This document shows positions 1 to 36,788 of a DNA stretch of 36,788 bases, in pieces. The notes under the pieces were generated by a model that saw only the letters and a list, made by a program, of their open reading frames with translations, made no database searches and was not told the DNA's origin. Made by a program: the position numbers and the translations under genes. The stretch is taken from IMG/VR virus record IMGVR_UViG_3300025543_000086, positions 1-36,788 of that record; one strand, written 5' to 3'. The stretch comes from a virus. How positions within the stretch are numbered: the stretch's first letter is position 1; every line of letters begins with the position of its first letter.

Positions 1-2
1 AT

Positions 3-83
3 TGGCGTTATAGATATTCATGTGAACCCTATGTTCCTTCTGATCCTGATCACTATGACCCTTACGAGGGTGACTACACTTAA
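3..83 (+). CDS. C-terminal end of an early gene (5' end outside window)
   Basis: An open frame enters from the left edge and codes for 26 residues rich in Tyr, Asp and Pro (ending DPYEGDYT) before a TAA at 81-83. The stop lies inside the repeated hairpin element at 80-104, just as the stop of the gene ending at 811 lies inside the second copy, which supports this frame. Frame 1 is also open here but has a less phage-like composition. Function is unknown. Confidence 0.5.
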   Translation, partial: WRYRYSCEPYVPSDPDHYDPYEGDYT

Positions 84-104
84 CGTCGGACAATCCGACA
101 CTAA
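80..104 (+). repeat. 25-nt hairpin repeat, copy 1
   Basis: TTAAC, then GTCGGA-CAA-TCCGAC, then ACTAA. It is a 6-bp perfect inverted repeat with a 3-nt loop. It contains the stop codon of the upstream gene and lies about 28 bp before the next start. Copy 2 at 808-832 is identical except for one loop base. There is no U-tract, so it is not a standard intrinsic terminator. It may be an mRNA processing or stability hairpin, or a protein-binding site. Confidence 0.75.
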
Positions 105-131
105 CTAAGCAAACCTATAAGGAGACAATTC

Positions 132-365
132 ATGTTTGCATGTATCGCCACTAAGCCCCTCAATGACCGCACCAATGGTTTTCGGTTTAACTTCCTTGGT
201 AAGAAAGGTATCGTCCGTAAGCGTAAGGTTAAGAGCCGTGGCTTGAGTGTACAGCACCTCAAGACCATGACTGCCTTACATATCTTTAAGCGTACTATTT
301 ATCTTGAGAAGATATCTAATCGCCATGTGGCTAACCCTCGCCGCTTGCGTCACTTCGCTGGTTGA
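132..365 (+). CDS. small basic hypothetical protein
   Basis: The 77-residue product is strongly basic, with a Lys/Arg cluster around residues 24-36 (GKKGIVRKRKVKSR) and a second near the C-terminus (NPRRLRHF). A clear AAGGAGAC ribosome site sits about 6 nt before the ATG. No family is recognised. The charge would suit nucleic-acid binding, but that is only inference. It is the first complete gene of the early arm and is followed by a 68-bp gap that holds a promoter for the next gene. Confidence 0.7.
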   Translation: MFACIATKPLNDRTNGFRFNFLGKKGIVRKRKVKSRGLSVQHLKTMTALHIFKRTIYLEKISNRHVANPRRLRHFAG

Positions 366-368
366 TTG

Positions 369-397
369 TTGACTTTGGCTACCCCTGCTGCTATACA
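369..397 (+). promoter_or_regulatory. sigma70-like promoter with overlapping dyad
   Basis: TTGACT at 369-374, a 17-nt spacer and TATACA at 392-397, placed 37 bp before the ATG at 434. A 6-bp inverted repeat, CCCTGC (383-388) and GCAGGG (402-407), flanks the -10 box and could be an operator. The boxes are near consensus; activity is inferred. Confidence 0.55.
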
Positions 398-433
398 AGT
401 GGCAGGGACATTTACTTTTATAGGAGACTACCA

Positions 434-811
434 ATGGGAACTAAGATAGATCACGACAAGCTGTACAAGATACAGACATACTCGTTTCATGATGCAATCA
501 TTACTGTGACCGAGACTTGCTATAGTCGCACTGAGATTGACCCACCTACCAAGCCTAACAAGCACGGTTATACACCTTCACCTACAGTACACGCTGACGG
601 CACTGAGCATTACTACAAGTATTTCCATTGGGAAGAAGCTATTGCTGTAGTGCCTTTGCACTTTGATTATGTTGATAAACTAACTGAGGCTGACAAGATC
701 AAGGTAGTTCTTGAGACTGTGGATGCCTTAGAGAAAGCGTATGCTTCATATCCTGATGGAGAGATTAGCATTAATTGGACTATGCGCCGTAACTGTATCA
801 ATCAAGATTAA
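434..811 (+). CDS. hypothetical early protein
   Basis: I place the start at the ATG at 434 (MGTKIDHDK), which has a TAGGAGA ribosome site 7 nt upstream. The frame is open back to 362, but that stretch overlaps the promoter and has no ribosome site. The product is 125 residues, acidic and aromatic-rich. A middle part contains DGTEHYYKYFHWEE and a predicted helical part runs LTEADKIKVVLETVDALEKAY. No signal peptide or membrane segment is visible and no family is recognised. The stop codon is embedded in the second hairpin repeat. Confidence 0.75.
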   Translation: MGTKIDHDKLYKIQTYSFHDAIITVTETCYSRTEIDPPTKPNKHGYTPSPTVHADGTEHYYKYFHWEEAIAVVPLHFDYVDKLTEADKIKVVLETVDALEKAYASYPDGEISINWTMRRNCINQD

Positions 812-832
812 CGTCGGATAATCCGACACTAA
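808..832 (+). repeat. 25-nt hairpin repeat, copy 2
   Basis: TTAAC, then GTCGGA-TAA-TCCGAC, then ACTAA. It matches copy 1 (80-104) in 24 of 25 positions; the single change is in the loop, so the stem is preserved. It includes the stop codon TAA at 809-811 of the preceding gene and is followed within 17 bp by the next ATG. Confidence 0.75.
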
Positions 833-848
833 ATGAGAGGAGTAATAT

Positions 849-1040
849 ATGCAGATACCAAGCAATCAATACAATCTAAAGCACATTACACCTCTGTCAG
901 AAGAACGGCAGAGGTTGATGAGTGCAGTAGAGGAGTCACATTGGGAGGGTGACTTGCACAGGGCTGACTTACTCAGCACAGAGCTAGACCTAGTTAATCA
1001 ATGCATAACTAAGGGGGAGCTATATGCGCCCCTTTTTTAA
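849..1040 (+). CDS. small hypothetical protein
   Basis: The product has 63 residues and a good ribosome site (GAGAGGAG, 6 nt before the ATG). It is mostly helical and charged, with a stretch SEERQRLMSAVEESHWEGD followed by a Leu-rich helix. No family is recognised. Its last codons overlap the start of a tiny membrane-protein gene in another frame. Confidence 0.65.
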   Translation: MQIPSNQYNLKHITPLSEERQRLMSAVEESHWEGDLHRADLLSTELDLVNQCITKGELYAPLF

Positions 1041-1113
1041 GAGTGCAGGTAACTTTATACTATACGTACTAATCACTATCGTATTCGTTAGTGCAGCCAT
1101 AGGAATGATGTAA
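1024..1113 (+). CDS. 29-residue single-pass membrane peptide
   Basis: This short frame overlaps the end of the gene before it and stops 1 bp before the recombinase start. GGGGGAG lies just upstream of the ATG. The peptide begins with a basic head (MRPFFKSAGN) followed by a continuous hydrophobic stretch (FILYVLITIVFVSAAIGMM), a single membrane span with positive-inside orientation. Tiny membrane peptides of this shape are common in phage early regions, but the role here is unknown. Coding is supported by the ribosome site, the tight packing and the composition. Confidence 0.55.
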   Translation: MRPFFKSAGNFILYVLITIVFVSAAIGMM

Positions 1114-1114
1114 C

Positions 1115-2041
1115 ATGCCACCCAAACAAGAAGAACTTAAAAGTACACACACTATACGCAAAGCTTGTGACTTCTACATGCGTACACCTAAGTTCTGTGC
1201 TTTGGGTGGTAAGTCACAGTATGACTACAATCGTAACTTAGCGTTCGCTTGTAATACATCAGTACAAGGGGGTAAGTATTTAGGTAACATCAAACTAAAA
1301 GACATACAGTTTTCTCATGTAACTGTAGCTTATGATTACTGGCGAGTTAAGCATGGTGTGAGGGCAGCTAACTATATAGCTACCTGTCTAAGCATTGTGT
1401 TTAACACAGCCAGAAGACACAACGCACTACTATCAAACCCTGTGTCGTTGCTTGATCGTGCCAAGCCTAAGCCTCGCAAAGTCAAGTGGACTACACCTCA
1501 AGTCAAACAGTTCCTTGATACAGCGTACAGTAATTGGGAGTGGCGTAGCATTGGCTTGATTGTACACATGGCGTTCCATTGGGCGCAGCGTATAGGTGAC
1601 ATGCGTTTACTTGAGTGGAAAGCATTAGACCTAGACAAAGGTGTGCTAGACCTAGAGCAAAGCAAGCGTGGTGCAGATGTTCACCTACCTATACAGGGTG
1701 GGTTGTTACCTATGCTACAACAGCAGAAGGAAGACTTTGGGTTCCTACCTTATGTAGCACCTAGAGTTAGGGCTAGGGCTGGCGTATATACGCCCTACGA
1801 TGATGTTGAGATTTGTGGTTTAGTTAATAGTGTTAAAGAGGCGGCTGGCTTACCTGATGAGTTGACAGCTATGGACTTAAGGCGTACAGCTATTACTCAG
1901 ATGGTTGAGAAGGGTGTTGATGTTGTGGGTATCATGCAAGTAAGTGGACACAGCACACCACAAAGCGTTGCGCCGTACTTAGTTAATACATTGGCTGGTG
2001 CTACTGAGGCATTGTCTAATAGAGAAGAGGACATGATATGA
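1115..2041 (+). CDS. int: tyrosine recombinase / integrase
   Basis: The 308-residue product has the tyrosine-recombinase layout: an N-terminal core-binding region (about 10-115) and a C-terminal catalytic domain (about 125-295). Visible catalytic residues are R159 (WAQRIGDM), likely K184 (SKRG), R256 in DLRRT, H279 in SGHS and nucleophile Y288 in PYLV. The usual first His of the HxxR motif is Met (M253-D-L-R256), an uncommon change. It would catalyse site-specific recombination between phage and host attachment sites, or act in resolution. No attP core or tRNA-like sequence was recognised beside it. Its stop overlaps the primase start, so it is co-transcribed with replication genes. Confidence 0.9.
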   Translation: MPPKQEELKSTHTIRKACDFYMRTPKFCALGGKSQYDYNRNLAFACNTSVQGGKYLGNIKLKDIQFSHVTVAYDYWRVKHGVRAANYIATCLSIVFNTARRHNALLSNPVSLLDRAKPKPRKVKWTTPQVKQFLDTAYSNWEWRSIGLIVHMAFHWAQRIGDMRLLEWKALDLDKGVLDLEQSKRGADVHLPIQGGLLPMLQQQKEDFGFLPYVAPRVRARAGVYTPYDDVEICGLVNSVKEAAGLPDELTAMDLRRTAITQMVEKGVDVVGIMQVSGHSTPQSVAPYLVNTLAGATEALSNREEDMI

Positions 2042-2802
2042 TGCACAAGTACATAGAAGACTTAGACTTAGGGGAGGGTGACACTGTAAGAGGTGATTGC
2101 CCTGATTGTGGTGGTAAGAATACCTTTACTGCTAACAAGTCAGGCGGTGCTGTCCTGTATAACTGCTACAAGCTAGGCTGTAAGATCAGTGGTATCCACA
2201 CTGTAGGTATGACTGCTACTGACATACAAGCTAGGATGCAGGAAGTAGGACAAGATAAACCTAAACCAAAGGTAGAGGTTATGGAAATACCTGAGTACGT
2301 TGTAATTGCAGCTAGTAGTATACTTGATTCTTTTAGAGAAAAGTGGGACTTATGGGATCAAGGCTTGATGTATGATATTAAGGACAAACGCGCAGTGTTT
2401 CCTATCTTTATAGATGGGGTGATGATTGATGCTGTAGGTAGGTCTTTAGCTGGCGCAGAACCTAAGTGGTTGCGCTACACTGGCAAGGCTGATTACTTCA
2501 TTGCAGGTACAGGTGATACTGCAGTTGTAGTTGAGGATGTTATCAGTGCTATCACTGTAGCCAAGCTAGGTTTCACTGGTATGGCTATTCTTGGTACGTC
2601 TTTAAGTGTTGCACATATGGAACAGTTGGGTAACTATTCTCAGGTTATCGTAGCGTTAGACCCTGATGCTGCACACAAGACCTTGCGTTTTAGACAAGAG
2701 ATAGAGGCGTGGACAGGTGCAACCACTATTGCATTAAGACTTGACGATGACATAAAGTATCGTGTAGAGTCCGACATTGAGCAGTTGAAGGAGTTCCTAT
2801 GA
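2038..2802 (+). CDS. TOPRIM primase with N-terminal zinc finger
   Basis: The 254-residue product resembles the primase half of T7 gp4. A zinc-binding module (C21, C24 in CPDCGG; C43 and C48 in CYKLGC) is followed by a TOPRIM domain with the conserved Glu (E166 in VVVEDVISA) and the DxD pair (D208, D210 in ALDPDAA). It would make RNA primers for lagging-strand synthesis. No helicase domain is attached: the helicase is encoded separately at 4430-5653, so the T7-type primase-helicase is split. The start is ATGATG, with an AAGAGG site 7 nt upstream. It overlaps the end of the recombinase gene by 4 bp. Confidence 0.85.
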   Translation: MMHKYIEDLDLGEGDTVRGDCPDCGGKNTFTANKSGGAVLYNCYKLGCKISGIHTVGMTATDIQARMQEVGQDKPKPKVEVMEIPEYVVIAASSILDSFREKWDLWDQGLMYDIKDKRAVFPIFIDGVMIDAVGRSLAGAEPKWLRYTGKADYFIAGTGDTAVVVEDVISAITVAKLGFTGMAILGTSLSVAHMEQLGNYSQVIVALDPDAAHKTLRFRQEIEAWTGATTIALRLDDDIKYRVESDIEQLKEFL

Positions 2803-2803
2803 C

Positions 2804-2941
2804 ATGGATAAAAAGAGAAGACCTAATCCTATGGCTAAGGATTTGATGAACCCTAAGTATAGACCCAAGGTTATACCTGACAAAAAACATCCTGCCATTC
2901 GTAAGAAGAAGCACAAAGGAGACAAGGAAGATGAAAGCTAG
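2804..2941 (+). CDS. small Lys/Arg-rich protein
   Basis: The 45-residue frame starts 1 bp after the primase stop. The sequence (MDKKRRPNPMAKDL, then NPKYRPKVIPDKK, then a Lys-rich tail KKKHKGDKE) resembles small basic proteins I recall as recurrent in marine phages, but this was not searched. The pattern RPNPMAKDL...KYRPKVI followed by a basic tail suggests nucleic-acid binding. The frame overlaps the next small gene by 11 bp. Confidence 0.6.
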   Translation: MDKKRRPNPMAKDLMNPKYRPKVIPDKKHPAIRKKKHKGDKEDES

Positions 2942-3032
2942 AGAGGAACTACTTAGAGAGATTGGCGAGTTGAAGAAACACATTGAAAAACTAGAAGCAC
3001 AAATAAGGTTATGGAAAGGTACAGCACCGTGA
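2931..3032 (+). CDS. 33-residue coiled-coil peptide
   Basis: AAAGGAGACAAGGA lies just before the ATG, a strong ribosome site. The peptide MKAREELLREIGELKKHIEK and its continuation show a heptad pattern of Leu/Ile over almost its full length, so it should form one amphipathic helix or a coiled coil. It overlaps both neighbours, as is typical of compact phage operons. Function is unknown. Confidence 0.5.
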   Translation: MKAREELLREIGELKKHIEKLEAQIRLWKGTAP

Positions 3033-3463
3033 ACAACTATGTATACACAGCAATCGGACTTGTAGTCTTTTATGTCGGACTAAAAATGTTTAGTGGGGGC
3101 ATGAAAAGTATGGGTAACATAGACCACTTGACTTGGTTTTTGGGCAACCCAATCTATATGTTCTTTGGGTCAATCGTTATGACACTGGCATGGCAGAGTA
3201 GTAGCCTATCCACTACAGCTATCATTGCATTGGTTGCATCAGGTGTACTACCGTTACCGGCTGCTGTGGCTGCTGTGCTTGGGGCTAACATAGGTACGAC
3301 AGGTACGATCTGGTTGGCAGGGCTGCTAGTGTCTGACGGTATGCCTAAAGGTGACACGTTACGCATAGCCATGATACACACTGGTGTTAATCTTTTGATG
3401 GCGATAAGTCTGTTGCCATTTGTAAATCACATAGCTAAATTTGTAGGTAAGGTAGGTCAATGA
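3011..3463 (+). CDS. half-length Na+/phosphate cotransporter-like membrane protein
   Basis: The 150-residue product matches one repeat of the Na+/Pi cotransporter (PNaS, NptA-type) family. The diagnostic QSSS motif occurs in LAWQSSSLSTTAIIALV, followed by a re-entrant-type stretch and GANIGTT. About four hydrophobic segments are seen (around 10-29, 47-62, 65-95 and 124-147). Full transporters have two such repeats, each with QSSS, and often a PhoU tail; only one repeat is present here. It may work as a homodimer, modify the host transporter, or bind phosphate alone. The start at 3011 has only a weak ribosome site and overlaps the previous gene. It sits with a second membrane gene in the nucleotide/replication operon. 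Confidence 0.8.
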   Translation: MERYSTVNNYVYTAIGLVVFYVGLKMFSGGMKSMGNIDHLTWFLGNPIYMFFGSIVMTLAWQSSSLSTTAIIALVASGVLPLPAAVAAVLGANIGTTGTIWLAGLLVSDGMPKGDTLRIAMIHTGVNLLMAISLLPFVNHIAKFVGKVGQ

Positions 3464-3777
3464 GGCAACACATATACGACACGTGGACACTGATCATGGA
3501 TTCAGATAAAAGTCCACTAAAGAATATACCTGACAACAATGCCCGTCACTTAATCCTGCAGATACTAGCATGGATGTGGTGCATTGTGTTTAGTATTTTC
3601 TTGGGTAGCTATCTTGTGTTTGGTCTAACAGCAATAGCTCATGTGTTACTTTTAGCAGCAATAGCTATCACCGTTGGTACGTTTGATACTGCCAACAGAA
3701 ACCCAAAGACGTTATCTGATTTTGCTATGCGTCTTGATGGGTACAATGGTAGGCGTAACAATGGGGAGCATGACTAA
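3460..3777 (+). CDS. two-span membrane protein
   Basis: The 105-residue product overlaps the transporter-like gene by 4 bp (ATGA), so the two are translationally coupled. The N-terminal 28 residues are soluble. Two adjacent hydrophobic spans follow (about residues 30-56 and 57-74), then a polar tail (NRNPKTLSDFAMRL). The layout is a small inner-membrane protein. Coupling to the transporter-like gene suggests a shared role, but no family is recognised. A holin is possible by topology, though its place in the early arm argues against it. Confidence 0.65.
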   Translation: MRQHIYDTWTLIMDSDKSPLKNIPDNNARHLILQILAWMWCIVFSIFLGSYLVFGLTAIAHVLLLAAIAITVGTFDTANRNPKTLSDFAMRLDGYNGRRNNGEHD

Positions 3778-4433
3778 TGATTAAAGTAACGCTAATAGAT
3801 AGCATGGGTAGTGACTTGTCTGTAGTCAATGCAGCACGTGTATCCTTTGGTAAAGTTAGTGAAATGGATACGAGTAATCAATGGGGTCCACCTAAATTGA
3901 AAGACAAGGATGCTAAACTAATCAAGTACCTAGCCAAGCATAGGCATATGTCACCATTTGGTCATGCCTTTGCATCTTTACATATCAAGGCTCCTATCTT
4001 TGTAGCTAGACAACTGGTCAAGCATAAGTTCCTACGATGGAATGAGATTAGCCGTAGGTATGTAGATGATGAGCCTGAGTTCTATGAACCTGCTGAGTGG
4101 AGGGATAAAAGTGAGGATAAGAAGCAGGGTAGTGGAGGTAAAAGTCAGTCTCAATATTTCCCTAACATCTATGTCAAAGAGGTGGCAGATAAGGCACTAG
4201 GTGATTATAAAAAGATGTTGGTTCAAGGCATCTGTCCAGAACAAGCACGAATGGTGTTGCCGCAAAGCACCATGACTGAATGGTATTGGTCAGGTAGTCT
4301 TGACGCCTTCATGGATATGTGCAATCTAAGATGTAAGCTGGACACTCAGTACGAGACTAGGTTAGTTGCAGAATATATACTGAGTGAAATGATTAACTTA
4401 TTTCCAGTATCAGTGGAGGCATTAAGAAGATGA
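3777..4433 (+). CDS. thyX: flavin-dependent thymidylate synthase ThyX
   Basis: The 218-residue product is the normal length for ThyX, which makes dTMP from dUMP using methylene-tetrahydrofolate, FAD and NADPH. The signature RHR-x7-S appears at 82-92 as KHKFLRWNEIS followed by RRY, with both Arg of RHR changed to Lys. N89, E90 and S92 are kept, as is the C-terminal substrate region QARMVLPQSTMTEW. An N-terminal SPFGHAFASLHIKAP segment fits the fold. A polar Gly/Ser/Lys-rich insert at about 110-126 is probably a loop. It provides thymidine for phage DNA synthesis alongside the RNR and MazG genes. The frame starts at the last base of the preceding stop. Confidence 0.95.
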   Translation: MIKVTLIDSMGSDLSVVNAARVSFGKVSEMDTSNQWGPPKLKDKDAKLIKYLAKHRHMSPFGHAFASLHIKAPIFVARQLVKHKFLRWNEISRRYVDDEPEFYEPAEWRDKSEDKKQGSGGKSQSQYFPNIYVKEVADKALGDYKKMLVQGICPEQARMVLPQSTMTEWYWSGSLDAFMDMCNLRCKLDTQYETRLVAEYILSEMINLFPVSVEALRR

Positions 4434-5653
4434 TGGAGCTATCTCTAATTAGAACGCTACACGATAAGGAGTTCTATGAAGATCACAAGGGTATTAAATG
4501 CCCTGACAAGTTGTTCACTAAAGATGTCCGAAAGATCAAGCGTGTTTTAGATAACGCTATGGAAAAGTATGACTGCACTATATCTACCTCTGAGTTAGAA
4601 GCTTTGTTTTTCTCTGAGTACAGCACTATGACTACAGCCAACAAGGTTTTGTACGAGGGTCTGTTCTCTAAGTTACGCAAAGAGGTTCCTATGTCTAGGG
4701 ACGTAGCCTCTGATGTACTGTCTAGGATGTTTAGGCAGCACGTAGGGGAGCAAGTAGCTAACTTAGGGTTTGACTACGTTAACGGTAATCTTACATCCCT
4801 AGAGCCCCTACGCCAAGTGCTAGAGGCGCATGAGGATAACTTTATGCCCAACATGAATGTTGAGTGGGCTGACATTGATATAGACACTATCCTTGAGGCT
4901 GGTACTAAGCAGTCACAGTGGAAGTGGAACATACCCAGCCTAGCAGGGCGCATAGAAGGCATTAGCAGCGGTCACTTTATTATTATAGGTGCTAGGCCCA
5001 ACACAGGTAAGACAAGCTTCCATGCGTCTACTATTGCCTCACCTAAAGGTTTTGCAGAGCAAGGTGCTAAGTGTATGGTACTGTGTAACGAGGAAGAGTA
5101 TGTACGTGTAGCTGAACGCTACCTGTGTGCTGCTGCTAGTATGGATACAGATGAGATTAAGTCTAACTATGCGTTAGCTGCTGCAAGGTACAAGAAAGTG
5201 CGTGATCAGATTAGTATGTTTGACAGTACAGGTAAAGACTTAGGGTGGGTAGAGAACATCATTAAGCACAGCAAGCCTGACATAGTTGTACTTGATATGG
5301 GAGATAAGTTTGCCTTAAAGACTAGCGATAAGTCAGATGTATATCTTAAGGCTGCAGCTATCCACGCTAGGAACATAGCTAAGAAGTATGACTGTGCTAT
5401 TATATGGATGAGCCAGTTGTCGGCTGATGCACAAGATAAGGTCTACTTAGATCAATCCATGCTTGAAGGGAGTAAGACAGGCAAGGCAGCAGAGGCAGAC
5501 CTGATGTTGCTGATTGCTAAGAACCAAGTTACTGAGGGCGATGATGAAGACAATCAACGGCATATTAACGTAGCTAAAAATAAGCTAAAGGGTGGATGGC
5601 ATGGGGTTGTCCATTGTGAATTAGACGGGGGCAGGTCACAGTACCTAGCCTGA
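4430..5653 (+). CDS. DnaB-like replicative helicase
   Basis: The 407-residue product has an N-terminal helical region (about 1-140) and a RecA-type ATPase core. Walker A is GARPNTGKTS (187-196), acidic residues E221-E223 follow strand 2 (VLCNEEE), Walker B is IVVLD (285-289), and the DnaB-type H3 stretch is WMSQLS (326-331). It should unwind DNA at the fork as a hexamer and work with the separate TOPRIM primase at 2038-2802. The start overlaps the thyX stop (ATGATG at 4430), with GGAGG about 12 nt upstream; the second ATG at 4433 is an equally possible start. Confidence 0.85.
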   Translation: MMELSLIRTLHDKEFYEDHKGIKCPDKLFTKDVRKIKRVLDNAMEKYDCTISTSELEALFFSEYSTMTTANKVLYEGLFSKLRKEVPMSRDVASDVLSRMFRQHVGEQVANLGFDYVNGNLTSLEPLRQVLEAHEDNFMPNMNVEWADIDIDTILEAGTKQSQWKWNIPSLAGRIEGISSGHFIIIGARPNTGKTSFHASTIASPKGFAEQGAKCMVLCNEEEYVRVAERYLCAAASMDTDEIKSNYALAAARYKKVRDQISMFDSTGKDLGWVENIIKHSKPDIVVLDMGDKFALKTSDKSDVYLKAAAIHARNIAKKYDCAIIWMSQLSADAQDKVYLDQSMLEGSKTGKAAEADLMLLIAKNQVTEGDDEDNQRHINVAKNKLKGGWHGVVHCELDGGRSQYLA

Positions 5654-5668
5654 TGTGAAAGGAATACA

Positions 5669-7753
5669 ATGAGACTTGTATTAGATGTAGAAAACACAAC
5701 AAAGAAACGTAATGGTAAGCTAATGCTTGACCCTTGGGAAGAGGGTAACTTCCTAGTTAACGTAGGGGTTCGTGACGTTGACGATGGCACTGAGGCTTTG
5801 ACGTTTGACTTACAGCACAAAGAGTACGTTGATCAGACAGGCGTTGAGTCTAAGCGTATTCAAAAGATACTAGACCATACTACCCTGCTGATTATGCACA
5901 ACGCACAGCACGACTTGGCTTGGCTTTGGGAGTGTGGCTTTAAGTATGATGGGCCTATATGGGATACCATGTTAGCTGAGAGTATTTTACTCAGAGGAAA
6001 CAACCTAGAAATCTCACCCAAAGGTGTAGCTAAAAAGATATCTTTGTCCCTTGAGAATACTGCTATCCGTAGGAACTTAGACTTCCAAAAAGATGACACC
6101 CTCAAGCGTTACTTTAAAGACGGCTACAACACTGATGAGATACCATTATCAGAATTGACTTTTTATCTTGAAGCTGATTGTAACACCACTGCTTCTCTGT
6201 TTCACTCTCAGGTTGCAGACTTCATGCTTCCTGAGTCTCAAAGTCTTATCAAAGTGAGAGACATTACGTTTGATGTATGTAAGCTTCTTACACGCATGAA
6301 AGCTGACGGTATGAAGGTAGACCGTAAGGCTTTAAATGCAGTACGTAAAGAGTTTGAAGACGAGCGTGGTACTATACAATCCCGCCTACAGATGCAAGTT
6401 CGTGAGGTTATGGGTGACACACCAGTTAACTTAAATAGTCCAGAGCAAATGTCTCAAGTTATCTTTAGCCGTAAGCCTCACTCCAAGGACGATTGGCCCA
6501 ACTTGTTTGACAACTGTAAGAACCTAGCAGAGTTAAAGAAGATTGTTACAGCCAACAGTGATCTTCTTTATCGCACTGAGGCGTTTACTTGCCCTACTTG
6601 TGGGGGTAGTGGAGAAACATATAAGTTAAAGAAAGACGGTAGTAGGTATGCAAGACCTAACAAATGTAAAGACTGTGATGGCAGAGGCTATCAACTTAAG
6701 AAGCAAGAAAGAATGGCTGGCTTTGGTTTCTTCCCGCCTAGCGCATCTTGGGTTAGTGCTAGTGGTTTTTCTACAGGTAAGGATATACTAGATGTACTTA
6801 GGGCTACAGCTATGGATAACAATATGTCTGATGCTGTTACATTCCTTGAGGACTTGAAGCGGCTTAACGCTGTGTCTAGCTACCTATCTAGCTTTGTTGA
6901 GGGTATAGACACCTTTACCAAGCAGAATGATGTACTGCATGTATCACTAACGCAGCACATTACATCTACTGGTAGGTTTAGTGGGCGTGAGCCTAACATG
7001 CAGAATATGCCTAGAGGTGGTACATTCCCTGTTAAGCGTGTCTTTGTTTCGCGTTGGTCTGGTGGTAAGATAATGGAAGCAGACTTTGCACAGCTAGAGT
7101 TTAGGGCTGCTGCATTTTTGTCACAGGATGAGACAGCTATGGAAGAGATTAACACAGGGTTTGACGTACACTCTTACACTGCACAAATTATCTCTGATGC
7201 GGGTCAGCCTACTGCTAGACAAGCTGCCAAGGAACACACCTTCGCCCCTCTCTTTGGCGCGACAGGGTACGGTAGAACTAAAGCGGAAGCTGCATACTAC
7301 ACGCACTTCATTGACAAGTATAAAGGTATAGCTAAGTGGCACAAGAAGCTAGGTGATGAGGCTATACGTTTTCAAAAGATAACCAATGTATCAGGTAGAC
7401 AATATTCATTTCCCGGCACTACTAGAAGGGAAAACAATACACCTACTAACTTTACTAGGATCAAGAACTACCCTGTCCAAGGGTTTGCTACTGGTGATGT
7501 TGTACCTGTTGTATTGCTTGAGATTGACAAGAGACTTAAGAGTATGCGCTCTTGCATAGTTAATAGTGTCCATGACTCAGCGGTCATTGACATACACCCT
7601 GATGAACAAAAGGAGGTAATCAATGTCATTAACGATGTTAACGACAGTCTTAATAGTATCATTGATAATTACTACGGCATAAAGATGAACGTACCACTAC
7701 TTTTAGAAGCCAAGATTGGACCGAATTGGCTTGACACTAAAGATGTGATATGA
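5669..7753 (+). CDS. family A DNA polymerase with DnaJ-type zinc-finger insertion
   Basis: The 694-residue product is the phage replicase. The 3'-5' exonuclease domain carries D6/E8 (LDVEN), N78/D82 (MHNAQHD) and Y166/D170 (YLEAD). The polymerase domain has motif A D472 (ADFAQLEFR), motif B R517/K521 with F525 and YG at 534-535, and motif C VHDS. Between the domains, residues 308-340 hold two CxxCxGxG motifs (CPTCGGSG at 308 and CKDCDGRG at 333), a partial DnaJ cysteine-rich domain. This architecture is known from phage HMO-2011 and relatives. F525 aligns with Phe762 of E. coli Pol I, a state reported as common in lytic phages. AAAGGA precedes the ATG. Confidence 0.95.
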   Translation: MRLVLDVENTTKKRNGKLMLDPWEEGNFLVNVGVRDVDDGTEALTFDLQHKEYVDQTGVESKRIQKILDHTTLLIMHNAQHDLAWLWECGFKYDGPIWDTMLAESILLRGNNLEISPKGVAKKISLSLENTAIRRNLDFQKDDTLKRYFKDGYNTDEIPLSELTFYLEADCNTTASLFHSQVADFMLPESQSLIKVRDITFDVCKLLTRMKADGMKVDRKALNAVRKEFEDERGTIQSRLQMQVREVMGDTPVNLNSPEQMSQVIFSRKPHSKDDWPNLFDNCKNLAELKKIVTANSDLLYRTEAFTCPTCGGSGETYKLKKDGSRYARPNKCKDCDGRGYQLKKQERMAGFGFFPPSASWVSASGFSTGKDILDVLRATAMDNNMSDAVTFLEDLKRLNAVSSYLSSFVEGIDTFTKQNDVLHVSLTQHITSTGRFSGREPNMQNMPRGGTFPVKRVFVSRWSGGKIMEADFAQLEFRAAAFLSQDETAMEEINTGFDVHSYTAQIISDAGQPTARQAAKEHTFAPLFGATGYGRTKAEAAYYTHFIDKYKGIAKWHKKLGDEAIRFQKITNVSGRQYSFPGTTRRENNTPTNFTRIKNYPVQGFATGDVVPVVLLEIDKRLKSMRSCIVNSVHDSAVIDIHPDEQKEVINVINDVNDSLNSIIDNYYGIKMNVPLLLEAKIGPNWLDTKDVI

Positions 7754-7759
7754 TATAAC
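7731..7759 (+). promoter_or_regulatory. sigma70-like promoter for the SSB-like gene
   Basis: TTGACA at 7731-7736, a 17-nt spacer and TATAAC at 7754-7759. The -35 box is inside the last codons of the polymerase gene. The predicted start site is about 28 bp before the ATG at 7794, which has an AAAGGA ribosome site. It is close to full consensus and would give the SSB-like gene extra expression. Confidence 0.65.
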
Positions 7760-7793
7760 TGCGGTTCTAAATTAAGCTCAGAAAGGATATATA

Positions 7794-8669
7794 ATGAGCA
7801 ATGAGTTGAGTACAATGATGGCAGGGGCAGACCTTGCTGCAGCTATGGGTTTCAGTGCAGACACCACAGAGGTATCGGCTGGCCCAAACCTTGCACGTTT
7901 AGCACAGGTACAGGCTCCTATTATGCGTGAGCAAGTAGATGAGGATGGTGAACTAGAAGAGAAGGTAGTTGTACCCTTGGGTGCTTACAAACTGACTGAT
8001 GCAGAAGGTAACACCGTGTATAGCCGTAGTGCTACTATTCGTTTGTTTGCACAGCGTCAGCAGTGGACGCAGTGGGATAGCGACAGCAACACCATGAACA
8101 AGACAGTCATGGCTACTGTGCTTAAAGGTGATCTTAAAGATACCAAAGGTACGTTTAACCTTGGTCGGCCTAGTAAGTACGTTAAAGATTGGGAAGCTTT
8201 AGATGAAGATACTAAAGCAATCATTCGTAGCGTTAAGAATACCAAGGTTTTGTTTGGTAAAGTTAAGCTAGGTAAAGTCATTGACGATAACGGTGTAGCT
8301 GTAGCAGGTTACGACTCAGAGGTTGACTTTACAATGGACGTAAAGAATGCAGACAGTAAACGCTCTTTAGATGCTGCACTTAAAGGCATTGTGTCTAAGA
8401 AGCTTCTTCCGATTGAGCATACTATTTCTTTGTCTTCTCAGAAAGAGACCCTGCCTACGGGTAACAAGTATGCTACTATGGTTGCTACCTTGGGTTCCAA
8501 AACTAAAATGGTTCCAGAGGATCACGGTACAGTACAGGCGTTTGTAGACTACATTGATTACGGCAATGAGTATGTACTTAGCAAGTGGAAGTCTTTACGT
8601 AAGCCTGATGTACAGGTAGACCCTGCTACACTTGACGCTATCGTGCAAGTAGAAGAAATCCCGTTCTAG
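7794..8669 (+). CDS. probable single-stranded DNA-binding protein
   Basis: The 291-residue product has no sequence match I can name with certainty, but three facts point to an SSB. It lies between the DNA polymerase and the recombination nuclease. It has its own strong promoter, as expected for a protein needed in large amounts. It ends in VQVEEIPF, an acidic tip with terminal Pro-Phe like the DDDIPF tail of bacterial SSB that recruits partner proteins. The middle (about 60-260) is beta-rich with many Lys and aromatic residues, compatible with an OB-type fold. The N-terminus is Ala/Met-rich and probably flexible. A different DNA-binding role is possible. Confidence 0.6.
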   Translation: MSNELSTMMAGADLAAAMGFSADTTEVSAGPNLARLAQVQAPIMREQVDEDGELEEKVVVPLGAYKLTDAEGNTVYSRSATIRLFAQRQQWTQWDSDSNTMNKTVMATVLKGDLKDTKGTFNLGRPSKYVKDWEALDEDTKAIIRSVKNTKVLFGKVKLGKVIDDNGVAVAGYDSEVDFTMDVKNADSKRSLDAALKGIVSKKLLPIEHTISLSSQKETLPTGNKYATMVATLGSKTKMVPEDHGTVQAFVDYIDYGNEYVLSKWKSLRKPDVQVDPATLDAIVQVEEIPF

Positions 8670-8670
8670 G

Positions 8671-9615
8671 ATGGACTACGAACACGCTGCTGAAACTCCT
8701 GTTCGGATACTCATGCGTGACGCTACTTTAGGTACTGCAGAAATGTCAGAGGCGGTGATTAACTCCGTTGCCTCTGATGTATCAGCGGGACTAGACAAGC
8801 AGTTTAACGGTGGGCCAAGGGATGCGTTCAGACTTAGAATGTCCAACATAGGACGCCCTAAGTGTCAACTCTGGTTTGAAAAGAATATGCCTTACGTTAA
8901 GGAAGACTTACCAGAACAATTTATGATGAACATGATGTTAGGTGATATAGTTGAGGCTGTATTTAAAGGTATCTTAAGTGCAGCAGGGGTTAAGTTTCAA
9001 GACAACACCAATGTAACACTAGACTTAGGTGGGGGAAGAAAGCCTATCAAAGGGGAGTATGACTTATTGTTAGGGGATAGAATAGATGACATAAAGAGTG
9101 CGTCTGACTACTCCTACAAGAATAAGTTCGTAGACCTTGAGACATTACAGGCTGACGATCCTTTTGGCTATGTAGCACAGCTTGTAGGCTACGCTACAGC
9201 AGCAGGTAAGAAGGTTGGTGGCTGGTGGGTAGTCAATAAGAACAATGGACACCACAAGTATGTTTCAGCTAAGGACGTTGACGTTGATGCTGTACTGGAT
9301 AAGATACGGGAAACGTATGACTACTTAGAGAACGATGAGCCTTTTGAGCGTATGTTTACAGACGTTCCTGAGACATACCGCAAGAAACCATCAGGTAATA
9401 GAATATTGTGCAGACAGTGTAACTTCTGTTCATTTAAGTCTGCTTGTTGGCCTGAGTACAAAGAACTGCCTTCTAGGACTTATCAAGGTAAACTAACGCC
9501 ACCTAACGTAGCTTACACGCAAATTAACGATAAGCAATCTAAGTACATGGGTTCTTCTCATCCAAGAAAAAAGCAGAAGATGCCTAAACTAAAAGAGGAA
9601 AATGCTAATGGCTAA
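8671..9615 (+). CDS. PD-(D/E)XK exonuclease, RecB/Cas4-like with Fe-S cysteines
   Basis: The 314-residue product carries PD-(D/E)XK core features: D131 in GEYDLLL, D140-I-K142 and the RecB-type Q170-x3-Y174 (AQLVGY). A Cys in the N-terminal part (C65, GRPKCQLWFEK) and a C-terminal cluster C247-x2-C250-x2-C253-x5-C259 resemble the four-Cys iron-sulfur arrangement of Cas4 and AddB nucleases. It probably degrades host DNA or resects phage ends for recombination, acting with the SSB-like protein and endonuclease I. The C-terminal 50 residues are Lys-rich and may bind DNA. The start lies 1 bp after the previous stop. Confidence 0.85.
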   Translation: MDYEHAAETPVRILMRDATLGTAEMSEAVINSVASDVSAGLDKQFNGGPRDAFRLRMSNIGRPKCQLWFEKNMPYVKEDLPEQFMMNMMLGDIVEAVFKGILSAAGVKFQDNTNVTLDLGGGRKPIKGEYDLLLGDRIDDIKSASDYSYKNKFVDLETLQADDPFGYVAQLVGYATAAGKKVGGWWVVNKNNGHHKYVSAKDVDVDAVLDKIRETYDYLENDEPFERMFTDVPETYRKKPSGNRILCRQCNFCSFKSACWPEYKELPSRTYQGKLTPPNVAYTQINDKQSKYMGSSHPRKKQKMPKLKEENANG

Positions 9616-9802
9616 AGTAACACTAAACGACACTGAATATGACTCTGATAATTTTACTGATTCACAATTAAAATTGTTAGCAGAATTGCAATATAGTGCA
9701 ACAATAAAACGTCAGCTAGAATTTCAAATGGTTTGTAACTCTTTGATGGCTCAAACTTTAATGGATCGTTTTAAGGGATCATTAGAAGAAGAAGATGCCT
9801 AA
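9608..9802 (+). CDS. small acidic helical protein
   Basis: The preferred start is the ATG at 9608 (MAKVTLNDTEYDSDNFTDSQ), overlapping the nuclease gene by 8 bp; an upstream ATG at 9602 is in frame. The 64-residue product begins with a short beta-type motif and continues as a helix (LKLLAELQYSATIKRQLEFQ) with an acidic tail. It looks like small phage proteins with a VTLxxxEYDxDxxxD start, possibly the DUF6447 type, but this is from memory. Role unknown. Confidence 0.6.
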   Translation: MAKVTLNDTEYDSDNFTDSQLKLLAELQYSATIKRQLEFQMVCNSLMAQTLMDRFKGSLEEEDA

Positions 9803-10238
9803 ACCTAAGAGGCATCACCTTAAAGCCAAGTACAGGAGCGGTCTTGAAAAACAGACTGCTCTTGTTTTGTCTGAGTGCCAGAAAAAAGTAAGGTATGAGT
9901 TACTTAAAATAGAATGGGAGGACTTACGTTACCGTACTTACACGCCTGACTTTCAGTTAGACAACGGTATCTTTATTGAGACCAAAGGTATCTTTGATAG
10001 CGAGGACAGGCGTAAACATATAGAAGTAAGAAGGCAACACCCTGAGTTAGACATACGGTTTGTATTTAGTAACGCTAAAGCAAAGCTATACAAGGGTGCT
10101 AAGAGTAGATACTGTGATTGGTGTGAGAAAAATGACTTCTTATACTCGCACAGGCTAATACCTCAAGAGTGGTTGACAATGCCGGGAAAGTGTGTTACAC
10201 AGACTAAGATACTACTTAAAACAAAAAGGAAGACTTGA
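9795..10238 (+). CDS. T7-type endonuclease I, Holliday-junction resolvase
   Basis: The 147-residue product is the normal size for T7 gp3. The active-site set of phage endonuclease I is visible: E18 (SGLEKQ), D52 (YTPDFQL), E62 and K64 (FIETKG). The family stretch DRRKHIEVRRQHPELDIRFV and the C-terminal KLYKGAKSRYCDWC are also characteristic. It cuts four-way junctions and branched DNA, removing recombination intermediates before packaging and helping to break down host DNA. Its ATG overlaps the end of the preceding gene by 8 bp. A second resolvase-type gene (endonuclease VII-like) lies at 13348. Confidence 0.92.
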   Translation: MPKPKRHHLKAKYRSGLEKQTALVLSECQKKVRYELLKIEWEDLRYRTYTPDFQLDNGIFIETKGIFDSEDRRKHIEVRRQHPELDIRFVFSNAKAKLYKGAKSRYCDWCEKNDFLYSHRLIPQEWLTMPGKCVTQTKILLKTKRKT

Positions 10239-10579
10239 TGCCATACGTACTAGAAGATGATGAGATTGCAATACTAATCAAGCCTATGGGTGATGGGCAG
10301 ATTGGTACTTGTATATGTAAGAGTGATGATCATGAATTGTCTGATGAACAACTAACAGAAGCTATGGGTGTGGGCATAGCTATGATTGGTTTGTTTGAGT
10401 TACTTAATGATGATGATGACGGCATCTATGAGGGGATTAAGACTGCCTTAGAAGATAAAGTAGAACGTTTACTAGCAGACAATCAAGTACCACAAGATGA
10501 TGCGCTAGAGCCTACATATACAGCAGAGGGTAACGTACTACGGCTCAATGCCTTTACTAGAACAAAGGGTAGTTGCTAA
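10238..10579 (+). CDS. acidic hypothetical protein
   Basis: I take the ATG at 10238, which shares its first base with the preceding stop and has AAAAGGA upstream; a TTG one codon earlier is less likely. The 113-residue product is very acidic, with a run of Asp at LLNDDDDGIY and a helix AMGVGIAMIGLFELL. No family is recognised. Such acidic early proteins can be DNA mimics or inhibitors of host enzymes, but nothing here shows that directly. Confidence 0.65.
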   Translation: MPYVLEDDEIAILIKPMGDGQIGTCICKSDDHELSDEQLTEAMGVGIAMIGLFELLNDDDDGIYEGIKTALEDKVERLLADNQVPQDDALEPTYTAEGNVLRLNAFTRTKGSC

Positions 10580-10580
10580 T

Positions 10581-10847
10581 ATGGCTAAGTGGAAAGAAAT
10601 GACTATGCCCTTTGAAGTAGACATGGTAGACAAACCACCTCACTACAACACAGCTAACATTGAGTGTATAGATGCAATGAAAGCTATGTCAGAGGGTGCT
10701 GATGTATCACCTCATGAGGCGTACTGTTGGCAGAACGCATTTAAGTATATGTGGAGGTGGCCTTACAAGAGTGGCGTAGAGGACTTGAAGAAAGCTAGGT
10801 GGTACTTAGACCGTCTAATAGAAGAGGTTGAGAGTAATGAAGACTGA
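10581..10847 (+). CDS. DUF3310-type protein (T7 gp1.7-like domain)
   Basis: The motif order DKPPHYNTANIECIDAMKAM, then YCWQNAFKYMWRW, then GVEDLKKARWYLDRLIE is characteristic of the DUF3310 family, also present in T7 nucleotide kinase gp1.7. I prefer the ATG at 10581 (MAKWKEM), 1 bp after the previous stop, over the in-frame ATG at 10548. The product is 88 residues. Given its neighbours (MazG, RNR, ThyX) a link to nucleotide metabolism is plausible, but the short form has only the domain and no established activity. Confidence 0.8.
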   Translation: MAKWKEMTMPFEVDMVDKPPHYNTANIECIDAMKAMSEGADVSPHEAYCWQNAFKYMWRWPYKSGVEDLKKARWYLDRLIEEVESNED

Positions 10848-11010
10848 GAAGTTTAGTGTTACCTTTGTCTTATCAGTTGACAAATCAAATAACATATTGT
10901 CTTCTCATCCTATGTACTATGAAGAAGACATAAAAGACTTGATAGAGCGTGTTATCTATGATATAGATGACGTAGAAATATCTAACATAAACGTAAGGGA
11001 TCAGGGATGA
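10837..11010 (+). CDS. small hypothetical protein
   Basis: The ATG at 10837, with GAGAG/AGAGG-type sites before it, is preferred to a TTG at 10828. The 57-residue product overlaps the DUF3310 gene by 11 bp and the MazG-like gene by 4 bp, so it is part of the same tight operon. It alternates beta-type and acidic segments (TEKFSVTFVLSVD, DLIERVIYDIDDVEISNINV). No family is recognised. Confidence 0.6.
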   Translation: MKTEKFSVTFVLSVDKSNNILSSHPMYYEEDIKDLIERVIYDIDDVEISNINVRDQG

Positions 11011-11435
11011 TTACACAACAAGAAATAAATGACTTCGCTGAGTACGACAGAGAAGACAAGATCAATGACCTCAAAGACTATACACCTCTTGATATGGTCA
11101 AAGAGTTTGCTACAGCAATGGATCACCCTCTTGATGAAAAGTATGGTTACAGTAGAAAGCTAGAAGGTCTGCGTTGGTTACTTCTCAAAGAGGAATACAG
11201 TGAAGTACGTGATGCAGATGGCCCACAAGAGTTACTTAAAGAGTTAGCTGACTTAGTGTACGTTACGTATGGCTATGCAGCTACCTATGGGTGGGACTTA
11301 GACGAGGCAGTGCGTAGGGTACACGCATCTAATATGTCTAAGCTAGGCCCAAGAGGTAAGCCACTTAAACGTCCTGATGGTAAAGTATTAAAAGGGTCAC
11401 ACTACTGGAAGCCTGACCTGTCTGACTTAGTATAA
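11007..11435 (+). CDS. MazG-like nucleotide pyrophosphohydrolase
   Basis: The 142-residue product has the all-alpha NTP pyrophosphohydrolase signature: E62-E63-x2-E66 (LLKEEYSEV) and E79-x2-D82 (KELADLVYV), which bind Mg2+. The C-terminal part (HASNMSKLG followed by GKPLKRPDGKVLKG) is typical of phage MazG-like enzymes. It would hydrolyse non-canonical NTPs, dUTP or dCTP to monophosphates, feeding ThyX or cleaning the pool. A role in (p)ppGpp signalling has been proposed for phage MazG but cannot be read from sequence. It lies 11 bp before the RNR gene. Confidence 0.88.
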   Translation: MITQQEINDFAEYDREDKINDLKDYTPLDMVKEFATAMDHPLDEKYGYSRKLEGLRWLLLKEEYSEVRDADGPQELLKELADLVYVTYGYAATYGWDLDEAVRRVHASNMSKLGPRGKPLKRPDGKVLKGSHYWKPDLSDLV

Positions 11436-11446
11436 GGAAAGTAAAT

Positions 11447-13348
11447 ATGAGTAATAACTATCTACCAAGTGACTACCAAACCTTTATTGCAACCAGCCGC
11501 TATGCACGTTGGCTTGAAGGCGAAGGACGCCGTGAAACATGGGGTGAGACTGTAGAGCGTTACTTGCAGAACATAGCTAAGACATGGCTCAAGCCTGTTG
11601 ACCTAGATGAAATGCGTGACGCTATTCTTAGCCTTGAGGTTATGCCTAGTATGCGGTCACTTATGACTGCAGGAAAAGCGGCAGACAGGGATAATACCTG
11701 TATGTATAACTGTAGCTACCTACCCGTAGATGACCCTAAGTCTTTTGATGAGGCTATGTTCATCCTCCTTTGTGGGACGGGGGTTGGTTTCAGTGTTGAG
11801 CGTCAGTTCATCGCTAAACTCCCTGATGTTCCTAGTCTTTTCCAAAGCGATACGTGTGTTGTCATCAAGGACAGCAAGGAAGGATGGGCTAAAGGTCTCA
11901 GACAAGTGTTGGCACTCCTATGGGCTGGTGAAATTCCTAAGTGGGATATTAGCAGAGTTCGCCCTGCAGGTGCAAGGCTAAAAACGTTTGGTGGTCGTGC
12001 TAGTGGTCCTGCTCCTTTGGTTGATTTGTTTAACTTTGCGGTTACAACATTCAAGGGCGCACAAGGTCGTAGGTTGTCCAGCCTTGAGTGTCATGACTTA
12101 ATGTGTAAGATTGGTGAAGTTGTGGTTGTAGGTGGTGTTAGACGTAGTGCTATGATTAGTCTGTCTAACCTTTCAGATGACCGTATGCGTCACGCTAAGT
12201 CAGGTGCATGGTGGGAGAATGCAAGTCATAGGGCCTTAGCTAACAACTCAGTATCTTATTCAGAGAAGCCTGATAGTATGTCATTCATGCGTGAGTGGAC
12301 TGCACTAATGGAGAGTGGTAGTGGAGAACGAGGAATATTCAACAGAGAAGCGTCAGTTAAACAAGCTGCAAAAAATGGCCGTAGGGAGTCTTGCTATGAG
12401 TTCGGAACAAACCCATGTTCGGAAATCATTCTTAGGCCGAATCAGTTCTGTAATCTTACGGAAGTTGTCATACGTGCTAACGATAGTCTGGAAGACCTTA
12501 CAAGAAAAGTCCGTCTTGCAACTGTACTTGGAACCATTCAGTCAACATACACTAAGTTCCCCTACTTGCGAAAGGTGTGGGCTACCAACACAGAAGCAGA
12601 ACGCTTGCTCGGTGTGTCACTCACAGGGATAATGGATAACAAATTAATGACTACGGCTAATGCTGGCCTAGCTGATACATTGGAGCATCTTAAAAATGTG
12701 GCTGTTTCTACTAACGCTGAGTGGGCTGACCGTCTTGGTATCCCTCATAGCACTGCTATTACTTGTGTCAAGCCCAGTGGAACAGTTTCCCAACTGGTTG
12801 ACTCATCTTCTGGCATTCATGCTCGTCACAGTCCCTATTATATCCGTACTGTGCGTGGAGATAATAAAGACCCACTGACGGCATTTATGCGTGACCAAGG
12901 TATACCTAGTGAGCCTGACGTTATGAAACCTGACGCTACAACAGTGTTTAGCTTTCCTATGCAGTCACCCATTGGTGCAGTGTGTACGGCTGATATGACA
13001 GCACTAGAGCAGCTAGAAATGTGGTTGATGTATCAACGTCATTGGTGTGAGCATAAGCCTAGCGTCACGATTAACGTTAAGGCAGATGAGTGGTTTGAGG
13101 TAGGAGCCTTTGTGTACAAACACTTTGATGAAATGTCAGGTGTGTCGTTCCTTCCGTTTAATGAACATACTTATCAACAAGCACCCTATCAAGAGTGTAC
13201 TAAAGAAGAGTACTATGAAATGTTAGATATGTCACCCCCTAAAGTAGATTGGAGTTTATTTGATAACTATGAAATAGAAGACAACACATCTGGTATGCAA
13301 ACTATGGCTTGTACTGGTGATGTGTGTGAAATGGTAGATATAACCTAA
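11447..13348 (+). CDS. nrdJ: class II (adenosylcobalamin-dependent) ribonucleotide reductase
   Basis: The 633-residue monomeric enzyme resembles Lactobacillus RTPR. The radical-bearing finger loop is N322-P-C324-S-E326. C335 lies 11 residues later, the same spacing as C408-C419 in RTPR, and its disulfide partner is probably C85 or C89 (NTCMYNCSY). The C-terminal shuttle pair is C622-x4-C627 (ACTGDVCEM). VGGVRRSA and SFPMQSP are further family motifs. It reduces ribonucleoside triphosphates using B12 and works without oxygen or a second subunit, so the phage depends on host cobalamin. No intein or intron interrupts the gene. AAGGAAAG precedes the ATG. Confidence 0.93.
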   Translation: MSNNYLPSDYQTFIATSRYARWLEGEGRRETWGETVERYLQNIAKTWLKPVDLDEMRDAILSLEVMPSMRSLMTAGKAADRDNTCMYNCSYLPVDDPKSFDEAMFILLCGTGVGFSVERQFIAKLPDVPSLFQSDTCVVIKDSKEGWAKGLRQVLALLWAGEIPKWDISRVRPAGARLKTFGGRASGPAPLVDLFNFAVTTFKGAQGRRLSSLECHDLMCKIGEVVVVGGVRRSAMISLSNLSDDRMRHAKSGAWWENASHRALANNSVSYSEKPDSMSFMREWTALMESGSGERGIFNREASVKQAAKNGRRESCYEFGTNPCSEIILRPNQFCNLTEVVIRANDSLEDLTRKVRLATVLGTIQSTYTKFPYLRKVWATNTEAERLLGVSLTGIMDNKLMTTANAGLADTLEHLKNVAVSTNAEWADRLGIPHSTAITCVKPSGTVSQLVDSSSGIHARHSPYYIRTVRGDNKDPLTAFMRDQGIPSEPDVMKPDATTVFSFPMQSPIGAVCTADMTALEQLEMWLMYQRHWCEHKPSVTINVKADEWFEVGAFVYKHFDEMSGVSFLPFNEHTYQQAPYQECTKEEYYEMLDMSPPKVDWSLFDNYEIEDNTSGMQTMACTGDVCEMVDIT

Positions 13349-13767
13349 TGCAAATGGATTTGTTTAAAAGTAAAAAGCAGATAACAAAAGAAGAAGGTAA
13401 GGTGTGCAAAAAGTGTAACGTGTACCTTCCTTTAACTGCCTATGCTTGGAGGGGCAATGAAGGTTTTCAAAGAACTGAGTGTAAAGATTGTTTAAGAAAA
13501 ATAAAAGATGTTCTTAACGGGTTACACAAAATCACACCTAAAGCTTCTACAGATCATGTTTGTCCTATTTGCAAAAAAAACTCAGAGGCTGTAAAACTAA
13601 ATAGACAATCCGCAAAAGGAAGAAAAAAAGTAGTGTGGGTCTTAGATCATGATCATATAAAACAAGAGTTTAGGGGGTGGCTTTGTGACAGATGTAACAG
13701 AGGGCTAGGAGCTTTTGATGATAACCTTGAACACTTAGAAAATGCAATCAAATACTTAAAGGAGTAA
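13348..13767 (+). CDS. endonuclease VII-like His-Me finger nuclease
   Basis: The 139-residue product has the T4 gp49 (endonuclease VII) core: zinc ligands C72/C75 (CPIC) and C113/C116 (CDRC), the catalytic D100-H-D-H103 cluster (WVLDHDH) and N117, with FRGWLC and GLGAFDDNLEHLENAIKYL following. An extra N-terminal cysteine pair set (C20/C23, C45/C48) suggests a second zinc ribbon for DNA binding. It may resolve branched DNA, or may be a free-standing homing-type nuclease beside the RNR gene. Its codons are more A-rich than those of its neighbours, which hints at separate acquisition. The start overlaps the RNR stop by 1 bp and no strong ribosome site is visible. Confidence 0.82.
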   Translation: MQMDLFKSKKQITKEEGKVCKKCNVYLPLTAYAWRGNEGFQRTECKDCLRKIKDVLNGLHKITPKASTDHVCPICKKNSEAVKLNRQSAKGRKKVVWVLDHDHIKQEFRGWLCDRCNRGLGAFDDNLEHLENAIKYLKE

Positions 13768-13771
13768 TAAA

Positions 13772-13993
13772 ATGGTATGGGTTTACACAGTAGTAATGAT
13801 GATGCTAGAACCAACAACAAGTGAGAAAACTTTCATAGTGTTTTCGCCAAACGTAGCCTTTACAACCGAGGAGTCTTGTCAACAATGGAGAGAGGTAGAT
13901 ATGCTAAGGCTATACAATTCAAGACCAAGTGAAAATGCAAAAGCAGTTAGTCAATGTTTTGCATTCCCGTTTAATGTAGATAAAGGTACATAA
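13772..13993 (+). CDS. small protein with hydrophobic N-terminus and two Cys
   Basis: The ATG has a clear AAAGGAG site 7 nt upstream. The 73-residue product starts with a hydrophobic stretch (MVWVYTVVMMMLEP) that could be a weak signal or membrane anchor, then a polar domain with Cys in ESCQQW and SQCFAFPF. The spacing of the two Cys and the helix between them resemble small exported proteins seen in marine phages. Function is unknown. Confidence 0.65.
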   Translation: MVWVYTVVMMMLEPTTSEKTFIVFSPNVAFTTEESCQQWREVDMLRLYNSRPSENAKAVSQCFAFPFNVDKGT

Positions 13994-14025
13994 GTTACAT
14001 GATAGTAGTGAGGTCAACAAACATC

Positions 14026-14054
14026 TTGACAACACTTACGATAAGGCTTACAGT
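14026..14054 (+). promoter_or_regulatory. sigma70-like promoter with overlapping inverted repeat
   Basis: TTGACA at 14026-14031, a 17-nt spacer and TACAGT at 14049-14054, before the GTG start at 14090. A perfect 7-bp inverted repeat, CAACACT (14030-14036) and AGTGTTG (14052-14058), covers the end of the -35 box and the -10 box, as expected for a repressor operator. It would transcribe only the last gene of the + arm. Confidence 0.6.
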
Positions 14055-14089
14055 GTTGCTATAAAGTCACACACGAAAGGTAGCACACT

Positions 14090-14293
14090 GTGAACTTAGA
14101 AGAAGAGGCACTAAACTATAGCAAAGGTAATAGGCAAATCTTTGTTGAAGACTTAACAAAGCTATGTGAGGGACTAGATAATTTTATAGTTAAACATATA
14201 GAGCCTTGCCCAGAGCGTAAGCACGTTATGCAGAGCGTTAGGGATGTTTATTTATGGGCTAGGTACTGCTCGGAGTTACATGGCGTAAAGTAA
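14090..14293 (+). CDS. small helical-hairpin protein, possibly Acb2-like
   Basis: The 67-residue product starts at GTG (14090), with GAAAGG 9 nt upstream. It reads as two helices: EDLTKLCEGLDNFIVKHI, a turn EPCPERK, then HVMQSVRDVYLWARYCSELHG. The pattern of a Leu-rich first helix, P..R at the turn and a second helix ending L/Y-WA is like Acb2-type (DUF7681-like) phage proteins, which sequester cyclic oligonucleotides and block CBASS. The match is a remembered pattern, not a search, and several consensus positions differ. It has its own promoter with a dyad and lies alone at the end of the early arm, 1 bp before the parS-like palindrome. Confidence 0.6.
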   Translation: MNLEEEALNYSKGNRQIFVEDLTKLCEGLDNFIVKHIEPCPERKHVMQSVRDVYLWARYCSELHGVK

Positions 14294-14294
14294 A

Positions 14295-14310
14295 TGTTTC
14301 ACGTGAAACA
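14295..14310. promoter_or_regulatory. parS: parS-like centromere site (ParB-binding palindrome)
   Basis: TGTTTCACGTGAAACA, a perfect 16-bp palindrome. It is identical to the symmetrical form of the bacterial chromosomal parS motif bound by ParB/Spo0J. It lies in the 58-bp gap between the two convergent gene arms, 1 bp after the stop of the last + strand gene and before the terminator. No parA or parB gene is present in the window, so host ParB is the likely reader. A uniform-base chance expectation for an exact match in this window is about 1 in 100,000. Confidence 0.85.
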
Positions 14311-14318
14311 AAGCAAGA

Positions 14319-14347
14319 GGGGCAGTCGTTGTGACCGCCCCTTTTTT
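14319..14347 (+). terminator. rho-independent terminator of the early arm
   Basis: GGGGCaGTC (14319-14327), loop GTTGT, GACcGCCCC (14333-14341), then T6. The stem has one A-C mismatch. It is followed by a U-tract only on the + strand. For - strand transcripts there is no U-run after the hairpin, so termination of the structural arm here would be weaker. Confidence 0.88.
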
Positions 14348-14351
14348 CGTA

Positions 14352-17300
14352 TTAACCTCTAAGTGATTCTCTGGATGAACGTTTTAAGTCTCGCTTCTCC
14401 ATCTTTAAAAAACGCCTTAGTAAGCGTAGCTGATCGTATGATAAGTCTTCTACTTTCTTATCTATGCCAATCTCCTCTAAAGCTTCCTCCATGTCAGACA
14501 TACTTACACCTGACCCTCGCCTACTCAGCTTAAACATTTCACGGTGACGTTTATCTGTAGGGTTGCCTGATCTATACAACTCAGCTAAGGCTCTTTTCTT
14601 AGCCCTAGATACCGCTAGTTTTTGATCAGATATCTTTTGATCCAATGATGAGTTCTTCCATTTATCACCATATACAACCTTAGCTGCTTCTGCCTCTAAG
14701 TATTTAGTTATAACCCTGTTAAGCGTATTATTAGCTTCTGGTACAGCAGACTTAATATCTGTCTTCCACTTAGGCTTACCTATATCAGCAAACATCTTAT
14801 CAATAGCTTGTGGTGCAGGTGAATCCCTGTAACCAAAGATACGCCCAATAGCTACACCTCTAGGTCTACTCTCAAGAGGTCTCTCCCTAGCGGGTGCTTC
14901 TGTCATATCAAAGCCCAGCGCAGTACCTGCAGCAGTAGGTATCCCTGTAAGCTGATCAAATCCATCAAAGATACTCTCAACGTAACGTGTGGAGTTGTTG
15001 ATGAACTTACTACCAATGTTACGATCTGTTTCATTATAGGCGTCACCCATAGCAAACGCTGTAATTTGATTAAGAGGGTCTAGTGGCCTACTAAATCCAG
15101 ATATATACATAGAACCTATGCTACCAAAGGCTTTCTGCAGACCTTCTTTAAGTTCAGGATAGTCTCCTGAAAGAGCGTCTTGAACAGTTTCAAATGCAGA
15201 TGACGTTGCTTCGCCTAAAGATCGTGTAAGGTTAGCTGTACCAAACGTAGTGGTAACATCATCAATAAGCTCAACGGGTACTTCACCATCCCGTCTAAGG
15301 TGCGCCACAATGCGTCCTATACCTTTCCAATAGCTAAATGGGAAGTCATATAGGCGTGACCTTACTTGTCCATCATCGTCACGTTCCTCATGCCAAGCCA
15401 AGCCTTCTTCCATGTTCTTCATTTCAAACTCAGATGCTGCGTATACAGCAGTTAAGCCTACACCCATCTTAGTTGCCATTTCCATAGGGTCTCTACTGTT
15501 CTTAGCAAACCTACTATGTATAAGGCTAATAGGGCTGTAGTCAGCCATAAACGCAATAGTGTTATTAAAAAACTGACCAAAGGGAACCATAGCACCAAGG
15601 ATAGGATACTTACGTGCGTCTTCTATAGTCTTGGCTACCATTTCTACAATGTTACGGTCTCTTTTAAAGTCACCCCCACTAAAAGACTTAGCAAACACAT
15701 TACGTAATGCATCATCTACAGCAGTAGTTTGTATTTTAATGAAGTCATCAGAGCGCATCTTATTCCAATGTACGGGTGCGCCTTGGGCATCCCTAGCTGA
15801 CATAAATTCATTGTAGCTTACGTTATACTTAAGGCGTATCTGTTTGTCTATGTTATACATAAACTCCTGTGTCTTAGTTAAAATGTCTACAGCTTTAACC
15901 CCATACATGGTTTGAAAGGTGTTAATTATTTTTTCACCAGCACCCTCTTTTTCAAGGTCATCAAACTCTAAGTCTAAGCTCTTTAAAACATCTTTACTGT
16001 CCACACCACCTGATACGTAACGAAATAGTTCTTTACGCATCTTAGGGTTAAGAGACAAGAAGTTAAGTGTTTCCTCTTGTGTAGCAAAAGGGTTAACTAA
16101 GTTTTTCATCTTTTGTATTTGTAAGTCAAACATAAGCTTACTTTTTGTTGCATACTCAACAGCATCTGCTTGGCCTGTCAAACCTTTTGCAGCCCATGCA
16201 CCGCCATAAAGCGCACCCCTAAGTATGTCAGAAAGAGATTGAATACCAGAAGCATGTACCCATCCTAACAAGTTAAGCGCAGTAGTACCGGGATGAGTTA
16301 CAAGCACACGAATAAGGTTATCCTGTGAGCGTCCAAACAAACCACGCTTTCCTTTTTCAGCGTTCTTAGCAGTACCAGTACTAGGGTCCATAACGCCTTC
16401 AAGTAGTTCCTCTGGTGTAACGCTTTTACCGTCACCTAGTGCAGCCTTAACCTTTTTAACGTTATTAATATCTCGGCCCATCATTGAGGCTGTCTGCATT
16501 AAACTACCAGCGTAACTGAACTTCTGTGCCATCAAAGGCATAGCTTCATCTAAAGTATTAACGCCAGCAAAGCCTTCATCTAAAGCTTTTATAGTATTTT
16601 CATACAAAGACTGTACTTCTTTTTTAATAGGTTCAGGTGCGTTCTTGGCTGTATCAGCAACAAAGTGTACTACACCTCGCCATACATCATCTTCACCAAT
16701 CATCTTAATACCATTTTGCTCAAATATGTCTCTCATACCGTCAAACTGGTTTTCACCTTTTTTATTACCATTTAGAAAAGCACTAATGCCTTCTACTGAA
16801 TCTGGGCTACTGGTAACGCCGTCTTCTCTTAATCCCTTGGCAGTCTTTCTACCTTCTGCTAACATCTTAGCCCACTTTTCAGAGGCTTCTTTACTAGCAT
16901 TAATAGAGGCTATAATCTTTTCTCTAGCTTGTTTTGCCTCTGCAGTGTCTGCCCTAAGTTTTTCTAATACTTCTTTATTCTTTTCTATACCCTCTTGTTT
17001 TGCCATCTTTATAGCTGCAGCTTCTGCAGTTACAGCAGCATCATATGTATCTAACGCTACAGACTTGGGGAGGTCTGTACCAGAGAACATACCAAACGCT
17101 TTAGCTAATCCGTAGCCAAAGAAACCACCACCAACAATTAAGCCAGAGTTTAAATAATTGAAATCATCTTGAAAGCCTACATTACGATAAGCCATGTTTT
17201 GCTGTACTACATCAATACCTAACATACTAACAGTCTCAGTACCTATACCTACCTTAAGCTCTTTAGTTGCAGCCTTCTTAAGCGCACCCTCTACAACACC

Positions 17301-17954
17301 TTCCTCTAAGCCTTCTACAGCCTCGCCTTTTAGTGCCTTACTAAGTACACGTTGACGCGCTCTACCTATCTCAGCTTTTACGGCTGGCTTAAGCATAGAT
17401 CGTTTAGCACCTTCTTGTCCTGCCTTCTTTATTATTTGATTAGCAGATATTGTTAAAGCTTCTTTTGCAGCTTCAGCAGCTACTTTTGAAGCACCTCCTG
17501 TAGCTAACTTACCAGCACCAAAGCTAACCAAGTTAACAGGGTCTACAATTAAAGCCATACCGTAGTCGTACACACTGTCTATCTTTTGACCAACAGTGCC
17601 ACCACTAAAGGAACCCTTCATGTTATCAAAGAGTTTGTACGAATTAAGAGCTTTTACTTTTTCCTCATCGTTAGCTTTACTTAAGTAGCTGGCTTCACCT
17701 AGTACACTAAGGGTGTTACCTACGTTAAACTTCCTGTTGTAATTAATCCACTTATCTACGACTTTTTGCCTGTCGTGAGACTTCTCAGACATACCAAAGC
17801 GAGCTTTCATTTGCGCTTCAATGACGTTGTAGTTGTGATCCTCTGTGAGATCACTAATGCCAAACGTATCCTTCTCACCACCTGTGTAGGTCATGAAGTC
17901 AGGCTCTTGTTCTTCTTCTTTTTTACTGGTTAGATAATCAAAAGCGTTTACCAT
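14352..17954 (-). CDS. very large internal virion (ejection) protein
   Basis: The 1200-residue product is the last and largest gene of the structural arm. It resembles the giant proteins found at this place in marine short-tailed phages. After a charged N-terminus come a conserved-looking block (KARFGMSEKSHDRQKVVDKW, then YLSKANDEEKV) and several hydrophobic or glycine-rich stretches that could enter membranes (around ALIVDPVNLVSFGAG, SGLIVGGGFFGYGLAKAFG and GAMVPFGQFFNNTIAF). The rest is long helical and Ala/Lys/Glu-rich. By position and size it is the counterpart of T7 gp16 and would be ejected with the DNA; no transglycosylase motif is evident in it. The start overlaps the upstream stop (TAATG). 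Confidence 0.7.
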   Translation of the reverse strand: MVNAFDYLTSKKEEEQEPDFMTYTGGEKDTFGISDLTEDHNYNVIEAQMKARFGMSEKSHDRQKVVDKWINYNRKFNVGNTLSVLGEASYLSKANDEEKVKALNSYKLFDNMKGSFSGGTVGQKIDSVYDYGMALIVDPVNLVSFGAGKLATGGASKVAAEAAKEALTISANQIIKKAGQEGAKRSMLKPAVKAEIGRARQRVLSKALKGEAVEGLEEGVVEGALKKAATKELKVGIGTETVSMLGIDVVQQNMAYRNVGFQDDFNYLNSGLIVGGGFFGYGLAKAFGMFSGTDLPKSVALDTYDAAVTAEAAAIKMAKQEGIEKNKEVLEKLRADTAEAKQAREKIIASINASKEASEKWAKMLAEGRKTAKGLREDGVTSSPDSVEGISAFLNGNKKGENQFDGMRDIFEQNGIKMIGEDDVWRGVVHFVADTAKNAPEPIKKEVQSLYENTIKALDEGFAGVNTLDEAMPLMAQKFSYAGSLMQTASMMGRDINNVKKVKAALGDGKSVTPEELLEGVMDPSTGTAKNAEKGKRGLFGRSQDNLIRVLVTHPGTTALNLLGWVHASGIQSLSDILRGALYGGAWAAKGLTGQADAVEYATKSKLMFDLQIQKMKNLVNPFATQEETLNFLSLNPKMRKELFRYVSGGVDSKDVLKSLDLEFDDLEKEGAGEKIINTFQTMYGVKAVDILTKTQEFMYNIDKQIRLKYNVSYNEFMSARDAQGAPVHWNKMRSDDFIKIQTTAVDDALRNVFAKSFSGGDFKRDRNIVEMVAKTIEDARKYPILGAMVPFGQFFNNTIAFMADYSPISLIHSRFAKNSRDPMEMATKMGVGLTAVYAASEFEMKNMEEGLAWHEERDDDGQVRSRLYDFPFSYWKGIGRIVAHLRRDGEVPVELIDDVTTTFGTANLTRSLGEATSSAFETVQDALSGDYPELKEGLQKAFGSIGSMYISGFSRPLDPLNQITAFAMGDAYNETDRNIGSKFINNSTRYVESIFDGFDQLTGIPTAAGTALGFDMTEAPARERPLESRPRGVAIGRIFGYRDSPAPQAIDKMFADIGKPKWKTDIKSAVPEANNTLNRVITKYLEAEAAKVVYGDKWKNSSLDQKISDQKLAVSRAKKRALAELYRSGNPTDKRHREMFKLSRRGSGVSMSDMEEALEEIGIDKKVEDLSYDQLRLLRRFLKMEKRDLKRSSRESLRG

Positions 17955-19465
17955 TAGTTACCTGCCTCTATTAGGGGAAACCCTGTTGTAAAGTCATGTG
18001 AACTTCCCCACAAATCATCCCACAAGCGTTGTGCATCGCCCACCTCTGTAGGTCTAGGTGCTACGTAACGTTTTGAGCCGTCATTAAAGTACTTGTTACC
18101 ATACTCCCTCATCCAATTTTCTCTAGCTTCTTTACTAGACCTTTTTTCTCTACCACTTGTATATAGCTCACGTTCAGGCTTTGCCTCTACTACAGGGTCA
18201 GGCTCTGGTTGTACAAGCAATTCATAGGTGTCTGGGTCAAAGTCTGTCTCAGTAATAACTACGGGTGGTTCTGTTGCATCACCTTCACCGCCAGCTTCAC
18301 CGCCGCCTTCTTCTGACCTACTTAAAAAGTCTTCTGATTCCATTATTTTATTATCAATAATAATATAAGGAAGATTAGGATTAGCTTCTAAAAACTCTCT
18401 TATTTTTGCAATGTCTGTCTGGGTATTATCTGTTTTAACAAAGGGGTTATTTACTATTAACTGAGTCTCTTCTTCACTTGCACCCTTCTCAGCTAGTTGC
18501 TCCTCCAATGTAAGAGGATTAAGTATTGCATTTAGAGCATCTTGACCGCCATAAGAGTTCCAAGCAGCCCTGTTGCTACCCAAATCAATACCTTGTGCAG
18601 CGTTTCGTGTAGCTTCTGCTATTGCTTCTTTGTATGCTTCTGGTGCATTTGTGGCTGTTAGCATATTCCATTGTTCGTCATCACTGCGCGAGAAATCAGT
18701 AATATCACCTTTCATTACACGTATTTGATCAGCTACTGTAGGATCAAGACTATTCAAAGCATTACTGAGTATTTTGCTTTTAAGTTCCTTCCATGAAGCT
18801 CTTTCAGAAGTAGTTGACTCACTACCCCTAAGAGCAGACCTGTCAAACACAGCAGCACCACCAGAACCCACCATAGAAGGTGAGGCCGCTGACATTTCTC
18901 TTAGTTCATTGATAGTGTATCCACCCATACCTTCGCTTGGATCACTTAAGAAGTCATCATACTCTTCAGCTTCATATGCACCACTAAGGTTGTCTTTAAG
19001 TTTATCAAAGAAGCTTCTTTCTTCTGACTCTTGTATTACAGGAGTTGTAGAACCCGCTTTATTTGTACCAAATACTTTAGACACAGCCTCTTCAAAAGAT
19101 TGACTTGTAGGTGTAAAATCTTCTGCAGCCTTCCATATCTTATTCATAAGGTCTGCATCTACCCTTGTACTATTAGTAGACTCATAATCTTTTACCGTTT
19201 TATTTAATTCAAGTACAGCACTTACACCATGCTTTTGCAAAAGTTGAAGTGCATCTGGCGTCTTTAATCCTCGCGCCTCTAATTCCTCTAACGCTAATTC
19301 TACACTTTCTTGCTGTTGTTTGTTTTCATTAATAACTTTGCTACCATATGTGTTTAACCACTCTTTCTGTCTACGCTTATTCTCACGCAGTTCCTGTTTA
19401 AAAGTTTCTTTGTTCTTTGTGAATTGCTCTGCAGCACCGCTAATAAACGCTAATACATTCCCCAT
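17954..19465 (-). CDS. internal virion protein candidate
   Basis: The 503-residue product begins with a long charged helix (KNKETFKQELRENKRRQKEW) with coiled-coil character, followed by a mixed alpha region and a low-complexity Glu/Gly/Pro stretch (EEGGGEAGGEGDATEPP) before a Lys/Arg-rich C-terminus. No enzymatic motif is seen. Its place between other ejection-type genes suggests an internal or tail-associated virion protein. It is separated from its upstream neighbour by only 4 bp and overlaps the downstream gene by 1 bp. Confidence 0.6.
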   Translation of the reverse strand: MGNVLAFISGAAEQFTKNKETFKQELRENKRRQKEWLNTYGSKVINENKQQQESVELALEELEARGLKTPDALQLLQKHGVSAVLELNKTVKDYESTNSTRVDADLMNKIWKAAEDFTPTSQSFEEAVSKVFGTNKAGSTTPVIQESEERSFFDKLKDNLSGAYEAEEYDDFLSDPSEGMGGYTINELREMSAASPSMVGSGGAAVFDRSALRGSESTTSERASWKELKSKILSNALNSLDPTVADQIRVMKGDITDFSRSDDEQWNMLTATNAPEAYKEAIAEATRNAAQGIDLGSNRAAWNSYGGQDALNAILNPLTLEEQLAEKGASEEETQLIVNNPFVKTDNTQTDIAKIREFLEANPNLPYIIIDNKIMESEDFLSRSEEGGGEAGGEGDATEPPVVITETDFDPDTYELLVQPEPDPVVEAKPERELYTSGREKRSSKEARENWMREYGNKYFNDGSKRYVAPRPTEVGDAQRLWDDLWGSSHDFTTGFPLIEAGN

Positions 19466-19469
19466 GTCT

Positions 19470-20078
19470 TTATGCCTCTCTACTCATTAAGCCCATGCCC
19501 ATTTTATTAGGTGGCTCCTGTGGTTCTTCCTGCTGGGGGGGTTGGCCCATAGCCATGTCTTCTGTAGGAGCCTCTTGTTTGTCCTGTGGGTCTTGCATAT
19601 CTTCAAACTCCTCTGTTTCTGGGCTAGTCATAGCTTCCATAGTTTGAGATATTTGAGCCTTTTCTTTGGGTTTTTTACGTTTCATCTTAGCAATAATGAG
19701 GGTCTTAAGTTTTTCTTTAGCAACCTCTTCTTCTTCTTCTTCTTCTGGAAAAAACTCATTATATTCAATGCCAGCCATTTCAGCAATAGATACAATCTCT
19801 TTATGAATAGCAGGTGCAATAATAAGTCCTACATCAATACTGTGTATGCCTTTTCCTACTGCCATAGTTAAAGTAGTGTTGGTAAGAACCTCTACAGGCA
19901 ATCCCAATTCCATCATGTAAATAGCACTATCCATATACTTAGGCCCAGACATCTTCTTAAGATGCATACTAAGTGCTTCTTTAGGATCGGCAGTTTCAGG
20001 AGGTCTCTCCCAAGGGTAGTTGCCGGGTTTATCCGTAAATGATTGGCCGGGAATTGGCCCTCTTATTGCTCTACTCAT
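19470..20078 (-). CDS. conserved marine-phage structural protein
   Basis: The 202-residue product has an N-terminal motif (IPGQSFTDKPGNYPWERPPE, then DPKEALSMHL) and GIHSIDVGLIIAPAIHKEI, a pattern I recall from virion-associated proteins of many marine tailed phages, including cyanophages. An uninterrupted Glu run (EEEEEEE) follows at about 112-118, then a basic patch (KMKRKKPKEK), and the last 60 residues are Pro/Glu/Gln/Met-rich and probably disordered. The exact role is not established. It lies between the lysozyme-like gene and the 503-residue gene. Confidence 0.65.
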   Translation of the reverse strand: MSRAIRGPIPGQSFTDKPGNYPWERPPETADPKEALSMHLKKMSGPKYMDSAIYMMELGLPVEVLTNTTLTMAVGKGIHSIDVGLIIAPAIHKEIVSIAEMAGIEYNEFFPEEEEEEEVAKEKLKTLIIAKMKRKKPKEKAQISQTMEAMTSPETEEFEDMQDPQDKQEAPTEDMAMGQPPQQEEPQEPPNKMGMGLMSREA

Positions 20079-20095
20079 TTTTATTGTTGCCTTTT

Positions 20096-20956
20096 TTATT
20101 TACGACTTTGTATCTCAGCTATAAGAGCATCTAGCTCTTTATCTGATACGGCTTTTTTACTCTTGAAGCCTTCCCAAGTAGCCCTCATCTTAGAGCGTTT
20201 GCCTTCTTGTGTTTTAAGGTTCTTTATTATTCTGTTAGCGTGGTTGTAGAAAATAGTATCTTGCATGTTAGCATCAAACTTGTCATTAAGATCATAGTCA
20301 TTAGTATCTACTTCATCCTGCAAAGTAGCTCCTACATATTGAAACTTTCCTACAGGCGTAGAAAGTGTGCCTTTTGGATTGTTAGCTTTTACAAAGGAAG
20401 CATAGGAACCTGTACCGCGTTTCTTTTGAAATGCTAAAACTTCTCCAATAGTCATTTCAGTAGGCTTAAAATCTTTAAATGTACTCTTTTGAGCCTGATC
20501 ATATAGAGCGTCATAACCGCCACTACCTGACTCTTTAGAAGTCATTAGCTTTTCAGCTACAGGACCAAGCCTACCCCGTTGTCTTTTCTCATCTTGAGTT
20601 AGGTAGGTAGCTGTACCCAAAGTGCCTTCAGCAGAAGGTGAATACTTTTGTGTTTCTTTTTCAGTTTCACGCATAACAGAAAACAGAAGATCATTAATGC
20701 TCTCTTGTTGAATAGCTTCCTGAGTAGCTTTTTGTTGTTCTAATACGGCTGCAGAGGAGTCATACAAGTTTTGTCCTGCCTGACTTAACATAGCCTTTCT
20801 TTTTTTACTTCTAGTTTGTGACCCTAGCCCTCTACCTTTACCTACCTCGCCTACAGTAGCTTGTATTTCATCTGCAGCTACAGTAGAGACAGACATATCA
20901 TTGCCTCTCTCTAAAAACCTTTGCATTCTTTCTTCAGTTATATATCTATCTGCCAT
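20096..20956 (-). CDS. lysozyme-like (transglycosylase-type) virion or lysis protein
   Basis: The 286-residue product has a basic, helical N-terminal half (1-135) and a C-terminal lysozyme-like domain (about 138-245). Supporting motifs are the candidate catalytic Glu E142 in SKESGSGGYDALY, MTIGEVLAFQ (168-177), STPVGKFQYVGATL (199-212) and FDANMQD (227-233). These match peptidoglycan-hydrolase domains I recall from marine phages. It is the only muralytic domain I see in the window. It may open the wall during DNA entry, since it lies among ejection-type genes, or serve as the endolysin. The N-terminal extension and lack of a signal peptide favour a virion role. AAGGGG precedes the ATG. Confidence 0.65.
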   Translation of the reverse strand: MADRYITEERMQRFLERGNDMSVSTVAADEIQATVGEVGKGRGLGSQTRSKKRKAMLSQAGQNLYDSSAAVLEQQKATQEAIQQESINDLLFSVMRETEKETQKYSPSAEGTLGTATYLTQDEKRQRGRLGPVAEKLMTSKESGSGGYDALYDQAQKSTFKDFKPTEMTIGEVLAFQKKRGTGSYASFVKANNPKGTLSTPVGKFQYVGATLQDEVDTNDYDLNDKFDANMQDTIFYNHANRIIKNLKTQEGKRSKMRATWEGFKSKKAVSDKELDALIAEIQSRK

Positions 20957-20971
20957 ATCAACCGCCCCTTA

Positions 20972-23377
20972 TCATATTTTATCCCAATCAAAGCCTAATA
21001 CAGCTTTACCTACTTGACCCCACATTTCCATTTCTGCTGCTGCTTCCGTTGCTGCTGCACTTAATGCTGCATTACTCTTTGTTGCAGAAGCTGTAATGTT
21101 AGCAAGAATAACATCATTAATTCTATCTAAGGCATTATTACTACTCTGCCAAGCATAGCTTAATAAGTCGCGGTCTCTTTGCCATATTTGATCTAAAGTT
21201 TCAGCAGTAAATTCATTGGCTTCTTTAGCGTCATCCCTGTTAGCCGCATTTTGTTCGGCTGTATTTGTTGTGGTAACAGTCTGCCGCCATATGGCATTAG
21301 CTTTTGATATCTCTAACGCATATTCACTATTAAATTCTTCTCTTGCGTTCTTTTGTTCTGCAGCATGTTTAGCTATTGCATTTTCCTCACCTGCATTAAA
21401 CTGCTCCATTAAATTCTTTTGTGCAGTATTAGCTTCGGCTGTGGCTTGAGCTAACTTTGCCATAACTTGATTGGTCTCGTTCTCACTCTGAGCGCCAAAT
21501 TGTTTAGCTGCATTTTCTGCTGCCGTGTCACTAATAATACTAGCTGCTATTGTCTGTGCTTTAAATATCTCTGCTTGATTTTCATTATTTAAGTTAGTCA
21601 TATCCATTTGTAGTAAGTTTTTAGCGTTTTCTACCTTAGCCTGTTGGAGGTTATTTAAATTAGCTATTTCCATATTAGATACAGCAGCAGCATCAGCTAT
21701 TACTTTAGCATTTCTTGCACTGAGATTAGCAATATTCGCAGTTGATGCCAGTTTAGCATTCTCTAATGCTATACTCTGCTCTGCTGTAAAGTTCTGATTT
21801 GCAATGTCACTAATAGTAGCTGCATTTTTTACACGTGTTTGAAACTCTTCGTCAAACTCTTGTCCAAGAAACTTAGCGCGTTGCTCTGCAGCAAACATTG
21901 CAGTGGCTTGCCTATTGCTAAGGTTTTGAAACTCAAACTTACCATAAGTCTCAGCGTCTATCTGTGCAATAGGAAGAGCAGCTTCCATAGCAGCCTGTAC
22001 AAGAGCTTGTCCTGCCATACTACTAGCACCAAGCCCACGCGCTGCCATCTGTGCTGAAACGTTTCTTAATGCCCCTGCAGCCCAAGCTGGCGTCTGACCA
22101 CCTTCAAAGTCAGCTTGCAGTTCTTCCATCTGGCCTCTAACAGTAGCCTGTTTAGATGGGTCAGCCTGTGCTGCTTCAAATTCTACAGCCTCTTTTACTC
22201 TTGCCATATCAACAGCAGAGCCTTCAATTTCCTCGCCGGGTTCAAGCTTACGAGCATCAGGCTTAACTATCTGTGTGACATCCTCTGCATCTATTTGAGC
22301 AGCTTTAATATCCTTGCCTTTTAGCTCTTCTACGTCTGCAGTTTCTCCTTCAATGGCATCAGGGTCATCCCCTTTTATTGTTTTAAGACCACCTACTTGT
22401 GTAGTGTAATCATCTAATGATATGCCTGTAAGCTCCGCAAACTCCGCAATGGGTACTTCTACTTCACTAAAGGTTTGAGGGTAAGGTGATCCATCCTCCC
22501 GAAAACCCATAGGTACCATATCAGGTTTTAAATATGTGACAGTACCTTTTTCTTTATTGTACTTTGCATCTTTGAGAAATCCTTTTGATGACTCTATAGC
22601 TTTTTCTACCAGAGAAGCCCCATCAATAAACTCCCCACCTTCAAGGGCTTTAGTGGTATCGCCTATTGAGGTTGATGCAGTGTACTTTTTAGTTTCAATA
22701 TCATCTGGTGCGTCAGTTTGTGCTGCACCTAAAACAGGGTTTCCATCTGCATCCAGTATTGGATTACCTGCTGCGTCATACTGAGGAACACCTGCTTTGC
22801 TTGCCGTAGCTACATTTGCTTGTGATGGCCCTAAAACAGGATTACCTGCTTCATCTAATATTGGATTACCTGCTGCATCATACTGAGGAACTTTATTTAA
22901 GTCTGAAGAAATCTCTGTACCGACTGTGGAAGGGTCTATTTTAGCAACGGTAGTAGGAGTAATTAAGTCCTGAGGGGTTTTAATTGCAGTAGTCAAAAGG
23001 TTTTGCTGACCCTCAGTCAAAGCTGCAGCACTTGCAGCTTGCTGCTCTTTAGTCTTAGCTGCAATAGCTGCTGCTAGTTCAGGGTCTGGGCCTAAAACAG
23101 GTTCCCCATTTTCATCTAGTATAGGGTTGCCTTCCTCATCCACTTGAGGGACAGGGGTCTGAGGCTGGGCGTACAAATCAGAAAGCTCTTGATTAATAGC
23201 AGTAAGCTTGTTTTGCATAGGCGTAATGGTATTAAGGGGTGGAGGAGTATCATCCAAATCAAGATCAACATCCACTTCAGGCATGGCCAACCCCGGAAAG
23301 GAAGTCGGTTCCCTACCGTCTGCTGATCCCGGTCCTGTGCCTGTGTAAGGCTTCGCAACTGATTTAGTTTCTACCAT
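20972..23377 (-). CDS. large repeat-rich, Ala-rich virion protein
   Basis: The 801-residue product has two parts. Residues 1-370 are acidic and Pro-rich and contain three copies of a 22-residue unit at 77-98, 164-185 and 198-219 (form PQYDAAGNPILDEAGNPVLG). Residues 420-780 are helical and Ala/Asn/Gln-rich with a periodic pattern of the type NLSNRQA or NLNNxxQA. They include RGLGASSMAGQALVQAAMEA, a stretch I recall from structural proteins of many marine phages. It is probably an internal or ejection protein forming long helices. No catalytic motif is seen. It starts 1 bp from the stop of the upstream small gene. Confidence 0.65.
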   Translation of the reverse strand: MVETKSVAKPYTGTGPGSADGREPTSFPGLAMPEVDVDLDLDDTPPPLNTITPMQNKLTAINQELSDLYAQPQTPVPQVDEEGNPILDENGEPVLGPDPELAAAIAAKTKEQQAASAAALTEGQQNLLTTAIKTPQDLITPTTVAKIDPSTVGTEISSDLNKVPQYDAAGNPILDEAGNPVLGPSQANVATASKAGVPQYDAAGNPILDADGNPVLGAAQTDAPDDIETKKYTASTSIGDTTKALEGGEFIDGASLVEKAIESSKGFLKDAKYNKEKGTVTYLKPDMVPMGFREDGSPYPQTFSEVEVPIAEFAELTGISLDDYTTQVGGLKTIKGDDPDAIEGETADVEELKGKDIKAAQIDAEDVTQIVKPDARKLEPGEEIEGSAVDMARVKEAVEFEAAQADPSKQATVRGQMEELQADFEGGQTPAWAAGALRNVSAQMAARGLGASSMAGQALVQAAMEAALPIAQIDAETYGKFEFQNLSNRQATAMFAAEQRAKFLGQEFDEEFQTRVKNAATISDIANQNFTAEQSIALENAKLASTANIANLSARNAKVIADAAAVSNMEIANLNNLQQAKVENAKNLLQMDMTNLNNENQAEIFKAQTIAASIISDTAAENAAKQFGAQSENETNQVMAKLAQATAEANTAQKNLMEQFNAGEENAIAKHAAEQKNAREEFNSEYALEISKANAIWRQTVTTTNTAEQNAANRDDAKEANEFTAETLDQIWQRDRDLLSYAWQSSNNALDRINDVILANITASATKSNAALSAAATEAAAEMEMWGQVGKAVLGFDWDKI
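22721..23149 (-). repeat. three copies of a 22-codon repeat inside the 801-residue gene
   Basis: Units at 23084-23149, 22823-22888 and 22721-22786 encode PQ(V/Y)D(E/A)(E/A)GNPILD(E/A)(N/A/D)G(E/N)PVLG. Each unit is itself two octads of the form D-x-x-G-N-P-(I/V)-L. The last two units are very similar at DNA level, which suggests recent duplication; the first has diverged. Confidence 0.8.
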
Positions 23378-23643
23378 TATTCAAATCCGTCCTTTAATCC
23401 GTCAAGTATATCTTGAACTGATACTTTCTTCTTAGCGTTAGGTGTGTATCTACACATATATGTCTTAGGGCATTCACTAAACTTAAACATAGGATAATGA
23501 TATCCTATTGTACCATTAGGTCCACGGTAAATGCAAACCATTTCTCCCTGTATCTTAACTCTTTTTGCTAAGTGACACTGTACAAACTCAGGGTTACTTA
23601 ACAGCCCTGCTAACACAAGGGGTAACACAACAAGATTAATCAT
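23377..23643 (-). CDS. small exported or membrane-anchored protein
   Basis: The 88-residue product starts with a hydrophobic segment (MINLVVLPLVLAGLLSNPEF) suited to a signal peptide or anchor. A small domain follows with Cys at QCHLAKR, MVCIYR, SECPKTYMC and a basic, then acidic tail. The paired Cys suggest a periplasmic, disulfide-bonded domain. It overlaps both neighbours by 1 bp. By context it may act at the envelope during lysis or entry, but no family is recognised. Confidence 0.6.
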   Translation of the reverse strand: MINLVVLPLVLAGLLSNPEFVQCHLAKRVKIQGEMVCIYRGPNGTIGYHYPMFKFSECPKTYMCRYTPNAKKKVSVQDILDGLKDGFE

Positions 23644-24122
23644 TAACCAATTCCTAGTGATATCAGATATATGCCCCCACCTAATACACCAATTATTAGT
23701 AATGATAGGCCACCTATAGCTGCGTTGTTTGCCATCTGTCTTTTAGCTTCCATCGCCGCATACACAGTATCTTCACGTTCCTTACGTATCTGCCTACGCA
23801 TACCTAACATTTCATCGTATGTGCCAAGACCAAACCTGTAGTCTAACATAAACTTTATTTCTTTTTCTTTTTCAAGCAATGTCTTCTTACGAACAACAAT
23901 GTCCATTGCTTCTTGTTCAATGTTGTCACTGCCGTGGGTCTGCTTGTCTAACCATGTAGGTTTCTTACGTTGAGACTCAGCCCTAGTAATGTCAGCTACT
24001 GCACCGTACCATGCGCCTAGTTGCTGTGATACATCTTGTATCTCTCTACCAGCACCTACTAGCATCTTGACCCCTTTGAAGGCTGCATTAGCTGCAGCAA
24101 AAGCTGTAACGGGGTCTATCAT
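23643..24122 (-). CDS. membrane-anchored coiled-coil protein
   Basis: The 159-residue product has an N-terminal Ala-rich amphipathic segment (PVTAFAAANAAFKGVKMLVGAG), a long charged helical middle (about 60-130) and a C-terminal membrane span (AIGGLSLLIIGVLGGGIYLI). The same order of segments, including the beginning MIDPxTA, is what I recall from a conserved marine-phage family of unknown role. It may be virion-associated or part of the lysis machinery. It lies 4 bp after the gene upstream. Confidence 0.6.
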   Translation of the reverse strand: MIDPVTAFAAANAAFKGVKMLVGAGREIQDVSQQLGAWYGAVADITRAESQRKKPTWLDKQTHGSDNIEQEAMDIVVRKKTLLEKEKEIKFMLDYRFGLGTYDEMLGMRRQIRKEREDTVYAAMEAKRQMANNAAIGGLSLLIIGVLGGGIYLISLGIG

Positions 24123-24126
24123 TTAA

Positions 24127-24381
24127 CTATCTCTTTGCGTGATTAGTCGTAACCACATTTAATGCTTCCTTGATTGCTTCTACATTAGCATCAATACGTG
24201 CAATCATTACGTCATTCTCATGTATATCATCAGCTAGTCTTGCTGTGCTGTTTTCTACATCAGCTATCTTAGCCCTGTTATACTGAATGTCTGATACCAT
24301 ACTGGACACTGCCCACACTACAGCAGCACCCTGTGCTAGTAATGCTCCTGCTATTGTTACTAATGTCCAGTTAATATCCAT
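24127..24381 (-). CDS. single-span coiled-coil membrane protein (spanin or holin candidate)
   Basis: The 84-residue product has one N-terminal membrane span (TLVTIAGALLAQGAAVVWAVSS, about 6-27), then a coiled-coil tail (NRAKIADVENSTARLADDIHENDVMIARIDANVEAIKEAL). This topology fits an inner-membrane spanin-like or holin-like protein, and it lies among other small envelope proteins. No diagnostic lysis motif is present, so the assignment is by topology only. It overlaps the gene upstream by 1 bp. Confidence 0.55.
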   Translation of the reverse strand: MDINWTLVTIAGALLAQGAAVVWAVSSMVSDIQYNRAKIADVENSTARLADDIHENDVMIARIDANVEAIKEALNVVTTNHAKR

Positions 24382-24647
24382 TAGCTTCTAGCCGTAATCC
24401 AAGCATTAGCTTGGGCTGTAGCTTCCTCTGTACTCATATCACTATGTTTTAATGCTACCGCCCTAGCAATAAACTGTTCATTAGTAAGTACAGTTACAGT
24501 ATCTGGAATGTAGTACTCACGAACATCATCATCAGGAGACCAACCTACAAATGAAAAGTCAGGCTTGCCGTAGTAACCCCCATCCTCAATCCAAGGGGGT
24601 GCTTGCATACCTTCATTTGTTTTAATCATTTTGTATTCTAAGATCAT
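24381..24647 (-). CDS. small hypothetical protein after the tail genes
   Basis: The 88-residue product contains APPWIEDGGYYGKPDF and a helix TNEQFIARAVALKH, with a short acidic middle. It resembles small proteins located just after tail-fibre genes in marine phages. A tail-fibre assembly role is possible but not shown. Its start overlaps the end of the 271-residue gene by 4 bp (ATGA). Confidence 0.6.
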   Translation of the reverse strand: MILEYKMIKTNEGMQAPPWIEDGGYYGKPDFSFVGWSPDDDVREYYIPDTVTVLTNEQFIARAVALKHSDMSTEEATAQANAWITARS

Positions 24648-25459
24648 TCTGCAGCCTCCAATAATCTCATGTAGTCTTTATTTTTAAGTTCAGCTTTACC
24701 AAATAGTTTTTTGTTTACTTCATCAACACAGTATAAATATTTATCTGCCATTTGGTCTAAGAAATTTTCACAATCATTAGAAGAAAGAAGTTCACCATTA
24801 GCAATACGTTCATTAGTATACTGTACGTAACCTCTTACTTCTGCTTCAGCTTGTTGTACGTGTACCCCATACTGCATAAGATATTCAATAGGAGTTTCTG
24901 TAGCTCTGCCCATTTGAATAATGTTTCTATAAAGTAGTTCAAATCCCCTACGAACATGATGACGATTTTCTTGTTTTTCAAACATAGCTTCATCCCACTC
25001 ATCAATGCCATGTTTTTCTTTTATGTTTTCATAGGCATCAATCAGTACAGCAACATCCCGAATTGCACCATTAATTGATGATTCTAAATCTTCTAATTGA
25101 ATAACTGCCCTACGGTATTTTGCTTCTTCTAAATTAGAACGGTTAACAATAGAAGAAAGCTCTTCTACTTTTTCTATTGCTTCAGCATGTGAAACTTGTG
25201 AAGCTACAAGTGATTTTCTACGAGATTCTGTTTCAGCTAAAACTTGCCGCAACATACGCATAGGGCTATGACCATTCATCATTGTTAAAGTCATGTTAGT
25301 CAGCATAGTTTGGCTATTTGAACTGCCAAAAGTTTTAGCTTGAGCAGTCATTGCAGGAAGACATTCTTTTACTTTAGAAACTGCTGCTATATTTACGTTA
25401 GGAGTATTCAGAGTTTGCGGTAAAAACATATCTTTGTTTGTAGTTACTAAGTCTTTCAT
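24644..25459 (-). CDS. helical hypothetical protein with its own promoter
   Basis: The 271-residue product is almost entirely helical, with a Met/Thr-rich part (QTMLTNMTLTMMNGHSPMRM) and long charged helices (ESRRKSLVASQVSHAEAIEK; LEDLESSINGAIRDVAVLID). No membrane span or enzyme motif is visible. The ATG is preceded by AAGG and a run of eight A. It follows a near-consensus promoter with an overlapping inverted repeat, the only clear promoter between the tail fibre and the end of the arm. It may therefore lead a separately controlled unit of small envelope and ejection genes. Confidence 0.65.
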   Translation of the reverse strand: MKDLVTTNKDMFLPQTLNTPNVNIAAVSKVKECLPAMTAQAKTFGSSNSQTMLTNMTLTMMNGHSPMRMLRQVLAETESRRKSLVASQVSHAEAIEKVEELSSIVNRSNLEEAKYRRAVIQLEDLESSINGAIRDVAVLIDAYENIKEKHGIDEWDEAMFEKQENRHHVRRGFELLYRNIIQMGRATETPIEYLMQYGVHVQQAEAEVRGYVQYTNERIANGELLSSNDCENFLDQMADKYLYCVDEVNKKLFGKAELKNKDYMRLLEAAE

Positions 25460-25474
25460 TTTTTTTTCCTTTTT

Positions 25475-25510
25475 ATTTAAAGTGCTATTTTATCACACTA
25501 CACTTTAAAT
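25475..25510 (-). repeat. 10-bp inverted repeat over a late promoter
   Basis: ATTTAAAGTG (25475-25484) and CACTTTAAAT (25501-25510), perfectly complementary with a 16-nt gap. One half lies between the -35 and -10 boxes of the - strand promoter and the other at its predicted start site. There is no U-run after it on either strand, so it is more like an operator than a terminator. Confidence 0.7.
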
Positions 25511-25515
25511 GTCAA
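25487..25515 (-). promoter_or_regulatory. near-consensus sigma70-like promoter
   Basis: On the - strand TTGACA (25515-25510), a 17-nt spacer and TAAAAT (25492-25487). The -35 box begins directly after the stop codon of the tail-fibre gene. The predicted transcript starts about 20 nt before the ATG at 25459. Confidence 0.7.
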
Positions 25516-28500
25516 TTACCCAGTGGCTGCAATCCAACCTTTACCCATAGAATGAAGATAGTTATCCGCTACTCCAGTGCCATCTTCACCTCCAAAAGGA
25601 TGACCGTCAGCAACAATAACGTTATTGGCTATTACTGTAGCATCTGCTGCTGTTGCCATTGTAATCTTGTATTTAATTCCAACGCTATAACCTTGATGCA
25701 TCCAAGCATATGTACCATTATGAACAACATGCATTTCATTAGCGGGATTATTTTGAGCTAAGTCTCCAAAATCTGTGGCATTACCTGCAGTATCCATTGT
25801 TATATAGTCTATTGTAGTAGTATTATTTAAACCACCAAATCTAATACCTCTTGTTGTACTGTGTGCGCTTTGAACTTGGCTTTGGACCTCAGTTAAGTTT
25901 CCAAAATCTGTGGCATTGCCTGTATTAGCAATAGTTACATAGTCTATGGTATTCACACCAGAAGCACTGTCAGTCCAGCCACCCATTATAATGCCCCTAA
26001 CTGTACTTGCTACACAAGCATTATCCAAATACCACCTTGCAACAGTCAAATCTCCAAAATCTGCAGCGTCGCCTTCAGTACCTATAGTAATGTATTGCAT
26101 TATATTACTTGCACCTGTACCTGACCCATCAGAGTAATATCCACCTACAAAAATACCTCTTGTTGCATGAGAAATAGCTCCATCACGATATTGTCCTACT
26201 GCATGATCACCAAATACAGTAGCATTTGCAAGATTAGCAAAAACTACAAATGTAAGTGCATCTGTAGTTACACCCGAATCTGTTCTCATAACAGCCCTTA
26301 CAGTATTACTTGTAGTAGAAATACCGTGTGAGTCAGCATCGTTAGAACCGCCTGCACCGACTCTACTCAGTGCAACGTCCACACTAATTTGAGGTAATAA
26401 ATTATCAGGCTGAAACCTTATTAAATCTATACCACCGCCAAAGTGTATTCTAAGACTAAATGAATTACCTGCTAGATACCCTTTAACTCCAAGTGCAGTT
26501 GCATCACCTTGAATCCATCCTAATGTACCGTCATATAAAAATAAAGACGGATTATTACTGGAAGTATTTAACCACCAATCACCTGCAGATGGAGAACCCG
26601 GTGCGGTTGTACTTCTAGTATATGTAGGTATACCAGAAAGTTCAGCCCAAGTTAAACCCCCCGTATTACCTGACTGAGCAGTTAGAAAATACCCGTTTGT
26701 TGGGGCATTTGATACTTGCAGTTTAGCTTCATTAATAGCCTGATCTGCAATTTTACCTTGAGTCACATTTGCATCTGCTATATGTGCTGTGTCTATTGAA
26801 CCATCAGTATAGTGTTCAGAATTAATAGCATCGTCAGCAATCTTAGCACCTGTAATAGCATCTGCTTGAATGTCTGCTGTTTCTATTGTATTATTAGGAA
26901 GTACAGGCACTTGACTAAATGTTACTACACCATCACTAGCAATAGTTATAGCATCTGCATCACTAGCAGAACCAATAGTACCACCATCTTTAATAATAAA
27001 GTCATCAGAAATAGTTAGCAAACCAGCAGAACTAAGTGACATTTTTTCGGAAGCTGCTTCTGATGCACCTGTCCTAAACGAAAGTTTAGTAGCATTATTA
27101 GATGCACTAAAATCACCTTCTGATACAGCAGCAATACCTGCAGCTACAAGTATAGCATCCGTACCTGCACCTTCATTAGGGGCTTGAAAATTAATTACTC
27201 CAAGCTCATCATCGGCTGCTATATCAGTATCACCCGCTTGAAAAGTAAAGGTAGGCATCTTGCCATCACCAGTACCAACGTGTTTTAAAATAAGGCCATT
27301 GTCAGCAACATGAGTTAAAGTAATTTCTTGATCATTGCCAAATTGAATTGTACCACCATCAGCTAAGAACAAATCAGAAAATTCTTTAGTTGCAGAGCCT
27401 AGTGTTGTACCGTCTGCACTAACAGGAAGAATAGATGTACCAATAAGAGGGGAGGTAAGTGTTTTATTTGTAAGTGTGTCTGATGTATTTGTTCCTACAA
27501 GCGTAGTTGTTGCTGTTGGAAAACTTATTAAGGCTTCAGAATGATTTATTACATTAGAGCCTTGTACATTAGCATAGTTGCCCATCAAGGCATGACTAGA
27601 GCATTGATAATAAAGAATACTAGGAGTATCTTCATCCACATCTATTTGTGTATATGCACCAGCATTTCCCGGCGTACCGCTTGTTGTAACGCCTGTAGTG
27701 TATGCTGTAGTTTTATCAGCATCTAAATAAAATCGTAACGGGTGTCCTGAATTACTGCTATCTGCTTGGTCAAATTTATAATAATACCCTGAATCAGATG
27801 TTACATTATCTACACCATGTAATGTAAGTGCAGGGGCTTCTACTTCATCTAAAAAATAAGCACTGCTGCTTCCATCATCATAATAAGGATGACTTGTTGT
27901 TTTAGTTGCAACTTTAACCACTACTGTTGTAGGAGCAGAAGAACTACCGTATGAAGCAGAAAATACACCTATATTATGTAAGTTATTTTTTTGACCATCT
28001 AAATCTCCACCTAGTTGTGGGGTAGTGTCATCTGCTACATTAGATATGGCACCAGAAGTAGCAAGGCCAGATACTATAGTACTTCTAGTAATTTTCTTTA
28101 GTCCACCACCTGATGTATCTACTGCAAGAAATACATCATCATTTGCAACAGTACCAATCTCATCTAAACTACCTACAGCAGTAGGATTAAAGTTAGTACC
28201 ATCAGCTACAAGAATGTGACCTGCAGTGTTTGTTCCCATAGTAAGATCATCACCAGAGATAGTAAGATCACCTGAAATTTCTACGTTACCATTAATATCT
28301 ATAGTAGTAGCTGCAATCTGCACTTCAGTGTCTGCAATAATATCTAGCTGTCCATCTGCACTAGAGTTAATAGACAAACCACTGTCACGAAACTGTATCT
28401 TCTTATCTGTAGCTACAGTAGTATCTGCTGCAATGCTAGTAATGTCAACAGCATCTAAGTAAGCGGTACCATCCAAGTACAAGTCACGCCATTCTTGACT

Positions 28501-29106
28501 AGCTGAACCTAAATCGTATGTATCATCTGTGTTAGGAATAATGCTTGAGTTTACATCAGCACCAAATACAACGTTATCAGTAGCTGCATCACCCATTGTG
28601 ATTGTACCACCATTAAAGGTAGTAGTACCTGTTACTGTAAGATTACCACCAACACCTAAGTTACCTGATATATCAGCAGCACCATTAATATCAATAGTAG
28701 TGGCTGCAATCTGTATCTCTGTGTCTGCTACAATGTCAAGTTGACCGTCAGCACTAGAATTAAGATAGATAGCAGTATCACGAAACTGAATCTTCTCTGT
28801 TGACGCAATAAGTAGATCATCAGAAAACTCAAAGTAATCCTCATCCTCCATCCACTTTAGTACGCCATCATTAGTTTCACCATCAAAGGTTATAACAATG
28901 TCTGTACCTGCAGTTCCACTACCAAAAGTAATAGCATGACCACCTAGTGTACTAATAGGACCACCTTCACCAGCAGTACCATCATGTGTGTGTCCTGTAC
29001 TTGCAGCAAAAGCAGCTAATAACTGATCAAACTCATCATTAGTGTGATCTGCCGTAATGGTATCACCATCTGTGTATGTTGATTGTCTTGTATATGTAGC
29101 ACCCAT
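25516..29106 (-). CDS. long tail fibre / host-recognition protein
   Basis: The 1196-residue product starts MGATYTRQSTYTDGDTITAD, with GHTHDGT after a helix, a typical marine-phage fibre base. The shaft is beta-rich with repeats, including a duplicated 38-residue block (about 105-142 and 236-273, form KIQFRD...SSADGQLDI). A collar of ADAITGAKIADDAI-type repeats follows near 770-830. The last 230 residues hold four repeats with TRGI..GG and GNATDFGDL motifs, which look like a small beta-propeller or prism and are probably the receptor-binding tip. No depolymerase motif is recognised. It follows the tail-tube gene directly and ends at a promoter. Confidence 0.85.
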   Translation of the reverse strand: MGATYTRQSTYTDGDTITADHTNDEFDQLLAAFAASTGHTHDGTAGEGGPISTLGGHAITFGSGTAGTDIVITFDGETNDGVLKWMEDEDYFEFSDDLLIASTEKIQFRDTAIYLNSSADGQLDIVADTEIQIAATTIDINGAADISGNLGVGGNLTVTGTTTFNGGTITMGDAATDNVVFGADVNSSIIPNTDDTYDLGSASQEWRDLYLDGTAYLDAVDITSIAADTTVATDKKIQFRDSGLSINSSADGQLDIIADTEVQIAATTIDINGNVEISGDLTISGDDLTMGTNTAGHILVADGTNFNPTAVGSLDEIGTVANDDVFLAVDTSGGGLKKITRSTIVSGLATSGAISNVADDTTPQLGGDLDGQKNNLHNIGVFSASYGSSSAPTTVVVKVATKTTSHPYYDDGSSSAYFLDEVEAPALTLHGVDNVTSDSGYYYKFDQADSSNSGHPLRFYLDADKTTAYTTGVTTSGTPGNAGAYTQIDVDEDTPSILYYQCSSHALMGNYANVQGSNVINHSEALISFPTATTTLVGTNTSDTLTNKTLTSPLIGTSILPVSADGTTLGSATKEFSDLFLADGGTIQFGNDQEITLTHVADNGLILKHVGTGDGKMPTFTFQAGDTDIAADDELGVINFQAPNEGAGTDAILVAAGIAAVSEGDFSASNNATKLSFRTGASEAASEKMSLSSAGLLTISDDFIIKDGGTIGSASDADAITIASDGVVTFSQVPVLPNNTIETADIQADAITGAKIADDAINSEHYTDGSIDTAHIADANVTQGKIADQAINEAKLQVSNAPTNGYFLTAQSGNTGGLTWAELSGIPTYTRSTTAPGSPSAGDWWLNTSSNNPSLFLYDGTLGWIQGDATALGVKGYLAGNSFSLRIHFGGGIDLIRFQPDNLLPQISVDVALSRVGAGGSNDADSHGISTTSNTVRAVMRTDSGVTTDALTFVVFANLANATVFGDHAVGQYRDGAISHATRGIFVGGYYSDGSGTGASNIMQYITIGTEGDAADFGDLTVARWYLDNACVASTVRGIIMGGWTDSASGVNTIDYVTIANTGNATDFGNLTEVQSQVQSAHSTTRGIRFGGLNNTTTIDYITMDTAGNATDFGDLAQNNPANEMHVVHNGTYAWMHQGYSVGIKYKITMATAADATVIANNVIVADGHPFGGEDGTGVADNYLHSMGKGWIAATG
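25640..26235 (-). repeat. kelch-like repeats in the tail-fibre tip
   Basis: The same coding pattern recurs about every 140-150 bp: a TRGI-x-x-GG strand, then a YITI/YVTI strand, then GNATDFG(D/N)L. The DNA for the ATDFGDL part is nearly identical at about 25756, 25898 and 26047, indicating duplication or gene conversion within the tip domain. Confidence 0.7.
28288..28794 (-). repeat. duplicated 38-codon block in the fibre shaft
   Basis: The blocks at 28681-28794 and 28288-28401 encode KIQFRD followed by NSSADGQLDI and ADTE(I/V)QIAATTIDING with only a few changes. They are separated by a block with TYDLGSASQEWRDLY, giving a repeating shaft unit. Confidence 0.75.
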
Positions 29107-31113
29107 CTAACGTCTTGCTCCTAATTGATATTCTAGCTGAAACCCTTTGAGAGAGTAAGGATTACTTTGTCCATCATCCTCTACCCTTAAAACAACAGAA
29201 AAACCTGATCCTTCAACTGATTGCCTATCAAGAGGTTCTTGCCCTCCACCATACGCAAACTGAGTTGTGCTAGATGTTGTACTATATAATGCAGTACCAT
29301 ATGATGCAGCTAAGTTAGTTGTATCAAACGGGTATACGGCGGGTCTTGCAGAATCTTTATTTTCATTATCGTACCTAACAAATAAGTCTGTGTCAACACT
29401 TCCTTCAGGCTTATAGTTAATAATAACTTTTTGCATGTGTTTTCGTATGCCGGGATCACCAAAAGACATATCAGGACTTCTATATTTACCTGCTATAACT
29501 GTCCCATCAAAAGTATTACCTGTTTCTTGTCTTTGCACAAAGCCATCTACATCGCCATGTAATACAACTACGTCACCTTCTTCAACATTAGAAGATGTAC
29601 AAGTAACTTTTAAACCTTTTAATTCAGAAAACTCAAACGCTTCTTTTTTAAGAACGCAAATAGCACCTTTAGAAAGGGAAGCCGCTTGCCCATCTTTAGT
29701 AAAGAATATTCTGTATTGTGTTTTATCAGGTATAACTACGCTATCAAAAGAACCTGCATCTTTAATGTTTTCATCAAAAATAGGTTGAATGTTTTTACTA
29801 ATAGTACCAAGTTCTGTATCACCAATACGTGCAGTCGCAGCAACAGTACGTAACCCATCTGGCCCAAGAAAGATTAAGTCACCTGCAAATTCCTGTACGG
29901 TAAAGCTGTTAATGCAACCAATGTTTCTTGTAACGGCAGTAATAGAAAAATCTGCTTGACTACTTCCTGTTAATTTAAAAATTCTGTTTTCACAAAAAAT
30001 AAACAAGCTATCACGAAAAACCTTTAGTGCAACTACAGTATCATCAACACTAATACTACCTGCACCAAGGGCTACAGAAAAGTTATCTTCATCAAAAGGT
30101 AAACTAAAAACAATTTCTTGTGGTGTATTAGGCATCCCTGCATAAAACATATGTTCCTTGAAAGCAGTAACAAGTTTAGCACCTGTTACAGTAGGAGGGA
30201 ATAAATCAGAGACAGCAGCACCAATAGTATGATCTGCTGCAGTACTCCCACTAGCAGCCCTAGTTACCCCTGTAAAAGTAGTTGCACTAAGTCCCGTATA
30301 TGTAAATATCTCACTATTAATTAATATAGACTCAGTACCAGAACTAGGATTAATAAATCCTGCAGTACTGCTTACCGTAATAGTACCTGACCCTGACATG
30401 GTTGTAGTAGAAGCAATATCTGCACCTAATGATGTATCCTCACCTGAAGCAGCATTAGGAGAGGAAACGGCTGTACTACTTATATCTGCAGAACTAATAA
30501 CAACAGGATCATTAACTCCGTCTACGCATATAAGTTTTTCAGTGCCGTTAAAGTTAAATCTCTCAAAATGGTACTTACCTGCATTAGTCCTACCTGTAAC
30601 TCTTTGAGTCCAACTTTCTGAAATAACTGCACCTTTTAAATGTGCAGCAGCAGTAGTACTAGAAGTGGCTCTAGTAACACCAGTAAAACTACTAGCAGTA
30701 ACTCCTGTATATGTAAATATTTCTGAGGCTATTTGAAGAGTACCACTAGAAGAAAAACCTGTAGTACTTTTTACACTAATTGTACCTGCACCTGACATGC
30801 TAGTATTTGCTGCAATACGAATTGATAAAGTAGTAGAAGCAGAGGTATATATTCTTTCACCCCTAGCTGCCACAACTTTATCTGCAAACAAAGTAACCAT
30901 TAAAGGCTGTTCAGCAGTGCTGTTTGTAAAAGGTACAACTTGATTTACATGCTTAGAATAGCCATTAATTCTTCTGTAACCACCTGAAATATCAGGCTCA
31001 AAGTTAAGTAATTCTATTGCTTCACCCGGTTGCATTAAAAAGCTAGAGCGACTTAAAACTAAGCCGCCTTCACAGTTAAATGCTACTGGTTGTACTTGTG
31101 AACTATCTGGCAT
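29107..31113 (-). CDS. tail tubular protein B-like (nozzle) protein
   Basis: The 668-residue product has the N-terminal pattern of T7 gp12-type proteins: LMQPGEAIELLNFEPDISGG followed by YRRINGYSK, then beta-rich segments such as FKEHMFYAGMPNTPQEIVFS and the nozzle-like GCINSFTVQEFAGDLIFLGP. It should form the distal tail tube. Two inserted modules of about 60 residues (105-164 and 238-302) share the pattern GTI.V.STTGF, E(I)FTYTG, FTGVTRA and AA.H..GA.V. The same module also occurs in the adjacent tail protein. Its start shares one base with the stop of that gene. Confidence 0.8.
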   Translation of the reverse strand: MPDSSQVQPVAFNCEGGLVLSRSSFLMQPGEAIELLNFEPDISGGYRRINGYSKHVNQVVPFTNSTAEQPLMVTLFADKVVAARGERIYTSASTTLSIRIAANTSMSGAGTISVKSTTGFSSSGTLQIASEIFTYTGVTASSFTGVTRATSSTTAAAHLKGAVISESWTQRVTGRTNAGKYHFERFNFNGTEKLICVDGVNDPVVISSADISSTAVSSPNAASGEDTSLGADIASTTTMSGSGTITVSSTAGFINPSSGTESILINSEIFTYTGLSATTFTGVTRAASGSTAADHTIGAAVSDLFPPTVTGAKLVTAFKEHMFYAGMPNTPQEIVFSLPFDEDNFSVALGAGSISVDDTVVALKVFRDSLFIFCENRIFKLTGSSQADFSITAVTRNIGCINSFTVQEFAGDLIFLGPDGLRTVAATARIGDTELGTISKNIQPIFDENIKDAGSFDSVVIPDKTQYRIFFTKDGQAASLSKGAICVLKKEAFEFSELKGLKVTCTSSNVEEGDVVVLHGDVDGFVQRQETGNTFDGTVIAGKYRSPDMSFGDPGIRKHMQKVIINYKPEGSVDTDLFVRYDNENKDSARPAVYPFDTTNLAASYGTALYSTTSSTTQFAYGGGQEPLDRQSVEGSGFSVVLRVEDDGQSNPYSLKGFQLEYQLGARR

Positions 31114-32048
31114 TAACTGACACCTGACATAAAGTTAGCAGAACCACGAGGTCTATTAATTACAGTTGATCTAATATACTCATACTTATTAATTAACAAG
31201 CTTTGCATGTTTTTAATACCTTGCTCAAACCTACTAAAGTTTAACTGGTACTGATTTAACTCGCCACGATACTGATACACAAATGCAGTAGCACCATCTA
31301 CTATTACAGGTGCAAAACGATCAGGTATGCTTGTAGTATCACCATGTGCAGATAAATCAGCAGGGAAAGTGTAGTAGTCAAAAACTAACGCATAAGCTTT
31401 GTCAGGATAAGGATATAAGAGGTAGTTGTTATCAGGTGTGCGTACAATACTTCTAGGTACACCACCACCCTCAAACTGTGTAACTGCCACACCACTAGAA
31501 TGTGCGGCAGCAGTTGTACTATTTGCACCCCTTGTACAACCTGTAATATCGTTACCTAATATACCAGTGTAGGTGACTTGCTCACTGCCTATATGTACTG
31601 TGCCTGTAGCGTCAAGCCCTGTAGTAGATGCAAGTGTTAACGTAGCTACACTATCGGAGTGTGAACCGTTTAGCGTAGTAGCTACAACATCATCTTCCTC
31701 ATTAGCGTAGTCTTTTTCAATATACTCATTATAGCTCAACGTTGCTAGGTTATTACCTGCTGCATTAAGATCAGTGTCTCTCTTAATTCTTGCTGTGCTA
31801 TAATCAATAGATTTTGTACTTGTAGGCACTGTGTATCTACATTGACCAGCTACTAAGGTAGAAGAATTACTAGCGTGATTAAAAGAATATCCAAACTCAC
31901 GTTGATTGATGTATCGTATTGATTCATTTACTGCATTCTGACATTGTATCTGTACACCCCTAGCACTTGTAAAGTTACTAGAAGTAAGCTCTACTTCATT
32001 CATACGAGTAATAACATTATTAGTTAAAGTAAGAAAAGTAAGAGCCAT
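31113..32048 (-). CDS. tail tubular protein A-like (head-tail adaptor) protein
   Basis: The 311-residue product resembles T7 gp11-type adaptor proteins: an N-terminal helical bundle (TLTNNVITRMNEVEL, then CQNAVNESIRYINQREFGY), a beta part (YSTARIKRDTDL) and a C-terminal helix region (RFAPVIVDGATAFVYQYRGE). One module at about 131-189 (ATLTLASTTGLDATGTVHIG, TYTG, CTRGANSTTAAAH) is an insertion shared with the downstream tail protein. It would connect the portal to the tail nozzle. Confidence 0.78.
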   Translation of the reverse strand: MALTFLTLTNNVITRMNEVELTSSNFTSARGVQIQCQNAVNESIRYINQREFGYSFNHASNSSTLVAGQCRYTVPTSTKSIDYSTARIKRDTDLNAAGNNLATLSYNEYIEKDYANEEDDVVATTLNGSHSDSVATLTLASTTGLDATGTVHIGSEQVTYTGILGNDITGCTRGANSTTAAAHSSGVAVTQFEGGGVPRSIVRTPDNNYLLYPYPDKAYALVFDYYTFPADLSAHGDTTSIPDRFAPVIVDGATAFVYQYRGELNQYQLNFSRFEQGIKNMQSLLINKYEYIRSTVINRPRGSANFMSGVS

Positions 32049-32149
32049 TATGTTTCCTAAATAAATCTTTTATGCCCCAAGAGTTTTTTGTTGCATAGGT
32101 TTGATACACTAATGGGGCCAGCACGTAACCAGCCCCAAAAGTTATTGAC
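32049..32149 (-). other. gap with an imperfect hairpin between head and tail genes
   Basis: This 101-bp gap lies after the decoration-like gene. It contains GGGGC (32114-32118) and GCCCC (32132-32136) as an imperfect hairpin, with further wobble pairs inside. No U-run follows in the - direction, so it is at most a weak or processing site. No clear promoter was found. AGGAAA precedes the next ATG. Confidence 0.45.
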
Positions 32150-32686
32150 TTATGCCAAGAGGTCACGGTCAACTTCCGTTGCTGCAACACGGCCACGAGG
32201 ACCAGTATCAATGCAACAAGCTACAAGACGTAGAATGCCCGATGTAACATCTGCAGAAGATGCAATTAACTTAACATCAATCGTATCTGTAGTTGTTACA
32301 TGCGCCGTAAACGTATCTGCAGCAGCAGTATTTACCACCATACTTTGACCATTTGTTCCTGAAGCTAAGAAACCAGCAGAAGAAACGTCACCACCATCAA
32401 CAATATCATCACCAGCAGCAAAATCAATATCTACTGTTGGGGAAGTACCATTAAAGGCTGTTTCAACTTCAGCACCTGCAAACAATACCAAAGTGTTAGC
32501 AGGAATTTCTAAAAGCTGAAAGATGTCTCCGTTCGTACAAGAGTAACCATCTTCAACCATTTTAGCAATGTCCAAACGTGCTTCACGCATGTACATTCCC
32601 ATTGCTTGATAGCGAGAAGTAGCTGCTGCAATGCTGTCTGAATCAACACCAGCAGTAGCTTTCGCGGTCATATCAAAAGTAGCCAT
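32150..32686 (-). CDS. capsid decoration-like or head protein
   Basis: The 178-residue product follows the capsid gene by 12 bp. After an N-terminal helix (SRYQAMGMYMREARLDIAKM) it is beta-rich and Ala/Thr/Val/Asp-rich (NTLVLFAGAEVETAFNGTSP; SGILRLVACCID). The position right after the major capsid gene and the composition fit a decoration or head-stabilising protein. No direct homolog is named with certainty. Confidence 0.6.
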   Translation of the reverse strand: MATFDMTAKATAGVDSDSIAAATSRYQAMGMYMREARLDIAKMVEDGYSCTNGDIFQLLEIPANTLVLFAGAEVETAFNGTSPTVDIDFAAGDDIVDGGDVSSAGFLASGTNGQSMVVNTAAADTFTAHVTTTDTIDVKLIASSADVTSGILRLVACCIDTGPRGRVAATEVDRDLLA

Positions 32687-32698
32687 TATATAACTCCC

Positions 32699-33772
32699 TT
32701 ATGCTGCGTTATAACGGGCAGTGACGATTGCTTCTGGACGAAGAATCTTCCTACCGTATAGATGCATACCACGAACAATGTCAGCAAAGCTGTCAGGGTC
32801 ACGATATGTTTCTGTTTTGTTGATCTGCTCTGCAGTTGCGACAGCAGAATCATGTCCTGCAACAATAACACCAAGGTTGGTGAGTTGGTTTGCAGTGCCT
32901 GATGTTCCCGGTCCAGTGCCTAGTGCTGGCAAGTTAGACGAGGAATATACACGGAAGCCGTGGAAGTTGTTAACGGACAGACCGTTACGCAAACCACCTG
33001 ATTCACCGAAATCAGCGTTCATGAAGCGTGAATCTTCATCAGCAAGGATTTCCATAAATACTGGATCAACAATAAGCCAGCGACCTTGTGAGTCAACTTG
33101 CTGTTGATCAAGCAAACGCTTCATGCGTGAGATAATCATTGCAGGTGAAACGGTAGCAGTTGGCAACGAAGACGCTCCCGGCATACGTGCAGTCACAGGA
33201 ATTGAGTGAGTGCCAGCAGACGTTGTAGTGATGTTACCAAAGTCACCTTTATGCAGTTGCATAGAGGAGAGCAGTTCGTTGGAACCTGCAGAAGCTACAG
33301 CTTTAGTACCATTAACAGTTGTGTTAAGGGTATCACCTTTGCTGTGCAAAGAAGACTGCTTGTAGCCTGACATGTACGCAAGAACTTCTTGGTCATGATT
33401 GTCTGCCAAACGATAGGCAGCACGGCTAGTTGCAAGGTCCATGAAATTGACATGGCTGTGAGCCTCTTCAATATCATCCATCTTAAAAGCAAAGTAATTA
33501 GCTTTGTCAATAACCAAATTAAAATCTTCATCGTCTAAGTCTTGTGCTGTGACATTTGTGCCACGTGCATACTCAGAAACAGAGATTTCTGGTTCTTTGA
33601 TAATCTTGACTGTATCGCCTTGTGCAGCGATTTCACCAAAATAGTCTGAGTTGGTAACGTCACCAACTACTGTACTCTTGCGGAATGCAAGCTGTACTTT
33701 TTTTGAATAGATTACGGGGCTAAAATTACCGTTTGGTAAATTCCCATAACCTGTTGCGGTTGTAAAAGCCAT
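32699..33772 (-). CDS. major capsid protein
   Basis: The 357-residue product has the features of an HK97-fold coat protein of marine short-tailed phages: an N-terminal YGNLPNGNFSPVIYSKKVQL segment, the E-loop-like IKEPEISVSEYARGTNVTAQ, DYFGEI, a spine helix part (NHDQEVLAYMSGYK) and VDPVFMEILADEDSRF with GFRVYSSSNLP. It follows the scaffold gene, as expected. It has a strong promoter (33979-34006), a long structured leader and an excellent GGAGG ribosome site 8 nt before the ATG, consistent with very high expression. Confidence 0.92.
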   Translation of the reverse strand: MAFTTATGYGNLPNGNFSPVIYSKKVQLAFRKSTVVGDVTNSDYFGEIAAQGDTVKIIKEPEISVSEYARGTNVTAQDLDDEDFNLVIDKANYFAFKMDDIEEAHSHVNFMDLATSRAAYRLADNHDQEVLAYMSGYKQSSLHSKGDTLNTTVNGTKAVASAGSNELLSSMQLHKGDFGNITTTSAGTHSIPVTARMPGASSLPTATVSPAMIISRMKRLLDQQQVDSQGRWLIVDPVFMEILADEDSRFMNADFGESGGLRNGLSVNNFHGFRVYSSSNLPALGTGPGTSGTANQLTNLGVIVAGHDSAVATAEQINKTETYRDPDSFADIVRGMHLYGRKILRPEAIVTARYNAA

Positions 33773-33906
33773 AATGAATCCTCCATTGAATGTTTGGCTT
33801 AGGTTTAAGTAAGCTTAACACAAGTTGAAGAGGCTGCATTTTGAAGGGTGGCGTTACAATAACGGGCCTGTAAATTCAGGTAGGTCTTAACTAATATGTT
33901 GTGCTT

Positions 33907-33968
33907 AGTAGTAATTGAGAAGCAAGGTAGCTACAATAAAGTAGGGCTTGCTTCTCAAAGTAGTAATT
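33907..33968 (-). repeat. 12-bp stem-loop bracketed by 10-bp direct repeats
   Basis: TTGAGAAGCAAG (33915-33926) pairs perfectly with CTTGCTTCTCAA (33947-33958), with an inner CTAC/GTAG stem around an AATAAA loop. AGTAGTAATT occurs exactly on both sides (33907-33916 and 33959-33968). It lies in the transcribed leader of the capsid gene. Confidence 0.8.
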
Positions 33969-33978
33969 CATAGGTATA

Positions 33979-34006
33979 GTTATACTTAGTAATCTTTTGT
34001 TGTCAA
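33979..34006 (-). promoter_or_regulatory. sigma70-like promoter of the capsid gene
   Basis: On the - strand TTGACA (34006-34001), a 16-nt spacer and TATAAC (33984-33979), starting 9 bp after the scaffold stop codon. The predicted start is near 33972, giving a leader of about 200 nt. Confidence 0.7.
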
Positions 34007-34014
34007 GCTTTTAT

Positions 34015-34905
34015 TTACCTTGCACCCCCAGAAAGATCATAAATAAATTTACCTGTACGTTGTGCTTCCATAATAGCGTCTTGGTTCTTTTCAAACTCTT
34101 TCATAGACATCTTGCTAATCATTGATTCAGTAAAAGAAACTTCAGTCTCAGCCTCACTTGGCTTAGATGAACGCTTGGTTACAACTGCAGACGCAGCAGC
34201 CTTAGATGACTTTTTACGAGCCTTAGTGTCTAAGCCCTTATCTACCTTATACAGATCAATGACCCGTACTACAGAGCGTGGATCATCTTGATTTTCATAC
34301 AAAGCATCCTGTACCCACTTAGGTTGTTCTCCTGCCCAATCGTGAAACTCATCGCTTTCCTTGAGATCATCAAAGTCACTGTGTGACTCACGAATAGCAT
34401 CCATAGACTTACTACGGTTAGCCTCTTCAGACATTTCATCTATCTGACGTAGACGTTCCTCTGCAAAGCTAAACTTCTCCTGTGCTTTCTTCTCAGCAAT
34501 AGTCTCAACAATAGCTGCAACGTCAGGGTACTTGTCAGCCCAAGCCTGAATGTCTTCATCGCTCTTTGGTGGGCGTACAATGCCTTGCTCTTTGGCGTTC
34601 TCTAGTTGAGCCTTGATAGCCTTTAGTTCTGCTGCAGTGTTGCTTTGGAGCTTGCGAATGTCATCATACCGTTTCTTGTATGTGCGTTCTTCCCCTGTGT
34701 CAGGCTCCTTAGCATCAACCTGTTGCTCTTTTGCAACACTTTCTGATTGCTCTTCTTGTGGCTCACCGCCCTCTTCTTGGGCTGCATCAAGTTTAGCCAT
34801 TTCAGCTTCTTCTTCAGCAATACGCCGTGCATTGGCATTGCGGTATGTGCTATCTACAAAACCTGCTGTCTTAGGTTTTTCCATAGTTGTTAGTTCTGGT
34901 GGCAT
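34015..34905 (-). CDS. capsid scaffolding protein
   Basis: The 296-residue product is highly charged and helical, as scaffolding proteins are. A coiled-coil region (RIAEEEAEMAKLDAAQEEGG), a Glu/Gln-rich linker, a long helix (NTAAELKAIKAQLENAKEQG) and an acidic middle (SDFDDLKESDEFHDW) are followed by a Lys/Ser-rich part (KARKKSSKAAASAVVTKRSS) and a C-terminal segment that may bind the coat protein. It lies directly upstream of the major capsid gene, the standard order. It would be removed after head assembly. Confidence 0.82.
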   Translation of the reverse strand: MPPELTTMEKPKTAGFVDSTYRNANARRIAEEEAEMAKLDAAQEEGGEPQEEQSESVAKEQQVDAKEPDTGEERTYKKRYDDIRKLQSNTAAELKAIKAQLENAKEQGIVRPPKSDEDIQAWADKYPDVAAIVETIAEKKAQEKFSFAEERLRQIDEMSEEANRSKSMDAIRESHSDFDDLKESDEFHDWAGEQPKWVQDALYENQDDPRSVVRVIDLYKVDKGLDTKARKKSSKAAASAVVTKRSSKPSEAETEVSFTESMISKMSMKEFEKNQDAIMEAQRTGKFIYDLSGGAR

Positions 34906-34923
34906 TAGTTTTCCTTTTTATAG

Positions 34924-36774
34924 TTATGGCCTAGTGCCTAAGCCTTTTCGTCGCTGGGTTTTTCGTTTCTTTTGTTTAGCTGCTGGTGCAGAAACTAAGC
35001 CGCCACTCTCAAAGCCGCCATATTTACCACCACCAGTATAACCACCTGCTGCCTCGTTTTTTGATCTTGCTGTAGATAAATTACTTCCACTAGAACTGCC
35101 TCCGCTAGAGCTACCTCCACCACGGTCTGGTTCAGGTGCAGTCGGAGGAGATAAAGAGGGGTCTTTGGTCGGGTTTGTGTAGTTATACGTACCTCCACCA
35201 TCGCCACTACTACCGCCAGTGATATTACCTTTAGCTATTCTGTTTGCCCTACTTCGTGCGGCTGCTGCTGCTTGTGCTGCTTTTCGTGCTGCTTCTCTTG
35301 CTGCCTCTATTTCGCGTTCTTTTTCAAGGCGTTTAGTAGTAGCAAAGTTACGTGCAGCTTTAAGTGCATTTACTTTTTCAATACCTTTAAGTTTTGGCTT
35401 AGTATTACTGCTAGTAGAACTCCTACCAGAAATAATAGGTATGCCATTTGTTTTATTTAATACTTCTTCTGCAATTTTATCTGCAGCGGTTTGAACACCC
35501 CTTTGAGCAGCAGCATCAAGAAATTTATCAAAAACCCCTGTTTGATCCTCGGCTACACCAAATAAACCCCTTTTACCTTTTTCAAACATTGCGCCGGGAT
35601 TTAAGTTTGACGGTTTTGCTTCCTTTTCAAAAGCTCTATATTTTGCTGCAGGAAGTTTAGTTGATACAGCTTCAAAAAGAACTTTTAGGTCGCTAGGTTC
35701 TTTTTCTGTCCCAAAGTCTTTTGAAGTTATTTTACCTTCTTTTACTCTCGTATCTATTTCTATTTCAATACGTCTTTTTACTATTTCATGGTTTGCTTTT
35801 GCTGCAATACCTATAATAGTACCTATAGGACCACCTATAAAGCCAATAATAGAACCTGCGTTACTAAACCTTTTTGTACTATAATATCTATCAGATAAAG
35901 CCTCTATAGATTCTTCTCTGTAGTTAAAAGGGTCTGTTGCAATAGTTTCACCACTAGCCGCTAGTTCTGCTGGCGTCTTTATACCTCCATCAGATTCATT
36001 TATCTTCTTTTGAAGTTCTGCATTTGTCATACGAGGTTTAGATACTAGCGAAGTAGCTGCATTAGTAGCAGTAGTGGCTCCACCATACTCATTTGTAGCC
36101 TTTTTAGTGAAACCCTTTGGGATAGGCATAGCACTATTCCAAGCTACAGGTATTTCCATTCCATCAGGCCCAATCAAAACAATTTGTTCTATTACACCTT
36201 TTGAATCTAAAAAAGTCTCTTCAATAGCTTCAAGGGGGTCTTCTATACCTGCAGCGTCAAATAAGCTACCTCCTAAAGTATCATATTTTTCAAGATCAAA
36301 CGGGTCGGTACTAACAAGAGTTCCTTCATCAGCCTTAAGGGGTTCTTGAGGTTTATTAGCTTGTTGCATTTCAGCAGACTTCTTATCTGCACCTGTCTTG
36401 TTAACCATAATGCCTTTATCAGAAAGCTTCTGCATTAAGTTAGGATCATTATTAGCGGCAGTCATAAGCTGTTTAATAATACTGTCTACCTTGGTAACAT
36501 CCCCGTAGGTGCCTGTGGGTACTAATCCCCCAACAGCCATCTTAACTGATGCACCACCTGCTCTCATTCTCCCATTAACCATAGGGTCACGAGAAGCGTC
36601 ATCAATAAAATTATCAAGGCTATCACCATCCGTTAAACCACCCGCATACATGCCAGAACTAGAAAGTGCAGCTTTTAGTTTAGCTACGTCCATACTATCA
36701 TCTTGCCTTTGTGGTTGCTCTTGTACAGGTTCACCGCCTATTCTACCATCAGCATCCATCTGTTGCAAGCCCAT
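34924..36774 (-). CDS. Gly-rich virion protein, start uncertain at window edge
   Basis: The visible product is 616 residues. The ATG at 36774 has only a weak ribosome site, and the frame stays open to the window edge (codons for T, E, A, K precede it), so the gene may begin outside. The N-terminal part is polar and Met/Gln/Asp-rich. A hydrophobic Gly/Ile stretch (SIIGFIGGPIGTIIGIAAKA, about 305) could touch membranes. An Arg/Ala coiled-coil part (EKEREIEAAREAARKAAQAA) precedes a Ser/Gly low-complexity linker and a basic C-terminus (KQKKRKTQRRKGLGTRP). SGGLVS-type motifs and the basic tail recur in marine phage virion proteins by recall. It probably lies between the portal (not in the window) and the scaffold gene. 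Confidence 0.65.
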   Translation of the reverse strand: MGLQQMDADGRIGGEPVQEQPQRQDDSMDVAKLKAALSSSGMYAGGLTDGDSLDNFIDDASRDPMVNGRMRAGGASVKMAVGGLVPTGTYGDVTKVDSIIKQLMTAANNDPNLMQKLSDKGIMVNKTGADKKSAEMQQANKPQEPLKADEGTLVSTDPFDLEKYDTLGGSLFDAAGIEDPLEAIEETFLDSKGVIEQIVLIGPDGMEIPVAWNSAMPIPKGFTKKATNEYGGATTATNAATSLVSKPRMTNAELQKKINESDGGIKTPAELAASGETIATDPFNYREESIEALSDRYYSTKRFSNAGSIIGFIGGPIGTIIGIAAKANHEIVKRRIEIEIDTRVKEGKITSKDFGTEKEPSDLKVLFEAVSTKLPAAKYRAFEKEAKPSNLNPGAMFEKGKRGLFGVAEDQTGVFDKFLDAAAQRGVQTAADKIAEEVLNKTNGIPIISGRSSTSSNTKPKLKGIEKVNALKAARNFATTKRLEKEREIEAAREAARKAAQAAAAARSRANRIAKGNITGGSSGDGGGTYNYTNPTKDPSLSPPTAPEPDRGGGSSSGGSSSGSNLSTARSKNEAAGGYTGGGKYGGFESGGLVSAPAAKQKKRKTQRRKGLGTRP

Positions 36775-36788
36775 TTTTGCTTCTGTAC

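Follow-up and report, generated by a model that had tools for sequence, protein, structure and literature searches.

The gene at positions 3029–3463 (+) of the window, the 36,788-nucleotide stretch of IMG/VR virus record IMGVR_UViG_3300025543_000086 analysed here, encodes, by its sequence and with the support of a structural model, one complete inverted-repeat unit of the Na+/Pi cotransporter fold, composed of three transmembrane helices and one re-entrant QSSS hairpin. This single-repeat protein is a real, widespread and strongly conserved variant of a known carrier family. Its occurrence in HMO-2011-type phages is not a new discovery, since Qin et al. 2022 reported a PF02690 gene in eight metagenomic viral genomes of HMO-2011-type subgroup I and suggested for it a role in the Na+-dependent uptake of Pi where water is phosphate-limited (PMC9038755). 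The gene of Qin et al. 2022, called a sodium-dependent phosphate transport protein, belongs to the same Pfam family and the same phage group and is very likely the gene seen in the window. In the consulted parts of that report the gene is treated as an ordinary Na/Pi cotransporter, with its half size, single repeat and wider phage distribution unremarked (PMC9038755). A literature search of incomplete coverage found no remark on the single-repeat form.

The open reading frame spans 3011–3463 (+) and gives 150 residues when counted from the ATG at 3011. The GTG at 3029 is the likelier start, leading to a protein of 144 residues, because it overlaps the stop of an upstream 33-residue ORF (MKAREELLREIGELKKHIEKLEAQIRLWKGTAP; 2931–3032, +) as GTGA, is immediately preceded by the Shine-Dalgarno-like GGAAAGG and occupies the position of the Met that begins many relatives, including ones with a different upstream sequence. 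At its 3′ end the gene shares four bases (ATGA) with the ATG of the next ORF at 3460. The Pfam search returned one PF02690 (Na_Pi_cotrans) match at 55.7 bits (E 7.2e-15; curated cut-off 29.1 bits), covering model positions 2–109 of 137, and no second PF02690 place was found in a search of the whole virus record. The sequence-only reading, which had described a single QSSS (residues 56–59), GANIGTT (residues 85–91) and no second repeat, is borne out. The same reading had pointed to a missing PhoU domain. PhoU is indeed absent, the protein terminating after TM3, but this is no peculiarity, as two of the three NptA types, those of B. subtilis and V. cholerae, are also devoid of it and Pi import by S. 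aureus NptA survives removal of the PhoU domain (PMC13170248). The 144-residue protein does not reach the NCBIfam cut-offs of TIGR00704 (49.4 against 210.1 bits), NF037997 (39 against 50 bits) or TIGR01013 (31.1 against 306.2 bits), and a PHROG search with the window protein gave no convincing match.

An AlphaFold2 model built from 44 family members (mean pLDDT 85.4, pTM 0.76) predicts the layout TM1–hairpin–TM2–TM3, with an extra short helix at residues 32–38. Two invariant lysines, K19 and K26, lie towards the C-terminal end of predicted TM1 (residues 3–28; 3035–3112, +). The re-entrant hairpin (3149–3238, +) is modelled as a pair of helices, HPa (residues 41–55) and HPb (residues 58–70), separated by a short break, and the conserved QSSS motif (3194–3205, +) is positioned at its tip. 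TM2 (residues 76–101; 3254–3331, +) displays the GANIGTT motif at 3281–3301, and TM3 (residues 109–142; 3353–3454, +) displays H117-TGV-N121; both helices are placed by the model, by conservation and by comparison with NaPi-IIa. Foldseek searches of PDB and BFVD gave no significant structural match to the model. VIA-align returned Z 5.0 to Drosophila INDY, of the DASS/INDY-like elevator fold, over residues 1–144, a value within the background range. The SLC34A2a entries found by sequence were missing from the structural matches, which says nothing about the fold.

The family profile aligns with SLC34A2a at E 6e-20, residues 9–134 corresponding to the full length of repeat 1 (82–214), and the match to repeat 2 is partial (residues 48–125 with 397–473). 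In bacterial two-repeat proteins repeat 2 is matched full-length by the phage family (residues 12–143). These profile matches show the phage protein to be a single repeat unit whose ends are the natural ones. At about 25% identity over 130 residues, a tree joining the phage half with repeats 1 and 2 would lack resolution. Repeat-unit sequence, QSSS, GxNIGT, H-x-x-x-N and ligand spacing are all shared with SLC34/NaPi-II (structures 9z60 to 9z66, SLC34A2a). In contrast, each SLC34 chain contains two inverted repeats and extra C-terminal helices (PMC6325988), whereas the phage chain contains one repeat. Similarly, the PF02690 membrane repeats are common to E. coli YjbB and to the bacterial NptA-type carriers (with PhoU, of B. 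subtilis type and of V. cholerae type), although NptA-type carriers have two repeats, some with PhoU, and the phage half has one repeat and no PhoU.

The Na3 ligands of NaPi-II are Q417, S418, S419, T451 and T454, and the Na1 ligands are T200, Q206, D209 and N227, with R210 and D224 nearby (PMC6325988). The phage QSSS reproduces the spacing of Q417/S418/S419 of NaPi-IIa, and the distance from Q56 to G85-A86-N87 is identical to that from Q417 to G446-S447-N448 of NaPi-II. The ligand positions identified by mutagenesis of NaPi-IIa are retained. In NaPi-IIa numbering T90 corresponds to T451, T93 to T454, N121 to N227, D103 to D209 and T118 to D224, a mapping that derives from a pairwise alignment of profiles, gapped once near D103, and for which the NaPi-II numbers were located by counting along SLC34A2a at QSSS, GSNIGTTTT, QVGDR and HDFFN. 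By this alignment one phage repeat carries both Na1-type and Na3-type ligands, which in NaPi-II are divided between two repeats. The ligand residues of the Na+/Pi site form the most conserved part of the family: in 122 sequences S57–S59 and N121 are invariant, Q56 is kept in 99%, and D103 and T118 are each kept in 98%. The presence of T118 in place of D224, which is required for SLC34 electrogenicity, suggests electroneutral coupling if the phage half transports at all, since D224G turns NaPi-IIa electroneutral (PMC6325988).

The assignment to phages in the earlier reading holds well beyond the window. With the window protein as query, an IMG/VR scan yielded at least 584 confirmed viral stretches encoding relatives, and a scan with a distant family member returned 596 stretches, many loci being common to both. 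A clean single-repeat family ORF is present at 230 loci and measures 142–160 residues where the 3′ end is complete, with starts chosen by rule. No second match was found within the flanks at any locus of the first scan set, and exactly one PF02690 place per record was observed in 25 of 25 virus records (the window and 24 others, 23–177 kb), which is strong and not absolute evidence for the absence of a second copy as the 24 further records may be fragments. Thus, a second half encoded by a neighbouring gene, which the sequence-only reading had named as counter-evidence, was found neither nearby nor elsewhere in these records. Median dN/dS was 0.076 over 1,101 pairs (dS 0.1–1.2), and this low ratio reveals strong purifying selection on the transporter half. 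The carriers are uncultured viral contigs, probably marine, and their gene neighbours vary, comprising HMO-2011-type replication genes, RNA polymerase with primase/helicase (L054), portal and head genes (L061), a T4-family DNA polymerase (L232) and terminase (L069). In a 134-kb viral contig (L174, positions 1407–4489) the transporter half is flanked by a dehydrogenase and by a gene resembling tryptophan halogenase.

A tblastn search of the window protein against 50,697 phage records gave no match at E 1e-3 and no credible relative; the lineages carrying the transporter half are hardly represented in this collection. Weak transporter matches occur in unannotated Staphylococcus, Listeria and faecal records of the phage collection, the Staphylococcus and Listeria 'phage' records being OR849875, OR844989, OR848285 and OR846721, and these are possibly bacterial DNA. 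The plasmid search found no relative of the transporter half. A scan for two family motifs in 84,980 cellular species genomes, which reaches close relatives only and would miss distant half-size forms, returned one locus (L085, PAAV01000031, a Chloroflexi MAG). The L085 contig measures 28 kb, its neighbouring ORFs look phage-like by eye, and it may be a mis-binned phage contig. In the profile survey of cellular half-size forms, which covered Chloroflexota, PF02690 is otherwise located in open frames of at least 355 residues.

The window derives from a phage of HMO-2011 type and covers a fragment of its genome. The phage group is identified by the DNA polymerase A (5669–7753, +), which is 66% identical to that of roseophage CRP-2 and 55% identical to that of HMO-2011, and contains the DnaJ-type zinc insert annotated in HMO-2011 as DnaJ_CXXCXGXG. 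Integrase, primase, ThyX, helicase and further nucleotide-metabolism genes are also encoded. No such transporter gene is annotated in the corresponding region of the cultured relatives CRP-2, CRP-207 and HMO-2011. Transporter halves 96–98% identical to that of the window are found in phages with a polymerase only 45–55% identical, and over 27 loci the identities of the two proteins to the window correlate weakly (Spearman 0.36, p 0.07). At locus L023 the flanking genes are nearly identical to those of the window, with a block at 3025–3475 falling to 74–86% in most 50-base steps. The divergent block coincides almost exactly with the transporter gene, as in a gene-sized exchange of alleles. Together, the identity mismatch and the L023 block indicate that the gene moves or recombines as a unit.

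To function, the half would probably need a partner, in the simplest case an inverted second copy. The leading model for the working of the protein is a stand-alone minimal carrier. Two copies of the phage half inserted in opposite orientations would pair as a homodimer, and this antiparallel homodimer would rebuild the two-hairpin Na+/phosphate site that is formed by fused repeats in NptA and SLC34. Three helices of the unit cross the membrane, and NaPi-II has its two repeats in mutually inverted orientation (PMC6325988), so that rebuilding the two-repeat site from one gene would need antiparallel copies. In the infected cell the homodimer would let Na+ drive additional phosphate through the inner membrane of the host, most likely into the cell, where it would feed phage DNA synthesis. 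Transport direction is not fixed within the PF02690 family, as YjbB overproduction is linked to Pi export (PMC11850910). The antiparallel homodimer is kept as the leading model on two grounds, the complete set of ligands and the lack of any other encoded half, exactly one PF02690 place being found in each of the 25 virus records; our confidence in it is somewhat short of even. Half-size dual-topology transporters of the EmrE/SMR type offer a parallel, as there too a single-repeat gene has fused two-repeat relatives, and antiparallel pairing would likewise be needed for the phage half to copy the two-repeat fold. The EmrE/SMR fold differs, however, from that of the phage half with its re-entrant hairpin.

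It is possible, though we would stop short of calling it probable, that the transporter halves constitute a phage-specific lineage of half-size Na+/phosphate carriers that work as antiparallel homodimers and have spread among many groups of marine phages by the exchange of gene-sized segments. Apart from this lineage, the analysis encountered the NptA/SLC34 fold only in the form of two repeats fused in one chain. On the usual view, inverted-repeat transporters go back to an ancestor of half size and dual topology whose gene was duplicated. With a single-repeat relative of NptA and SLC34 occurring in nature, this origin could be tested in a phosphate carrier of elevator type with re-entrant hairpins, and the study of Na+/Pi coupling would gain its smallest system. 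Marine virology would learn from it that phages own a long-conserved phosphate-uptake gene, probably not recently borrowed from a host.

The membrane topology was assessed from the numbers of Lys and Arg that the model places on either side, a measure that depends on segment limits chosen by the authors. The window protein carries 4 positive charges on one side and 2 on the other (+2), and in the 122 sequences the difference between side A and side B ranges from +1 to +4 and is never zero or negative. In the bacterial two-repeat proteins examined, the same count ranges from +3 to +5 in repeat 1 and from −1 to −4 in repeat 2, and these opposite signs indicate that the measure works in this fold. 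The bias of the phage family points to one favoured orientation, N-out/C-in, whereas EmrE-type dual-topology proteins display no positive-inside bias (PMC4560821). It counts as evidence of moderate weight against balanced dual topology, moderate because K19, invariant and situated within the first helix, may be buried or functional; omission of this residue reduces the bias by one only. In SLC34A2a, a very small sample, repeat 1 scores −2 in comparison with the +3 to +5 of bacterial repeat 1, and SLC34A2a and the bacterial proteins might be oppositely oriented in the membrane.

The one-sided charge, which resembles cellular repeat 1 and is not balanced, is accommodated by an arrangement in which the half adopts one orientation and pairs with a host two-repeat Na/Pi carrier, or swaps for one of its halves, and so raises, redirects or blocks host phosphate flux. 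All interface motifs are retained. Yet the family is nearly unchanged across phages whose replication modules differ greatly and whose hosts probably differ too, and this spread over unrelated phages makes a host-specific partner less likely. Nor is a fixed host partner, none of which was encountered in this analysis, assured, as NptA-type carriers appear to occur in only about 36–58% of 926 surveyed bacterial genomes, the counts being for separate types (PMC13170248). Pairing with the host carrier is therefore considered unlikely.

The same charge bias would also suit a homo-oligomer in a single orientation that uses the fold without the two-repeat transport cycle and has another activity, such as an ion or phosphate leak, an effect on membrane potential or a block of superinfection. 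In its favour, the phage half has no inverted repeat, the feature by which that cycle is defined in known members. This reading is about as unlikely as pairing with the host carrier, as conservation is highest at the ligands of the Na+/Pi site, which a different role would give no reason to retain.

A heteromeric carrier formed with another phage membrane protein, for example the product of the gene at 3460, is improbable. That gene (3460–3777, +) encodes a small membrane protein of 105 residues, and its ATGA overlap with the transporter gene recurs in several relatives. The product matches no Pfam, PHROG or NCBIfam family and has no similarity to PF02690. It belongs to an independently spread phage family of at least 596 related IMG/VR stretches, often beside ThyX (in the window at 3777–4433, +; PF02511, 2.5e-47), a frequent neighbour of both small membrane genes by synteny. 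The transporter half is near only 19 of 80 loci of the 3460 family, and a 3460-type gene is missing from most transporter loci. Thus, the coupling described in the sequence-only reading stands as an ATGA overlap, and the 3460 product is rejected as an obligate subunit in the general case. We regard the transporter half and the 3460 gene as two occupants of a variable region next to thyX.

Decay of a host-derived full-length carrier, to which the presence of one of two repeats could point and which the earlier reading had tied to a want of equal-length relatives, is rejected as extremely unlikely given the 230 loci of equal length, the dN/dS of 0.076, the exact repeat boundaries and the fact that none of the phages examined has a relative with two repeats.
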